Source: Burkholderiaceae bacterium (lineage in GTDB: Bacteria > Pseudomonadota > Gammaproteobacteria > Burkholderiales > Burkholderiaceae_E). From it: a stretch of DNA of 54,495 nt. The stretch is taken from assembly GCA_021463505.1 (NCBI GenBank), contig JAJTYR010000024.1, positions 1 through 54,495 of the forward strand. Direction: 5' to 3'. The notes below the pieces were generated by a model. It saw nothing but the letters and a program-made list of their open reading frames with translations, searched no databases and was not told where the DNA came from. Shown here piece after piece: positions 1 to 54,495 of the stretch; the stretch's first letter is position 1, and each line of letters starts with the position of its first letter. Position numbers and translations under genes: made by a program.

Positions 1-608
1 GGCCGCTGATCGAGGCCAACCGTGGCCGGGCGTTCGTACTGTGCACCAGCCTGCGGATGGTCGAACAGCAGGCCGCACTGCTGGGCGAGCGAATCCGCGA
101 GTCCGGGAGCGGAATCGAGTTGCTGGTCCAGGGTCACGCCTCGCGGGCGGTGCTGATGCAGCGCTTCCGCGCGCTGCGCAACCCGGTGCTGGTGGGCAGC
201 GCCAGCTTCTGGGAGGGCGTGGACGTGGTCGGATCGCAGCTGTCGCTGGTGATCATCGACAAGCTGCCGTTCGCAGCGCCCGACGATCCGATCCTGCGCG
301 CGCGCATCGAAGCGCTGCGCCGCGCCGGCGGCGATCCCTTCCGCGAGATCCAGTTGCCGGCCGCCGCGATGGCCTTGAAGCAGGGTGCGGGCCGCCTGAT
401 CCGTTCCGAGAACGACCGCGGCGTGCTGGCGATCTGCGACGAACGTCTGCTCGGCAGATCTTACGGCCGCACTCTGGTGGCCAGCCTGCCACCGTTCCGG
501 ATCACGCGCGACGAGGACGAGGCGCTGGCGTTCTGCGCCGCTGGCTCGTGCGGGTTCAGCGCCACACCTGCCACCAGCGACGATCGTCCTGCGGCAGGCC
601 GTTCCTGA
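1..608 (+). CDS. dinG: DinG/YoaA-type ATP-dependent DNA helicase, 3' end only
   Basis: This is the C-terminal part of an XPD/DinG-family superfamily 2 helicase, which unwinds DNA 5'-3' in damage tolerance and R-loop removal. The reading frame is open from base 3 (Pro-Leu-Ile-Glu-Ala) and runs about 201 residues to a TGA at 606-608, so the gene starts outside the window. The stretch SASFWEGVDVVG matches the family's motif V region, and QGAGRLIRSENDRGV is the motif VI block with its arginine finger. The C-terminus ends in a short low-complexity tail. The last 53 bases overlap the 3' end of the convergent bamD. DinG and YoaA cannot be told apart because the N-terminal Fe-S domain is missing. Confidence 0.9.
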   Translation, partial: PLIEANRGRAFVLCTSLRMVEQQAALLGERIRESGSGIELLVQGHASRAVLMQRFRALRNPVLVGSASFWEGVDVVGSQLSLVIIDKLPFAAPDDPILRARIEALRRAGGDPFREIQLPAAAMALKQGAGRLIRSENDRGVLAICDERLLGRSYGRTLVASLPPFRITRDEDEALAFCAAGSCGFSATPATSDDRPAAGRS

Positions 609-1362
609 GCAACTCGCTGTCGGGAAAGCTGCGCCGCATCACGCGCTCGGCGTCGGCGCGCAGGTCGTCGAGCCCCAGCCTCTCGTAGGAACGCACCAGC
701 AGGTAGAGCGCCTCTTCGAGCGCTGGCGCCTCCTGGTAGTCGCGGATCACCTCCTGCGCGCGATTGGCCGCGGCCACATAGGCGCCGCGGTTGAAGTAGT
801 AGCGCGCAATGTGCACCTTGCCACGCGCCATCGAGTTGACCAGATAGCGCATCCGCGCCCCGGCGTCGGGCGCGTACCGGCTGTCCGGAAACCGGTTCAG
901 CAGTTCCTTGAAGGCGTCGAACGATTCGCGCAGCGCCGCGGGATCGCGCTCGGAGAGATCCTGGCTGCCCAGGCGCGCCATGAGCCCCTGTTGCTCGTTG
1001 AAATTGACCAGGCCCTTCAGGTAGAGCGCGTAGTCGAACGCCGCGTGATTCGGGTGCAACTTCATGAAGCGGTCGATGGCGGCCAGCGACAGCTCGCGCT
1101 CGCCCTCCTTGAAGTGCGCCCAGGCGATGTCGAGCTGCGCCTGTTCGGCCCACTGACCGAACGGATAACGCGCCTCGAGCTTCTCCAGCAGCTTGATGGC
1201 CGCCTGGCGATTGCCTGAGGCCATCTCGTCGCGGGCCTCTGCATATAATTTGTCGGGCGTCCAGGCGAGTGTCTCGTCGGGCCCGTCGGTGGTGCCGCAG
1301 GCGGCGAGCGACGCGACGGCGAGCACGGCCAGTGCGCGAAGCCAGGGCACGAATCCTTTCAT
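556..1362 (-). CDS. bamD: Outer membrane assembly lipoprotein BamD
   Basis: BamD is the essential lipoprotein of the BAM complex that inserts beta-barrel proteins into the outer membrane. The 268-residue product begins MKGFVPWLRALAVLAVASLAACG, a type II signal sequence; the lipobox ends at Ala-Ala-Cys and the Cys would be lipidated. TPR-like helical repeats follow (KLYAEARDEMASGNRQAAIK, then YPFGQWAEQAQLDIAWAHFK), with the family's conserved RYPFGQWAEQAQ-type segment. Length and order match the family (about 245-270 residues). A TATAAT hexamer sits 7 nt before the ATG with no visible ribosome binding site. The gene diverges from rluD, a common betaproteobacterial arrangement, and its 3' end overlaps the helicase gene. 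Confidence 0.95.
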   Translation of the reverse strand: MKGFVPWLRALAVLAVASLAACGTTDGPDETLAWTPDKLYAEARDEMASGNRQAAIKLLEKLEARYPFGQWAEQAQLDIAWAHFKEGERELSLAAIDRFMKLHPNHAAFDYALYLKGLVNFNEQQGLMARLGSQDLSERDPAALRESFDAFKELLNRFPDSRYAPDAGARMRYLVNSMARGKVHIARYYFNRGAYVAAANRAQEVIRDYQEAPALEEALYLLVRSYERLGLDDLRADAERVMRRSFPDSELLRNGLPQDDRRWWQVWR

Positions 1363-2386
1363 GCAACCGATTATAGCCAAGCCCTCCATCGACCCCGTTG
1401 TGTCCGATGCGCCTGCGACGGCAGTCATCGAACTCGACGCGACCGGCGCCACCGGTGAGCGTCTCGACCGTTTCGTGGTCGCACGCTTGCCCGGGGTGTC
1501 GCGTACGCGCCTGCAGCGCTGGATCGCGCTCGGGGCGGTGCGCTGCGACGACCGCGTGCTGCCGGCCCGGACGCGACTGCGCGGGATCGAGACGATCGTG
1601 GTCGAACCGCAGCCGCGCGAGGCCGACAGCGCGTTCGGCCCGGAGCCTGTCCCGATCGACGTGGTCCACGAAGACGAACAGCTGATGGTGCTCTGCAAAC
1701 CGGCTGGCCTGGTGGTGCACCCCGCCGCGGGCAACTGGCATGGCACGCTGATGAACGGGTTGCTGTTCCATCGCCCGGAGCTCGCTGCCCTGCCGCGCGC
1801 CGGCATCGTTCACCGGCTCGACCGCGACACCAGCGGCCTGCTGGTAGTGGCTCGCACCGAATCGGCGCTGGCCTCGCTGGCGGCGCAACTGGCCGACCGC
1901 AGCATGGGGCGGCGTTACCTGGCGCTGGCCGACGGTCGTTGTCCGGAGCACGGTTGCATCGATGGCGCGATCGCACGTGACGAGGCGTCGCGGGTGCGCA
2001 TGGCGGTGGTGTCGGCCGGACGTGGTCGCGCCGCGCGCACCTGGTTTCGCACGCTGGCCCGGGGAGCCATCGGCGCGCGCGAGGTGAGCCTGATCGAGTG
2101 TCGCCTGGAGAGCGGGCGCACCCACCAGATTCGCGTTCACATGCGCAGCATCGGCCATCCGCTGGTCGGGGACACGCTCTATGGCGGCCCGGTGCTGGCG
2201 GGCTGCACGCGGCAGGCCCTGCACGCCTGGCAGCTGCAGCTGCGTCATCCGGCCGACCGGCGACTGGTCCGCTGGAGCGCTCCGATGCCGTCCGACCTGG
2301 TCAAGCTGTGCACGGCTGCCGGCATCGATGCTGCCGCCGCGCAATCGACGGTGGCGGCGCCGTTCGATCACCCGGGGGAGCGTTGA
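1361..2386 (+). CDS. rluD: Ribosomal large subunit pseudouridine synthase D
   Basis: RluD isomerises uridines 1911, 1915 and 1917 of 23S rRNA helix 69 to pseudouridine. An S4-like domain lies near the N-terminus (GERLDRFVVARLPGVSRTRLQ). The catalytic domain has the signature GIVHRLDRDTSGLLV, whose Asp in HRLDRDT is the nucleophile, and the C-terminal ESGRTHQIRVHM motif. The ATG at 1361 gives 341 residues. An in-frame GTG at 1400 (about 328 residues) fits the usual start of the family better and would avoid overlap with the bamD start codon; neither has a clear ribosome binding site. The stop overlaps the start of pgeF, so the two genes are probably co-transcribed. Confidence 0.93.
   Translation: MQPIIAKPSIDPVVSDAPATAVIELDATGATGERLDRFVVARLPGVSRTRLQRWIALGAVRCDDRVLPARTRLRGIETIVVEPQPREADSAFGPEPVPIDVVHEDEQLMVLCKPAGLVVHPAAGNWHGTLMNGLLFHRPELAALPRAGIVHRLDRDTSGLLVVARTESALASLAAQLADRSMGRRYLALADGRCPEHGCIDGAIARDEASRVRMAVVSAGRGRAARTWFRTLARGAIGAREVSLIECRLESGRTHQIRVHMRSIGHPLVGDTLYGGPVLAGCTRQALHAWQLQLRHPADRRLVRWSAPMPSDLVKLCTAAGIDAAAAQSTVAAPFDHPGER
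1363..1375 (-). promoter_or_regulatory. -10 hexamer of bamD, placed for leaderless transcription
   Basis: On the minus strand a perfect TATAAT (1375-1370) is followed by seven bases and then the bamD ATG at 1362. A sigma-70 start site normally lies 6-8 bases past the hexamer, so transcription would begin at or within one base of the ATG. No convincing -35 box or Shine-Dalgarno sequence is visible. The same element lies within or just before the first codons of rluD, depending on the rluD start used. Confidence 0.55.
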
Positions 2387-3195
2387 GCGCATCGACAGCT
2401 TCGTCGCCGCCCGGGGCCACCCTGGCCGAACTGGTGCCCGACTGGGACGCACCACCGCAGGTCAGGGCGTTCGTCACCGGGCGCCATGGCGGAACCAGCG
2501 CAGGCCCCTGGGGACTCGCCGACGGCAGTCGTGGCGGACTGAACCTGGGCATGCGTTGCGGCGACGATGCACGCGACGTCGCGCGCAACCGTGCGCGGCT
2601 CGGGGCGTGCCTGCCGTCGCCGCCGCACTGGCTCGAACAGGTGCACGGCGCAGCCGTGCACGTGGCGGCCGCGCACCGGTCCGGCACGGTGATCGAACCG
2701 CGCGCCGATGCCGCCGCGACCGCCACGCCCGGCGTGGTGCTGGCGGTGCTGAGCGCCGACTGTCTGCCGGTGCTGCTGACCGATACCGGTGGCAAGGCGG
2801 TGGCCGTGGCGCACGCGGGATGGCGCGGGCTGGCACTGGGTGTGCTCGAGCGCAGCGTCGAGGCGTTGCATGGCCTGGCCGGTCCGGGCGCGCAGGTGAT
2901 CGCGTGGCTGGGGCCGGCGATCGGGCCGCGTGCATTCGAGGTCGGTGAAGACGTCCTGCGCGCATTCTGCGACACGGACCGGCGATGCGCCGCCGCGTTC
3001 GTGCCCGGCGTGCGTGACGGCAAGTGGTTCGCCGATCTGTACCACCTGGCGCGGATCTGCCTCGCACGCGTCGACGTGCATCAGGTCGGCGGCGGCGGGC
3101 ACTGCACCGTCGGGGACCCCGGGCGCTTCTATTCGCATCGGCGTGATCGGGGTGGCGGGCGCATGGCCTCGCTGATCTGGCTCGACCCGGCTTGA
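2383..3195 (+). CDS. pgeF: PgeF/YfiH family peptidoglycan editing factor (multicopper polyphenol oxidase family)
   Basis: This belongs to the YfiH/PgeF (DUF152, laccase-domain) family. Members hydrolyse wrongly built UDP-MurNAc-L-Ser, and some act as purine nucleoside phosphorylases or deaminases. The zinc-ligand pattern is visible: His in WLEQVHGAAVH, Cys in LSADCLPVLL and His in VAHAGWRG, plus the C-terminal FYSHRRDR segment. A TTG at 2383 overlaps the rluD stop (TTGA) and gives 270 residues. The in-frame GTG at 2434, just before PDWDAP, matches the family's typical N-terminus and may be the real start. It lies between rluD and phaC, as in many Burkholderiales. Confidence 0.9.
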   Translation: MSASTASSPPGATLAELVPDWDAPPQVRAFVTGRHGGTSAGPWGLADGSRGGLNLGMRCGDDARDVARNRARLGACLPSPPHWLEQVHGAAVHVAAAHRSGTVIEPRADAAATATPGVVLAVLSADCLPVLLTDTGGKAVAVAHAGWRGLALGVLERSVEALHGLAGPGAQVIAWLGPAIGPRAFEVGEDVLRAFCDTDRRCAAAFVPGVRDGKWFADLYHLARICLARVDVHQVGGGGHCTVGDPGRFYSHRRDRGGGRMASLIWLDPA

Positions 3196-3247
3196 ACGCC
3201 TCTGCGCGTCGACCTTGCCGGAGACTCTGCGCTTTCGCTGCACTGCG

Positions 3248-3275
3248 TTGACAAAATCGTTTCGCGGTGCAGAAT
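3248..3275 (+). promoter_or_regulatory. Predicted sigma-70 promoter of phaC
   Basis: A perfect TTGACA (3248-3253) is followed by a 16-base spacer and CAGAAT (3270-3275). Transcription would start near 3282, giving a leader of about 30 bases with a GGAGA ribosome binding site before the phaC ATG. The -35 overlaps a TGC-rich stretch (GCTGCACTGCG). PhaR proteins are known to bind TGC-rich repeats, so autoregulation by PhaR is possible, but this is inference. Confidence 0.6.
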
Positions 3276-3313
3276 GACCCCGGAAGATCGGCAGAATCGA
3301 AGCGGAGACAAGG

Positions 3314-5194
3314 ATGCCGGACGCATCGCGAAGGAAGACCGTCGCAGGTTCGCGGCGCCGCAGCACGAAGGCGTCGATTCCCCACGCCCTCGCGACGCCG
3401 ATGCCTGAGTCGCCGGCCGGGGGGTCGGCGCCTGGCAAGCCGATCGCCGGATCGGGGATCCGGACGACTGCGAAGGCGGTCGCCAGGAGCGCCAGAAAGC
3501 CCGCTGCGAAGCCGGCGGCCAGGCCGACCGCCAGACCAGCCGGCAAGCCCGCGGCCAGGCCGGCTGGCAAGCCCGCCGACAAGCCGACTGCCAAGCCTGC
3601 GGCCAGGCCGAGCGGCGCGCCGGCACCTGCGGCGCCGGTGCATCTGTCGGGCGAAAGACTCGGGCAGATCCAGGCCGAATACCTGCAGCGACTGGGTGCC
3701 TTGCTGCGTGGCGCGTCGCTTCCGGAGTCTCGCGACCGCCGCTTCGCCGGCGATGCGTGGAAGCAGGGGCCGTTTGCGTGGGCGGCCGGGCTCTATCAGC
3801 TCAATGCCGAGTTCATGCACAAGCTCGCCGATGCGGTCGAAGGCGAGCGGCAGGTGCGCAACCGGATCCGCTTCGCCACCCAGCAGTGGGTCGATGCGAT
3901 GTCTCCGGCGAATTTCCTCGCCACCAACCCGGAGGCCCAGCAGCGGCTCGTGGATACGCGTGGCGAGAGTCTTCGATCGGGCATGCGCAACCTGCTTGGC
4001 GATCTGAACAAGGGACGCATCTCGCAGACCGACGAGAGCGCCTTCGAGGTCGGGGTCAATGTGGCGACCTCGCCGGGATCGGTCGTCTATCAGAACGCGC
4101 TGATCCAGATCATCCAGTACGCGCCGTCCACACCGACGGTGGGCAGCCGGCCGCTGCTGATGGTGCCGCCGTGCATCAACAAGTTCTACATCCTCGACCT
4201 GCAGCCCGGGAATTCGCTGGTCGCCTACGCGGTGGCGCAGGGCCACACGGTGTTCATGGTGTCGTGGCGCAACGTCAAGGCCGATCTCGGGCACCTCACC
4301 TGGGACGACTACATCGAGACCGGCGTGATCGAAGCGATACGCGTGGTACGCGAGATCACGGCGCAGCCGCGTATCAACGTGCTCGGGTTCTGCGTCGGCG
4401 GCACACTGCTCGGCACCGCGGCCGCGGTGCTCGCGGCGCGCGGCGAGCCGTGGATCGAATCGCTGACGCTGCTCACCACCTTCCTCGATTTTTCCGAACC
4501 CGGCGTGCTCGGCGTGTTCATCGACGAGAACTTCGTCGCCTACCGCGAGTCGACCATCGGACGCGGCGGCCTGGTCCACGGGCGCGAACTGGCGGTGACC
4601 TTCAATTTCCTGCGTCCCAACGACCTGGTCTGGAACTACGTCGTCAGCAACTACCTGAAGGGCGAGCCGCCGCCGGCGTTCGACCTGCTGTACTGGAACG
4701 CCGACAGCACCAACCTGCCGGGGCCGATGTACAGCTGGTACCTGCGCCACACCTACCTGCAGAACGAGCTGCGCGAGCCCGGCCGGCTGATCTGCTGCGG
4801 CGTGCCGGTGGATCTCGGCGAGATCGGCGTGCCGGCCTACATCTACGGTTCGCGCGAAGACCACATCGTGCCGTGGATCGGCGCCTACGAATCGACGAAG
4901 CTGTTGTCGGGGCCGTTGCGCTTCGTTCTCGGCGCGAGCGGGCACATCGCCGGTGTCATCAATCCGGCGGCAAAGGGCAAGCGCAGCCACTGGATCGGCA
5001 GCGGGCTGCCCGAGCGCGCCGACGACTGGCTGGCGGCAGCCACCGAGTACCCGGGAAGCTGGTGGCCCGACTGGGCGAAGTGGCTGGCCGGTTTCGCCGG
5101 CGAGCGCAGCCCTGCGCCGAAGCAACCCGGTGACGCGCGTCACCGGCCGCTCGAACCCGCCCCCGGCAGTTACGTGAAGGAGAAGGCCGACTAG
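3314..5194 (+). CDS. phaC: Class I poly(3-hydroxyalkanoate) synthase PhaC with a KPA-repeat N-terminal tail
   Basis: PhaC polymerises (R)-3-hydroxyacyl-CoA into PHA at the surface of granules. The 626-residue protein has the alpha/beta-hydrolase lipase-like box GFCVGGT with nucleophile Cys360, Asp516 (REDHIVPW) and His544 (GASGHIAG). Their spacing is very close to that of the Cupriavidus enzyme (Cys319, Asp480, His508). The extra length is at the N-terminus: about 100 basic, low-complexity residues, with tandem KPAARP/GKPAAK-type units at residues 61-99. Such tails are not usual for class I synthases and resemble the AlgP/PhaF/PhaM type of DNA-binding tail. The ATG at 3314 has a good ribosome binding site (GGAGA). 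phaB follows after 102 bases; no thiolase gene (phaA) lies between them. Confidence 0.96.
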   Translation: MPDASRRKTVAGSRRRSTKASIPHALATPMPESPAGGSAPGKPIAGSGIRTTAKAVARSARKPAAKPAARPTARPAGKPAARPAGKPADKPTAKPAARPSGAPAPAAPVHLSGERLGQIQAEYLQRLGALLRGASLPESRDRRFAGDAWKQGPFAWAAGLYQLNAEFMHKLADAVEGERQVRNRIRFATQQWVDAMSPANFLATNPEAQQRLVDTRGESLRSGMRNLLGDLNKGRISQTDESAFEVGVNVATSPGSVVYQNALIQIIQYAPSTPTVGSRPLLMVPPCINKFYILDLQPGNSLVAYAVAQGHTVFMVSWRNVKADLGHLTWDDYIETGVIEAIRVVREITAQPRINVLGFCVGGTLLGTAAAVLAARGEPWIESLTLLTTFLDFSEPGVLGVFIDENFVAYRESTIGRGGLVHGRELAVTFNFLRPNDLVWNYVVSNYLKGEPPPAFDLLYWNADSTNLPGPMYSWYLRHTYLQNELREPGRLICCGVPVDLGEIGVPAYIYGSREDHIVPWIGAYESTKLLSGPLRFVLGASGHIAGVINPAAKGKRSHWIGSGLPERADDWLAAATEYPGSWWPDWAKWLAGFAGERSPAPKQPGDARHRPLEPAPGSYVKEKAD

Positions 5195-5296
5195 GCAGAG
5201 GCTGCAGCGGAGTCCAGCGTCCAGTGTGCGAAAACCGGTCGGGCCGGCAGTGGCACGACCCGCGACATCAGCAGGGAACGAGAGGGAGACCATGAC

Positions 5297-6034
5297 ATGA
5301 GCACGAGAATTGCCTACGTCACCGGCGGCATGGGTGGAATCGGCACCGCGATCTGCCGGCGCTTCCACGACATGGGTATTACCGTGATCGCCGGCTGCGG
5401 GCCGACCCGTGATCACGCGAAATGGCTGGCCGGGCAGAAGGCAGCCGGCTACACCTTTCACGCGTCGGTCGGCAACGTCGCCGACTGGGAATCGACACGC
5501 GCGGCCTTCGCGAAGGTGAAGGCCGAGGTCGGCGAGGTCGACATCGTCGTGAACAACGCCGGCATCACCCGCGACGGCGTGTTCCGCAAGATGTCGCTGG
5601 AGGACTGGCGCTCGGTGATCGACACCAACCTGAACTCGCTGTTCAACGTGACGAAGCAGGTCATCGACGGGATGCTCGATCGCGGCTGGGGCCGGGTCAT
5701 CAACATCTCGTCGGTGAACGGTGAGAAGGGGCAGTTCGGCCAGTCGAACTATTCGGCCGCCAAGGCCGGCATGCACGGCTTCACGATGTCGCTGGCCCAG
5801 GAAGTGGCGAGCAAGGGCGTGACGGTCAATACCGTCGCACCGGGCTACATCGCCACGGAGATGGTGATGGCGGTGCGCGAGGACGTGCGCGAGAAGATCA
5901 TCCAGCAGATCCCGGTCCGGCGACTCGGCCGGGCCGAGGAGATCGGTTCGATCGTCGGCTGGCTCGCGAGCGACGAGGCCGGCTTTACCACCGGGGCCGA
6001 GTTCTCGTGCAACGGCGGCCTGCACATGGGCTGA
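5297..6034 (+). CDS. phaB: Acetoacetyl-CoA reductase
   Basis: PhaB reduces acetoacetyl-CoA to (R)-3-hydroxybutyryl-CoA with NADPH, supplying monomer to PhaC. It is a classic short-chain dehydrogenase of 245 residues. The TGGMGGIG dinucleotide-binding motif is near residue 10, followed by NNAGITRD, a catalytic Ser in INISSVNG and the YSAAK Tyr-Lys pair. The closing EFSCNGGLHMG is the usual PhaB C-terminus. The ATG at 5297 lies 8 bases after an AGAGGGAG ribosome binding site; the ATG at 5292 is out of frame. The short gap to phaR (13 bases) suggests co-transcription. Confidence 0.96.
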   Translation: MSTRIAYVTGGMGGIGTAICRRFHDMGITVIAGCGPTRDHAKWLAGQKAAGYTFHASVGNVADWESTRAAFAKVKAEVGEVDIVVNNAGITRDGVFRKMSLEDWRSVIDTNLNSLFNVTKQVIDGMLDRGWGRVINISSVNGEKGQFGQSNYSAAKAGMHGFTMSLAQEVASKGVTVNTVAPGYIATEMVMAVREDVREKIIQQIPVRRLGRAEEIGSIVGWLASDEAGFTTGAEFSCNGGLHMG

Positions 6035-6047
6035 TGGAGAGCACACG

Positions 6048-6620
6048 ATGGCGAACGCCACCCGGTTGATCAAGAAGTATCCCAACCGACGCCTGTACGA
6101 CACCCAGACGAGCGCCTACATCACGCTCGCCGACGTCAAGCAACTGGTACTGGAGAACGAGGACTTCAGGGTCATCGACGCCAAGAGCAACGACGACCTG
6201 ACCCGCAGCATCCTGCTGCAGATCATCCTCGAGGAGGAAGCAGGCGGAGCGCCGCTGTTCTCGTCCGGAATGCTCGCGCAGATCATCCGTTTCTACGGCC
6301 ACGCGATGCAGGGGATGATGGGCGCATACCTCGAGAAGACGATGCAGGCCTTCGTCGAGATCCAGAACAAGATGCAGGAGCAGTCGAAGGGTTTCTACGA
6401 CGCCAAGGCGATGCCGAACCCCGAGATGTGGGCGCAGTTCATGTCGGTGCAGGCACCGATGATCCAGACGATGATGGGCAACTACATCGAGCAGAGCAAG
6501 AACCTGTTCGTGCAGATGCAGGAGCAGATGCAGGCCCAGACGCGCAACATGTTCCAGAACTTCCCGTTCCCGGGGGCGCCTGGCGCAGGCGCCGGCCCGT
6601 CGACTTCCGAGAAGAAGTAG
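6048..6620 (+). CDS. phaR: PHA synthesis repressor PhaR
   Basis: PhaR binds DNA and PHA and represses phasin (and its own) transcription until granules titrate it away. The N-terminal DNA-binding domain begins [20 protein letters not shown], the hallmark of the family. A PHB-accumulation regulatory domain follows ([16 protein letters not shown]). The C-terminal half is Met/Gln-rich and helical, with repeated MQEQMQAQ-type segments that probably bind the granule surface. The length of 190 residues is normal. The start has a GGAGAG ribosome binding site. It closes the phaC-phaB-phaR block. Confidence 0.95.
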
Positions 6621-6720
6621 CGGTTGCTGCCGTGGTCGCGGCGACGGCGGCGCTCTTTCCGGGCGCCCGCCACCCGTCTTCTGCCGGCACGTGCGCGCCC
6701 GCGGGCCACCCCCATCGCCG

Positions 6721-8118
6721 ATGAGTCCCGTCGACAGATCCGCCCCGCGGCGCAGCCGCAAGTCGCCGCCGAAGGTGGGGTTCGTCTCGCTCGGCTGCCC
6801 CAAGGCGATGGTCGATTCCGAGCGCATCCTCACGCAGCTGCGCGCCGAGGGCTACGAGATCGCTGGCGACTACGGCGGCTCTGACCTGGTGGTGGTGAAC
6901 ACCTGCGGCTTCATCGACGAGGCGGTGCGCGAGTCGCTCGACGCGATTGGCGAGGCGCTGGCCGGCAACGGCAGGGTGATCGTCACCGGTTGCCTGGGCG
7001 CGCGACGCGGCAGCAGCGGTGGCGCGCTGGTGGGCGAAGTACATCCGAAAGTGCTTGCGGTCACCGGACCGCATGCGGCCGACGCGGTGATGGCGCACAT
7101 CCACGCGCACCTGCCCAGGCCGCACGACCCGTTCGCCGATCTGGTGCCGCCGGGTGGCGTGAAGCTCACCCCGCGCCACTACGCGTACCTGAAGATCTCC
7201 GAAGGCTGCAACCATCGCTGCACCTTCTGCATCATTCCGTCGATGCGCGGCGATCTGGTCAGCCGGCCGATCGGCGACGTGGTGCGCGAGGCCGCCGCGC
7301 TGGTGCGCGCCGGCGTGAAGGAGTTGCTGGTGGTTTCGCAGGACACCGGCGCCTACGGGGTCGACGTCCGCCACCGGACCGGCTTCGTCGATGGCCGGCC
7401 GGTGCGCACGCGGATGGCTGCGCTGGTGCGCGAACTCGCCGGCCTGGGGGCGAGGGTGCGGCTGCATTACGTCTATCCGTATCCGCACGTCGATGAAGTG
7501 CTGCCGCTGATGGCCGAAGGCAGGGTGCTGCCCTATCTCGACGTGCCATTCCAGCACTCGCATCCGCGCATCCTGAAGCTGATGAAGCGGCCGGCCAGCG
7601 GCGAGAAGAACCTCGAGCGGATCCGCGCCTGGCGCACGATCGTCCCCGACCTGACGATCCGCAGCACCTTCATTGCAGGCTTTCCCGGCGAAACCGATGC
7701 CGAGTTCGAGCACCTGCTCGCGTTCCTGCGCGAGGCCGAGCTCGACCGCGTCGGCTGCTTCGCCTATTCCCCGGTGGATGGTGCCGCGGCGAACGCGCTG
7801 CCGGGCCAACTGGCGCTCGAGGTGCGCGAGGCGCGACGCGCCCGATTCATGGAAGCGCAGGCCGCAATCAGCGCGCGTCGCCTGCGTAACCGCGTCGGCA
7901 CCCGTTGCACCGTGCTGGTCGATGCGATCGAACACGACCCCGGGGCCGCAGGGTGGCGCGCGGCGGCGCGCTCGGCCGGTGAAGCGCCGGAGATCGACGG
8001 CCTGGTCTACGTCGCGCTCGACGGCGAGGCGCAGGCGCGCGCCCTGCCGCCAGGCAGCGAACTTGCGGTGCAGATCGTCGACGCCGACGAGCACGACCTG
8101 TTCGCCGTCCCGGCCTGA
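6721..8118 (+). CDS. rimO: Ribosomal protein S12 methylthiotransferase RimO
   Basis: RimO is a radical-SAM enzyme that adds a methylthio group to Asp89 of ribosomal protein S12. The 465-residue protein has the three expected parts: an N-terminal UPF0004 domain ([17 protein letters not shown], with Cys ligands for the second 4Fe-4S cluster), a radical-SAM core with the CNHRCTFC motif, and a C-terminal TRAM domain. The ATG at 6721 was chosen over the in-frame ATG at 6691 because family members begin a few residues before [12 protein letters not shown]. It follows phaR after 100 bases in which I see no structured element. Confidence 0.95.
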
Positions 8119-8125
8119 ACCGGCG

Positions 8126-9319
8126 CTACCCGTCGCGTGCAGCGGCAGCGGCCAGTGCCGCGCCCACCAACAGTACCGCCGCCGCCAGCCATGACGGCGC
8201 GGCAAACGAACCGCTGCGTTCGGCGAGCCAGCCGCCGATCGCGGGGCCGGCGATCTGGCCGAGACTGAAGGCGACGGTCATTCGCGCGATCGTCTGATCG
8301 GGGCGATCGGGGGCGAGTTCGCGCGCGGTGGCCAGACCGAGCGCGGTGATTGCCATGAAGGTGCCGCCGAGCAGGGCAGCCCCGACGAGCAGTGCCGCGG
8401 GTCCCTGTCCGGCTGCCGCCAGCGCAACGCCGATCGCCTCGAGCGCGAACGCCGCGACGATCGCCGCATAACTGCCGGTGCGCGCGGCAACCTTCGCCCA
8501 CAGCCAGTTCGACGGCGCCCCGGCCAGTCCCACCACCGCCCAGGTCCAGAATTCCAGCGCCCGGGCGTCGGGTAGCCGGCGCACCATGACGACGAGGAAA
8601 GTGGCGGTGATCACGTAGCCGAACCCCAGGCACCCGTAGGACCAGACCAGCCGCGAGAGCGTGCGCCGCTGCGCCGCCGAGCGGCCAGGATCGGCGTGCG
8701 GTGGCGGCACGGTGCCCGGCGGACGATCGAGGCTGCGCCAGGGGGCGATCGCCAGCAGCACCGACAGCCCGGCCAGCGACCACCACAACAGTGCTGCGCT
8801 CGCGCCTGCCTCGAGGCCCACATAGACCAGCAGCGCGGAGGCTGCGATGCCGATGCCGACGCCGGCGTAGAGCAGGCTGCCAAGCATCGGACGCCCTTCG
8901 CGCGCGATCACCTCGAACACGACCGCCGAGGTGAACACCAGCACGAAGGCACTGGCGAGCCCCGAGGCGAGGCGCACCGCCGCCCAGCCGCCCGCACCGA
9001 CGTCCAGCGCCATCGCCGCGGTGGTGAGCGCGCTCGCCGCCAGACCGACGCGCAGCCAGCCGACGCGTCGCCGTGCGAATGCCGCGTGTGTGGCCAGCAG
9101 CGCGCCGAGCAGGTAGCCGAGGAAGTTGGCCGACGCGATCAGCCCCGCTGCCGACAGCCCGATGCCGGATTCCTCGAGCATCGGCGGCAGCATCGGCGTA
9201 TAGGCGAAGCGCCCGATGCCCATGGCCATCGCCAGGGCACAGGCGCCAGCGCTGGCCACGCCGAGGCCCGTGACCGCCAGAACCGGGGCGTGGCCGCCGC
9301 CTGCCGCGTCACGACTCAC
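8126..9319 (-). CDS. MFS transporter, YbfB/YjiJ family
   Basis: This is a 12-TM major facilitator family protein of 397 residues. The first helix carries the YbfB/YjiJ signature MGIGRFAYTPMLPPM. Long hydrophobic segments such as LLWWSLAGLSVLLAIAPW and ALLVGAALLGGTFMAITAL alternate with short charged loops. The substrate is unknown. The GTG start at 9319 overlaps the stop of serB in a GTGA arrangement, so translation is probably coupled. It is the last gene of an mfd-serB-MFS unit and converges on rimO, with only 7 bases between their stops. Confidence 0.85.
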   Translation of the reverse strand: MSRDAAGGGHAPVLAVTGLGVASAGACALAMAMGIGRFAYTPMLPPMLEESGIGLSAAGLIASANFLGYLLGALLATHAAFARRRVGWLRVGLAASALTTAAMALDVGAGGWAAVRLASGLASAFVLVFTSAVVFEVIAREGRPMLGSLLYAGVGIGIAASALLVYVGLEAGASAALLWWSLAGLSVLLAIAPWRSLDRPPGTVPPPHADPGRSAAQRRTLSRLVWSYGCLGFGYVITATFLVVMVRRLPDARALEFWTWAVVGLAGAPSNWLWAKVAARTGSYAAIVAAFALEAIGVALAAAGQGPAALLVGAALLGGTFMAITALGLATARELAPDRPDQTIARMTVAFSLGQIAGPAIGGWLAERSGSFAAPSWLAAAVLLVGAALAAAAARDG

Positions 9320-10173
9320 GGCGCAGTCGGCAACTGGTCGACGAACCAGTTCAGGATTGCATCGAGCCCGCAGTGGTTGATCGCGTGGGTGGTCTCCGAG
9401 CGCACGATCGGCCTGGCGCGGTAGGCCACCGAGACGCCGGCGATCGACATCATCTGCAGGTCGTTGGCGCCGTCGCCGACGACGATCGCCTGCGCCGGCG
9501 TGCAACCGATCGCCGCGCAGGTCTCCTCGACCGTGCGTCGCTTGACGCTGGCGTTGACGATCTCGCCGAGCACGCGCCCGGTGAGTCGGCCGCCGGCGGT
9601 CTCGAGCGTGTTCGAGCGCGTGAAGTCCAGGTGCAGGCGTGCGGCCAGCCGCTCGGTGAAGAACCGGAAACCACCCGAAACCAGCAGGATCTTCAGGCCC
9701 GCCGCGCGTGCCGCGACGATCAGCGCCTCGGCGCCGGGCGACAGCCGCACGCGCTCGTCGTAGACGCGCTGCAACGCCGATTCGGGCAGGTCGGCGAGCA
9801 GCGCCACGCGCCGGCGCAGACTCTCGTCGTAGTCGGGAATCTCGCCACGCATCGCCGCCTCGGTGATCGCCGCCACCTCGGCCTTGCGGCCCGCGAAGTC
9901 GGCGAGTTCGTCGATGCACTCGATCGTGATCAGCGTCGAGTCCATGTCGAAGGCGATCAGCCGGTAATCGGACAAGCGTGTCGCCAGCGGCACGATTTCG
10001 GCATCGACGCCAACGGCATCGGCGATCTCGCCGACCTGATCGCCGTCGATGGTCACCGGCTCCCAGGTGGCGAGCTGGGGCAGGTGCAGCGTGGGCGCGC
10101 GTCCGAGGGCAGCGCGGAACGCGTCGACCGCGGCTTCGCAGAGCTGCGGGTGCTGGACCACCAGCCGGCTCAT
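9316..10173 (-). CDS. serB: Phosphoserine phosphatase
   Basis: SerB removes phosphate from O-phospho-L-serine, the last step of serine synthesis. It is a HAD-superfamily enzyme of 285 residues. The nucleophile motif is FDMDSTLITIECIDELA (first Asp attacks, second Asp is the acid). The Ser of motif II is in LVSGGFRFF, and VVGDGANDLQMM is the motif III/IV Mg-binding region. An N-terminal region of about 75 residues (ACT-like) precedes the HAD core. The gene lies 55 bases after mfd on the same strand, and its stop overlaps the MFS start. Confidence 0.95.
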   Translation of the reverse strand: MSRLVVQHPQLCEAAVDAFRAALGRAPTLHLPQLATWEPVTIDGDQVGEIADAVGVDAEIVPLATRLSDYRLIAFDMDSTLITIECIDELADFAGRKAEVAAITEAAMRGEIPDYDESLRRRVALLADLPESALQRVYDERVRLSPGAEALIVAARAAGLKILLVSGGFRFFTERLAARLHLDFTRSNTLETAGGRLTGRVLGEIVNASVKRRTVEETCAAIGCTPAQAIVVGDGANDLQMMSIAGVSVAYRARPIVRSETTHAINHCGLDAILNWFVDQLPTAP

Positions 10174-10228
10174 GGCGGCGCGCTCCGCGCAGCCCGGGCG
10201 GCCGAAAGGCCCGTCGCCACCGGCAGCA

Positions 10229-13200
10229 TCATGCGGCGGCCGCCTTGCTGCGGAGGCCGGCGAGGATCTCCCGGATGCGGCTCAGCCGCGCGTCCAGATC
10301 GGGCGTCGCGATCGTGAAGCGCAGGCGATCCGGGCCTGCGAGCTTCACGTCGCGCCGCTGCTGGATCAGGCGCACGATGGCCGCGGGCTCGATCGGCGGG
10401 TCGGGGACGAACTGCAACACGATCGCTTCGGCCGCGGCGTCGATGCGCGCAATTCCGAGCGGTTGCGATGCAATGCGCAGCCGGTGCGTCTCGACGAGCG
10501 CGCGGGTCGCCTCGGGCAACTTGCCGAAACGGTCGACCAGTTCCTCGCGCAACGCGTCGAGCGCCTCGGCGGAGCCGCAGTGGGCCATTCTCTTGTAGAG
10601 GGCGAGCCGCTCGTGCACGTCGTGGCAATAGTCGGCCGGCAGCAGTGCCGGCACGTGCAACCTGATCTCGATGGTCGCCGCGAGCGGCGCCGAGACGTCG
10701 GGTTCGCGCCCTGCCTTCAGCGCGCGCACCGCCTCGTTCAGCATCTCGGCGTAGAGGGCGAAACCCACCTCCTGCATGTCGCCCGACTGTGATTCGCCGA
10801 GCACTTCGCCGGCGCCGCGGATCTCCAGGTCGTGCATCGCCAGGTAGAAGCCCGCGCCGAGTTCTTCCATGGCCTGGATGGCTTCGAGCCGCTTGACCGC
10901 GTCGCGTGTGATCGCCGCTTCGTCGGGAATCATCAGGTAGGCGTAGGCCTGGTGGTGCGAGCGGCCGACGCGACCGCGCAGCTGGTGCAGCTGGGCGAGC
11001 CCGAAACGGTCGGCGCGGTGGATCACGATCGTGTTCGCAGTGGGCACGTCGATGCCGGTTTCGACGATCGTGGTGCACAGCAGCACGTTGCAGCGCTGCT
11101 GGTGGAAGTCGCGCATCACGCGTTCGAGTTCGCGTTCGGGCATCTGGCCGTGGGCGACCGCGATGCGCGCTTCGGGCACCAGCTCGGCGAGCCGTGCGCG
11201 GCGATGCTCGATGGTGTCGACCTCGTTATGCAGGAAATAGGCCTGGCCGCCGCGCTTCAACTCGCGCAGCAGTGCTTCGCGGATCGTGCCCTCCGATTCG
11301 CGCCGGACGAAGGTCTTGATCGCCAGCCGCTTTTGCGGCGCGGTGGCGATCACCGAGAAGTCGCGGATGCCTTCGAGGCTCATGGCCAGCGTGCGCGGAA
11401 TCGGGGTCGCCGTCAGCGTCAGCACGTCGACTTCGGCGCGCAGCGCCTTCAGCGCCTCCTTCTGGCGCACCCCGAAGCGGTGTTCCTCGTCGATGATCAC
11501 CAGCCCGAGCCGCGGGAACGCCACTTCGGCCGACAGCAGCTTGTGCGTGCCGATGACGATGTCGACGCGTCCCGCCTTGATGTCGGCGATCGCCGCGCGG
11601 CTCTCCTTCGAGGAGCGGAAGCGCGACAATTCGACCAGCTTCACCGGCAGTTCGGCGAAGCGCTCGGCGAAGGTGCGGAAGTGCTGCTCGGCCAGAAGCG
11701 TGGTGGGGGCCAGGATGGCGACCTGCCTGCCATCGGACACCGCGACGAACGCGGCGCGCAGCGCCACTTCGGTCTTGCCGAAGCCGACGTCGCCGCACAC
11801 CAGCCGGTCCATCGGCTTGCCCGACACCATGTCCTGGATCACCGCGTGAATGGCAGCGTTCTGGTCGGGCGTCTCCTCGAACGGAAAGCCGTCGGCGAAT
11901 GCCTCGTAGTCGCGCGTGGCGAAGGCGAACGCGTGGCCGGTGCGTGCGGCACGGCGCGCGTACAGGTTCAGCAGTTCGGCGGCGGCGTCGCGCGCGCGGC
12001 GTGCGGCGCGCGCGCGCGCCTTCTCCCACTGATCCGAGCCCAACTGGTGCAGCGGCGCATCTTCGGGACTCGCGCCGCTGTAGCGGCCGATCACGTGCAG
12101 TTGGGATACCGGCACGTACAGCGTGGCCTGGTTCGCGTAGCCGAGATGCAGGAACTCGGTCGGCCCGTCGCCGAGGTCCAGCGTCACCAACCCCTGATAA
12201 CGGCCGATACCGTGCTGGGCGTGCACCACCGGGTCGCCGATCTTCAGCTCGGAGAGGTCGCGGATGATCGCGTCGACGTCGGTCTGCGACTCGCGCCGGC
12301 TGCGGCGTGCGCGGTGCGCGCTGCCGGCGAACAGCTCGGATTCGGTGAGTACCGCGACGCCGGCCGTGGGCAGCGCGAAGCCCTCCTGCAGCGGGCCGAC
12401 GACGAGTGCCGCCGCGGTCGCGCTGTCGGCGAAAGCACTCCAGTCGTCGAGCGCCGGCAGCGCCAGGCCGTGTTCGCCGAACAGTTGCGCGAGCGTCTCC
12501 CGGCGCCCGACCGATTCGGCCACGACCAGTGTGCGCAGTGTGCCCGAGGCGACGAACGCGCCCAGCCGCTCCACCGGATTGGCGGCCCGGCGATCCACCG
12601 ACACGTCGGGCAGTGCGGACCCGAACGACGCACCGTTGCGCGATGGCGCCGGCGCACCGGCATCGGCGCTGACCGCGCCGGTGGCAGCGTCGGCGCAGGC
12701 GATCGCCCAGCGCCCGAAGCGCCGCGCCTCGACGAAGAACTGGCCGGCGTCGATGAACAGCTGCCCGGGGGCGAGCAGCGGCCGCTCGGGGTCGTGCGAC
12801 AGGAAGCGGAAGCGCTGGCCGGCTTCCTCGGCGAAGCGGCGCGCGGTCTCGTCGACGTCGCCGTGCGTGAGCACCAGCGCCGCCTTGGGCAGGTAGTCGA
12901 ACAGCGTGGCGGTGCTTTCGTGAAACAGCGGCAACCAGTACTCGATGCCGGCCGGGGCGATGCCGTTGCCGACGTCGCGATAGAGCGTGCTGCGTGACGG
13001 ATCACCTTCGAAGTGCTCGCGCCAGCGGCTGCGGAATGCGGTGCGGGCGGCTTCGTCCATCGGGAATTCGCGCGCCGGCAGCAGGCGCACGCGCTCGATC
13101 GGATAGAGGCTGCGCTGGCTGTCCGGGTCGAAGGTGCGGATCGATTCGATTTCGTCGCCGAACAGGTCGAGCCGCAAGGGCAGCGGCGAACCGGTCGGAA

Positions 13201-13837
13201 AGAGGTCGAGCAGGCCGCCGCGTACGCAGTACTCGCCCGGATGGACCACCTGCGCCACGTGCTCGTAGCCGGCCCGTATCAGCTGGTCGCGCAGTCTGGC
13301 CTCGTCGAGCCGCTGCCCCTTGTGAAAGAAGAAGGTGTGCGAGGCGATGAACGACGGCGGCGCCAGCCGGTGCAGTGCGGTGGCCGCGGGCACCAGGAGT
13401 ACGTCGCAGTCGCCCCCCTGCAGCGCGTAGAGCGTCGACAGGCGTTCGGAGACCAGGTCCTGGTGCGGGGAGAAGGCGTCGTACGGCAGGGTTTCCCAGT
13501 CGGGCAGCAGCAACACGCGCAGCCGCGGTGCGAACCAGCGGATCTCGTCGGCGAGCCGCTGCGCGTCGGGAGCGCCCGCGGCGACGATGGCCAGCGTGCG
13601 TCCGGCGCCCGCCTCGCGCGTGGCCAGGCGGGCCAGCAGCAGCGCGTCGGCCGATCCGTGGCAGCGCGGCAACGTGCGCACCTGGCCGGGCATGGGCGCA
13701 GGGTGCGCGTCGAGCAGTGCACCGAACGCAGCCGGCGCGCGGGGCGCAGCGGCATGCGCCAGGGTGCGGACTGCGCCGGCGGCAGCCTGCGCGGACGGCA
13801 GGGCGTGGGTGGTCAAGGCAACGATCGGCGCAGGCAA
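10229..13837 (-). CDS. mfd: Transcription-repair coupling factor Mfd
   Basis: Mfd removes stalled RNA polymerase at DNA lesions and recruits UvrA. The protein has an N-terminal UvrB-like region (HGSADALLLARLA; LLPDWETLPYDAFSPHQD), an RNA-polymerase-interacting CarD-like domain (GDPVVHAQHGIGRYQGL), and a RecG-like translocase with GDVGFGKTEVA (Walker A), IIDEEHRFGV (motif II) and QLRGRVGRS (motif VI). A C-terminal TRCF domain closes it. The TTG at 13837 gives about 1202 residues; TTG 13816 and ATG 13693 are alternatives. I prefer 13837 because a TAGAAT hexamer sits exactly 7 nt upstream, as for other genes here, and the extra codons have coding-like third positions. serB follows. Confidence 0.95.
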   Translation of the reverse strand: MPAPIVALTTHALPSAQAAAGAVRTLAHAAAPRAPAAFGALLDAHPAPMPGQVRTLPRCHGSADALLLARLATREAGAGRTLAIVAAGAPDAQRLADEIRWFAPRLRVLLLPDWETLPYDAFSPHQDLVSERLSTLYALQGGDCDVLLVPAATALHRLAPPSFIASHTFFFHKGQRLDEARLRDQLIRAGYEHVAQVVHPGEYCVRGGLLDLFPTGSPLPLRLDLFGDEIESIRTFDPDSQRSLYPIERVRLLPAREFPMDEAARTAFRSRWREHFEGDPSRSTLYRDVGNGIAPAGIEYWLPLFHESTATLFDYLPKAALVLTHGDVDETARRFAEEAGQRFRFLSHDPERPLLAPGQLFIDAGQFFVEARRFGRWAIACADAATGAVSADAGAPAPSRNGASFGSALPDVSVDRRAANPVERLGAFVASGTLRTLVVAESVGRRETLAQLFGEHGLALPALDDWSAFADSATAAALVVGPLQEGFALPTAGVAVLTESELFAGSAHRARRSRRESQTDVDAIIRDLSELKIGDPVVHAQHGIGRYQGLVTLDLGDGPTEFLHLGYANQATLYVPVSQLHVIGRYSGASPEDAPLHQLGSDQWEKARARAARRARDAAAELLNLYARRAARTGHAFAFATRDYEAFADGFPFEETPDQNAAIHAVIQDMVSGKPMDRLVCGDVGFGKTEVALRAAFVAVSDGRQVAILAPTTLLAEQHFRTFAERFAELPVKLVELSRFRSSKESRAAIADIKAGRVDIVIGTHKLLSAEVAFPRLGLVIIDEEHRFGVRQKEALKALRAEVDVLTLTATPIPRTLAMSLEGIRDFSVIATAPQKRLAIKTFVRRESEGTIREALLRELKRGGQAYFLHNEVDTIEHRRARLAELVPEARIAVAHGQMPERELERVMRDFHQQRCNVLLCTTIVETGIDVPTANTIVIHRADRFGLAQLHQLRGRVGRSHHQAYAYLMIPDEAAITRDAVKRLEAIQAMEELGAGFYLAMHDLEIRGAGEVLGESQSGDMQEVGFALYAEMLNEAVRALKAGREPDVSAPLAATIEIRLHVPALLPADYCHDVHERLALYKRMAHCGSAEALDALREELVDRFGKLPEATRALVETHRLRIASQPLGIARIDAAAEAIVLQFVPDPPIEPAAIVRLIQQRRDVKLAGPDRLRFTIATPDLDARLSRIREILAGLRSKAAAA

Positions 13838-13850
13838 GACTACAATTCTA
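13838..13850 (-). promoter_or_regulatory. -10-like hexamer just before mfd
   Basis: On the minus strand TAGAAT (13850-13845) is followed by seven bases and then the TTG at 13837. No Shine-Dalgarno sequence is present. This is the same geometry seen before bamD, tsaB and others, and would give a leaderless mfd mRNA. It overlaps a plus-strand TACAAT. Support is weaker than for bamD because the mfd start codon itself is uncertain. Confidence 0.4.
13841..13846 (+). promoter_or_regulatory. -10 hexamer for ispD-ispF
   Basis: TACAAT on the plus strand would start transcription near 13853, about 36 bases before the ispD GTG. No good -35 is visible. It shares bases with the minus-strand TAGAAT of mfd, so the two promoters could not be occupied at the same time. 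Confidence 0.4.
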
Positions 13851-13888
13851 GCTTTTCGCCGCTGTCGACGTCGGCAGACCTGCAAGCC

Positions 13889-14584
13889 GTGTCCGGACCC
13901 GCCGCCCGCTTCTTCGCCGTCGTTCCCGCCGCGGGTGCCGGCACCCGCCTGGGCGCGACGCAGCCCAAGCAATACCTGGCTCTGGCCGGCAAGCCGATGC
14001 TGCGCTGGAGCGTCGACGCGCTGCTGGCGGTGCAGTGGATCGAGCGTGTGCTGGTCGTGGCCGCACCCGGCGATGAGCGGGCGGGTGCACTGCTGGCCGG
14101 GGTTTCGCGGGTGCAGGTGCTCGCCGCGGGCGGCGCGACCCGGCGCGACTCGGTGCTTGCCGGGCTGCGATCGCTCGCCGGGGCGGGCGCGCGCGACGAC
14201 GATTGGGTGCTGGTGCACGACGCGGCGCGCCCGGGGCTCGCGCCTTCGCTTCTGGCGCGCTTGCGCGACGGCCTCGGCCAGTCGGCGATCGGCGGGCTGC
14301 TCTCGCTGCCGGTCAGCGACACCGTGAAGCGCACCGCCGACGATCGCCGGTCGATCGCCGCGACGGTCGAGCGCGAACGGCTCTGGCTGGCGCAGACGCC
14401 ACAGATGTTCCGGCTGCGGCTGTTGCTCGATGCACTGCTCGCGCACCCCGAGGTGACCGACGAAGCGGCGGCGGTCGAACGTGCCGGGCACGCGCCGCTG
14501 CTGGTCGAAGGGGCGCGGGCGAATTTCAAGGTGACCACTGCGGAAGACCTCGAACTGATGCGTGCGCTGCTGGAGCGAAGATGA
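13889..14584 (+). CDS. ispD: 2-C-methyl-D-erythritol 4-phosphate cytidylyltransferase
   Basis: IspD couples CTP to MEP in the non-mevalonate isoprenoid pathway. The 231-residue protein has the nucleotidyltransferase motif [11 protein letters not shown] followed by [13 protein letters not shown]. It also has LVHDAARP, the Thr-Asp of the SVSDTVKR-like segment ([10 protein letters not shown]) and QTPQMFR. The chosen start is GTG at 13889 (Val-Ser-Gly-Pro), about 12 residues before the motif, as in relatives. Its stop overlaps the ispF ATG (ATGA), so the two are co-translated. The adjacent hpn genes elsewhere in the window consume isoprenoids. Confidence 0.94.
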
Positions 14585-15072
14585 ACATCCGGGTCGGGCA
14601 GGGCTACGACGTGCACGCGCTGGTGCCGGGGCGCCGGCTGGTGATCGGCGGGATCGAGGTGCCGCACGGCCACGGCCTGCTCGGGCACTCCGACGCCGAC
14701 GTCCTGCTGCACGCGATCACCGATGCGCTGCTCGGCGCGGCCGCACTCGGCGACATCGGCCGGCACTTCCCCGACAGCGACGCGCGCTGGCGCGACGCCG
14801 ACAGTACGGTGTTGCTGGCCGAGGCGGCGCGACTCGTGCGCGCTGCCGGCTGGGAGATCGGCAATGTCGACGCGACGGTGATCGCCCAGGCACCGAAGCT
14901 CGCCGCACACCTGCCGCGGATGATCGAGCGGATCACCGCGGCGCTCGCCGTTGGCCCCGGGCAGGTCGGGGTCAAGGCCAAGACCGGCGAGCGGCTCGGT
15001 TTCACGGGGCGCGGCGAGGGCATCGCGGCGCAGGCGGTGGCCCTGCTGGTGGCACGTTCGGTGGGGGCTTGA
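14581..15072 (+). CDS. ispF: 2-C-methyl-D-erythritol 2,4-cyclodiphosphate synthase
   Basis: IspF cyclises CDP-ME 2-phosphate to MEcPP, releasing CMP. The 163-residue protein carries the metal-binding Asp-X-His near the N-terminus (GQGYDVHAL) and the second His in [14 protein letters not shown]. The C-terminal [17 protein letters not shown] signature is also present. The length is standard. The ATG overlaps the ispD stop codon by four bases. Confidence 0.96.
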
Positions 15073-15135
15073 GGCAGGTCAAGCGCTGCCCGGTGGTCGC
15101 GGCCGTCCGGACGCGGCGCAAGCGGCGCGTTTCGG

Positions 15136-15172
15136 TACACTGAGCAGTTCGCGAGCCGCGTCGCTTCGCGAA
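15136..15172 (+). promoter_or_regulatory. Possible promoter and inverted repeat upstream of the TrpB2 gene
   Basis: A TACACT hexamer (15136-15141) could serve as a -10, with transcription starting near 15148. At that point there is a 7-bp inverted repeat, TTCGCGA (15148-15154) and TCGCGAA (15166-15172), separated by 11 bases. It could be an operator overlapping the start site or a 5' hairpin. No -35 is clear. The leader to the ATG at 15223 would be about 75 bases. Confidence 0.3.
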
Positions 15173-15222
15173 GGCGAGCATGCAGCACCGCGGCCCGCAC
15201 CAACCACAAAGGGGAGACGACA

Positions 15223-16593
15223 ATGGGCGAACAGACCAAGTACCTGCTCGACGAAAGCCGCATTCCGAAGCGCTGGTACAACATCCAGGCCGACCTGCCG
15301 AAACCGCTGGCGCCGGTGCTGCATCCGGGCACGCTGCAGCCGATCGGGCCCGACGACCTCGCACCGCTGTTCCCGATGGCGCTCATCATGCAGGAGGTCA
15401 CCACCGAGCGCGAGATCGACATCCCCGAGCCGGTGCGCGACATCTACCGCTTGTGGCGTCCGAGCCCGCTGGTCCGCGCCCACCGACTCGAGAAGGCACT
15501 CGGCACCCCGGCGAAGATCTTCTACAAGTACGAGGGTGTCAGCCCCGCCGGCAGCCACAAGCCCAACACCGCGGTCGCGCAGGCGTTCTACAACCGCGAG
15601 GCCGGCATCACGCGGCTCACGACGGAGACCGGTGCCGGACAGTGGGGCTCGTCGCTCGCCTTCGCCGGCGCACTGTTCGGCATCGACGTCACCGTGTACC
15701 AGGTGCGTGTGTCGTATGACCAGAAGCCGTACCGGCGCGCGCTGATGGAGACCTACGGCGCACGCTGCGTGGCGTCGCCGTCCAGTGAAACCGAGTATGG
15801 GCGCGCGGTGCTCGCGAAGCGCCCCGATCACCCCGGCAGTCTGGGCATCGCGATCTCCGAGGCTGTGGAAGTCGCCGCGAAGAACGACGACACCAAGTAC
15901 GCGCTCGGCTCGGTGCTCAACCACGTGATGCTGCACCAGACGGTCGTCGGCCAGGAGGCGATCGAGCAGATGCAGATGGCCGACGCGTTTCCCGACGTGA
16001 TCATCGGCTGCACCGGCGGCGGGTCGAACTTCGCCGGGCTGGTGTTTCCGTTCATCGGTCAGGGCCTGCGCGGCGGCAGGAAGTCGCGCGTCGTCGCGGT
16101 CGAGCCCGCGGCGTGCCCGACGCTCACTCGCGGAAAGCTGGCGTACGACTTCGGCGACACCGGGCACATGACGCCGCTGGTGAAGATGCACACGCTCGGC
16201 TCGACCTTCACGCCACCGGGGTTCCACGCCGGCGGTCTGCGCTATCACGGCATGGGCCCGCTCATCTCGCACCTGCTCGACCTCGGGTTGATCGAGGCCG
16301 TGGCCTATCAGCAGACCGAGTGCTTTACCGCCGGTGTCCAGTTCGCGCGCACCGAGGGGATCGTTCCGGCACCCGAGGCGACCCACGCGGTCAAGGCTGC
16401 GATCGACGAAGCGCTGCGCTGCAAGCGTGAAGGCCGTTCGGAGACGATCCTCTTCAACCTCTCCGGCCACGGCCACTTCGACATGGCCGCCTACATGGCC
16501 TACAGCGCCGGCACGCTCACCGACCAGTCGTACAGCGAGCAGGAACTCGCGATGGCACTGGCCGGCCTGCCGAGCGTTCCCGAGCCGGCCTGA
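15223..16593 (+). CDS. TrpB2-type tryptophan synthase beta-like PLP enzyme
   Basis: This belongs to the TrpB2 branch of the tryptophan synthase beta family (456 residues, longer than the roughly 400 of TrpB1). The PLP lysine is Lys113 in [19 protein letters not shown] and the phosphate-binding CTGGGSN loop follow. TrpB2 enzymes make Trp from indole plus serine or phosphoserine, often without TrpA, and may salvage indole; beta-only enzymes can also deaminate serine to pyruvate. No trpA is nearby. The ATG has a strong GGGGAG ribosome binding site. A terminator follows, so it is probably its own transcription unit ahead of the E1 operon. Confidence 0.9.
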
Positions 16594-16620
16594 CCGGAGC
16601 GGCCCGAACGGGCCGGACAC

Positions 16621-16653
16621 CCGCCGGGGCGAAGGCGCCCCGGCGGCGTTTCC
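16621..16653 (+). terminator. Rho-independent terminator after the TrpB2 gene
   Basis: An 11-bp GC-rich stem (16621-16631 with 16636-16646) closes an AAGG tetraloop. It is followed by a moderately T-rich tail (CGTTTCCTT). It separates the TrpB2 gene from the E1 operon. Confidence 0.7.
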
Positions 16654-16765
16654 TTCACTTTCCCCGAGCAACGCCCTGCGCATTGACCCGGATCAACCGG
16701 CCGATGGGCAGGAAGCGTATGAGTCCGTCTCTGGAAGGCATCGTGCCGGCGAAGGAGGGGAGACC

Positions 16766-17773
16766 ATGGGCGACCGCAACGCATCGCTGCTCTGGATGTA
16801 CGAGAAGATGGTGGAGATCCGCCACTACGAAGAGACGATGGCCGCCGTCTATCTCGAGGGCAAGCTGCCGCCCAAGATCCAGAAGGGACTCGCGTTCGAC
16901 ATCGGCTCCGGGCCGGTTCCTGGCGAAATGCATCTCGCGGCTGGCCAGGAGCCGGTGGCAGTGGGGGTCTGCGCGCACCTGAAGAAGGAGGACACGGTGG
17001 TCGGCACACATCGGCCGCACCATTTCGCGATCGCCAAGGGCGTCCCGCTCGACCGCATGACCGCCGAGATGTTCGGCAAGGCCGCCGGCCTGGGCAAGGG
17101 CAAGGGCGGGCACATGCACCTGTTCGACCCGGAACACCGGTTCAGCTGCAGCGGCATCATTGGTGCGAGCCTGCCGCCGGCGTGCGGCGCGGCGCTGGCT
17201 GCGAAGAAGCTGGGCCGTGACTGGGTGGCGGTGGCATTTTTCGGCGAGGGTGCGGCCAATCAGGGGTCGTTCCACGAATCGCTGAACCTCGCGGCGCTGT
17301 GGAAGCTGCCGGTGCTGTTCGTCTGCGAAGACAATTACTGGGCGATCTCGGTGCCCAAGCCGCAGGCGACCTCGATCCCGAAGGTGTCCGATCGCGCGGC
17401 GGCCTACGGCATGCCGGGCGTGCACGTGCCGAACAACGATGCGGTCGAGGTGTGGGAGGCGGCGGGTGCGGCGATCGCGCGTGCGCGTCGCGGCGAGGGG
17501 CCAACGCTGCTCGAGGTGCGCACCGACCGCTACCTGGGGCACTTCCAGGGTGACGCCGAGGTCTATCGACCGAAGGACGAGGTCGCGAAGCTGCGCGCCA
17601 ACGATCCGATTCCACGGCTGGCCGCGCAGTTGAAGGCGCAGGGCCTGCTCGACGACGAACAGCGCGGCAGACTCGAGGCGCGCACCCGCACCCGCGTCGA
17701 CGAGGCCTACGCGTTCGCGCGCCGCGCCGGGTACCCGGCACCGGCCGACGCGCTGGCCGATCTGTTCGTCTGA
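16766..17773 (+). CDS. 2-oxoacid dehydrogenase-type E1 component, alpha subunit (AcoA/PdhA-like)
   Basis: This is a thiamine-diphosphate-dependent E1 alpha subunit of 335 residues, like those of acetoin, pyruvate or branched-chain 2-oxoacid dehydrogenases. Visible elements are IRHYEETMAAVY, GEMHLAAGQEPVAVGV, THRPHHFAIAKG, GKGKGGHMHLFD and the ThDP motif FFGEGAANQGSFHESLN. The first metal-binding residue of that motif is Glu, where most relatives have Asp (GDG). There is also a roughly 12-residue insertion before the GQEP segment. The ATG at 16766 has a strong AGGAGGGGAG ribosome binding site. E1 beta follows after 28 bases. The substrate cannot be read from sequence. Confidence 0.9.
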   Translation: MGDRNASLLWMYEKMVEIRHYEETMAAVYLEGKLPPKIQKGLAFDIGSGPVPGEMHLAAGQEPVAVGVCAHLKKEDTVVGTHRPHHFAIAKGVPLDRMTAEMFGKAAGLGKGKGGHMHLFDPEHRFSCSGIIGASLPPACGAALAAKKLGRDWVAVAFFGEGAANQGSFHESLNLAALWKLPVLFVCEDNYWAISVPKPQATSIPKVSDRAAAYGMPGVHVPNNDAVEVWEAAGAAIARARRGEGPTLLEVRTDRYLGHFQGDAEVYRPKDEVAKLRANDPIPRLAAQLKAQGLLDDEQRGRLEARTRTRVDEAYAFARRAGYPAPADALADLFV

Positions 17774-17801
17774 GCTTGCGACAACGAGAAGGAGGCCGAC
17801 C

Positions 17802-18842
17802 ATGAGCGAATCCCGTTCACTGACGATGGCCCAGGCGATCGCCGAGGCGATTGCGCAGGAGATGGAGCGCGATCCCGCGGTGTTCGTGATGGGCGAGGAT
17901 ATTGGCCGCTACGGCGGTATCTTCGGCGCCACCGGCGGCCTGCTCGAGAAATTCGGCCCCGAGCGCATCATGGATACGCCAATCTCCGAGACCGCGTTCA
18001 TCGGCGCGGCAACCGGTGCCGCCGCGACCGGCATGCGGCCAATCGCCGAACTGATGTTCGTCGATTTCTTCGGCGTGTGCATGGACCAGATCTACAACCA
18101 TCTCGCGAAGAACACCTACATGGCAGGGGGCAACCTGCGTCTGCCGGTGGTCTTGATGACCGCGATCGGCGGGGGCTACAACGACGCGGCGCAGCACTCT
18201 CAGTGCCTGTTCGGCACTTTCGCGCACATGCCCGGACTGAAGGTGGTGGTGCCGTCGAATGCCTACGACGCGAAGGGCCTGATGATCCAGTCGATCCGCG
18301 ACGACAACCCGGTGATGTTCATGTTCCACAAGGGGATCATGGGACTGCCGTGGATGGCCCACTTCGAGGGCAGCACCAACGAGGTGCCGCGCGAGGCGTA
18401 CACGGTGCCATTCGGTCAGGCGCGCACGGTGCGCGAAGGCGCCGACCTGACCATCGTCACGTTGAGCCAGATGGTGCACAAGGCGGCGCTGGCAGCCGTG
18501 GAACTCGGGCGTGAAGGGGTGAGTGCCGAGGTGATCGACCTGCGCACGCTGGTGCCGCTCGACCGCAAGGCGGTGCTGAAATCGGTCGCGAAGACCGGCC
18601 GGCTGCTGGTGGTCGACGAGGATTACCTGAGCTTCGGCCTGAGCGGGGAGATCGCCGCGATCGTCGCCGAGAACCTCGACACGGTGCGGCTGCGTGCGCC
18701 CGTGAGGCGACTCGCGGTGCCCGACGTGCCGATTCCCTACAGTCGCCCGCTCGAACAATTCGTGATTCCGCAGGTCGAGTCGATCGTCGGGGCTGCTCGT
18801 GCACTGTGCCGCGCGCCGCTTGTCCAGGCGATGCCGGCGTGA
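17802..18842 (+). CDS. 2-oxoacid dehydrogenase-type E1 component, beta subunit (AcoB/PdhB-like)
   Basis: This is the partner of the preceding E1 alpha (346 residues). The N-terminal transketolase-like pyrimidine-binding domain has VFVMGEDIGRYGG and the catalytic Glu region DTPISETAFIGAATGAA. The C-terminal domain has VIDLRTLVPLDRKAVLKSV and LVVDEDYLSFGLSGEI. DVPIPYSRPLE near the C-terminus is shared with acetoin and pyruvate E1 beta chains. A GAAGGAGG ribosome binding site precedes the ATG. The stop overlaps the GTG start of the lipoyl-domain gene (GTGA), so the two are translationally coupled. Confidence 0.92.
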   Translation: MSESRSLTMAQAIAEAIAQEMERDPAVFVMGEDIGRYGGIFGATGGLLEKFGPERIMDTPISETAFIGAATGAAATGMRPIAELMFVDFFGVCMDQIYNHLAKNTYMAGGNLRLPVVLMTAIGGGYNDAAQHSQCLFGTFAHMPGLKVVVPSNAYDAKGLMIQSIRDDNPVMFMFHKGIMGLPWMAHFEGSTNEVPREAYTVPFGQARTVREGADLTIVTLSQMVHKAALAAVELGREGVSAEVIDLRTLVPLDRKAVLKSVAKTGRLLVVDEDYLSFGLSGEIAAIVAENLDTVRLRAPVRRLAVPDVPIPYSRPLEQFVIPQVESIVGAARALCRAPLVQAMPA

Positions 18843-19090
18843 GCGCCATCACGCTGGACGACGCGGTCTGGACAGACGTCGAGGAGGGCACCGAGGCGCT
18901 GGTCGATCGCTGGCTGGTCGCCGAGCACGCGACGGTGCACGCTGGCCAGCCGGTGGCGTCCGTGGTGCTGGTCAAGACCACGATCGATGTGCCCGCGCCG
19001 GCTGATGGGGTGCTCGAACGCATTCTCGTCGGCGCCGGCGAGACCTTTGCACGCGGCGTGCCGATCGGCACGCTGCGCGACGCCGGCTGA
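18839..19090 (+). CDS. Free-standing lipoyl/biotinyl-attachment domain protein
   Basis: The whole 83-residue protein is one lipoyl-like hammerhead domain. It has an N-terminal strand (DAVWTDVEEGTEALV), the modification hairpin VLVKTTIDVPAPADG with acceptor Lys46, and the second half ERILVGAGETFARG. The pattern fits E2-type lipoyl domains (ETDKA..V.AP..G) rather than the longer GcvH fold. There is no linker, peripheral-subunit-binding domain or acyltransferase domain. The GTG start overlaps the E1 beta stop, and the next gene, a lipoate-ligase homologue, begins on the base after its stop. The context makes it the acyl carrier for the upstream E1. Biotin instead of lipoate cannot be excluded. 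Confidence 0.85.
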   Translation: MSAITLDDAVWTDVEEGTEALVDRWLVAEHATVHAGQPVASVVLVKTTIDVPAPADGVLERILVGAGETFARGVPIGTLRDAG

Positions 19091-19810
19091 ATGCAGGTCG
19101 AGGCGGCGGTCGCCGACGAGCACGCCTGGGTTGCGAGCATCCTCGACACCGACATCCGCGACGCGGTGTGGCGCGTCTGGCTCTATCCGGCGGCCGAGAT
19201 CGTGCTCGGCTGCTCGCAACGCGCGCTGCTGGCCGAAGTGGTACGGCGTGCCCCTGCCGGCATGCCGGTCACGGTTCGGCCTTCCGGGGGCGGAGCAGTG
19301 CTCGCAGGACCGTGGATGATCGGCGCCAGCATCGTCGTGCCACCCGACCATCGGTTGCTCGCCGGTGGACTGGTTGCCAGCTATCGCTGGCTGGGCGAAC
19401 TGCATGCGCAGGTGATGTGCAAGGCCGGCGTCGACGCGCGTACGGTGGTGCCGCAACGCCGGTCGCTGCCGCCCGGGCCGCTGCGGGACGCGCCGCGGCA
19501 GGCGGCCGCCGGGGAAATCAGCTGGGCCTGCTTCGGTTCGCTGTCGCCCTGGGAAGTGACCGATGCGGCGGGCCGCAAACTCACCGGGCTGGCGCAGCAA
19601 CGCCGGCGCGGTGGCGTCGCCTTCTCGGCCGGGACGCTGATCGCGCGGCCCGACTGGCGATGGCTGTGCGAAGCGCTGGGCGCACCCGACGACGCGACGT
19701 CACTGGATCGATTCACCGGGGCCTGCAACGAAGCGTCCGGTGTGGCGGCGCTCGATGCGCGTGGGTGGGCCGAGCGGATCGACCGGGCACTCGGGGCCGC
19801 ACTCGGCTGA
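19091..19810 (+). CDS. Lipoate-protein ligase A family protein
   Basis: This 239-residue protein belongs to the LplA/LipB/BirA fold. It has the lipoyl-binding loop RPSGGGAVLAGPWMIG (residues 63-78). The conserved ligase lysine appears as Lys163 in AAGRKLTGLAQQRRRGG, followed by GVAFSAGTLI. It lacks the C-terminal accessory domain of E. coli LplA, so it may be a transferase or half of a bipartite ligase. The ATG directly abuts the lipoyl gene stop. It most likely modifies that domain specifically; this is inferred from adjacency. The gene converges on an aminotransferase gene 46 bases away. Confidence 0.85.
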   Translation: MQVEAAVADEHAWVASILDTDIRDAVWRVWLYPAAEIVLGCSQRALLAEVVRRAPAGMPVTVRPSGGGAVLAGPWMIGASIVVPPDHRLLAGGLVASYRWLGELHAQVMCKAGVDARTVVPQRRSLPPGPLRDAPRQAAAGEISWACFGSLSPWEVTDAAGRKLTGLAQQRRRGGVAFSAGTLIARPDWRWLCEALGAPDDATSLDRFTGACNEASGVAALDARGWAERIDRALGAALG

Positions 19811-19856
19811 CGGCGCCGGCCACGGTGCGCCGCGAGCGCCTCGCTTCCTGATCGCG

Positions 19857-20984
19857 TCAGAGCGCGCGCGCGAGCGCCTCGTCGAGCGTGCGCACGGTGC
19901 GCCCCACGTCCTGGAGCTTGTCCAGCCCGAAGAGTCCGATCCGGAAGGTGCGGAAGTCGTCCGGCTCGCCGCACTGCAGCGGAACGCCTGCGGCGATCTG
20001 CAGGCCCTGTTCGGCCAGCTTGCGCCCGGAGTGGATGTCGGGATCGTCGGTGTAGGCCACTACGACCCCCGGTGCTTCGAAGCCAGCTGCGGCCACGCTG
20101 GGGAAGCCGCGCGTGGCGAGCAGCGCGCGCACCCGGTCGCCGAGTTCCTGCTGTGCGTCGCGAGCCCGACCGAAGCCGAAGCGCTGCGTCTCGAGCATCG
20201 CGTCGCGTACGCGCACCAGCGCCTCGGTGGGCAGCGTCGCGTGGTAGCCGTGGCCGCCCGCTTCGTAGGTCTGCATGATCTGCAGCCACTTGCGCAGGTC
20301 GCAGGCGAAACTGGTGGAACGGGTGTCTTCGATGCGCTGGCGAGCGCGTTCGCCCAGCATCACCAGTGCGCAGCAGGCCGGCCCGCTCCATCCTTTCTGC
20401 GGTGCGCTGATCAGCACGTCGACGCCCAGGGCGGTCATGTCGACCCAGATCGCGCCCGAGGCGATACAGTCGAGGACGAACAGCCCGCCCGCGGCGCGCG
20501 TGGCGGTGGTCACCGCGCGCAACCAGGATTCCGGAAGGATCAGGCCGGAGGCCGTCTCGACGTGTGGCGCGAACACCACGTCGGGCCGTTCACGCTCGAT
20601 CGTGGCAATCACCTCGTCCAGTGGCGCGGGCGCAAACGGCGCCTGTCGTCCCGGCTGCGTGGGCCGCGCGCCGAGCACGGTGGCCGCCGACGGAATCGCG
20701 CCCATCTCGAACATCTGCGTCCAGCGATAACTGAACCAGCCGTTGCGCACCACCAGTACCTTGCGCCCGGTCGCGAACTGGCGCGCCACCGCCTCCATGC
20801 CGAAGGTGCCGCTGCCCGGGACGACGACCGCCGCGCTGCCGCGATAGGCGTCCTCGAGCACCGCGGAGATGTCGCGCATCACGCCCTGGAAGCGCTGCGA
20901 CATGTGGTTCAGCGTGCGATCGGTGTAGACCACCGAGTATTCGAGCAGGCCGTCTGGATCGACTTCGGGACGCAGGCCGGGCAT
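19857..20984 (-). CDS. Class V PLP-dependent aminotransferase (alanine/serine-glyoxylate type)
   Basis: This is a fold-type I class V aminotransferase of 375 residues. The features are VVPGSGTFGMEAVARQF (glycine-rich PLP phosphate contact), VLDCIASGAIWVDMTALGVD (the PLP-pyridine Asp region) and SAPQKGWSGPACCALV with the Schiff-base Lys near residue 190. The closest well-known types are alanine-glyoxylate and serine-pyruvate/glyoxylate aminotransferases, but the substrate pair is not readable. It lies 52 bases downstream of the DUF3501 gene on the same strand and may be the last gene of that operon. Confidence 0.85.
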   Translation of the reverse strand: MPGLRPEVDPDGLLEYSVVYTDRTLNHMSQRFQGVMRDISAVLEDAYRGSAAVVVPGSGTFGMEAVARQFATGRKVLVVRNGWFSYRWTQMFEMGAIPSAATVLGARPTQPGRQAPFAPAPLDEVIATIERERPDVVFAPHVETASGLILPESWLRAVTTATRAAGGLFVLDCIASGAIWVDMTALGVDVLISAPQKGWSGPACCALVMLGERARQRIEDTRSTSFACDLRKWLQIMQTYEAGGHGYHATLPTEALVRVRDAMLETQRFGFGRARDAQQELGDRVRALLATRGFPSVAAAGFEAPGVVVAYTDDPDIHSGRKLAEQGLQIAAGVPLQCGEPDDFRTFRIGLFGLDKLQDVGRTVRTLDEALARAL

Positions 20985-21036
20985 CTCTGGATTCCGTCGA
21001 ATGGGTCAGTGATCGCGCGGCGGATCCTCCCCGCCT

Positions 21037-21621
21037 TCAGTCGAGATCGGCCACCAGGGCGTCGCGCACCGCGACCGGCAGCGGATTCGCCTCGGCGCGG
21101 TAGTTCTCGTGATCGACACCGACCGACAGCGCCGCGCCACGCGCCAGCGCGTCGGCCATGTCGTCGGTGAGCTCGAACCGCACGAAGTGTACCGCCGAAG
21201 TCTTCTCCTCGTTCTCGCGCTCGAGATCCTCGTCGGCGATCGCGTACACGCGCGGCGCCCCCTCCACCTGCACCCAGAGCCGGTCTTCCACGCCGCGCAG
21301 GCGCGCCAGTTCGCGACGCCGGACGTCGACGTCGTCGTACTCGATCAGCATCGTCGCCTTGAGGTTGCGGCCGTCGGGGATCAGCGGATTGTAGGCCTCG
21401 AGTTCGTGCTCGATGCCCTGCTCCTCGAAGATCTTCTCGATGCGCAACATCTCCTGGATCTGGTAGCGCACGGTCAGTTCGTCCTCGAACAGCAGCGTGA
21501 CGTGCCCGCCCAGCGCCACGCTGCGGTTCTTCTTGTGCTCCATCACCTTGTGCCGGAACTCGGGCCGCGCCTTCGCGTAGGCCTCGAGTGTCATCAGCGA
21601 CTCACGGCTCACTTTCGCCAT
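21037..21621 (-). CDS. DUF3501 family protein
   Basis: This 194-residue cytoplasmic protein belongs to the DUF3501 family, recognised from its N-terminus (SLMTLEAYAKARPEFRHKVM) and from GGHVTLLFEDELTVRYQIQEM. It has no signal sequence, membrane segment or cysteine-rich motif. Its function is unknown. In many bacteria it accompanies rubrerythrin and an Hdr-like Fe-S protein, as here, which suggests a redox or peroxide-stress role. The start lies 16 bases after the Hdr-like gene stop. Confidence 0.88.
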   Translation of the reverse strand: MAKVSRESLMTLEAYAKARPEFRHKVMEHKKNRSVALGGHVTLLFEDELTVRYQIQEMLRIEKIFEEQGIEHELEAYNPLIPDGRNLKATMLIEYDDVDVRRRELARLRGVEDRLWVQVEGAPRVYAIADEDLERENEEKTSAVHFVRFELTDDMADALARGAALSVGVDHENYRAEANPLPVAVRDALVADLD

Positions 21622-21637
21622 TTCCGTTGCTTCCCTG

Positions 21638-22996
21638 TCAACGATTCAATCCGTACGCGATCCGCAGCAGCGTAAGCGGATGCGCGAGCTTGCCCGCCGT
21701 TGCCCGCCCGGCCTCGGTCATTCCCTGCTCGATGTGGTGCCCGGCGAGCTGGCAGTCGGAGGCGATCCAGTCGGGCTCGCCGTCGGGGTGCTCGCCCATC
21801 TGGCGGAACACCGGCTTGCCGATCTTCATCGCGATCTCGTGGAATTCCTTCTTCACGCCCCAGGTGCCGGCGTGCCCCGAGCAGCGCTCGATCGTGTTCA
21901 GGCTCGTGCCCGGCACCATCTGCAGCATCTCGCGCGTCTTCTGGCCGACGTTCTGCACCCGCAGGTGGCAGGCGACGTGATAGGAGACCTTGCCCAGCGC
22001 GGTGCCGAAGTCGGTCTTCAGCAAGCCGTCCTTCGCGCGCAGCACGAAGTATTCGAACGGGTCGAACATCGCGTCCTGCACCGCCCTCACGTCCGCGTCG
22101 TCCGGGTACAGCATCGGCAGTTCCTGCTTGAACATCAGTGCGCACGACGGAATCGGGGCGAGGATCGCGTAGCCGGCGCGCGCGAGCTTCGCCAGTGCCG
22201 GTATGTTCCGTTCCTTCAGCGTGTGCACCGACTCGAGGTCGCCGAGTTCGAGCTTCGGCATCCCGCAACAGGCTTCCTTCTCGGCGAGCACGTAGGGGAT
22301 CGCGTTGTGCTCAAGCACGCGGGCCAGGTCGTGGCCGATGCCGGGTTCGTTGTAGTTGACGTAGCAGGTGGCGTAGATCGCCACCTTGCCGGGGGTGCGC
22401 TCGCCGTCGCGCACCGGATGCGCCTTCGACGGCACGACGTATGAACGGAACCGGTCGCTGGTGAACGGCGGCAGCCAGGCGTCACGGTGCACGCCGATGG
22501 CCTTCTCGCCGAGCCTGCGCGCGGTCTTGTTGCGCGCCAGCGCATTGACCGCCTGGACCACGACCGGGATGCCGGCGAGCGTGCCGTTGCGGTCGGTCGA
22601 CGACAGCTGCACGTCGCGAAATCGCGTCGGCGTGCCCTGGCGGAACTGGATCGCCTTGCCGCGCAACATCAGGTGCGGGAAATCGACGTTCCAGGTGTGC
22701 GGCGGCACGTACGGGCACTTCGTCATGAAGCACAGGTCGCACAGGTAGCACTGGTCGACCACCTTCCAGTAATCCTTGCGGTCGACGCCGTCGACCTCGC
22801 CGCTGGCGGACTCGTCGACCAGGTCGAACAGGGTCGGGAAGGCGTTGCACAGGCTCAGGCAGCGCCTGCAGCCGTGGCAGATGTCGAACACGCGCTGCAT
22901 TTCGTCGAGCGCCTTCGTCTGGTCGTGGAACTCGGGATTCTTCCAGTCGAGCGGGTGACGGGTAGGGGCTTCGAGCGAACCTTCACGTGCGGTCAT
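21638..22996 (-). CDS. Heterodisulfide-reductase-like iron-sulfur protein (CCG domains)
   Basis: This 452-residue protein has two N-terminal 4Fe-4S motifs (CHGCRRCLSLCNAFP and CYLCDLCFMTKCPY). Two CCG-type domains follow (ATCYVNYNEPGIG...EKEACCGMPKLE, and YHVACHLRVQNVG...IERCSGHAGTWG). That layout matches the HdrD/GlpC family of soluble electron-transfer subunits. Its partner could be rubrerythrin or a flavoprotein, so the reaction is unknown. A rho-independent terminator lies between it and the upstream rubrerythrin gene, which would lower its expression relative to rubrerythrin. DUF3501 follows directly. Confidence 0.88.
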   Translation of the reverse strand: MTAREGSLEAPTRHPLDWKNPEFHDQTKALDEMQRVFDICHGCRRCLSLCNAFPTLFDLVDESASGEVDGVDRKDYWKVVDQCYLCDLCFMTKCPYVPPHTWNVDFPHLMLRGKAIQFRQGTPTRFRDVQLSSTDRNGTLAGIPVVVQAVNALARNKTARRLGEKAIGVHRDAWLPPFTSDRFRSYVVPSKAHPVRDGERTPGKVAIYATCYVNYNEPGIGHDLARVLEHNAIPYVLAEKEACCGMPKLELGDLESVHTLKERNIPALAKLARAGYAILAPIPSCALMFKQELPMLYPDDADVRAVQDAMFDPFEYFVLRAKDGLLKTDFGTALGKVSYHVACHLRVQNVGQKTREMLQMVPGTSLNTIERCSGHAGTWGVKKEFHEIAMKIGKPVFRQMGEHPDGEPDWIASDCQLAGHHIEQGMTEAGRATAGKLAHPLTLLRIAYGLNR

Positions 22997-23042
22997 CGTC
23001 GTTCCCGGCAGGTGTCCGGCGCGCAGCGCGCCGGCGTGAATG

Positions 23043-23073
23043 AAAAGGGGAGCTCCTGGATGCGGAGCTCCCC
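23043..23073 (-). terminator. Terminator between rubrerythrin and the Hdr-like gene
   Basis: Perfect 10-bp arms, GGGGAGCTCC (23047-23056) and GGAGCTCCCC (23064-23073), flank a 7-base loop. Read on the minus strand, the hairpin is followed by TTTT. Transcription from the rubrerythrin promoter would mostly stop here, with the downstream genes reached by read-through. Confidence 0.8.
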
Positions 23074-23125
23074 TCGCGTTGCGCGAGCCGATCGGCCGGG
23101 CCTGCGGTCGATCGGCCAGCGCGGT

Positions 23126-23545
23126 TCAGGCCAGCGATTCGAGGGCCTTGGCGAACTTGTTCGCGTGCGAGCGCTCGGCCTTGGCCAGGGTTTCGAACCA
23201 GTCGGCGATTTCGTCGAAGCCTTCCTCGCGGGCGGTCCTGGCCATGCCCGGGTACATGTCGGTGTACTCGTGCGTCTCGCCGGCGACCGCCGACTTCAGG
23301 TTGGCCTGCGAGTTGCCGATCGGCAGGTCGGTCGCCGGATCGCCCACTTCGGCCAGATAGTCGAGGTGGCCGTGCGCGTGGCCGGTCTCGCCTTCCGCGG
23401 TCGAACGGAACAGCGCGGCGACTTCCGGCTGACCCTCGACGTCGGCCTTGTTCGCGAAGTACAGGTAGCGGCGATTCGCCTGGCTCTCGCCGGCGAACGC
23501 GTCCTTCAGGTTCTGGTGGGTTTTCGTGCTCTTCAGGCTGGGCAT
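23126..23545 (-). CDS. Rubrerythrin (ferritin-like diiron protein, no rubredoxin domain)
   Basis: Rubrerythrins reduce hydrogen peroxide at a diiron site. The 139-residue protein is a four-helix ferritin-like domain. The Glu-rich iron-binding segments are visible: [49 protein letters not shown] and [14 protein letters not shown]. The C-terminal rubredoxin domain of classic rubrerythrin is absent, so an external electron donor is needed; the Hdr-like Fe-S protein downstream is a candidate. The ATG at 23545 follows an AAGGAG ribosome binding site. A longer in-frame start upstream is rejected because it lacks such a site. Confidence 0.93.
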
Positions 23546-23618
23546 GGAGGTCTCCTTTTCGAAGGGGTATGCGGGACGATGCGCCCGGCCGCGCGCGCTG
23601 TCGTGGCCGACCCGAACG

Positions 23619-23658
23619 AATGTAACCACGCTCGATCGGAAACTCCAATTGGAGATTC
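23619..23658 (-). promoter_or_regulatory. Rubrerythrin promoter overlapped by a 20-bp palindrome
   Basis: On the minus strand TTGGAG (23648-23643), an 18-base spacer and TACATT (23624-23619) form a plausible sigma-70 promoter. The -35 lies inside CTCCAATTGGAG (23643-23654), a perfect 12-bp palindrome. It extends to 20 bp (23639-23658) with a single mismatched pair. A dimeric repressor bound here would block RNA polymerase; the regulator is unknown. Confidence 0.55.
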
Positions 23659-23680
23659 AAATGCAATCGATTGTCTTCGA

Positions 23681-25087
23681 CTATCGGGCGGAACCGCGCC
23701 CGGGCTCAACCATGCCCCGGTAGTCGGGCAAGGTCAAGCTGGCGCACAGGCCTGCGGCCTGCAGGTTGGCAAGACGCAGGGTGCCGCCGTAGCGGCGCGC
23801 CAGGCGCTCGACGATCGCCAGCCCGAGGCCCGAACCGCCGCTTTCACCGCGCGCCTGATCCATCCGTGTGAACGGCTGCAGCAGGCGCTCGAGGTCTGCC
23901 GCGGGTACGCCGTGACCGTGATCGCGCACCTCGACGAGCAGGCCGTCGGCCGCGCGCCGCGCGCTCAGTTCGACGCGTGCCGGCGCGCCGCTCGAAGCGC
24001 GGCCGTAGCGCATCGAGTTGTCGACCAGGTTGACAACCGCCCGGTGCAGGTCGGTCGGGTCGCCGACCCAGTGCCCGGCCTCACCGGCGTCGACCGTGAG
24101 CGACAGCTCGCCCGCCTCGATCGCGCCGCGATAGTCGTGCCCGAGGCCTGCGAGCACCGCAGCCACGTCGACCCGCTCGGTGCGCGGCGCTTCGGCAATT
24201 CGCGCGTACTGCACGAACTGCCCGACGATGCGGTCGATGCGCTCGATGTCCTCGGCCATCGCGTCACGCTGGCCGGCGCCGAGTTCGGCCAGTTCGATCT
24301 CCATGCGCAATCGGGCAAGCGGGCTGCGGATGTCGTGCGAGATCCCCGCCAGCGCGAGCGAACGATCCGCATCGAGCCGGGCCAGGTCGCGTGCCAGCCG
24401 GTTGAAACGGCGGTTGAGTGCCGCGATTTCGGTCGGACCGTCTTCGGCCAGCCGGGGCGGAACGCCTCCGCGGCTCAGTCGGGCGATCGCGCGGTTCAGG
24501 TCGGCGAGCGGCCGATTGACCAGTCGCGAGATCAGCAGCGCTCCGAGCAGCGCCAGGCCTGCCGCGATCAGACCGAGTACACCGAGCCCGGGCCCGAACT
24601 GGCGCTCCACCCGTGCGCGCGGCAGGATCAGCCAGTAGTCGTCACCGTCGATCTCGAAGCTGATCCACACCCCATCGATGCCGTTGACCCGTCCGGCCAC
24701 GTGGGTGCCCGCGCCGAGCAGCTGCCGCAGTCGCGGCTGCAGTGCGCGCAGCCGCGGGCCGGTCGCGTCGTCGTCGATGCGATCCTCGGGTTCCTTCGGC
24801 AGGACGCGAACCTCCTCTTCGTGCGCGAGTTGCTCGACCAGGTCGAGCCGTCGATCGGGCTCGGCGCTGACCAGCGCCGAGCGGGTGAGGTTGACGACCG
24901 AAGCGATTTCCCAGGCGAGGCGTTGCTCGGGGGGCGTGCGGTCGAGCAACCCGGCGATCCCCAGCGTCGTTCCAAGGCTGACGCCGATCAGCAGCGCCAA
25001 CAGCAGGAAAGTGCGCCAGAACAGGCTGATGCGTGGCCATTGCGGCGCCGCGCGCGCGCCCGCCGCGTCGGCCGTGTGCGGGCTCAT
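23681..25087 (-). CDS. Two-component sensor histidine kinase, EnvZ/RisS-like
   Basis: This membrane sensor kinase has 468 residues. TM1 (TFLLLALLIGVSLGTTLGIA) is near residue 30, followed by a periplasmic region of about 120 residues. TM2 (LGLIAAGLALLGALLIS) leads to a HAMP domain (SRLVNRPLADLNRAIARLS). The HisKA box is ALAGISHDIRSPLARLRME with the phospho-acceptor His. The ATPase domain has NLVDNSMRYG (N box), VRDHGHGVP (G1) and GGSGLGLAIV (G2). Its ATG overlaps the response regulator stop (ATGA). It is most like EnvZ and the betaproteobacterial RisS; the stimulus is unknown. Confidence 0.93.
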   Translation of the reverse strand: MSPHTADAAGARAAPQWPRISLFWRTFLLLALLIGVSLGTTLGIAGLLDRTPPEQRLAWEIASVVNLTRSALVSAEPDRRLDLVEQLAHEEEVRVLPKEPEDRIDDDATGPRLRALQPRLRQLLGAGTHVAGRVNGIDGVWISFEIDGDDYWLILPRARVERQFGPGLGVLGLIAAGLALLGALLISRLVNRPLADLNRAIARLSRGGVPPRLAEDGPTEIAALNRRFNRLARDLARLDADRSLALAGISHDIRSPLARLRMEIELAELGAGQRDAMAEDIERIDRIVGQFVQYARIAEAPRTERVDVAAVLAGLGHDYRGAIEAGELSLTVDAGEAGHWVGDPTDLHRAVVNLVDNSMRYGRASSGAPARVELSARRAADGLLVEVRDHGHGVPAADLERLLQPFTRMDQARGESGGSGLGLAIVERLARRYGGTLRLANLQAAGLCASLTLPDYRGMVEPGRGSAR

Positions 25088-25803
25088 TTGTCGTCGGGGA
25101 CGAACACGTAGCCGACGCCCCAGACGGTCTGGATGTATCGGGGCTGCTGGGGATCGGCCTCGATCAGCCTGCGCAGGCGCGAAACCTGCACGTCGAGGCT
25201 GCGGTCATAGGCGCCGTATTCGCGGCCGCGCGCCAGCGTCATCAGCTTCTCGCGCGACAGCGGCGCACGTGGATGCTGCACCAGGACCTTGAGCACCGAG
25301 AATTCGCCGGTGGTGAGCGCCACCGGTACCCCGTCGCGCGAGAACGCGCGCGTGGCCAGGTCGAGCCTGAACGGACCGAAGCATACTTCGAGCGGCTCGG
25401 CCGACGGGGCGCCCGGAAGTTCGGCGGGCGGCTGGCGGCGCAGCACCGCGTGGATGCGTGCGAGCAGTTCGCGCGGGTTGAACGGCTTCGGCAGGTAGTC
25501 GTCAGCGCCGACTTCCAGGCCGATGATGCGGTCGACGTCGTCGCCCCGGGCGGTCAGCATGACGATCGGGGTGCGATCGTTCGCGCCGCGCAACCGGCGC
25601 ACGATCGACAGGCCGTCCTCGCCGGGCAGCATCAGGTCGAGCACGATCAGGTCGAAGCACTCGCGCAACAACAGCCGGTTCATGGCCGGCGCGTCCTGCG
25701 CGAGACTGACCTCGAACTGGTGTTCGCTCAGGTAGCGGCGCAGCAGTTCGCGCAGTCTCGGGTCGTCGTCGACGACCAGCAGTTTGCGGCTGGCAGTGCT
25801 CAT
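25084..25803 (-). CDS. OmpR-family response regulator (RisA/OmpR-like)
   Basis: This DNA-binding response regulator has 239 residues. The receiver domain has the acidic pair in LLVVDDDPRL, phospho-acceptor Asp in LIVLDLMLPGEDG, and Lys in GADDYLPKPFNPREL. The winged-helix output domain has LTTGEFSVLKVLVQHP and ends in RYIQTVWGVGYVFVPD. The ATG at 25803 was chosen over an upstream ATG because MSTASRKLLVVDDD matches the family and a TATCAT hexamer sits 7 nt before it. The paired kinase is co-translated. GTTAC direct repeats in the divergent spacer are a candidate binding site. Confidence 0.94.
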   Translation of the reverse strand: MSTASRKLLVVDDDPRLRELLRRYLSEHQFEVSLAQDAPAMNRLLLRECFDLIVLDLMLPGEDGLSIVRRLRGANDRTPIVMLTARGDDVDRIIGLEVGADDYLPKPFNPRELLARIHAVLRRQPPAELPGAPSAEPLEVCFGPFRLDLATRAFSRDGVPVALTTGEFSVLKVLVQHPRAPLSREKLMTLARGREYGAYDRSLDVQVSRLRRLIEADPQQPRYIQTVWGVGYVFVPDDK

Positions 25804-25816
25804 GGTGGCAATGATA
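25804..25816 (-). promoter_or_regulatory. -10-like hexamer of the response-regulator gene, leaderless geometry
   Basis: On the minus strand TATCAT (25816-25811) is followed by seven bases and the ATG at 25803. There is no Shine-Dalgarno sequence and no recognisable -35. Confidence 0.45.
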
Positions 25817-25874
25817 GCCGCGGGGCGCACGCAGTGCGTCGCACGCTCGCGCGCCGCAACCTGCACGGCCGTTC

Positions 25875-25898
25875 GTTACCGGCTGTTACACGGTTTAC
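25875..25898 (+). promoter_or_regulatory. Candidate OmpR-type direct repeats
   Basis: Three GTTAC-like half sites, GTTAC (25875), GTTAC (25885) and GTTTAC (25893), lie head to tail about one helical turn apart. OmpR-family dimers typically bind such direct repeats. They are centred about 58 bases upstream of the predicted start of the secreted-protein gene at 25945. That gene has a -10 but no -35, which is typical of an activator-dependent promoter. Confidence 0.4.
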
Positions 25899-25932
25899 CC
25901 GGAACGGCGCTGCGTGCGCGGCGCGCGCTGTC

Positions 25933-25944
25933 TAGAATGCCCGC
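25933..25944 (+). promoter_or_regulatory. -10 hexamer of the small secreted-protein gene
   Basis: TAGAAT (25933-25938) lies six bases before the ATG at 25945, so the transcript would be leaderless. No -35 is visible. Confidence 0.45.
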
Positions 25945-26304
25945 ATGTTCAGGCAGATTCGATGGCTGAAAGTGCCGCGCACCGCTGGCGTGGTGCGCAG
26001 CGACGCGCTGCGCGGCCGACCGTCGGTCGCACGCCGCCGCGTGGGCAACGCATTGCTGGCGACCGTGCTCGCACTGGGTGCCGGCGCGGCGGCAGCGCAG
26101 CCGTTTTTCGCCGGGCGAATGAGCCCCGAGGAGCGCGAGCGGTTGCGTCGCGAATTGCGCCAGCAACCGGAGCGCGGGCGCCAGGATGGCGTGCCCGGAT
26201 ATCGCCGCGAGCGGATGTCGCCGGTCGAACGCGAACAACTGCGCCGGCAACTGCGCGAGGCAAGTCCCGCCGAGCGCCGCGGGCGGGGACGCCGGCGCGA
26301 CTGA
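25945..26304 (+). CDS. Small secreted Arg-rich protein with two MSPxER repeats
   Basis: I do not recognise a named family. The 119-residue product has a hydrophobic segment (GNALLATVLALGAGAAAAQP, residues 34-53) that looks like a signal peptide cleaved near AAA/QPF. It is preceded by an unusually long, basic 33-residue N-region. The mature part is very Arg/Glu-rich and holds two copies of a helical unit about 32 residues apart: RMSPEERERLRRELRQ (58-73) and RMSPVEREQLRRQLRE (90-105). It diverges from the OmpR-type regulator gene, so it may be a periplasmic target or partner of that system; this is inference. A later start nearer the signal peptide is possible. Confidence 0.65.
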   Translation: MFRQIRWLKVPRTAGVVRSDALRGRPSVARRRVGNALLATVLALGAGAAAAQPFFAGRMSPEERERLRRELRQQPERGRQDGVPGYRRERMSPVEREQLRRQLREASPAERRGRGRRRD

Positions 26305-26331
26305 ATTGCGCCCCGGTTCGGGCGCCGGCAC

Positions 26332-26344
26332 TAGAATCCGTCGT
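26332..26344 (+). promoter_or_regulatory. -10 hexamer of tsaB, leaderless geometry
   Basis: TAGAAT (26332-26337) is followed by seven bases and the GTG at 26345. There is no Shine-Dalgarno sequence. A GTG at 26343 is out of frame. Confidence 0.45.
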
Positions 26345-27253
26345 GTGACTCTTCCTGCGCCCGCTTCGGCCCGAGTGTCGCCCGTCGTCGCCCGCCCGGA
26401 CGGCGGGCGCGTGTGCCTGCTCGCGCTGGCAACCTCGGGCGACTGGTGTTCGGTGGCACTGCACCGCCACGACGCCGGCGTCGATGAGAGCGAATGCCTG
26501 TCCGAACGCCTGGGCGCTGGCCAGTCGGAACGCATCCTGGCGATGGTTCGCACCGTCTGCGGCGACGCCGGGGTCGGGCTCGGCGAGATCGATGCGATCG
26601 CCTTCGACGCGGGGCCGGGCTCGTTCACCAGCCTGCGCGTCGGCTGCTCGGTCGCGCAGGGACTGGGTTTCGCGCTGGAGCGCCCGGTGCTCCCGGTCGA
26701 GGCACCGGCTGCGCTCGGCTGGCAGCGGCTGCGGGCCAGCAGGCGCGTCGCCGGCGACGTGCTGGTGGCGGTCGACGCACGCATGGACGAACTCTACGTG
26801 GCGATGTACCGGTTGCGGCTCGATGCACCGGCCAACTGGGGCCAGACGCTGATCGAGCCACGACTGCTGGCGCGGGCCGGATTCGTGTCCGAGCTGGCGG
26901 CGTGCTGGCCGGCGGCCGGTGCCGGCGTGGGTGAACACCCGGTTGCCGCCGAGCCGCTGCCGGCGCAGGTCCTGCCTGGCGGAAATGCCTGGCGCTCGCT
27001 GGGCCTGCTCGATGAGTGGAAGGCACGTCACGGCCTCGCGTCGGTACCAGCCGCCCCGGCGAGCGAGCAGGCGTACGTGCGCGCGGACGCGTTGGCCGAG
27101 ATCGCGCTGCGCGACTGGCATGCGGGCCGGGCGATCGACGCATCGGAGGCCGCGCCGCGCTACGTGCGCGACAAGGTCGCGCTCGATCGCGACGAACAGC
27201 GTGCGCTGCGCCTGCGGCGCGCACAGCGTACCGGTGCCCGGGCGGATCGATGA
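26345..27253 (+). CDS. tsaB: tRNA threonylcarbamoyladenosine synthesis protein TsaB
   Basis: TsaB is the scaffold partner of TsaD in making t6A37 on ANN-decoding tRNAs. The 302-residue protein has the ASKHA-fold start LLALATSGDWCSVAL and the family motif FDAGPGSFTSLRVGCSVAQGL. VAVDARMDELYVAMYRL follows, the usual D-A-R-M-x-E-V-Y segment. The length is at the long end of the family. The GTG at 26345 is 28 residues before the core; a later start is possible, but the upstream TAGAAT supports this one. Its stop overlaps the rimI ATG (ATGA). Confidence 0.9.
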   Translation: MTLPAPASARVSPVVARPDGGRVCLLALATSGDWCSVALHRHDAGVDESECLSERLGAGQSERILAMVRTVCGDAGVGLGEIDAIAFDAGPGSFTSLRVGCSVAQGLGFALERPVLPVEAPAALGWQRLRASRRVAGDVLVAVDARMDELYVAMYRLRLDAPANWGQTLIEPRLLARAGFVSELAACWPAAGAGVGEHPVAAEPLPAQVLPGGNAWRSLGLLDEWKARHGLASVPAAPASEQAYVRADALAEIALRDWHAGRAIDASEAAPRYVRDKVALDRDEQRALRLRRAQRTGARADR

Positions 27254-27831
27254 GCGCGTTGCCCAGGCCACCCGGGTCGTCGTCGCCCACGGCGTCGTGC
27301 CGGGCGTTGCGGGCTCGCGGCATGCGCGTCGACGATCTCGACGCGGTCATGGCGATCGAATCGGCCATCTATCCGTTTCCATGGACGCGCGGCAACTTCG
27401 CCGATGCACTGCGTGCCGGCTACGATGCCTGGGTGTTCGAGACGGCCACGGGGCCGACCGAAGTGCCCGAGGGGCCGGACGAAGCGGCCACGCAGTCGTG
27501 CGAAGCGACCGAAGGAGCGCGATGCGCACCGCTGGGCTACGCCGTGGTGATGTGGATCCCCGACGAGGCGCATCTGCTCAATCTGGGCGTGCGAGGCGCG
27601 ATCCACGGCCGCGGTGTCGGTCGGGCGATGCTCGAATGGCTGATGCGCGATGTGCGGGGCCGCGGTGGGCGCGGCCTCATGCTCGAGGTCAGGCCGTCGA
27701 ACCTGCCGGCGATCGCGCTGTACCGCAGCGCCGGCTTTGCGCGGATCGGCGTGCGCAGGCGCTACTACCCGGCACCGCAGGGCGCCCGCGAGGACGCGTG
27801 GGTGATGTTCAGGGAACTGGCCGATGAATGA
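27250..27831 (+). CDS. rimI: Ribosomal-protein-alanine N-acetyltransferase RimI
   Basis: RimI is a GNAT enzyme that acetylates the N-terminal Ala of ribosomal protein S18. The 193-residue protein has MRVDDLDAVMAIESAIYPFPW near the N-terminus, the substrate-binding HLLNLGVRGAIHGRGVGRAML segment with the acetyl-CoA loop, and the C-terminal NLPAIALYRSAGFARIGVRR. A Glu/Thr/Pro-rich insertion of about 30 residues (around residues 65-95) sits between the first strands and is not usual for RimI. It overlaps tsaB upstream and udg downstream, giving a tightly coupled three-gene unit. Confidence 0.9.
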   Translation: MSALPRPPGSSSPTASCRALRARGMRVDDLDAVMAIESAIYPFPWTRGNFADALRAGYDAWVFETATGPTEVPEGPDEAATQSCEATEGARCAPLGYAVVMWIPDEAHLLNLGVRGAIHGRGVGRAMLEWLMRDVRGRGGRGLMLEVRPSNLPAIALYRSAGFARIGVRRRYYPAPQGAREDAWVMFRELADE

Positions 27832-28498
27832 ATCGCAGCACCGCGCGTGGGAGGCGCTCGGAATCGGGCCTGCCTGGCGCCTGCGTCGGCGCATTGCCGA
27901 GCCACCCGCTGCGCCCGCGCCGGCAGCGATGGACTGGCCGCAGCTGCGCGCCGCGGTCGCCCGGTGTCGCGCCTGCACGCTTTGCGAGACGCGCACCCAG
28001 CCGGTGTTCGGAGTCGGTGACGAACGCGCCAGCTGGATGGTGATCGGCGAGGCACCCGGTGCCGAGGAAGACCGCCGCGGGGAGCCTTTCGTGGGCAACG
28101 CCGGCCGCCTGCTCGACCAGATGCTGGCGGCGCTCGGCCTGGGGCGCGAGCGCGACGTGTTCGTCGCCAACGTGCTCAAGTGCCGCCCGCCCAACAACCG
28201 CGATCCTTCGCCCGACGAGATCCGGCATTGCGAACCGCATCTCAGGCGCCAGATCGAACTGGTCTCGCCGCGGGTGATCGTGGTCGTCGGACGGATTGCC
28301 GCCCAGGCGCTGCTGGGCACCGAGGCATCGATCGCCAGCCTTCGCGGGCACGTTCACCACTACCGGAGTGGCGAAAGAGCGGTCCCGGTGGTGGTTACCT
28401 ACCATCCGGCCTATCTGTTGCGCAGCCCGCCCGACAAGGCGCGCGCCTGGGCCGACCTGTGCCTGGCGCGCCGTGTGCACGACGCGGGCCAGGCGTAG
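27824..28498 (+). CDS. Family 4-type uracil-DNA glycosylase
   Basis: This enzyme excises uracil from DNA. The 224-residue protein has the family 4 pattern of a 4Fe-4S cluster: CRACTLC near residue 49, then single cysteines in VLKCRPPNNRDP and IRHCEPHL. Motif A is GEAPGAEEDRRGEPFVGNAG and motif B is the HPAYLLRSP stretch. An N-terminal extension of about 40 residues precedes the core, as in many betaproteobacterial members that resemble DNA polymerase-associated UDGs. The ATG lies 8 bases inside rimI, so it is translated from the same mRNA. Confidence 0.92.
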   Translation: MNESQHRAWEALGIGPAWRLRRRIAEPPAAPAPAAMDWPQLRAAVARCRACTLCETRTQPVFGVGDERASWMVIGEAPGAEEDRRGEPFVGNAGRLLDQMLAALGLGRERDVFVANVLKCRPPNNRDPSPDEIRHCEPHLRRQIELVSPRVIVVVGRIAAQALLGTEASIASLRGHVHHYRSGERAVPVVVTYHPAYLLRSPPDKARAWADLCLARRVHDAGQA

Positions 28499-28508
28499 AC
28501 CGGATGGG

Positions 28509-29771
28509 TCAATGCTTGCTCTGACCGATCAGCGCGACCGAATCGAAAACACGCTGGTTGGCGTGGTGCAACCGGATCACCGCGACCATCGTCAGCGCGA
28601 CGAACAGGCCGAAGAGCACGATCACCAGGTTCACGCCGAGCTCCAGGCGCAGCAGCAGTGAATACAGCCCGAGCATCAACAGGATGTTCAGGTTCTCGTT
28701 GAAGTTCTGCACGGCGATCGAATGCCCGGCACTCATCAGCACGTGGCCGCGGTGCTGCAGCAGCGCGTTCATCGGCACGACGAAGAACCCGGCCATTGCG
28801 CCGACGAGCACCAGCAGCGGAAACGCCGCCCATTCGGAGGACACCAGCGTCATCGCCGGCACGATCAGCCCCATCGCCACGCCCACCGGCAGCACGCGCA
28901 ATGAATCGCGCAGGCGCACGACGCGGGCGGCGAGCATCGCACCGAGCGCGATACCCAGCGCGACCACCCCCTGCAGGATCGCGGCGCGGCTCAGCGGCAG
29001 GCCGAGCGCGTGGTGCGCCCAGTCGAGGACGATGAACTGCAGCGTCGCCCCGGCGCCCCAGAACAGCGTGGTGACTGCCAGCGAGATCTGCCCGAGCCGG
29101 TCTTTCCACAGGACGCGGCAGCAGCCGAGGAACTCGCGCATCAGCGTGAACGGATTGCGTGCCTGCTGCGGATAGCGTGCGCCGGTGTCGGGAATGCCGA
29201 GGTTGACCGCGGCGGCGATCGCGTAGAACACCGCGATCACCACGATCGCCGATTCCGCCGGTGTGTCGATGCCGGTGTCGATCAGTGGCAGGTCGACGGC
29301 CAGCAGCATGGCGGCAGCGGTCGGGGTGATCAGCGCACCGCCGAGTACCGTGCCCAGGATGATCGAGCCGACGGTGGTGCCTTCGATCCAGCCGTTGGCC
29401 GCGACCAGTTTCTCCGGCGGCAGCAGTTCGGTGAGGATGCCGTACTTGGCCGGCGAGTAGGCTGCCGCGCCGAAGCCGACCACCGCATAGGCGAGCAGCG
29501 GGTGGATCGTGAAGAACATCAGCAGGCAGCCGACGATCTTCACCAGGTTGGTCACGAACATGACCCGGCCCTTGGGCATCGAGTCGGCCAGTGCACCGAC
29601 GAACGGGGCGAGCATCACGTACGAGACGGTGAAGAACAGCTTGAGCAGCGGTTTCATCCATTCGGGCGCGTGCATCTCGATGAGCAGCGCGATCGCGGCG
29701 ATCAACAGCGCGTTGTCGGCCAGCGACGAGAAGAACTGCGCCGCCATGATCGTGTAGAAGCCGCGTTTCAT
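28509..29771 (-). CDS. lplT: Lysophospholipid transporter LplT
   Basis: LplT is an MFS flippase that brings lysophospholipids from the outer to the inner leaflet of the inner membrane for re-acylation. The 420-residue protein begins MKRGFYTIMAAQFFSSLADN, the conserved start of the family. It has about 12 hydrophobic helices and the motif YSPAKYGILTELLPPEKLVAANGW. No aas acyltransferase gene is adjacent. The gene converges on udg and diverges from alr, the usual lplT-alr-radA order of Burkholderiales. Confidence 0.92.
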   Translation of the reverse strand: MKRGFYTIMAAQFFSSLADNALLIAAIALLIEMHAPEWMKPLLKLFFTVSYVMLAPFVGALADSMPKGRVMFVTNLVKIVGCLLMFFTIHPLLAYAVVGFGAAAYSPAKYGILTELLPPEKLVAANGWIEGTTVGSIILGTVLGGALITPTAAAMLLAVDLPLIDTGIDTPAESAIVVIAVFYAIAAAVNLGIPDTGARYPQQARNPFTLMREFLGCCRVLWKDRLGQISLAVTTLFWGAGATLQFIVLDWAHHALGLPLSRAAILQGVVALGIALGAMLAARVVRLRDSLRVLPVGVAMGLIVPAMTLVSSEWAAFPLLVLVGAMAGFFVVPMNALLQHRGHVLMSAGHSIAVQNFNENLNILLMLGLYSLLLRLELGVNLVIVLFGLFVALTMVAVIRLHHANQRVFDSVALIGQSKH

Positions 29772-29889
29772 CGGCGAGGGGCTCTCGTGTCTCCGTTCGA
29801 GCGCCGGCTTCCCGCTCTTGCGGGCGGCTGGCCGGTCTGCCGGTGCGCCGCCCGTGCGACCGATGGTCCCGCTGCTGAGCGCGGGTCGG

Positions 29890-29927
29890 TTTATACCATG
29901 ATCGTCCTGCGTGTCCGTGTGTATAGT
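29890..29927. promoter_or_regulatory. Divergent -10 elements of lplT and alr
   Basis: Minus-strand TATAAA (29895-29890) could drive lplT, with a leader of roughly 110 bases. Plus-strand TATAGT (29922-29927) could drive alr, with a start near 29934 and a leader of under 20 bases that lacks a Shine-Dalgarno sequence. No consensus -35 boxes are seen. The 180-base spacer holds nothing else I can recognise. Confidence 0.35.
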
Positions 29928-29951
29928 TCACGCACCCGCCCGCAGATTCCG

Positions 29952-31034
29952 ATGCCCCGTCCGATCGTCGCCACCGTCTCGATTCCGGCGATGCGCCACA
30001 ACCTGGCGCTCGCGCGCGAGCGGGCGCCGGGGCGCTTCGTCTGGGCGGTGGTCAAGGCCAACGGGTATGGCCACGGACTGGCCAACGCCGCACGCGGTTT
30101 CGCGGCCGCCGACGGGATGGCGCTGGTGGAGTTCGACGGCGCCGCGCAGTTGCGTCGCGCGGGATGGAGCGGCCCGGTGCTGATGCTCGAAGGCGCATTC
30201 GATCCGGATGACGTTGCGCAGGCGGTGCGCGAGCGACTGTCGCTGGTGGTGCATGAGGTGCGCCAGGTCGAATGGCTCGAGGCGCGGGCGGCGGACGCGC
30301 CGATCGATGTGTTCCTGAAGTTCAACAGCGGCATGAACCGCCTCGGTTTCGGGCACGACGCGTTTCGCGAGGCCTTCGGGCGGCTGGTGCGGCTCGCCTG
30401 CGTCGGCCGGTTGACACTGATGACGCATTTCGCCAACGCCGACCTCGTCGGTGGCGCCGACCAGGCGCTGCGTCGCTTCGAGGCCGCTGCGGCGGGACTG
30501 CCGGCGCCGCGCTCGCTCGCGAATTCGGCGGCGACGCTGCAGGTGTCGCAGGCCCACGGCGATGCGATCCGGCCGGGCGTGATGCTCTACGGTGCAACGC
30601 CATTCGGCGAGGGCGACGCGCGTTCGCTCGGCCTGCGCCCGACGATGCGGCTCGAATCGCGGCTGATTGCCGTCCAGGAACTGGTGCCCGGTGACGCAGT
30701 CGGCTACGGCTCGGGCTTTCGTGCCGCGCGGCCGATGCGCATCGGCGTGGTCGCCTGCGGCTACGCCGACGGCTATCCGCGGCACGCGCCCAACGGCACG
30801 CCGGTTGCGGTCGACGGTGTGCGCACTGCCACCGTCGGACGCGTGGCGATGGACATGCTGATGGTCGATCTCGGCCCGGTGCCGGACGCACGTCCCGGAT
30901 CGACAGTCGAACTGTGGGGCGAGACCGTGCCGATCGATGCCGTCGCCCGGGCAAGCGGCACCATCGGCTACGAATTGATGTGCGCGCTCGCGCAGCGGGT
31001 GCCGATGCGCGTCGACGACGGCACCTGCGCCTGA
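29952..31034 (+). CDS. alr: Alanine racemase
   Basis: Alr interconverts L- and D-alanine for peptidoglycan. The 360-residue fold-type III PLP enzyme has the PLP-lysine motif WAVVKANGYGHGL near residue 35 and GMNRLGF in the barrel. The C-terminal domain holds the second catalytic residue, Tyr in AVGYGSGFRA, and ends with GTIGYELMCALAQRVPM. The ATG at 29952 fits the family's N-terminus (RPIVATVSIPAMRHNL); a slightly upstream ATG is in frame but adds atypical sequence. radA begins 14 bases downstream. Confidence 0.94.
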   Translation: MPRPIVATVSIPAMRHNLALARERAPGRFVWAVVKANGYGHGLANAARGFAAADGMALVEFDGAAQLRRAGWSGPVLMLEGAFDPDDVAQAVRERLSLVVHEVRQVEWLEARAADAPIDVFLKFNSGMNRLGFGHDAFREAFGRLVRLACVGRLTLMTHFANADLVGGADQALRRFEAAAAGLPAPRSLANSAATLQVSQAHGDAIRPGVMLYGATPFGEGDARSLGLRPTMRLESRLIAVQELVPGDAVGYGSGFRAARPMRIGVVACGYADGYPRHAPNGTPVAVDGVRTATVGRVAMDMLMVDLGPVPDARPGSTVELWGETVPIDAVARASGTIGYELMCALAQRVPMRVDDGTCA

Positions 31035-31048
31035 TCGCCGCGTCGACG

Positions 31049-32407
31049 ATGGCCAGGGCGAAGACACAGCAGGTCTGCGGCGAATGCGGCGGCACCACCG
31101 CGAAGTGGCAGGGCCAGTGCCCGCACTGCGGGGCGTGGAACACGCTCGCCGAGGCACCGGTGGCAGCCCCGGCCGGGAGTCATCGGTACCAGGCGCTCGC
31201 GCCTGCCCACGAGGTCGTGATGCTCGATGCCGTGCCGGCGCAGGAGGCCGGGCGGGTCGGCACCGGCAGCGACGAATTCGATCGCGTGCTCGGTGGCGGG
31301 CTGGTCGAAGGCTCGGTGGTGCTGATCGGCGGCGATCCGGGTATCGGCAAGTCGACGCTGCTGCTGCAGGCACTGGCCCATCTGACGGCATCGCTCGAGG
31401 TGCTCTACGTCACCGGCGAGGAGTCGGCTTCGCAGGTGGCGCTGCGTGCGCGGCGGCTGGGCGCGGGCGACGCGCGCCTGCCGTTGCTGCCCGAGACCGA
31501 ACTCGAGCGCATCTGCGCCGCGGTGCAGACGCGCCGGCCGGCAGTGGTGGTGATCGATTCGATCCAGACGCTGTATTCGTCGCAGCTTCAATCGGCGCCC
31601 GGTTCGGTCGCGCAGGTGCGCGAGTGCGCCGCGCAGCTCACCCGTCTGTCCAAGCAACTCGGCGTGGCGATGGTGATGATCGGCCACGTGACGAAGGAGG
31701 GCACGCTGGCCGGTCCGCGGGTGCTCGAGCACATGGTCGACACGGTGCTCTATTTCGAGGGCGACACGCATTCCTCGTACCGGCTGGTGCGCGCGTTCAA
31801 GAACCGGTTCGGCGCGGTCAACGAGTTGGGCGTGTTCGCGATGACCGACCGCGGCCTGCGCGGGGTGGCCAACCCCTCGGCGCTGTTCCTGTCGCAGCAC
31901 GCCGAGCGGGTGCCGGGTTCGTGCGTGCTGGTCACGCAGGAGGGCACGCGTCCGCTGCTGGTCGAGATCCAGGCGCTGGTCGACACCGCGCACGTGCCCA
32001 ACCCGAGGCGCCTGTCGGTGGGGCTCGAACAGGCGCGGCTGGCGATGTTGCTGGCGGTGTTGCACCGGCACGCGGGCCTCGCCTGCTACGACCAGGACGT
32101 CTTCGTCAACGCAGTGGGTGGGGTGCGCATCGGCGAACCGGCGGCCGACCTGGCGGTGCTGCTCGCGATCGTCTCGTCGCTGAAGAACCGGGCGCTGCCG
32201 CGCGGCTTCGCGGTGTTCGGCGAAGTCGGACTGGCCGGCGAGATCCGGCCTGCGCCGCGCGGACAGGAGAGGCTGCGCGAGGCAGCCAAGCTCGGCTTTT
32301 CGCGCGTGCTGATCCCGCGCGCCAACGTACCGAAGCGCGCGTTCGACGGGCTGGAGGCAATCGGGCTGGAGCGCATCGATCAGGCGCTCGACGCGGCCTG
32401 GCGTTGA
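31049..32407 (+). CDS. radA: DNA repair protein RadA (Sms)
   Basis: RadA is a RecA-like helicase that processes recombination intermediates. The 452-residue protein has an N-terminal zinc finger (CGECGGTTAKWQGQCPHCG) and Walker A GGDPGIGKSTLL with Lys101. The RadA-specific KNRFGAVNELGVF motif follows, then a C-terminal Lon-protease-like domain (LPRGFAVFGEVGLAGEIRPA). The ATG at 31049 puts the zinc finger at residue 10, as in relatives. The last 28 bases overlap the end of the convergent hpnE. Confidence 0.95.
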   Translation: MARAKTQQVCGECGGTTAKWQGQCPHCGAWNTLAEAPVAAPAGSHRYQALAPAHEVVMLDAVPAQEAGRVGTGSDEFDRVLGGGLVEGSVVLIGGDPGIGKSTLLLQALAHLTASLEVLYVTGEESASQVALRARRLGAGDARLPLLPETELERICAAVQTRRPAVVVIDSIQTLYSSQLQSAPGSVAQVRECAAQLTRLSKQLGVAMVMIGHVTKEGTLAGPRVLEHMVDTVLYFEGDTHSSYRLVRAFKNRFGAVNELGVFAMTDRGLRGVANPSALFLSQHAERVPGSCVLVTQEGTRPLLVEIQALVDTAHVPNPRRLSVGLEQARLAMLLAVLHRHAGLACYDQDVFVNAVGGVRIGEPAADLAVLLAIVSSLKNRALPRGFAVFGEVGLAGEIRPAPRGQERLREAAKLGFSRVLIPRANVPKRAFDGLEAIGLERIDQALDAAWR

Positions 32408-33762
32408 GAGCGTGGTGTCGAGCGGGCCGATCCCGGCCCGACGGATTGCGCCGCGAGGTCTGCAAGGATGCATGCGGCGGCGTGCCGGCCACTGCGAACC
32501 GCCGCTTCGAGCGTGGCCGGATAATCGGGCCAGACCCAGTCGCCGGCCAGCCAGAGGCCCGGCGCCGGGTGGCGAAAGTGATCGCACGACAGGCGCGGGC
32601 GCAGCGGCGTGCAGCGGAACGTCGCGCGGCGTTCGGTCACGATTCGCAATGCGGCCGCCGGCGGCCCGCCGATGGCTTCTCGCAACTGGTCGACGATGCC
32701 GGCAGCGACGGCACCCGGAGGTTCGCCGGCGATCCGGCTGGCGACGCTGACGACGACCCCGGCAACCCGCGCCGCCCCGATCACGCCACGGTCGAACACC
32801 CATTGGCCGAAACGCTGGCGCGCCGGATCCTCGTCGAGCATCAGCCAGCGTGGCACGCGCGGCGCCTCGCCGGCGGGCCACAGGGCCCACGCCGTGGCAA
32901 TCGGTTCCGGCTCGAACGCCTGCAGCGCGGCGACGTCGAGCCCGAGCGGTGCGGCGAGGCGTGCCGCCGACCAGGGAGGCAGCGCGAGCAACACCGTCGC
33001 GAAGCCGGTGGCGTGCGCACCGACATGCCAGCCGTCTGCCGAGCGCTGCAGTTCGCGAACCGTGGTGTGCAGCCTGAGCGTGGCGCCGAGCTTGCGCAGT
33101 TGCGCCACGGCCCGATCCGGCAGCAGCGCGCCCAGCGGTGCGTCGGGCGCGACGAAGTCGCTCGCCGCGCGCGTGGCACCCAGCGTGTCGCGCAGCACTG
33201 TGGCGAAGGTGCGCGCGCAGGCGTGCTGCGGCAAGGTGTTCAGCGTTGCCACGCAGAGCGGCGCCCAGAGTCGCGCAGCCAGCGCCACCGGTTGCCGGTG
33301 GCGCGCGAGCAGCGCCGCCACCGTTTCGCCTTCGCGCGCGCGCCAGTCTGCGCGCCCGAGCCCGTGCAGCAGGCGGATCACCGCGAGGCGTTCGCTCCAG
33401 CGCAGCCCGCGGGCGCGCAACAGTCCCCACGCCAGGTGCAGAGGGGCCGGCAACGGGGCGGTGCGCAGCGACAGGCCCGAGACCGACTCCAGGCGCATCG
33501 GGTGGCGAGCCAGGTGCGGCGTCGCGCCGAGTTCGTCGAGCAGCTGCAGGGTGGCGCGATAGGCGCCGACGATCAGGTGCTGTCCGTTGTCGATCGCGAT
33601 GCGCCCGAGCGGCGTGGCGAGTTCGACCGTGCGCGCGCGCCCGCCGGCGCGCGGGGCAGCGTCGAACAGGGTGACCCGGACGCCGGCCCGCGCCAGCACG
33701 AGCGCAGCCGCGAGCCCGGACCATCCGGCACCCACGACGGCCACCGGCCGTGCGCCGTGCAT
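32380..33762 (-). CDS. hpnE: Hydroxysqualene dehydroxylase HpnE
   Basis: HpnE is a flavoprotein that reduces hydroxysqualene to squalene, the last step of the bacterial HpnCDE route. The FAD-binding motif VAVVGAGWSGLAAALVLARA is at the N-terminus and GGRARTVEL follows. The C-terminal GLWLAGDWVWPDYPATLEAA contains the conserved GD flavin contact. The ATG at 33762 gives 460 residues; an in-frame TTG at 33783 would add seven and lies closer to hpnD. It is the last gene of hpnC-hpnD-hpnE. No squalene-hopene cyclase is in the window. Confidence 0.92.
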   Translation of the reverse strand: MHGARPVAVVGAGWSGLAAALVLARAGVRVTLFDAAPRAGGRARTVELATPLGRIAIDNGQHLIVGAYRATLQLLDELGATPHLARHPMRLESVSGLSLRTAPLPAPLHLAWGLLRARGLRWSERLAVIRLLHGLGRADWRAREGETVAALLARHRQPVALAARLWAPLCVATLNTLPQHACARTFATVLRDTLGATRAASDFVAPDAPLGALLPDRAVAQLRKLGATLRLHTTVRELQRSADGWHVGAHATGFATVLLALPPWSAARLAAPLGLDVAALQAFEPEPIATAWALWPAGEAPRVPRWLMLDEDPARQRFGQWVFDRGVIGAARVAGVVVSVASRIAGEPPGAVAAGIVDQLREAIGGPPAAALRIVTERRATFRCTPLRPRLSCDHFRHPAPGLWLAGDWVWPDYPATLEAAVRSGRHAAACILADLAAQSVGPGSARSTPRSQRQAASSA

Positions 33763-33810
33763 CGATGCCGACGCGTCAGGCAAGGTGCTTTCCGGTCGTC
33801 ATCGACACCT

Positions 33811-34659
33811 TCACACCCGCGGCGGGCGCGCCGTGACCCAGGTCTGCCACGCCAGCCAGAGCTTGCGCAGCGGCGTGAGCGAGGTGCGATGCGTCAGCAC
33901 CCGAAAGCCGTCGCGCTCGATCTCGTCGAGCAGCCGCGCGTAGATCGCGGCCATCATCAGGCCGGGGCGCTGCGCACGCCGCTCCTGCGCAGCGAGCCGC
34001 GCGAACGCCTGCCGGTAGTGCGCGCGCGCGCGCGCGGCCTGGAACCGCATCAGTTCGACCATGCGCGGGCTCGGGCGTGCCGCGAGGATCTCGTGCTCGG
34101 TCACGCCGAAGCGTCGCAGATCCTCGATCGGCAGGTAGATCCGGCCCCTGCGCGCGTCCTCGCCGACGTCGCGGATGATGTTGGTGAGCTGGAATGCCAG
34201 CCCGAGCTGTTCGGCGTATTCGCGGGTGGCGCTGTCACGCGCACCGAAGATGCCCGCCGCCAGCACGCCGACCACCCCTGCCACGCGATGGCAATACAGG
34301 CGCAGTCCCGCGAAATCGGGGTAGCGATCCTGCTCGAGATCCATCTGCATGCCGTCGATGATCGCGACCAGCCGCGCATGGTCGATGGCGCAGCTGTGCA
34401 GGTGCGGGGCCAGTGCACGGGAGACCGGGTGCTGCGGATCGCCGACGTACAGCCGCTCGACTTCGCCGCGCCACCAGTCGAGCCGGGCGCGGGCCACCTG
34501 CGGGTCGCCGGGCTCGTCGACGGTGTCGTCGACTTCACGGCAGAACGCGTACAGGGCGGTGATCGCGCGACGGCGCTGCGGCGGCAGGAACAGGAAGCTG
34601 TAGTAGAAGCTCGAGCCGCTGCGTGCCGCCTTGTCCTGGCAGTATTCGTCCGGCGTCAC
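33811..34659 (-). CDS. hpnD: Presqualene diphosphate synthase HpnD
   Basis: HpnD condenses two farnesyl diphosphates to presqualene diphosphate. The 282-residue trans-isoprenyl synthase starts (M)TPDEYCQDKAARSGSSFYYS, characteristic of HpnD. Two Asp-rich metal-binding motifs are visible, AFCREVDDTVDE and NIIRDVGEDARRGRIYLP. The GTG start at 34659 overlaps the hpnC stop (GTGA), so the two are translationally coupled. Substrate comes from the isoprenoid pathway to which ispD and ispF in this window contribute. Confidence 0.95.
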   Translation of the reverse strand: MTPDEYCQDKAARSGSSFYYSFLFLPPQRRRAITALYAFCREVDDTVDEPGDPQVARARLDWWRGEVERLYVGDPQHPVSRALAPHLHSCAIDHARLVAIIDGMQMDLEQDRYPDFAGLRLYCHRVAGVVGVLAAGIFGARDSATREYAEQLGLAFQLTNIIRDVGEDARRGRIYLPIEDLRRFGVTEHEILAARPSPRMVELMRFQAARARAHYRQAFARLAAQERRAQRPGLMMAAIYARLLDEIERDGFRVLTHRTSLTPLRKLWLAWQTWVTARPPRV

Positions 34660-35489
34660 TTCGGAGTGCTCCACCAGAGCCTTGCGAGCGCCGGCGCGTC
34701 GCGCCATCCGAGCGTCGGCCGGCGTGCGATCGGATCGTGCCCGCCGGCGCGCAGGCGATCGGCCAGGCGCAGTCCGCCCGCGACGATGGCGCGCACCTCC
34801 AGCGACAGCCGCCACGGGACACGCTGCGCGAGCGCGGCACCCGATTCGAGCAGCGCTCGCGCACGGCCGGCCTGTCCGGCCAGGAACTGCACGAGTGCGG
34901 GGTCGGCGCGGCCCTGTGCGACCGAGCGCCCGACCTCGTCTTCCGAGAGACCCGCATCGTGCAGTTCGTCCAGCGGCAGGTAGAGCCGGTCGCGGCGCCA
35001 GTCCTGCGCGAGGTCCTGCAGGAAATTCAGCAACTGCAGCGCGGTGCAGATCTCGCCGGAAGGAATCCGCGTCGCGGGGTTCCAGGCGCCGAACAGCCGC
35101 AGCACCAGTTCGCCCACCGGATTGGCCGAGCGACTGCAGTAGTCGGCCAGGCTCGGCCACGACGGGTGGCGCACCGGACCGACGTCCTGCGCAAAGGCCG
35201 AGAGCAGCGCACGCAGCGGGCCGGCCGGCAGCCCGTGCGGTTCGAGGAACGGGCGCAATTGCGCGAGCGCCGGCGGATCGTCGGCTTCGCCGCGCAGCGC
35301 GCGGTCCAGCGCCTCGAGAGCGGCCAGCCGTTCGGCTGCAGGCGCGTCGCCCTCGTCCGCGAGATCGTCGGCATGGCGTGCGAAGCGATACAGGGCCACG
35401 ACTGCCGGGCGCAGGCGCGCCGGCAGCAGCACCGAGGCGACCGGGAAGTTCTCGTAGTGGTCGACGGACCTGATCAGGGCGGGCGGCAT
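34656..35489 (-). CDS. hpnC: Hydroxysqualene synthase HpnC
   Basis: HpnC converts presqualene diphosphate to hydroxysqualene. It is a paralogue of HpnD, with 277 residues. It begins SVDHYENFPVASVLLPARLR, the HpnC hallmark, and has Asp motifs FARHADDLADEGD and LQDLAQDWRRDRLYLP. The ATG at 35489 is preceded by TACAAT exactly seven bases upstream and no ribosome binding site. It heads the hpnC-hpnD-hpnE operon, which diverges from tRNA-Leu. Confidence 0.94.
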   Translation of the reverse strand: MPPALIRSVDHYENFPVASVLLPARLRPAVVALYRFARHADDLADEGDAPAAERLAALEALDRALRGEADDPPALAQLRPFLEPHGLPAGPLRALLSAFAQDVGPVRHPSWPSLADYCSRSANPVGELVLRLFGAWNPATRIPSGEICTALQLLNFLQDLAQDWRRDRLYLPLDELHDAGLSEDEVGRSVAQGRADPALVQFLAGQAGRARALLESGAALAQRVPWRLSLEVRAIVAGGLRLADRLRAGGHDPIARRPTLGWRDAPALARLWWSTPK

Positions 35490-35502
35490 GGCGGCGATTG
35501 TA
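35490..35502 (-). promoter_or_regulatory. -10 hexamer of the hpnCDE operon, leaderless geometry
   Basis: On the minus strand TACAAT (35502-35497) is followed by seven bases and the hpnC ATG at 35489. A TTGCGC at 35523-35518 is a weak -35 candidate with a short 15-base spacer. Confidence 0.5.
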
Positions 35503-35552
35503 GGCGCTGGTGCGCCCGCGCAACCGCCGCTGCGAGTGCCTGGCCACCTCCC

Positions 35553-35588
35553 GGCCGCCCGAGGGCGGCCTCCCGCATCGTTTAGAAT
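35553..35588 (+). promoter_or_regulatory. tRNA-Leu promoter region with upstream inverted repeat
   Basis: TAGAAT (35583-35588) lies 11 bases before the mature tRNA-Leu and is a good -10. Just upstream is a perfect inverted repeat, GGCCGCCC (35553-35560) and GGGCGGCC (35563-35570). It overlaps the expected -35 position, where no TTGACA-like box is seen. The repeat may be an operator or a hairpin insulating the two divergent units. Confidence 0.45.
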
Positions 35589-35599
35589 GACGCGTTTTC

Positions 35600-35684
35600 G
35601 CGGCCGTGGCGGAATGGGTAGACGCACCAGGTTTAGGTCCTGGCGCCGCGAGGCGTGAAGGTTCGAGTCCTTTCGGCCGCACCA
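35600..35684 (+). tRNA. tRNA-Leu(TAG)
   Basis: The 85-base class II tRNA has a 7-bp acceptor stem, GCGGCCG with CGGCCGC, and an encoded CCA end. The anticodon arm is CCAGG-TTTAGGT-CCTGG with anticodon TAG (reads CUN codons). It has a long variable arm (GCCGCGAGGC) and a T arm with GTTCGAG. It lies between the hpn operon and tig. Confidence 0.95.
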
Positions 35685-35746
35685 CGGCACGCCGCAGTGT
35701 TCGCGGATCGCCCCTTCCACACTTCCAGGACCCTGGATCATCCGAG

Positions 35747-37051
35747 ATGGCAACGCAACTTGAAACGACCGGCGCACTCGAGCGCAAGCTGGCCATGGCG
35801 GTGCCGGTGGCCGAGATCAACCGGCAGGTCGTCGAGCGCCTGCGCAAGCTCTCGCGCAACGTCAAGATGCCCGGCTTCCGGCCCGGCAAGGTGCCGATGA
35901 AGATGATCGAGCGCTCTTACGGCCCGCAGGTGCACGCCGAGGTGCTGGGTGACGCGGTCTCGAAGGCGTTCAGCGCCGCGGTCGACGAGCACCAGCTGCG
36001 TGTGGCCGGACAGCCGCGGATCGAATCGCGCGAAGGCGCCGCCGAACACGAACTCGGCTTCACCGCCGTCTTCGAGGTCTATCCCGAGATCGCGCTGGGC
36101 GATCCCGCCGCCCTCGGGTTCGAGCGCGTGTCGTGCCCGGTCGGCGACGCCGATGTCGACAAGACGATCGAGATCCTGCGCAGGCAGCGCGTCACCTGGA
36201 CGCCGGCCGGGCGCGCAGCCCGCGATGGTGACCGCATCACGATCGATTTCGCCGGCACGATCGAGGGCGTGGCCTTCCAGGGCGGCTCGGCCGCCGATTT
36301 CGCATTCGTACTGGGCGAAGGGCGGATGCTCCCCGACTTCGAGGCGGGTGTGCGCGGCGCCGACGCCGGCGCGACGAAGACCTTTCCGGTCGCCTTCCCG
36401 GCCGAGTACGGCTCGGTCGAACTCGCCGGCAGGACCGCGCAGTTCGAAGTCAGCGTCAAGCAGGTCGAGGCAGCGCAGCTGCCGCGGATCGACGAGGCGT
36501 TCGCGCGCGAACTCGGCGTGGCCGATGGCGAACTCGCGCGAATGCGCGCCGACATCCGCGCCAACCTCGAGCGCGAGGTTGCGCAACGGGTGCGTGCGCG
36601 CAACAAGGCGGCGACCATGGAGGCGATTGCCGGGCTTGCGAACTTCGAGCTGCCCAGGGCGCTGGTCGACGCCGAGAGCGGCGCGCTGGGCGAGCGCGCG
36701 CTCGAAGACCTGCGCCAGCGCGGCATGGACCCGAAGAACCTGCCGCCGATCCCGCCGGACACGTTTCGCGAGCAGGCCGAACGGCGTGTGCGCCTGGGCC
36801 TGATCGTGGCCGAGATCGTCCGCGCGCATGGTCTGCAGGCCAGACCCGACCAGATTCGCCGACAGATCGAGGAGTTCGCGCGCGCCTACGAGAACCCGGC
36901 CGAGGTCGTGCGCTACTACTTCAGCGACCGCAACCGGCTGGCCGAGGTCGAGGCGATCGTGGTCGAGCAGAACGTGGTCGACTGGGTGGCGTCGAAGGCG
37001 CAGGTCACCGACAGCGAACTCGCCTTCGACCAGCTGATGTCGGCGGCCTGA
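35747..37051 (+). CDS. tig: Trigger factor
   Basis: Trigger factor is the ribosome-bound chaperone and peptidyl-prolyl isomerase. The 434-residue protein has the N-terminal ribosome-binding domain with the signature [18 protein letters not shown]. The FKBP-like PPIase domain ([21 protein letters not shown] region, about 150-235) is followed by a helical C-terminal chaperone domain ending in [14 protein letters not shown]. The ATG at 35747 has only a weak GAG ribosome binding site. It starts the conserved tig-clpP-clpX-lon block, and co-transcription from the tRNA-Leu promoter is possible. Confidence 0.95.
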
Positions 37052-37083
37052 ACACTCACGAACCCGATCCAGCGGAGCACGTC

Positions 37084-37746
37084 ATGACCTTCAACAGCCT
37101 GGTGGAAGACCTGGTCAATGCCCACCTGGCGCAGCGCCAGGACACGCAGGGGCTGGGCATGGTCCCGATCGTCATCGAACAGAGCGGGCGCGGCGAACGC
37201 GCCTACGACATCTATTCGCGCCTGCTGCGCGAGCACGTGATCTTTCTCGTCGGGCCGGTCATGGACCAGTCGGCGAACCTGATCGTCGCGCAACTGCTGT
37301 TCCTCGAATCCGAGAACCCCGACAAGGACGTCTCCTTTTACATCAACTCGCCCGGCGGGTCGGTGTCGGCGGGGCTCGCGATCTACGACACGATGCAATT
37401 CATCAAGCCGGCGGTCAGCACGCTGTGCCTGGGCATCGCCGCGAGCATGGGCGCGTTCCTGCTGGCCGCCGGCAGCAAAGGCAAGCGCTTCGCGCTGCCC
37501 AACGCGCGCATCATGATCCACCAGCCTTCGGGTGGCGCGCAGGGCCAGGCCTCCGACATCGAGATCCACGCGCGCGAGATCCTCTACACGCGCGAGCGGC
37601 TGAACCGCATCCTCGCCGACAAGACCGGGCAGCCGATCGAACGCATCGCGGCCGACACCGATCGGGACAACTTCATGTCCTCGGAAGATGCGGTAAGCTA
37701 CGGACTGATCGACAGGGTCCTGTCAAGTCGAGGCGAGGGTGCCTGA
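37084..37746 (+). CDS. clpP: ATP-dependent Clp protease proteolytic subunit
   Basis: ClpP forms the tetradecameric serine protease chamber fed by ClpX or ClpA. The 220-residue protein has the catalytic triad Ser121 ([14 protein letters not shown]), His146 ([12 protein letters not shown]) and Asp near 195, a constant +10 offset from the E. coli enzyme. A short N-terminal propeptide is expected. [19 protein letters not shown] is the strand-turn region lining the chamber. It starts 32 bases after tig and precedes clpX by 78 bases. Confidence 0.97.
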
Positions 37747-37824
37747 CCGGCGGCGTGCCGGCGGACACTTCAGCGGGCAACGCCTGCCGCGGTGCGCCCG
37801 TCCGTCCGCCAGACCGGAGCGAAC

Positions 37825-39090
37825 ATGACGGACAAGAAGGGTTCCACCGAGAAACTGCTCTACTGCTCCTTCTGCGGCAAGAGCCAGCACGAGGTGCGCA
37901 AGCTGATCGCCGGTCCGTCGGTGTTCATCTGCGACGAATGCATCGAGCTGTGCAACGACATCATCCGTGACGAAACCCAGGCCGACGGCGCGACGGGCGC
38001 CCAGAAGGGCGGCCTGCCCACGCCCGCCGAGATCTGCGGGATCCTCGACCAGTACGTGATCGGCCAGGAGAGCGCCAAGAAGATCCTCTCGGTGGCTGTC
38101 TACAACCACTACAAGCGGCTGCGCCACAAGGGCAAGAAGGACGAGGTCGAGCTTGCCAAGAGCAACATCCTGCTGGTCGGGCCCACCGGCTCCGGCAAGA
38201 CCCTGCTCGCGCAGACGCTCGCGCGCCTGCTCAACGTGCCGTTCGTGATCGCCGACGCCACCACGCTCACCGAGGCCGGCTACGTCGGCGAGGATGTCGA
38301 GAACATCATCCAGAAGCTGCTCCAGAACTGCAACTACGAAGTCGACAAGGCGCAGAGCGGCATCGTCTACATCGACGAAATCGACAAGATCTCGCGCAAG
38401 TCCGACAACCCGTCGATCACCCGCGACGTTTCCGGCGAAGGGGTGCAGCAGGCACTGCTCAAGCTGATCGAGGGCACGGTCGCGTCGGTGCCGCCGCAGG
38501 GCGGACGCAAGCACCCGAACCAGGACTTCGTCCAGATCGACACGACCAACATCCTGTTCATCTGCGGCGGTGCCTTCGACGGTCTCGAGAAGGTCATCCG
38601 CAATCGTTCGGAGCGCTCGGGGATCGGCTTCGGCGCCGAGGTGCGCAGCGCCAGCGAGCGCGCGGTCGGCGAGGTGCTGCGCGAAGTCGAACCCGAAGAC
38701 CTCGTCAAGTTCGGCCTCATTCCCGAACTGGTCGGGCGGCTGCCGGTGGTGGCCACGCTCGACGAACTCAATGCCGATGCACTGGTGCAGATCCTGATCG
38801 AACCGAAGAACGCGCTGGTCAAGCAGTACCAGCGGCTGTTCTCGATGGAAGGCGTGGACCTCGAGCTGCGCCCTGCCGCCCTGCAAGCCATTGCCCGCAA
38901 GGCACTCAAACGCAAGACCGGCGCACGCGGGCTGCGCTCGATCCTCGAGCAGACGCTGCTCGACATCATGTTCGACCTGCCCAGCCTGCAGAACGTGCAG
39001 AAGGTGGCCGTCGACGAGAATGCGATCGAAGGCGACGGCAAGCCGCTGGTCATCTACGCCGACGCACCGCGCGTCTCGGGATCCAACTAG
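37825..39090 (+). CDS. clpX: ATP-dependent Clp protease ATP-binding subunit ClpX
   Basis: ClpX is the AAA+ unfoldase that delivers substrates to ClpP. The 421-residue protein has the N-terminal C4 zinc-binding domain ([11 protein letters not shown] and CDECIELC), Walker [13 protein letters not shown] with Lys125, Walker [11 protein letters not shown], and a sensor region. The IGF loop for docking ClpP is present as SGIGFGAEV. The ATG at 37825 was preferred to an upstream in-frame ATG because MTDKKGS is the typical start and GGAG precedes it. The following 225-base gap to lon holds phased repeats. Confidence 0.97.
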
Positions 39091-39113
39091 GACCGCTGCG
39101 CGGCCGGTATCGC

Positions 39114-39167
39114 CGACGATCGGCGCCTGTTCGACGACGATCGCCGATTCTGGTGCGACGATCGGCG
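39114..39167. repeat. Three 12-bp direct repeats spaced exactly 21 bp, between clpX and lon
   Basis: CGACGATCGGCG at 39114, CGACGATCGCCG at 39135 and CGACGATCGGCG at 39156 start exactly 21 bases apart, two turns of B-DNA. Each contains the palindromic core CGATCG. The 9-base spacers differ in sequence, so this is conserved phasing rather than simple tandem duplication. The repeats end 148 bases before the lon ATG. They look like a helically phased protein-binding array; the protein is unknown. Confidence 0.6.
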
Positions 39168-39271
39168 GCGCTGCCCGCATCGCGGAGGCTGCAGCCGTTG
39201 CAGATTGGCCCCATCCCGAAGGGCGCGGCGCGGGCTGCGAGCGTCAAACGTCGTATCCTCGGGCGGCATCG

Positions 39272-39299
39272 CTTGAAATCCCCGCTGACGGCGCCACAT
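39272..39299 (+). promoter_or_regulatory. Candidate heat-shock (sigma-32) promoter of lon
   Basis: CTTGAAA (39272-39278) matches the sigma-32 -35 consensus. After 13 bases comes CGCCACAT (39292-39299), a partial match to CCCCATnT. Transcription would start near 39306, ten bases before the lon ATG, which leaves little room for the GGGAGG ribosome binding site at 39305-39310. The match is suggestive; heat-shock control of lon is well established in proteobacteria. Confidence 0.35.
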
Positions 39300-39315
39300 C
39301 GGCCGGGAGGTCCAC

Positions 39316-41739
<2,424 letters not shown>

Positions 41740-41818
41740 AGATGCGACGCCGCAATCGCGCAGGCCACGCAGCCCTCGCACAGAGGAGAATCGCCCTGTT
41801 TTTCCACCGGTGCTCGGC

Positions 41819-41847
41819 TTGACACTGACCGGGCCCGGCGATTTAAT
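41819..41847 (+). promoter_or_regulatory. Strong sigma-70 promoter of hupB
   Basis: A perfect TTGACA (41819-41824), a 17-base spacer and TTTAAT (41842-41847) form one of the best promoters in the window. Transcription would start near 41854, giving an untranslated leader of about 99 bases before the hupB GTG. An AGGGGG ribosome binding site is present. This fits the very high expression expected of HU. Confidence 0.75.
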
Positions 41848-41952
41848 ACGACTCCGCCTTGCCGCGCCAGCGGCCGCCACGAACACCAACAGCTCGAAGC
41901 GCGCAGTTCCGCGCGCCCATTCCAACACGATTCTGCAGTGAGGGGGCTTTCC

Positions 41953-42225
41953 GTGAACAAGACCGAACTGATCGACCACATCGCAAAGCAGGCCGACATT
42001 TCGAAGGCTGCTGCGGGTCGCGCGCTCGATGCGCTCGTCGGCGCGGTGCGCACGACGCTGCGCAAGGGCGGCACGGTGACGGTGGTCGGATTCGGCACTT
42101 TTGCGGTGGGCAAGCGCGCGGCGCGCAGCGGGCGCAATCCGCGCACCGGCGCGACGATCCGGATCAAGGCGGCGAAGGTGCCGAAGTTCCGGCCCGGCAA
42201 GGCGCTGAAAGACGCGATCAACTGA
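41953..42225 (+). CDS. hupB: DNA-binding protein HU-beta
   Basis: HU is the abundant histone-like dimer that bends DNA and organises the nucleoid. The GTG at 41953 gives exactly 90 residues, the standard length (N-terminus [20 protein letters not shown]). The family signature [18 protein letters not shown] is followed by the DNA-binding beta-arm and the C-terminal [13 protein letters not shown]. It lies downstream of lon, its usual place. Confidence 0.97.
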
Positions 42226-42245
42226 AGCGCCGCGGGCGCCTGCGG

Positions 42246-42275
42246 TTGATCGGCGCGCTGCCGCGCGTATATAAT
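42246..42275 (+). promoter_or_regulatory. Promoter of the tRNA-Val/tRNA-Asp unit
   Basis: TTGATC (42246-42251), an 18-base spacer and a perfect TATAAT (42270-42275) lie about 83 bases before the mature tRNA-Val. The leader would be removed during tRNA processing. Confidence 0.6.
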
Positions 42276-42364
42276 GGTCGACTTCGCTGCGCATCGATTG
42301 CCGCAGGCGGACAAGCCGGGAAATGCACCCCGGTGGCCCGGTCTGCGAGCCGTGCCCTGATCGG

Positions 42365-42440
42365 GGGTGCTTAGCTCAGCTGGTAGAGCGGCGCCCTTAC
42401 AAGGCGTAGGTCGGGAGTTCGAACCTCTCAGCACCCACCA
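42365..42440 (+). tRNA. tRNA-Val(TAC)
   Basis: The 76-base tRNA has acceptor stem GGGTGCT with AGCACCC and an encoded CCA. The anticodon loop CTTACAA has anticodon TAC (reads GUA/GUG), and the T arm contains GTTCGAAC. It is co-transcribed with tRNA-Asp 54 bases downstream. Confidence 0.96.
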
Positions 42441-42494
42441 GCCGCCGGGTCACGTGGCGAAGGCGAGCGAAGAGATCGCGCATTCGAAGCATCA

Positions 42495-42571
42495 GGAGTG
42501 GTAGTTCAGTCGGTTAGAATACCGGCCTGTCACGCCGGGGGTCGCGGGTTCGAGTCCCGTCCACTCCGCCA
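42495..42571 (+). tRNA. tRNA-Asp(GTC)
   Basis: The 77-base tRNA has acceptor stem GGAGTGG with CCACTCC and an encoded CCA. The anticodon loop CTGTCAC has anticodon GTC (reads GAY), and the T arm contains GTTCGAGT. The D arm contains TAGAAT, a chance or functional -10-like hexamer. A strong terminator follows immediately. Confidence 0.97.
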
Positions 42572-42578
42572 ACACCCG

Positions 42579-42608
42579 AAGGGCGAACGAGAGTTCGCCC
42601 TTTTTTTT
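42579..42608 (+). terminator. Rho-independent terminator after tRNA-Asp
   Basis: A 10-bp stem (42579-42588 with 42593-42602) and a GAGA loop are followed by an uninterrupted run of eight or more T residues. It ends only 13 bases before the ppiD ATG, so ppiD can be transcribed only by read-through or from a start inside the tRNA region. Confidence 0.9.
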
Positions 42609-42621
42609 CCGGCAGGTGCGC

Positions 42622-44538
42622 ATGTTCGATACGGTCAGGAAACACCAACGGCTGATGCAGTTCCTGCTGCTCGTGCTGATCTTTCCGGCATTCGCGTTCT
42701 TCGGCATCCAGGGATACGACCAGTTCTTTGCCGACGACGGCACGGTGGCCACCGTGGGCGCGAGCAGGATCACCCGGCAGGACTACGACCTCGCGCACCG
42801 CCGCCAGATCGAGCAGTTGCGCCAGATGATGGGCGATCGCTTCGATACGTCGCTGCTCGACAACGACGCCGCGCGCGCCCAGATCCTCGATGGCCTGATC
42901 GCCCAGCGCGTGCTGCTCGCCGAGGCGATCGACAAGCGCATTGCGGTGCCCGACGACCAGTTGCGCCGCGCGATCCTGGCGGTGCCCGGATTGACTGGCG
43001 GCGACGGCAAGTTCGACTTCGAACGTTACCGGCAACTGCTGCGCGCCCAGGGCAAGAGCGAGCAGATGTTCGAGAGCGAGATGCGCGGCGACCTGGCACT
43101 GCAGACGCTGCCCGAGGCGATCTCGCAGAGCGCGTTCGTTCCGGCTTCGCTGGTGGATCGCATGATCGCGCTGGGCGAGCAGACGCGCGAAGTGCGTGAA
43201 TGGCCGTCGCGCACCGAGGACTACGTCGCGCAGCCGAAACCGGACGACGGGCAACTGCTGGCCTGGTACGAGCGCAATGCCCAGGTGTTCGAGGTGCCCG
43301 AGAACGCGCGCGTCGAATACCTGGTGTTGTCGGGTGAGGCGGTGGCGAAGCAGATCGAGGTTCCGGAGCACGACGCGCGCGCCTACTACGAGCAGAACAA
43401 GGCGCGCTACGGCACGCCGGAAGAGCGCCGCGCGAGCCACATCCTGGTGAAGCTCGAACCCGGGGCGAGCGACGGGCAGAAGAGCGCGGCGCGTGCCCGG
43501 GCCGGGGAGTTGCTCGCGAAACTGAAGGCGGGCGCCGAATTCGCAACGCTCGCGAAAGCCGAGTCGCAGGATCCTGGCTCGGCGGCTGCGGGCGGCGATC
43601 TCGGTTTCTTCACGCGCGACACCATGGTCAAGCCGTTCGCCGACGCCGCGTTCGCGCTGAAGGAGGGCGAGACCAGCGGCGTCGTGGAGTCGGAGTTCGG
43701 TCTGCACATCATCAGGCTCACCGGTATCCGGCCCGCCGCGCAGCGTGACTTCGAATCGGTGCGCGTGTCGATCGAGGCCGAGATCCGCGCGCAGAAGGCG
43801 GGGGCGCGTTTTGCCGAGGCGGCCGAAACCTTCAGCAACCTGGTCTACGAGCAGGCCGACTCGCTGGCGCCGGCCGCGCAGCGCTTCGGCCTGCAGGTGC
43901 AGAGCGCCGACGAGGTCGGTCGCGCCGGAAGCGCGAAGTTGCCGCGCGAGCATCCGCTGAACAATCCGCGGCTGCTCGCGGCGCTGTTCAGCGCCGATTC
44001 GATCGCCGGCAAACGCAACACCGAGGCAGTCGACGTCGGCGGCAACACGCTGGTTTCGGCACGCATCGTCGAGCACCGGCCGGCGCGGCGCAAGCCGTTC
44101 GAGTCGGTCAAGGACGAAGTGCGCCAGCGGATGGTGCGCGAGGAGGCGCACGCGCTCGCGGTACAGGCGGGCCAGGCGCGACTGAAGGCGCTGCGCGCCG
44201 GCGAGGCGCCGGATGGCATGTCGGCGCCGCGCACGGTCACGCGTGCGCCGGGCGAAGCCATGCCGGCGGCCGCGATTGTCGCCGTGTTCGGCGCACCGTC
44301 GGAGCCATTGCCGGTCTTCGTGGGCGCCGACCTCGGCGATCGCGGCTACGTCGTCTACCAGGTCACGAAGGTGAACCTGCCCGACGCGGCGCGCGTCGCG
44401 CAGCGGCGTGACACCTATCGCCGGCAGTTGCAGCAGGTCTACGCGCAGCAGGCGTTGAGCGACTACCTCGAATCGCTGAAGGCGCGCTCGAAGATCGAGC
44501 GCCATCCGGAACGCCTGGCGGGCGCGGAGGGCCGCTGA
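42622..44538 (+). CDS. ppiD: Periplasmic folding chaperone PpiD (SurA N-domain/parvulin family)
   Basis: PpiD is an inner-membrane-anchored periplasmic chaperone that works near the Sec translocon. The 638-residue protein has one N-terminal membrane anchor (FLLLVLIFPAFAFFGIQGY, about residues 15-33) and a SurA-type chaperone domain. A parvulin-like PPIase domain follows (RRASHILVKLEPG; GGDLGFFTRDTMVKPFADAAF; EFGLHIIRLTGIRP). The ATG at 42622 is preferred to the GTG at 42616 because MFDTVRKHQR is the family's usual start. The gene begins right behind a tRNA terminator. Confidence 0.93.
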   Translation: MFDTVRKHQRLMQFLLLVLIFPAFAFFGIQGYDQFFADDGTVATVGASRITRQDYDLAHRRQIEQLRQMMGDRFDTSLLDNDAARAQILDGLIAQRVLLAEAIDKRIAVPDDQLRRAILAVPGLTGGDGKFDFERYRQLLRAQGKSEQMFESEMRGDLALQTLPEAISQSAFVPASLVDRMIALGEQTREVREWPSRTEDYVAQPKPDDGQLLAWYERNAQVFEVPENARVEYLVLSGEAVAKQIEVPEHDARAYYEQNKARYGTPEERRASHILVKLEPGASDGQKSAARARAGELLAKLKAGAEFATLAKAESQDPGSAAAGGDLGFFTRDTMVKPFADAAFALKEGETSGVVESEFGLHIIRLTGIRPAAQRDFESVRVSIEAEIRAQKAGARFAEAAETFSNLVYEQADSLAPAAQRFGLQVQSADEVGRAGSAKLPREHPLNNPRLLAALFSADSIAGKRNTEAVDVGGNTLVSARIVEHRPARRKPFESVKDEVRQRMVREEAHALAVQAGQARLKALRAGEAPDGMSAPRTVTRAPGEAMPAAAIVAVFGAPSEPLPVFVGADLGDRGYVVYQVTKVNLPDAARVAQRRDTYRRQLQQVYAQQALSDYLESLKARSKIERHPERLAGAEGR

Positions 44539-44549
44539 CGGCGATCCGG

Positions 44550-45617
44550 TCAGGCCAGGCCGATCGCCAGGATGCGCTGCGCCGCCTCGTCGAGCGCAGG
44601 CTCGTCGGCGCCGGCCAGTTCCACCGCCTGCGCCTCGTCGATCCGCAGGTAGTTGCGTTTCATCGAGCGATCGTAGGCTGGATCGTAGTGCTGCGCCAGC
44701 ATCGACTCGACGAAGCCGTCCCACTGTCCGGCGTCGGCCATCGCCCTCCAGGCGTCGATCTGGCGGCGTCCGTGCAACGCGGCGAGCCGCTCGAGGCGTT
44801 CGAACAGCAGCACCGGGTCGTCGACGAAATGACGGTACTCGCGCAGCAGCAACGCGGCGCGCACCGGCACCGCTGCGTCGAGCCGGATGCAGGGTGCCGA
44901 GCGCATCGTCGCGATCAGTGCGTCGGGCACGTGGCAACGCCCGACGCGGCGACTCTCCGATTCGACGAACACCGGGCGCGCGGGCTCGAAGCGGCGGATC
45001 GCGTCCCACAGCCCGGTCTCGAAGCCTTTCTGCGTCGGCTGTGGCGCGTCGGGCATCGGCCCGAGTACCGAACCGCGGTGGCGCGCGATGGCCTCCAGGT
45101 CGAGCACCTGCGCGCCGGCGGCGGCCAGTCGCTGCAGCACGAGGCTCTTGCCGGTGCCGGTGCGACCGGCGAGCACGCACAGGCGCAGCCCGGCAGGCCA
45201 GCGGCCGAGGTCGTCGAGCACGCGGCGCCGGAATGCGCGATAGCCGCCGTCGATCACGGCAGTGCGCCAGCCGATGCGCGCAAACACGCTCGCCAGTGCC
45301 GCCGAGCGGTTGCCGCCGCGCCAGCAGTAGACCAGCGGGCGCCAGTCGTGCGGGCGCCGGGCGAACAACTGGTCGATCAGCGCCCCGACATTGCGCGCGA
45401 CGATGGCCGCGCCGGCACGCCGCGCCTCGAAAGCCGAGCGCTGCCTGTGGATCGTGCCCACCTGTGCACGTTGCGCGTCGTCGAGCACTGGAGCGTTGAG
45501 CGCCGCGGGCAGGTGGTCTTCGGCGAATTCGGACGGGCTGCGCGCATCGACGATGGTGTCGAAGCCGTCGAGCCGCGCAACCGCCTCGTCGATCGGAAGC
45601 AGCACGGGGTCTTTCAT
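44550..45617 (-). CDS. mnmH: tRNA 2-selenouridine/geranyl-2-thiouridine synthase
   Basis: MnmH (SelU, YbbB) replaces sulfur by selenium, via a geranylated intermediate, at wobble uridine 34 of some tRNAs. The 355-residue protein has an N-terminal rhodanese domain (DTIVDARSPSEFAEDHLP; catalytic Cys in LVYCWRGGNRSAAL). A P-loop domain follows with LAGRTGTGKSLVLQRLA. The ATG at 45617 (MKDPVLLPIDEA) was chosen over an upstream ATG by family N-terminus. It needs selenophosphate from SelD, which is not in this window. It converges on ppiD with an 11-base gap. Confidence 0.94.
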   Translation of the reverse strand: MKDPVLLPIDEAVARLDGFDTIVDARSPSEFAEDHLPAALNAPVLDDAQRAQVGTIHRQRSAFEARRAGAAIVARNVGALIDQLFARRPHDWRPLVYCWRGGNRSAALASVFARIGWRTAVIDGGYRAFRRRVLDDLGRWPAGLRLCVLAGRTGTGKSLVLQRLAAAGAQVLDLEAIARHRGSVLGPMPDAPQPTQKGFETGLWDAIRRFEPARPVFVESESRRVGRCHVPDALIATMRSAPCIRLDAAVPVRAALLLREYRHFVDDPVLLFERLERLAALHGRRQIDAWRAMADAGQWDGFVESMLAQHYDPAYDRSMKRNYLRIDEAQAVELAGADEPALDEAAQRILAIGLA

Positions 45618-45658
45618 CGAAACGGCGCCGGCGCCCGCGCAGGGCACCGGTCGAAGGC

Positions 45659-45695
45659 GGCCGGTGCGGCCGATTGGCCGGTGCGGCCGATTCTA
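45659..45695 (-). repeat. 17-bp perfect tandem repeat at the mnmH promoter
   Basis: GGCCGGTGCGGCCGATT occurs twice in perfect tandem (45659-45675 and 45676-45692). The second copy runs into the minus-strand -10 hexamer TAGAAT (45695-45690). The repeats therefore form the first about 30 bases of the mnmH transcript, which has a leader of roughly 65 bases before the ATG. The unit can fold back on itself (GGCCG with CGGCC). Confidence 0.6.
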
Positions 45696-45769
45696 TCAGC
45701 GCCGGGCGGCGCGTGATCGCGGCGCGGCGCGCCATCGCGGCCTTGCCCGCAACCGGGCCGGCGGCCACG

Positions 45770-45775
45770 TACAAT
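45770..45775 (+). promoter_or_regulatory. -10 hexamer of the DUF1178 gene
   Basis: TACAAT would start transcription near 45782. That leaves a very short leader that still includes a GGGGA ribosome binding site (45783-45787) correctly spaced for the ATG at 45796. Confidence 0.45.
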
Positions 45776-45795
45776 GCGGATCGGGGAACATGACG

Positions 45796-46260
45796 ATGAA
45801 AGTCTTCGATCTCGCCTGTGAGCACGACCACCGCTTCGAAGGCTGGTTCGGATCGGCGCAGGCATTCGACGAGCAACTCGCGCGCGGATTCGTCGAATGC
45901 CCGGTCTGCACCAGCCGTGCGGTACAGCGGATGCCGAGCGCGCCACGGCTGAACCTGTCGGCCGCGCCCGAGCCGAAACAGCCGGCCCGGCAGCCGGGGC
46001 ACGAGCCGGTCGCTGCGGCCATGCCGACGCCGCAGCAGCTGCAGGCGCTGTGGATGAAGATGGCCAGGCACCTGGCCGAGAACACCGAGGACGTCGGCGA
46101 GCGGTTCGCCGACGAGGCACGGCGTATCCACTACAACGAGGCGCCCGAGCGCGGCATCCGTGGCCTGGCGACGCGCGAGCAGCGCGCCGAACTCGAGGAC
46201 GAGGGCATCGACGTCTTCTCGTTCCCGCTGCCCGCCGCCGCCAAGGAAACGCTGCAGTAG
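45796..46260 (+). CDS. DUF1178 family zinc-ribbon-like protein
   Basis: This 154-residue protein belongs to the DUF1178 family. It begins MKVFDLACEHDHRFEGWFGS and has a zinc-ribbon-like pair of cysteines in VECPVCTSRAVQRMPSAPRL. A Pro/Gln-rich linker leads to a conserved C-terminal helix pair (ARHLAENTEDVGERFADEAR; HYNEAPERGIRGLA). The function is unknown. The ATG at 45796 has better ribosome binding site spacing than the ATG at 45790. It converges with the GST gene downstream. Confidence 0.88.
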   Translation: MKVFDLACEHDHRFEGWFGSAQAFDEQLARGFVECPVCTSRAVQRMPSAPRLNLSAAPEPKQPARQPGHEPVAAAMPTPQQLQALWMKMARHLAENTEDVGERFADEARRIHYNEAPERGIRGLATREQRAELEDEGIDVFSFPLPAAAKETLQ

Positions 46261-46264
46261 GGCT

Positions 46265-46957
46265 TCAGCGCCGCGCGTACTGGGTGGCGCCGAACAGGTT
46301 CTCGCGCGCCTTGTCGTCCATCGGCTTGCGCCGGTCGGCCAGCACGGTGAGCGCGCGCACCACGGCGGCACGCTTGCCGATCGTCTCGTACCAGCGCTTC
46401 ACGCCGGGATAGTCGGCCAGGTCGATGCCCTGGCTGGCGTGCGAGCGTATCCACGGCCAGGTCGCGATGTCGGCGATCGAATACTGGCGCCCGCCGAGGA
46501 AGGCGCCGGTGGCTGCGAGCCGGCGGTCGAGGACGCGATACAGCCGCGCGGCCTCTTTCGTGTAGCGATCGATCGCGTAGGGGATCGGCTCGGGCGCGTA
46601 GATGCGGAAATGGTGCGCCTGCCCGAGCATGGGGCCGACGCCGCCCATCTGGAACATCAGCCACTGCAGGACCTCGTACCTGCCGCGCGTGCTGCGGGGC
46701 AGGAACCTGCCGGTCTTGCCGGCGAGGTAGACGAGGATCGCGCCGGACTCGAACAGCGGGATCGGTCGGCCGTCGGGTCCGTCGCTGTCGACGATCGCCG
46801 GGATCTTGTTGTTCGGGCTGATCTCGAGGAACCGGGTCGAGAACTGCTCGCCGGCGCCGATGTCCACCGGATGCACGGCGTACGGCAGGCCGCACTCCTC
46901 GAGCATGATCTGGACCTTGTGACCGTTGGGCGTCGGCCAGGTGTAGAGGTCGATCAT
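46265..46957 (-). CDS. Glutathione S-transferase family protein, YfcG/YghU (nu-class) type
   Basis: This 230-residue protein has an N-terminal thioredoxin-like domain beginning MIDLYTWPTPNGHKVQIMLEE. It contains ISPNNKIPAIVD and the glutathione-binding pair LFESGAILVYLA. The TPNGHK stretch is typical of the YfcG/YghU disulfide-bond reductase group, where Thr/Asn rather than Tyr or Ser contacts glutathione. The C-terminal helical domain has FLGGRQYSIADIATWPW. It starts 11 bases after the acyl-CoA dehydrogenase stop and appears to be the last gene of that operon. Confidence 0.88.
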   Translation of the reverse strand: MIDLYTWPTPNGHKVQIMLEECGLPYAVHPVDIGAGEQFSTRFLEISPNNKIPAIVDSDGPDGRPIPLFESGAILVYLAGKTGRFLPRSTRGRYEVLQWLMFQMGGVGPMLGQAHHFRIYAPEPIPYAIDRYTKEAARLYRVLDRRLAATGAFLGGRQYSIADIATWPWIRSHASQGIDLADYPGVKRWYETIGKRAAVVRALTVLADRRKPMDDKARENLFGATQYARR

Positions 46958-46968
46958 GACGTGCGTCC

Positions 46969-48228
46969 TCAGGCGCCGCGCGCGGGCTGCGCCTTCGCGG
47001 CGCCGGGCACCGGCAGGTGCTTCGCGAGTTCGAGCTTGGCAATCGCGTTGCGGTGAACCTCGTCGGGGCCGTCGGCCAGCCGCAGCGTGCGCTGGTGCGC
47101 GTACTGCGAGGCGAGCGGGAAGTCGTCGCTGACGCCCGCGCCACCGTGCGCCTGGATCGCCCAGTCGAGGATCTGGCAGGCGATGTTCGGCGCGACCACC
47201 TTGATCATCGCGATCTCGGCCCTCGCGACCTTGTTGCCGACCGTGTCCATCATGTAGGCGGCCTTCAGCGTGAGAAGCCGCGCCTGGTCGATCAGGCAGC
47301 GCGCCTCGGCGATCCGCTCGTGCCAGACGTTGTGCGCGGAGATCGGCTTGCCGAAGGCGCTGCGCGAGGACAGCCGCCTGCACATGTATTCGAGGGCGCG
47401 CTCGGCCACGCCGATCGAGCGCATGCAGTGGTGGATGCGCCCCGGGCCGAGCCGGCCCTGCGCGATCTCGAAGCCGCGCCCCTCGCCGAGCAGGATGTTC
47501 TGCACCGGCACGCGCACGTTCTCGAAGGCGACTTCGCAGTGGCCGTGCGGGGCGTCGTCATAGCCGAACACGTTGAGCGGGCGCACCACGGTGATGCCGG
47601 GGGTGTCGGCGGGCACGACGATCATCGACTGCTGCTGGTGGCGGCCGGCCTCGGGGTCGGTCTTGCCCATGAAGATGTAGACCTTGCAGCGCGGGTCGCC
47701 CGCACCCGAAGTCCACCACTTGCGCCCGTTGACCAGGTAGTGATCGCCCTGGCGCTCGATGCGCGCCTCGATGTTGGTCGCGTCGGAGGAGGCGACCGCG
47801 GGCTCGGTCATCGCGAAGGCCGAGCGGATCTCGCCGGCGAGCAGCGGGTCGAGCCAGGCACGCTTGATCGGTTCGCTGGCGTAGCGCTCGAGCGTCTCCA
47901 TGTTGCCGGTGTCGGGCGCGCTGCAGTTGAAGACCTCCGGCGCCCAGGTGACGCGGCCCATGATCTCGCACAGCGGTGCGTAGTCGAGGTTCGACAGCCC
48001 TTCGGGGACCCGCGCGGACTTCGGCAGGAACAGGTTCCACAGGCCGGCCGCGCGCGCCTTCGGCTTGAGTTCCTCGACGATCTTCGTCGGGATCCACGCG
48101 TTGCCGGCGCGCCGGTTCGCCGACACCTCCTGGTAGAAGCGGCGCTCGTTCGGATAGATGTGTTCGTCCATGAAGGCGAGCAGGCGCTGGCGCAGGTCGG
48201 CGCAGCGTGTCGAATATTCGAATTCCAT
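46969..48228 (-). CDS. Acyl-CoA dehydrogenase, ACAD10/11-like
   Basis: This FAD acyl-CoA dehydrogenase has 419 residues. [21 protein letters not shown] is the flavin-binding MTEP motif, and [20 protein letters not shown] follows. [19 protein letters not shown] is near the C-terminus. In that last stretch an Asp (DGPDEVH) stands where medium-chain enzymes have the catalytic Glu, which is typical of the ACAD10/11 and LvaC type. Such enzymes act with an APH-type kinase on 4-hydroxyacyl-CoA. The kinase-like gene lies 59 bases upstream. The ATG at 48228 has an AAGGAG ribosome binding site. Confidence 0.92.
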
Positions 48229-48287
48229 CAGGCTCTCCTTGGCCCGGATCCGGGCAGCCGGGGGTGGTGGTGTCGGGGCCGCAACGC

Positions 48288-49379
48288 TCAGCGCAACCGC
48301 TGTGCGATCTGCCAGCCCATCTCGGCCAGCGGGCGCGCGCGGCGCCCCGCCTCGAGCGCCTGCGCGCTCGAGGCGGTGCCGTCGAGCGCGCGCTTCATGA
48401 TGCCCTGCAGGATCGCCGCGAGCCGGAACATGTTGTAGGCGAGGTAGAAATCCCAGTGTGCGAGCGTGCGCGCCGCGTCGCGGCCGGTGCGCCGGCAGTA
48501 GGTCTCGACGTACTCGCGTTCCGACGGAATGCCCAGTGCCGCATGGTCCAGCCCGGCGATGCCGCGAAACTGCCCCGGTGCGATGTGCCAGGTCATGCAG
48601 TGATAGGAGAAGTCGGCCAGCGGGTGGCCGAGCGTGGACAGCTCCCAGTCGAGGATGGCGCGGATGCGCGGTTGCACGGGATCGAAGATCAGGTTGTCCA
48701 GCCGGAAGTCGCCGTGCACGATCGAGGTTTCGTCGCTGTCGGGGACGTGCCCGGGCAACCATTCGATCAGCCGGTTCATCGCCTCGATCGGTTCGGTCTC
48801 CGAAGCCTGGTACTGCCTGCTCCAGCGGCCGATCTGGCGCGCGAAATAGTTGCCCGGCCTGCCGAAGTCGCCCAGCCCGATCGCCGCGTAGTCGACTGTG
48901 TGCAGCGCCGCGATCACCCGGTTCATCTCGTCGTAGATCGCGCTGCGCCCGGAGTTCGACAGGCCCGGCAGCGACTGTTCCCACAGCACGCGGCCCTCGA
49001 CGTATTCCATGACGTAGAAGGCGCGCCCGATCACCGCTTCGTCTTCGCACAGCGCGTGCACGCGGGCCACCGGCAGGCCGGTGCCGGCGAGCGCCGCGAG
49101 CACGCGGTATTCGCGCTCGATCGCGTGCGCCGAGGGCAGCAGTCTCGCGACCGGCCCGGGCTTGGCGCGCATCACCCACGTGGTGCGCGGCGTGATCAGC
49201 CGGTAGGTGGGGTTCGACTGCCCGCCGCTGAAGAGCTCGATCGCCAGGGGCCCGGCGAAGCCGGGCACGTGCTCGCGCAGCCAGGCCGACAGCGCATCGG
49301 CATCGACCCGGTGGCGTTCGGGCACCGCGACGGTGCCGGGCTGGACAGCGTCGTTGCCGGTCTCGGGCGTTGCGGGCAC
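48288..49379 (-). CDS. APH-fold phosphotransferase (LvaA / ACAD10-11 kinase-like)
   Basis: This 363-residue member of the aminoglycoside phosphotransferase/choline kinase fold has [14 protein letters not shown] (glycine loop), MRAKPGP with the ATP-binding Lys, and the catalytic loop [32 protein letters not shown] carries the metal-binding Asp-Trp-Glu. Its neighbours make an antibiotic substrate unlikely. Homologues fused or adjacent to ACAD10/11 and Pseudomonas LvaA phosphorylate 4-hydroxyacyl-CoA. The GTG at 49379 has a GGAGA ribosome binding site; a TTG at 49412 overlapping the upstream stop is the alternative. Confidence 0.88.
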
Positions 49380-49408
49380 GTCTTCTCCGTGCGGACGATG
49401 GCTGCGCG

Positions 49409-50206
49409 TCAATGCCCGGCGGCGTTGCGGTTGAACTGCGGCGCGCGCCGGGCGAGGAATGCGTCGATGCCTTCGCCGCTATCCGCGTGAAACAGCGCGG
49501 CCACGAAGTCGTCGCGCTCGCGCACCAACTGGTGCGCGAGCGTTTCGTGTTCGCGCGCCGACAGCAGCGCCTTGATGCGGCCCAGCGCGAAGGCCGGCCC
49601 GTCGGCGAGTTCGGCGGCGCGCGCCAGCGCACCGGCCAGCGCCTGGCCACGGGGCAGCACCGCATTGACCAGGCCCAGTGCGTGCAACCGGACGGCGCCG
49701 ACCGGCTGGCCACCGGCCAGCAGCTCGTAGGCGAGCGGGTAGGGCAGGCGCGTGGCGAGGAAGTGGCTGGCGCCGCCGTCGCAGGTGAGGCCGACCTTCA
49801 CGTAGGACATGACGAAGCGTGCGTCTTCGGCCGCGAAGACGAGGTCGCAGGCCAGAACCAGTGCGAAGCCCGCGCCGGCCGCGGCGCCTTCGACGGCGGC
49901 GATGACCGGTTTCGGACAGGCGCGAATCGCGCTGATCCACTCGCCGAGCAGGTCGATCGAGGCGGCCTGCACCGACGGGTCGGCCGAGCGGTTCTCGCGC
50001 AGCCGATGCAGGTTGCCGCCGGCGCAGAAGTGCTCGCCTTCGCCGGCGAGGACGACCGCGCGCACGCCGTGGTCTTCGCCGGCGGCGCGCAGCGCGGCCG
50101 CGCCGTCGCGGAAGACGTCGGGGTGCAGCGCGTTGCGTGCCTGCGGATTCGAGATGCGCAGCAGCAGCACTGCGCCGCGGCGCTCGGACAGCAGGCGCGC
50201 CGCCAT
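49409..50206 (-). CDS. Enoyl-CoA hydratase/isomerase (crotonase family, PaaG-like)
   Basis: This 265-residue crotonase has the CoA/oxyanion motifs [11 protein letters not shown] and [19 protein letters not shown]. The active-site region is [20 protein letters not shown]. It has no Glu at the first catalytic position of classic crotonase but keeps an Asp in TCDGG. This pattern is seen in PaaG-type isomerases with a single acid, so the reaction may be isomerisation rather than hydration. It starts 4 bases after the 3-hydroxyacyl-CoA dehydrogenase stop. Confidence 0.88.
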
Positions 50207-50210
50207 GGGG

Positions 50211-51749
50211 TCAATCCTCGTGCAGCAGCGACAGGCCCAGTTGCGCGCGCCGGCGCAGCCAGCCGCCGGGGCGGTAACGCGGATCGCCGGTGAGCCGGTG
50301 CAGGTTCTCGAGGATCTCGAGTACCGTCGCTGCGCCCAGCGCGTCGCCCATCGCGAGTGGCCCGAGCGGGTAGCCCAGCCCGATGCGCACCGCGGTGTCG
50401 ATGTCGGCAGGCGAGGCAATGCGTTGCTGTGCGATCTCGGTGCCGATCGAGACGATCATCGTCAGTACCCGCTGCGCGACGAAGCCCGGGCTGTCGCGCA
50501 GCATCGAGACCGGCGTGCCGTCGGTGGCGAAGATCGCGTGCGCGGCGTCACGGTAGTCGGCGCGCGTGGCGGGTGTGGGCATCAGCACGCGCCGCCTGCA
50601 GCGGCCCGGGGCGATCGGGAACAGCGTGTCGACCGCGACGGTACGCGAGGCCGGCAGCCCGGCCGCAGCGGCGGCCGCGGTGGCGTCGAGCCCGAGCGGC
50701 GCCACGAGCACCAGTGCGTGCTCGCCTGGCTGTTCGGTGTCGTGCACGACGCCCTGCAGCGCGGCGACCGCTTCGCGCACCATCGCGGCGCGCGGCCCGG
50801 GCGCGACCCAGACCGGCGGCCTGACCGCGACCGTCGGCGGCGCCGCTTCGGGCGAGGCCTGCTGGCGCCCGTCGATGTACCGATAGAAGCCTTCACCCGA
50901 CTTGCGCCCGATCAAGCCGGCAGCGAGACGCTGTGCCGTGATGACCGAGGGCCGGAAGCGTGGTTCGTCATAGAACTGGCGGTAGACCGACTCCATGACC
51001 GGGTGCGTGACGTCGAGGCCGGTGAGGTCCATCAGTTCGAACGGTCCGAGCTTGAAGCCCTGGCCGTCGAAACCGACCTGCTCGCGCAGGATGCGGTCGA
51101 TCGTCGTGGTGTCGGCAACCCCCTCGCCGAGCGCCTTCAGTGCCTCGGTGCCGAAGGCGCGCCCCGCGTGGTTCACGATGAAGCCGGGCGTGTCCTGCGC
51201 GACCACCGCCAGGTGCCCGGTGAGCCGCGTGAGCGCGACCAGGCGCTCGACCACGGACGGATCGCTGCGCATGCCGTCGATCACCTCGACCACCTTCATC
51301 AGCGGCACGGGGTTGAAGAAGTGCAGGCCGGCGACGCGCTGCGGCCGACGGCAGGCGGCGGCAATGGCAGTGACCGACAGCGACGACGTGTTGGTGGCGA
51401 GCACCGCGTCGTCGGCGACGATTGCCTCGAGCTGCCCGAACAGTTCGCGCTTGACGTCGAGCCGCTCGACGATCGCCTCGACGACCAGGTCGCAGTCGGC
51501 GAGCGCGGACAGCGCGTCGGCCGGCTCGAGCCGCGCGCGCGCGGCCGCCGCGGCTTCGGCGGACATGCGCCCCTTCTCGACCTGCCGGGCGAACACGCCG
51601 GCGATGCCGGCGATCGCCGAGGTGACGGCCGCCGCGTTGTTGTCATGCAGGCGCACCGCGATGCCGCTCTGGACGAACAGCTGGGCGATGCCCCGTCCCA
51701 TGGCGCCGCTGCCGACGACGCCGATCCGCTGGAAGGGTGGTGTGCTCAT
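50211..51749 (-). CDS. 3-hydroxyacyl-CoA dehydrogenase, PaaH/PaaC type
   Basis: This NAD-dependent 3-hydroxyacyl-CoA dehydrogenase has 512 residues. The Rossmann motif RIGVVGSGAMGRGIA is at the N-terminus. VLATNTSSLSVTAIA and the catalytic His in GLHFFNPVPLMKVVEV follow, then GFIVNHAGR. A second helical C-terminal domain repeat (DSPGFVAQRVLTMIVSIG; GLGYPLGPLAMGDALG) gives the longer PaaH architecture. It is the first gene of a five-gene minus-strand operon. TAGAAT lies seven bases before its ATG and there is no Shine-Dalgarno sequence. Confidence 0.93.
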   Translation of the reverse strand: MSTPPFQRIGVVGSGAMGRGIAQLFVQSGIAVRLHDNNAAAVTSAIAGIAGVFARQVEKGRMSAEAAAAARARLEPADALSALADCDLVVEAIVERLDVKRELFGQLEAIVADDAVLATNTSSLSVTAIAAACRRPQRVAGLHFFNPVPLMKVVEVIDGMRSDPSVVERLVALTRLTGHLAVVAQDTPGFIVNHAGRAFGTEALKALGEGVADTTTIDRILREQVGFDGQGFKLGPFELMDLTGLDVTHPVMESVYRQFYDEPRFRPSVITAQRLAAGLIGRKSGEGFYRYIDGRQQASPEAAPPTVAVRPPVWVAPGPRAAMVREAVAALQGVVHDTEQPGEHALVLVAPLGLDATAAAAAAGLPASRTVAVDTLFPIAPGRCRRRVLMPTPATRADYRDAAHAIFATDGTPVSMLRDSPGFVAQRVLTMIVSIGTEIAQQRIASPADIDTAVRIGLGYPLGPLAMGDALGAATVLEILENLHRLTGDPRYRPGGWLRRRAQLGLSLLHED

Positions 51750-51762
51750 GCGGGGGATTCTA
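51750..51762 (-). promoter_or_regulatory. -10 hexamer of the acyl-CoA operon, leaderless geometry
   Basis: On the minus strand TAGAAT (51762-51757) is followed by CCCCCGC (seven bases) and the ATG at 51749. No -35 or ribosome binding site is recognisable. Confidence 0.5.
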
Positions 51763-51776
51763 CTGGAGCGCCGCGA

Positions 51777-51782
51777 TACACT
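51777..51782 (+). promoter_or_regulatory. -10 hexamer of the plus-strand GST gene
   Basis: TACACT would start transcription near 51789 and give a leader of about 23 bases containing a GGGAGG ribosome binding site before the ATG at 51812. This conventional promoter sits back to back with the leaderless-type promoter of the divergent operon. Confidence 0.4.
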
Positions 51783-51811
51783 GGTGTGTCGATCCGCGGG
51801 AGGACATCGTC

Positions 51812-52462
51812 ATGCTGGTACTGGCCGGCTTCGCCGTCAGCAACTACTACAACAAGGTCAAGCTCGCGATGCTGGAGAAGGGCGTCGCGTTCACCGAGGA
51901 ACTGAACTGGGCGAGCAAGGACGAGCCTACGCTCGGGGCCAGCCCGCTCGGCAAGGTGCCGTTCCTGCGCACGCCGCAGGGCACGCTGTGCGAGTCGCAG
52001 GTGATCCTCGAATACCTGGAGGACGCGTATCCCCAGGTGCCCCTGCTGCCTGCCGACCCGTTCGAGCGGGCCAAGGTGCGCGAACTGGTCGCGTTCACCG
52101 AGCTGCATCTCGAGCTGGTCGCGCGCCGCGTCTACGCGCAGGCGTTCTTCGGCGGCACGGTCTCGCAGGGCACCATCGACGCGACGCGTCGCGACCTCGA
52201 GCGCGGCGTGGCCGCCATCGCGCGGCTCGTGAAGTTCGCACCGTTTCTGGCCGGCGACCGGTTCACGATGGCCGATTGCGCGGCGGTCGTGCACCTGCCG
52301 GTGATCTCGATGGCCGGCAAGGCGATCTGGGGCGAGGATCCGCTGGCCGCGCTGCCGGTGCGCGACTACGTGAAGCGGCTGGGCGAGCGCCCGACGGTGC
52401 AGAAGGTGAACGCCGATCGCAAGGCCCACACCGAGCTGCTGGCGAAGATGCGCGCGAAGTAG
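51812..52462 (+). CDS. Glutathione S-transferase family protein
   Basis: This 216-residue GST has an N-terminal thioredoxin-like domain (GFAVSNYYNKVKLAMLEKGV) with SPLGKVPFLRT (cis-Pro) and LCESQVILEYLED (glutathione gamma-Glu contact). The helical C-terminal domain contains FLAGDRFTMADCAAVVHLPV. A Ser/Asn near residue 10 is the likely thiol-activating position. It diverges from the acyl-CoA operon. The substrate is unknown. Its last codons lie inside a 32-bp tandem repeat. Confidence 0.9.
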   Translation: MLVLAGFAVSNYYNKVKLAMLEKGVAFTEELNWASKDEPTLGASPLGKVPFLRTPQGTLCESQVILEYLEDAYPQVPLLPADPFERAKVRELVAFTELHLELVARRVYAQAFFGGTVSQGTIDATRRDLERGVAAIARLVKFAPFLAGDRFTMADCAAVVHLPVISMAGKAIWGEDPLAALPVRDYVKRLGERPTVQKVNADRKAHTELLAKMRAK

Positions 52463-52524
52463 CGCGTCGTCACCCGGCGTCGCGCGCGAAGTGGGGCGTC
52501 GTCACCCGGCATCGCGGGCGAAGG
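52451..52524. repeat. 32-bp tandem repeat at the convergent ends of the GST and ABC-F genes
   Basis: A 32-bp unit beginning CGCGCGAAGT occurs at 52451-52482 and 52483-52514 with three to four differences. A partial third copy begins at 52515. The first copy includes the GST stop codon and the second includes the stop of the ABC-F gene on the other strand. It looks like a local slippage duplication at a gene boundary. Confidence 0.6.
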
Positions 52525-54472
52525 CCTCGCGCGCGGTGCTGCGCTCGAGCCAGCGCTCCTCCAGTTCGTCCTTTTCGCGGCCCAGTGCGGCGCGCTCGCG
52601 GCCCAGCGTCGCTGCGTTGGCCGCGTCACGGTAGGTGGCCGGATCGGCCAGGCTGTCCTCGATCTGCGCCAGGCGCGCGTCGATCGCCGCGAGTCGCTGC
52701 TCGAGCGCGCCGATCTCGCGATCGAGCGGCTGAAGCCGCTCGGCGAGCCGCGTGCGCCGCTGCGCTGCCAGTCGGCGATCGTCGCGACGGCTCGCGCCAG
52801 CCGCGTCCTCGCGTGCGTCCGGCGCGGCGCGTGGGGCGAGCCGGACGTCAGGGTGCAGAGCGTCGCCCATCGGCGCGCCGGCTGCGGTCGTGCTCGTGGC
52901 CGGTGTTCGCTGCATCAGCCATTCGGCATAGTCGTCGAGGTCGCCTTCGAATTCGCGCAGGCCGCCGTCGGCCACCAGCATCAGCGTGTCGGCGGTGGCG
53001 CGCAGCAGGTAGCGATCGTGCGAGACGAGCAGGACCGCGCCGTCGAAGCCGGCGAGCGCATCGGCCAGGGCGTCGCGCGCCTGTGCGTCGAGGTGGTTGG
53101 TCGGCTCGTCGAGCACCAGCAACTGCGGCCGGTCGTGCAGCATCAGCGCCAGCGACAACCGTGCCTTCTCGCCGCCGGACATCGGCCCGACCGGTCGCGT
53201 CGCGGCGTCGCCCGAAAACCTGAAGCGGCCGAGGTAGTCGCGCAGCACCTGTTCGCGCGCGCCGGGCGCGAGGCGCTGCAGCTGCGCGAGCGCCGACTCG
53301 TCGCCGCGCAACCGGTCGATGCCCTGCTGCGCGAAGTAGCCGATGCGCACCGGGCGCGAGACGCGCACTTCGCCCGCCTGCGGCGCGAGTTCGCCCACGA
53401 GCGTGCGCACCAGCGTGCTCTTGCCGGCGCCGTTGCGACCGAGAATGCCGATGCGCGAGCCGCGTCGCACCGACAGTTCGACGCCGCGCAGCACCGGCGG
53501 GTGGCCGGGGTGGCCGCAGGCGAGCCCCTGCGCCTGCAGCAGCGGATCGGGGCAGTCGCCGACTTCGTGCAGCGTGAACTCGACGCCGCGCAGCGCGCGG
53601 ATCGGCGCGACCTCGGTCATCCGCTCGAGCGCCTTCACCCGGCTCTGCGCCTGTCGTGCCTTGCTCGCCTGCGCGCGAAAGCGCGTGATGAAGGCGTTCA
53701 GCTGCGTCACGCGCGCTTCCCAGGCGGCGCGTTCGCGCTCGGCCTGCAGCTGTCGCTGGGCGCGCAGCCGTTCGAACTCGCTGTAGCCGCCCGCGTAGCG
53801 GACCAGCTTCGCGCCGTCGATGTGCAGCGTCGCGGTGGCGACGCGGTCGAGGAAATCGCGATCGTGCGAAACGATCAGCGCGGTGCCCGCGAAGCGCAGC
53901 AACCAGCGCTCGAGCCACAGGATCGCGTCGAGGTCCAGGTGGTTGGTCGGTTCGTCGAGCAGCAGCAGTTCACCCGGAGCGAACAACGCGCGCGCAAGGT
54001 TCAGCCGCATCCGCCAGCCGCCCGACAACGCATCGACCGGCTGATCGGCCTGCGCGGCGTCGAAACCGAGCCCCGCGAGCAGGCTGCGGCTGCGCGCCTC
54101 GGCGGTGAGCCCGCCCGCCTCCTGCCAGTGATCGTGTGCATGCGCGAGCGCCATGCCGTCGCCGTCGCGCTCGGCCTTCCCGAGCGCGAGCCGCGCGGCC
54201 GACAGCCGCGCATCGCCGGCGACGATGAAGCGCCAGGCAGGCAGGGGGCTGTGAGGCAGGCCCTGCTCGAGGCGGATCACGTCGCGCCAGGGCTGCACGA
54301 TCTCGCCGCCGTCGGGCGGCAGCTCGCCGGCCAGCGCCGCGAGCAGCGTGGTCTTGCCGGTGCCGTTCTGGCCGACCAGCGCGATGCGCTCGCCCGGGCC
54401 GATGTTCGCGTCGGCGCGATCGAGCAGGACCCTGCCGCCGCGCGACAGCGTCAGTTGCTGCAGGCGGATCAC
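52502..54472 (-). CDS. ABC-F family ATPase, YheS/Uup-like
   Basis: ABC-F proteins bind the ribosomal E site and relieve stalled translation. The 656-residue protein has two ABC domains without membrane segments: Walker A VGQNGTGKTTLLAALAGE, signature LSGGWRMRLNLARAL and Walker B LLLLDEPTNHLDLDA, then LGRNGAGKSTLVRTLVGE, MSGGEKARLSLALM and LVLDEPTNHLDAQA. The roughly 80-residue P-site linker between them is basic. The C-terminal 90 residues form a charged coiled coil (ERLQPLDREIGALEQRLAAI), as in YheS and Uup. The start is GTG at 54472, so nearly the whole gene is in the window. Confidence 0.93.
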   Translation of the reverse strand: MIRLQQLTLSRGGRVLLDRADANIGPGERIALVGQNGTGKTTLLAALAGELPPDGGEIVQPWRDVIRLEQGLPHSPLPAWRFIVAGDARLSAARLALGKAERDGDGMALAHAHDHWQEAGGLTAEARSRSLLAGLGFDAAQADQPVDALSGGWRMRLNLARALFAPGELLLLDEPTNHLDLDAILWLERWLLRFAGTALIVSHDRDFLDRVATATLHIDGAKLVRYAGGYSEFERLRAQRQLQAERERAAWEARVTQLNAFITRFRAQASKARQAQSRVKALERMTEVAPIRALRGVEFTLHEVGDCPDPLLQAQGLACGHPGHPPVLRGVELSVRRGSRIGILGRNGAGKSTLVRTLVGELAPQAGEVRVSRPVRIGYFAQQGIDRLRGDESALAQLQRLAPGAREQVLRDYLGRFRFSGDAATRPVGPMSGGEKARLSLALMLHDRPQLLVLDEPTNHLDAQARDALADALAGFDGAVLLVSHDRYLLRATADTLMLVADGGLREFEGDLDDYAEWLMQRTPATSTTAAGAPMGDALHPDVRLAPRAAPDAREDAAGASRRDDRRLAAQRRTRLAERLQPLDREIGALEQRLAAIDARLAQIEDSLADPATYRDAANAATLGRERAALGREKDELEERWLERSTAREAFARDAG

Positions 54473-54495
54473 GGGCGTCGGCCGGGCGGGCGCGC

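Follow-up and report, generated by a model that had tools for sequence, protein, structure and literature searches.

The window, the whole 54,495-nt stretch of DNA analyzed, contains a compact row of four genes on the forward strand. The first two encode an E1: an AcoA-like alpha subunit, E1a (16766 to 17773, 335 aa; Pfam E1_dh, 1.4e-75), and an AcoB-like beta subunit, E1b (17802 to 18842, 346 aa; Transket_pyr, 8.1e-42, and Transketolase_C, 1.4e-34). They are followed by LIP (18839 to 19090, 83 aa; Pfam Biotin_lipoyl, 1e-9), a free-standing lipoyl domain protein, and LPL (19091 to 19810, 239 aa; Pfam LplA-B_cat, 5.2e-10), a protein of the LplA/LipM fold. LIP starts with GTG and shares a 4-base GTGA overlap with E1b, and zero bases separate it from LPL. 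Upstream of E1a and 3' of a TrpB-like gene is a GC-rich terminator-like hairpin (16621 to 16646, forward strand, 11 G-C pairs), a pattern match only in a region that held four terminator-like sites versus 1.4 expected; it suggests that a separate transcription unit begins at E1a. We found no E2 or E3 gene within the window. The first-pass annotation had described this tight row, with neither E2 nor E3, as a complete E1 accompanied by a lone lipoyl domain; its coordinates and junctions are exact, and Pfam domain matches support both components. A search across genomes, which it had envisaged, recovered the same four-gene order in relatives, so a chance arrangement is excluded.

Sequence comparison places the E1 nearest to acetoin dehydrogenase among the paralogues compared. 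E1a carries a GEG...N motif, which we take to be the thiamine diphosphate motif, and the QHSQ motif of E1b presumably holds the catalytic His. The GHFQGD loop of E1a is close to GHFEGD of AcoA (shared pattern GHF[EQ]GD). We compared both subunits with AcoA/AcoB of three loci (L080, L118 and L121), canonical pairs of which none is experimentally characterized, and with the pairs of C88, L045, C39 and BCKDH. AcoA/AcoB scored highest for E1a and E1b (234-251 and 278-305 bits; 41-43% and 48-50% identity), against 219 and 254 bits for the next-best paralogue, a small lead for E1a, and 93-96 and 211-225 bits for the BCKDH pair. E1b also passes the NCBIfam pyruvate dehydrogenase (PDH) E1 beta model NF006667 (340 vs 321 bits), E1a matches PDH E1 alpha models below their cut-off, and the best solved-structure matches of the E1 are PDH E1.

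LIP resembles the lipoyl domain of an E2 but has no subunit-binding domain. In its AlphaFold model (mean pLDDT 94.6), Lys46 (codon at 18974 to 18976), the predicted lipoyl acceptor, lies in the turn that joins strands 38-44 and 47-52. The LIP profile matched the lipoyl domains of AceF (1.9e-21) better than GcvH (8.6e-5), and GcvH was absent from the 50 Foldseek matches listed, which agrees with the earlier proposal of a carrier distinct from GcvH. LIP was present in all 77 loci with enough sequence beyond E1b, always with the Lys, which is kept in 86 of 86 sequences counted. This count leaves aside L045, whose LIP-like protein has His at the site, and five plasmid LIPs missed by tblastn (L164, L165, L168, L173 and L174). 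A wider LIP search of the class matched 11 of 369 genomes; beyond the window and G049, the matches were weak (31-35 bits) and fell in frames of 332-650 residues. Lipoyl and biotinyl domains were not cleanly separated by sequence profile or fold alone. The biotinylation motif is AMKM, and the LIP site reads [VI]-K-[TSA] with MKM absent in the aligned rows, so we rejected biotin in place of lipoate.

LPL has the LplA catalytic fold, including its Lys. The best Foldseek matches were 2p0l (8.5e-13) and 2art (2.2e-11), with identities of about 14-16%. Only LplA-B_cat was matched; the accessory C-terminal (LplB) domain is missing, and no LplB gene was recognized adjoining LPL in the window. The window LPL (P0004) matched no NCBIfam model, and a homologue in L119 had weak LplA-type matches. 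Cys147 and Lys163 do not vary among the 30 rows aligned, nor do the core R63 and G66-G68 of the LplA motif RRx[TS]GGG...HD, where the window protein carries VRPSGGGAVLAG and lacks the first R and the HD. LipM-type octanoyltransferases use a catalytic Cys, and Cys147 stands in an ACF motif. LPL resembles LipM/LipL-type transferases and bipartite LplA in consisting of the LplA catalytic domain only, with the conserved Lys and the ACF-motif Cys, but it is too distant in sequence to tell ligase from transferase. The earlier name of lipoate ligase describes the fold, ligase activity being putative.

A dedicated ligase had also been taken to suggest that the carrier lies outside the LipB/LipA route, a weak argument given that LPL and LIP each occur without the other. 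Among 200 genomes of the order, LPL stood without adjoining E1 or LIP in five of the eight that bear it, while E1 and LIP lacked a detected adjacent LPL in 13 of 72 relatives (best 80 of 204 loci). In Rhodococcus, lipA occupies the LPL slot, and the window's own genome encodes LipB beside LipA. Two genomes (G102 and G179) have kept LPL with E1 and LIP gone, and in neither did the interval from the TrpB-like gene to LPL hold a significant E1 or LIP remnant. Read by eye, a small acetyltransferase-like frame seemingly lies in that interval.

Relatives revealed a fuller operon. In Betaproteobacteria and Phaeobacter the order is E1a-E1b-LIP-E2c-LPL, where E2c is an intact acyltransferase gene that fits precisely between LIP and LPL; the haloarchaeal form lacks LPL and the Rhodococcus version has lipA. 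This speaks against the view that the set stands apart from a normal complex. E2c was kept in 22 and absent in 50 of 72 classifiable relatives among the best 80 of 204 loci, and since these 80 were chosen by similarity to the window's E1a, the split is not a natural frequency. In an even sample of the order, three of 300 genomes, the window's own included, have this E1a (1e-90). The remaining eight were unclassified, with a contig end within 1 kb of LIP or an incomplete E1b or LIP. E2c followed LIP in nine of 11 annotated plasmid records, and two Haladaptatus plasmid regions lacked it within the plasmid region examined. The motif DHR[AG][VI]DG was present in 21 of 22 E2c sequences; a contig end truncates the remaining one. 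E2c of L119 is PF00198 alone and the fused LIP-E2c frame of L102 is PF00364 plus PF00198 (L116 has a similar fusion), so there is no subunit-binding domain. No E3 gene was found in the operons of five plasmid records; in L086, an E2 fragment and an E3 match lie about 1.8 kb upstream of E1a.

The family shares with the PDH, BCKDH and OGDH complexes the E1 alpha/beta fold, an E2-type lipoyl domain and, in its fuller form, a PF00198 acyltransferase. It differs in mostly encoding the lipoyl domain and the acyltransferase domain as separate proteins, with no subunit-binding domain in the E2c scanned and no E3 in the operons read. A 2-oxoacid dehydrogenase-type E2 (lipoyl, subunit-binding and acyltransferase domains) is absent from the window, which has a lipoyl domain only. 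With the acetoin dehydrogenase system (AcoABC, E3, AcoX and AcoR), the likeness lies in the E1 subunits and in the AcoR-like and AcoX-like genes that stand close to many of the related loci. The operon does not include AcoC (NF011457), which joins a lipoyl domain to an alpha/beta-hydrolase; the acyltransferase of the fuller operon is a PF00198 domain, mostly a separate gene, and the window has neither. On these sequence comparisons, the window operon is a shortened form of one whose E2 was already split into LIP and a bare E2c.

Two other systems offer parallels. The sHdr LbpA and sLpl(AB) pair also combines a free lipoyl protein with an adjoining LplA-fold enzyme, but LbpA is GcvH-like (PMC10332631), whereas LIP is closer to E2 lipoyl domains. 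Near the window operon we recognized neither an Hdr-like subunit set nor LipS1/S2, only a single GlpC-like CCG protein. Two E1 pairs of Haloferax volcanii, oadhAB2 and oadhAB3, are reported to share 40-54% identity with AcoAB proteins; no substrate was found for them, and pyruvate and 2-oxoglutarate were excluded (PMC8305020). They may belong to the operon family described here, which haloarchaeal plasmids carry as E1a-E1b-LIP, some with E2c and some lacking it.

The distribution of E2c suggests that the operon originally included it, with several later losses that spared the other genes. A tree of relatives, excluding the eight unclassified loci, L041 (broken E1a) and L174 (E1b in two pieces), needs five parsimony changes in E2c presence, compared with a shuffled mean of 24.8. 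Node support was 0.09 for the 39-tip window clade and 0.78 for the clade bearing AcoX, so the number of losses is uncertain. In five E2-less groups (22 sequences; 12 more came from three E2c groups), dN/dS was 0.03-0.13 for E1 and 0.09-0.35 for LIP, consistent with continued selection on both. Together with the invariant Lys, these low values argue that the E1-LIP module works.

Gene neighborhoods differed between the two forms. An AcoR-like regulator lies near 19 of 22 E2c loci (best 80 of 204 loci). We saw no AcoR, AcoX or GMC neighbors at 39 E2-less loci outside the AcoX clade, 24 of which had at least 5 kb on both sides, so function there may have left acetoin. A canonical AcoX-AcoA-AcoB set adjoins the operon in divergent orientation in L080 and L121 (AcoC was identified in L080), and L118 has an AcoA/AcoB pair about 4 kb away. 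No neighbor gene was shared across the E2-less lineage, as flanks vary by genus. HlyD/FtsX-type exporter genes flank 16 of 39 E2-less versus 0 of 22 E2c loci, an excess we dismiss as a conserved neighbor because these genomes share ancestry and the genes come from different families. AhpD-family genes occur near the operon in three plasmid records, all with E2c.

If E2c is gone, its partner reaction could be supplied from elsewhere. An E2c profile run over 51 genomes gave 377-404 bits for four E2c controls and at most 203 bits for 47 E2-less assemblies (G000, which is the window's genome, G126, G153, the genomes of 43 of 50 E2-less loci and the unclassified L075; L058, L060, L066, L071, L078, L084 and L120 lay outside this search). 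An orphan E2c was thus not found in these 47, and we rejected an E2 in trans of the E2c subfamily; as first proposed, the profile found no dedicated E2 elsewhere in the window's assembly. Canonical AcoC was present in six of eight genomes of the AcoX clade but in 0 of 29 other E2-less genomes and 0 of four E2c genomes. At 1e-60, six of 41 genomes passed, all in the AcoX clade, with no match in the window's genome. AcoC as a general replacement is rejected, being confined to one clade and absent from the window's lineage genomes tested; within the AcoX clade it is a possible precedent for replacing E2c in trans. Other E2 genes are encoded elsewhere in the window's genome, including SucB (contig C8) and a BCKDH-like E2 (C57), and several run off contig ends. 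An E2 fragment on C44, 29-38% identical to E2c and scoring 137.9 bits versus 377-404 for true members, was rejected as a lost E2c: it is the 3' portion of a different E2 and precedes an ACP-like frame. The end of C88, with E1b and a lipoyl start, has the layout of the C44 E2 system. Dihydrolipoyl-dehydrogenase-like frames, identified by sequence reading, lie on C8 beside SucB and on C55 with a lipoyl domain, so an E3 is probably available in the cell.

We tentatively favor, at just under even confidence, an E2-less acetoin-dehydrogenase-type system in which LIP is charged by E1 and the reaction is finished in trans by housekeeping E2 and E3. The AcoAB-like E1 would cleave either an alpha-hydroxyketone (acetoin, for example) or a 2-oxoacid, with reductive acylation of the lipoyl group on Lys46. 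The acyltransferase of a housekeeping complex would then move the acyl group to CoA, and housekeeping E3 would re-oxidize the dihydrolipoyl arm. As LIP is a free protein, its acyl group could pass to a foreign acyltransferase, making the dedicated E2c dispensable and allowing its repeated loss; LPL may aid octanoylation or lipoylation of LIP without being essential. We infer the substrate class, LIP acylation, acceptance of the acyl group by a housekeeping E2, what LPL does, and E2c loss over gain. SucB, BkdB and AceF normally serve their own tethered lipoyl domains, and, against this reading, nothing links LIP to any of them. The open literature yielded no biochemistry for any operon-family member.

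It is unlikely, though worth weighing, that LIP instead hands acyl groups or reducing equivalents to a non-CoA acceptor, for example a thiol peroxidase, a biosynthetic enzyme or some other protein. The repeated absence of E2c under low dN/dS, the lack of catabolic neighbors in the window's lineage, and the failure to find AcoC or an orphan E2c in the genomes searched would all fit, as would the AhpD-family genes, though those records retain E2c. However, the flanks, the only source for this comparison, show no common neighbor across the E2-less lineage, and LIP is more like an E2 lipoyl domain than like GcvH. The related proposal that E1 and LIP of the window's lineage have left both acetoin catabolism and CoA acyltransfer, with LIP feeding such an acceptor, we consider rather improbable. 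We regard as doubtful to a greater degree a thiamine-dependent lyase or carboligase that handles acyloins without acyl transfer, with LIP only as electron acceptor. AcoAB-type E1 acts on acyloins, and an E1 alpha/beta pair on C39 of the window's genome adjoins no lipoyl or E2 gene, but LIP with its Lys accompanies E1 at every locus with enough sequence.

A decaying remnant, drifting to pseudogenes after E2c loss, is very unlikely. In its favor, half of the genus lacks this E1a (present in five of 10 sampled genomes), E1a of G126 contains a stop, and G102 and G179 have lost E1 and LIP. However, the selection test on sequences, the invariant Lys, and the retention of LIP in 50 of 72 relatives of many genera without E2c make decay an unlikely account. 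Least probable, and scarcely credible, is a dedicated E2 on DNA missing from an assembly that is 97.7% complete in 120 contigs with several E2 genes cut by contig ends, as 46 further E2-less genomes also lack E2c, among them Curvibacter sp. PAE-UM with essentially one 3.6 Mb scaffold.

We found no description of the E1a-E1b-LIP(-E2c)-LPL operon in the open literature, a search in which subscription papers were largely outside coverage. The textbook 2-oxoacid or acetoin dehydrogenase is a tethered machine whose lipoyl arm swings within a single E2 particle. In this operon family, spread over bacteria and haloarchaea, the arm is a free protein and the acyltransferase a bare domain, and several lineages have no acyltransferase while E1 and carrier appear to stay under selection. 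This raises the question of whether the acyltransferase of another complex serves a free lipoyl carrier or whether the carrier has a different target. The family may help explain E1 pairs without a known substrate, such as those described for Haloferax volcanii. If LIP does feed a non-CoA acceptor, the kinds of lipoyl-dependent pathway would number four, this one joining the oxidative dehydrogenase complexes, glycine cleavage and sHdr sulfur oxidation.

The four genes lie exactly at the positions and junctions given by the first-pass annotation: the two E1 subunits, E1a (16766-17773) and E1b (17802-18842), the free lipoyl protein LIP (18839-19090), and the LplA-fold protein LPL (19091-19810). 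Their Pfam matches were E1_dh, Transket_pyr plus Transketolase_C, Biotin_lipoyl, and LplA-B_cat, respectively, and a GC-rich terminator-like hairpin, found by pattern match, separates E1a from the TrpB-like gene upstream. Downstream, at 21037-23545, are DUF3501, GlpC-like cysteine-rich, and rubrerythrin genes; this trio recurs in loci L039, L040, and L054-L058 but was not seen within ~2 kb behind LPL in G651 (L190).

The operon family showed variable gene content. We scanned a collection of 84,980 species with an alignment of E1a from the window and genome G153, which returned 204 stretches encoding a relative, and kept the best 80 as loci. LIP followed E1b in all 77 loci with enough sequence past E1b. 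In 22 of 72 classifiable loci, LIP was followed by a 2-oxoacid dehydrogenase catalytic domain of ~225-245 residues (E2c), with LPL behind it in 21 (the remaining locus is cut by a contig end). These loci came from Azoarcus, Pseudogulbenkiania, Cupriavidus, Ralstonia, Rugamonas, Comamonas, Hydrogenophaga, Polaromonas, Limnohabitans, and other genera. The motif DHR[AG][VI]DG was present in 21 of 22 E2c sequences, the exception being the one cut by a contig end. PF00198 was the sole Pfam match in E2c of L119, and a LIP-E2c fusion in L102 matched PF00364 and PF00198, with no Pfam match to a subunit-binding domain. The other 50 loci lacked E2c, 37 with LPL and 13 without. Five of ten sampled genomes of the window's genus lacked this E1a.

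Gaps in the assemblies are very unlikely to explain the missing E2c. A profile built from 11 E2c sequences and run over 51 genomes scored 377-404 bits in four positive controls versus at most 203 bits in 47 E2-less genomes, including the window's own (G000). Most matches in the latter fell in frames of at least 300 residues, as expected for canonical E2s; shorter frames (171-267 residues, 137-166 bits) occurred in G000, G566, G567, G589, G593, and G601, and two of the 47 (G586 and G591) had no match at 1e-30. On a concatenated E1 protein tree (89 tips), E2c presence required five changes, whereas shuffling the labels gave a mean of 24.8. Node support was 0.999 for a Haladaptatus pair, and 0.78 for an E2-less clade with acoX and AcoR neighbors (the AcoX clade). 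The 39-tip window clade reached just 0.09, which makes five changes a loose figure.

The family also extends beyond Burkholderiales. Eighteen plasmid records carried an E1a relative, and E2c was present in nine of the 11 examined. E1a-E1b-LIP-E2c was followed by an annotated lipoate ligase in Phaeobacter, by a hypothetical protein in Paracoccus, Roseibium, and Mameliella (whose E1b, missing from the gene table, was recovered as two pieces), and by lipA in Rhodococcus; in Sphingomonas, Natrialba, and two Halobaculum plasmids, LPL was not annotated. Two Haladaptatus plasmids carried E1a-E1b-LIP without E2c. Since E2c occurs in alpha-proteobacteria, Rhodococcus, and haloarchaea, the distribution points to loss rather than gain. 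Three of the alpha-proteobacterial plasmids have carboxymuconolactone decarboxylase (AhpD-like) family genes close to the fuller operon (L164 15827-16165, L167 13202-13771, L174 15053-15394); in Mycobacterium, AhpD is a known partner of a lipoyl protein.

The E2-less module is maintained by selection. In five E2-less groups (22 sequences), Nei-Gojobori dN/dS was 0.03-0.13 for the E1 subunits, with LIP at 0.09-0.35; the corresponding ranges in three E2c groups (12 sequences) were 0.01-0.11 and 0.06-0.25. These low values indicate purifying selection on LIP with and without E2c, perhaps slightly weaker without it. Lys46 was kept in 86 of 86 LIP sequences counted and sits in a hairpin turn of the LIP model (pLDDT 94.6). 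By sequence and fold, LIP ranked closest to E2 lipoyl domains, with biotinyl domains a close second and GcvH far behind. One LIP-like protein (L045 9403-9639) carries His where the acceptor Lys would be.

The LPL model (pLDDT 91.4) matched structures with the LplA fold, 2p0l and Thermoplasma LplA being the best, and lacks the accessory domain. Lys163 and Cys147 were identical in 30 of 30 sequences. Because Cys147 lies at the position of the LipM nucleophile, transfer of an octanoyl or lipoyl group and ATP-dependent ligation are equally likely. LPL also occurs apart from LIP: five of eight LPL-bearing genomes in a 200-genome sample lacked an adjoining E1 or LIP of this family; in G083, a divergent LPL adjoins a BCKDH operon.

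Among the paralogous pairs compared, the E1 subunits most resembled those of acetoin dehydrogenase: canonical AcoA/AcoB (L080, L118, L121) scored highest for both subunits, although for E1a the pair on contig C88 was a close second (219 versus 234-251 bits); BCKDH was distant. E1a shares the GHF[EQ]GD loop with AcoA, and E1b shares the ELMF-DF-GVC-DQIYN stretch with AcoB. NCBIfam instead points to PDH: E1b exceeded the cut-off for PDH E1 beta, and E1a matched PDH E1 alpha without reaching it. In L080 and L121 the canonical pair is divergent beside the four-gene set, with acoX in both and acoC in L080, and in L118 it is ~4 kb away. The four-gene sets there have their own AcoX and AcoR-like genes, so each locus holds two neighboring, paralogous systems of the acetoin type.

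The genome (3.58 Mb, 97.7% complete, 120 contigs) had one match to LIP, the window's own, and three PF00198 acyltransferase matches: SucB adjoining an E3 (C8), a BCKDH-type E2 downstream of its own E1 pair (C57), and a truncated E2 with an ACP-like frame behind it (C44). E3-like frames occur on C8 and C55, and LipB adjoins LipA on C47. C34 ends in half a lipoyl domain beside an AceE-like frame, which suggests that a PDH E2 is truncated there. A second E1 pair (C39 ~3014-5108, locus L193) has no adjoining lipoyl or E2 gene, and an asparaginase-like gene lies behind it on the opposite strand; many genomes of the family have E1a matches with scores similar to that of this pair. AMP-ligase, E1a, E1b, E2, and ACP-like genes at contig ends C88 1-4301 and C44 1-914 (L049, L048) and in L045 (3740-8904) apparently belong to a single cluster, a set of the 2-oxoacid dehydrogenase type that includes a dedicated acyl carrier protein.

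We consider it most likely that E1 and free LIP work with a housekeeping acyltransferase and E3 that finish the reaction, a reading we hold at slightly under even confidence because profile names favor PDH and the AcoA lead for E1a is small. E1 would acylate LIP, the acyltransferase would, we infer, pass the acyl group to CoA, and E3 would re-oxidize LIP. Loss of E2c would be a small further step, since the fuller operons already use an outside E3 and an untethered lipoyl protein. The main rival is that LIP delivers its acyl group to an acceptor other than CoA. In the parts of the open-access literature consulted, we found no description of an E1a-E1b-LIP(-E2c)-LPL operon. The sections consulted do recognize single-domain lipoyl proteins as a class in archaea (PMC3904984, section 14), describe Haloferax oadhAB2 and oadhAB3 as of unknown substrate with 40-54% identity to AcoAB proteins (PMC8305020) and OADHC-1 as required for isoleucine (PMC3235422), treat acoX as typical of acetoin clusters but of unknown function (PMC3543383), and cover sLpl(AB), LbpA, and bipartite ligases (PMC10332631).

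HlyD-/FtsX-type exporter genes flank 16 of the 39 loci that lack E2c and fall outside the AcoX clade (L065, L069, L070, L072, L073, L082, L085, L086, L089, L092, L093, L095, L098, L101, L115, L120) and none of the 22 E2c loci, an association that may reflect shared ancestry.

Catabolic context differed among lineages. An AcoR-like sigma-54 activator was near 19 of 22 E2c loci and a GMC oxidoreductase near 18. Among 11 AcoX-clade loci, AcoR was near nine and AcoX near nine, and AcoC was found in six of eight genomes of this clade versus none of 33 others tested; E2c is thus missing from the AcoX clade in a setting where canonical AcoC is available. No AcoR, AcoX, or GMC gene was near the 39 other E2-less loci, 24 of which have 5 kb or more of sequence on each side. 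The window's lineage therefore lacks E2c and catabolic context together, and no other observation hints as strongly as this joint absence that the module may have changed its function there.
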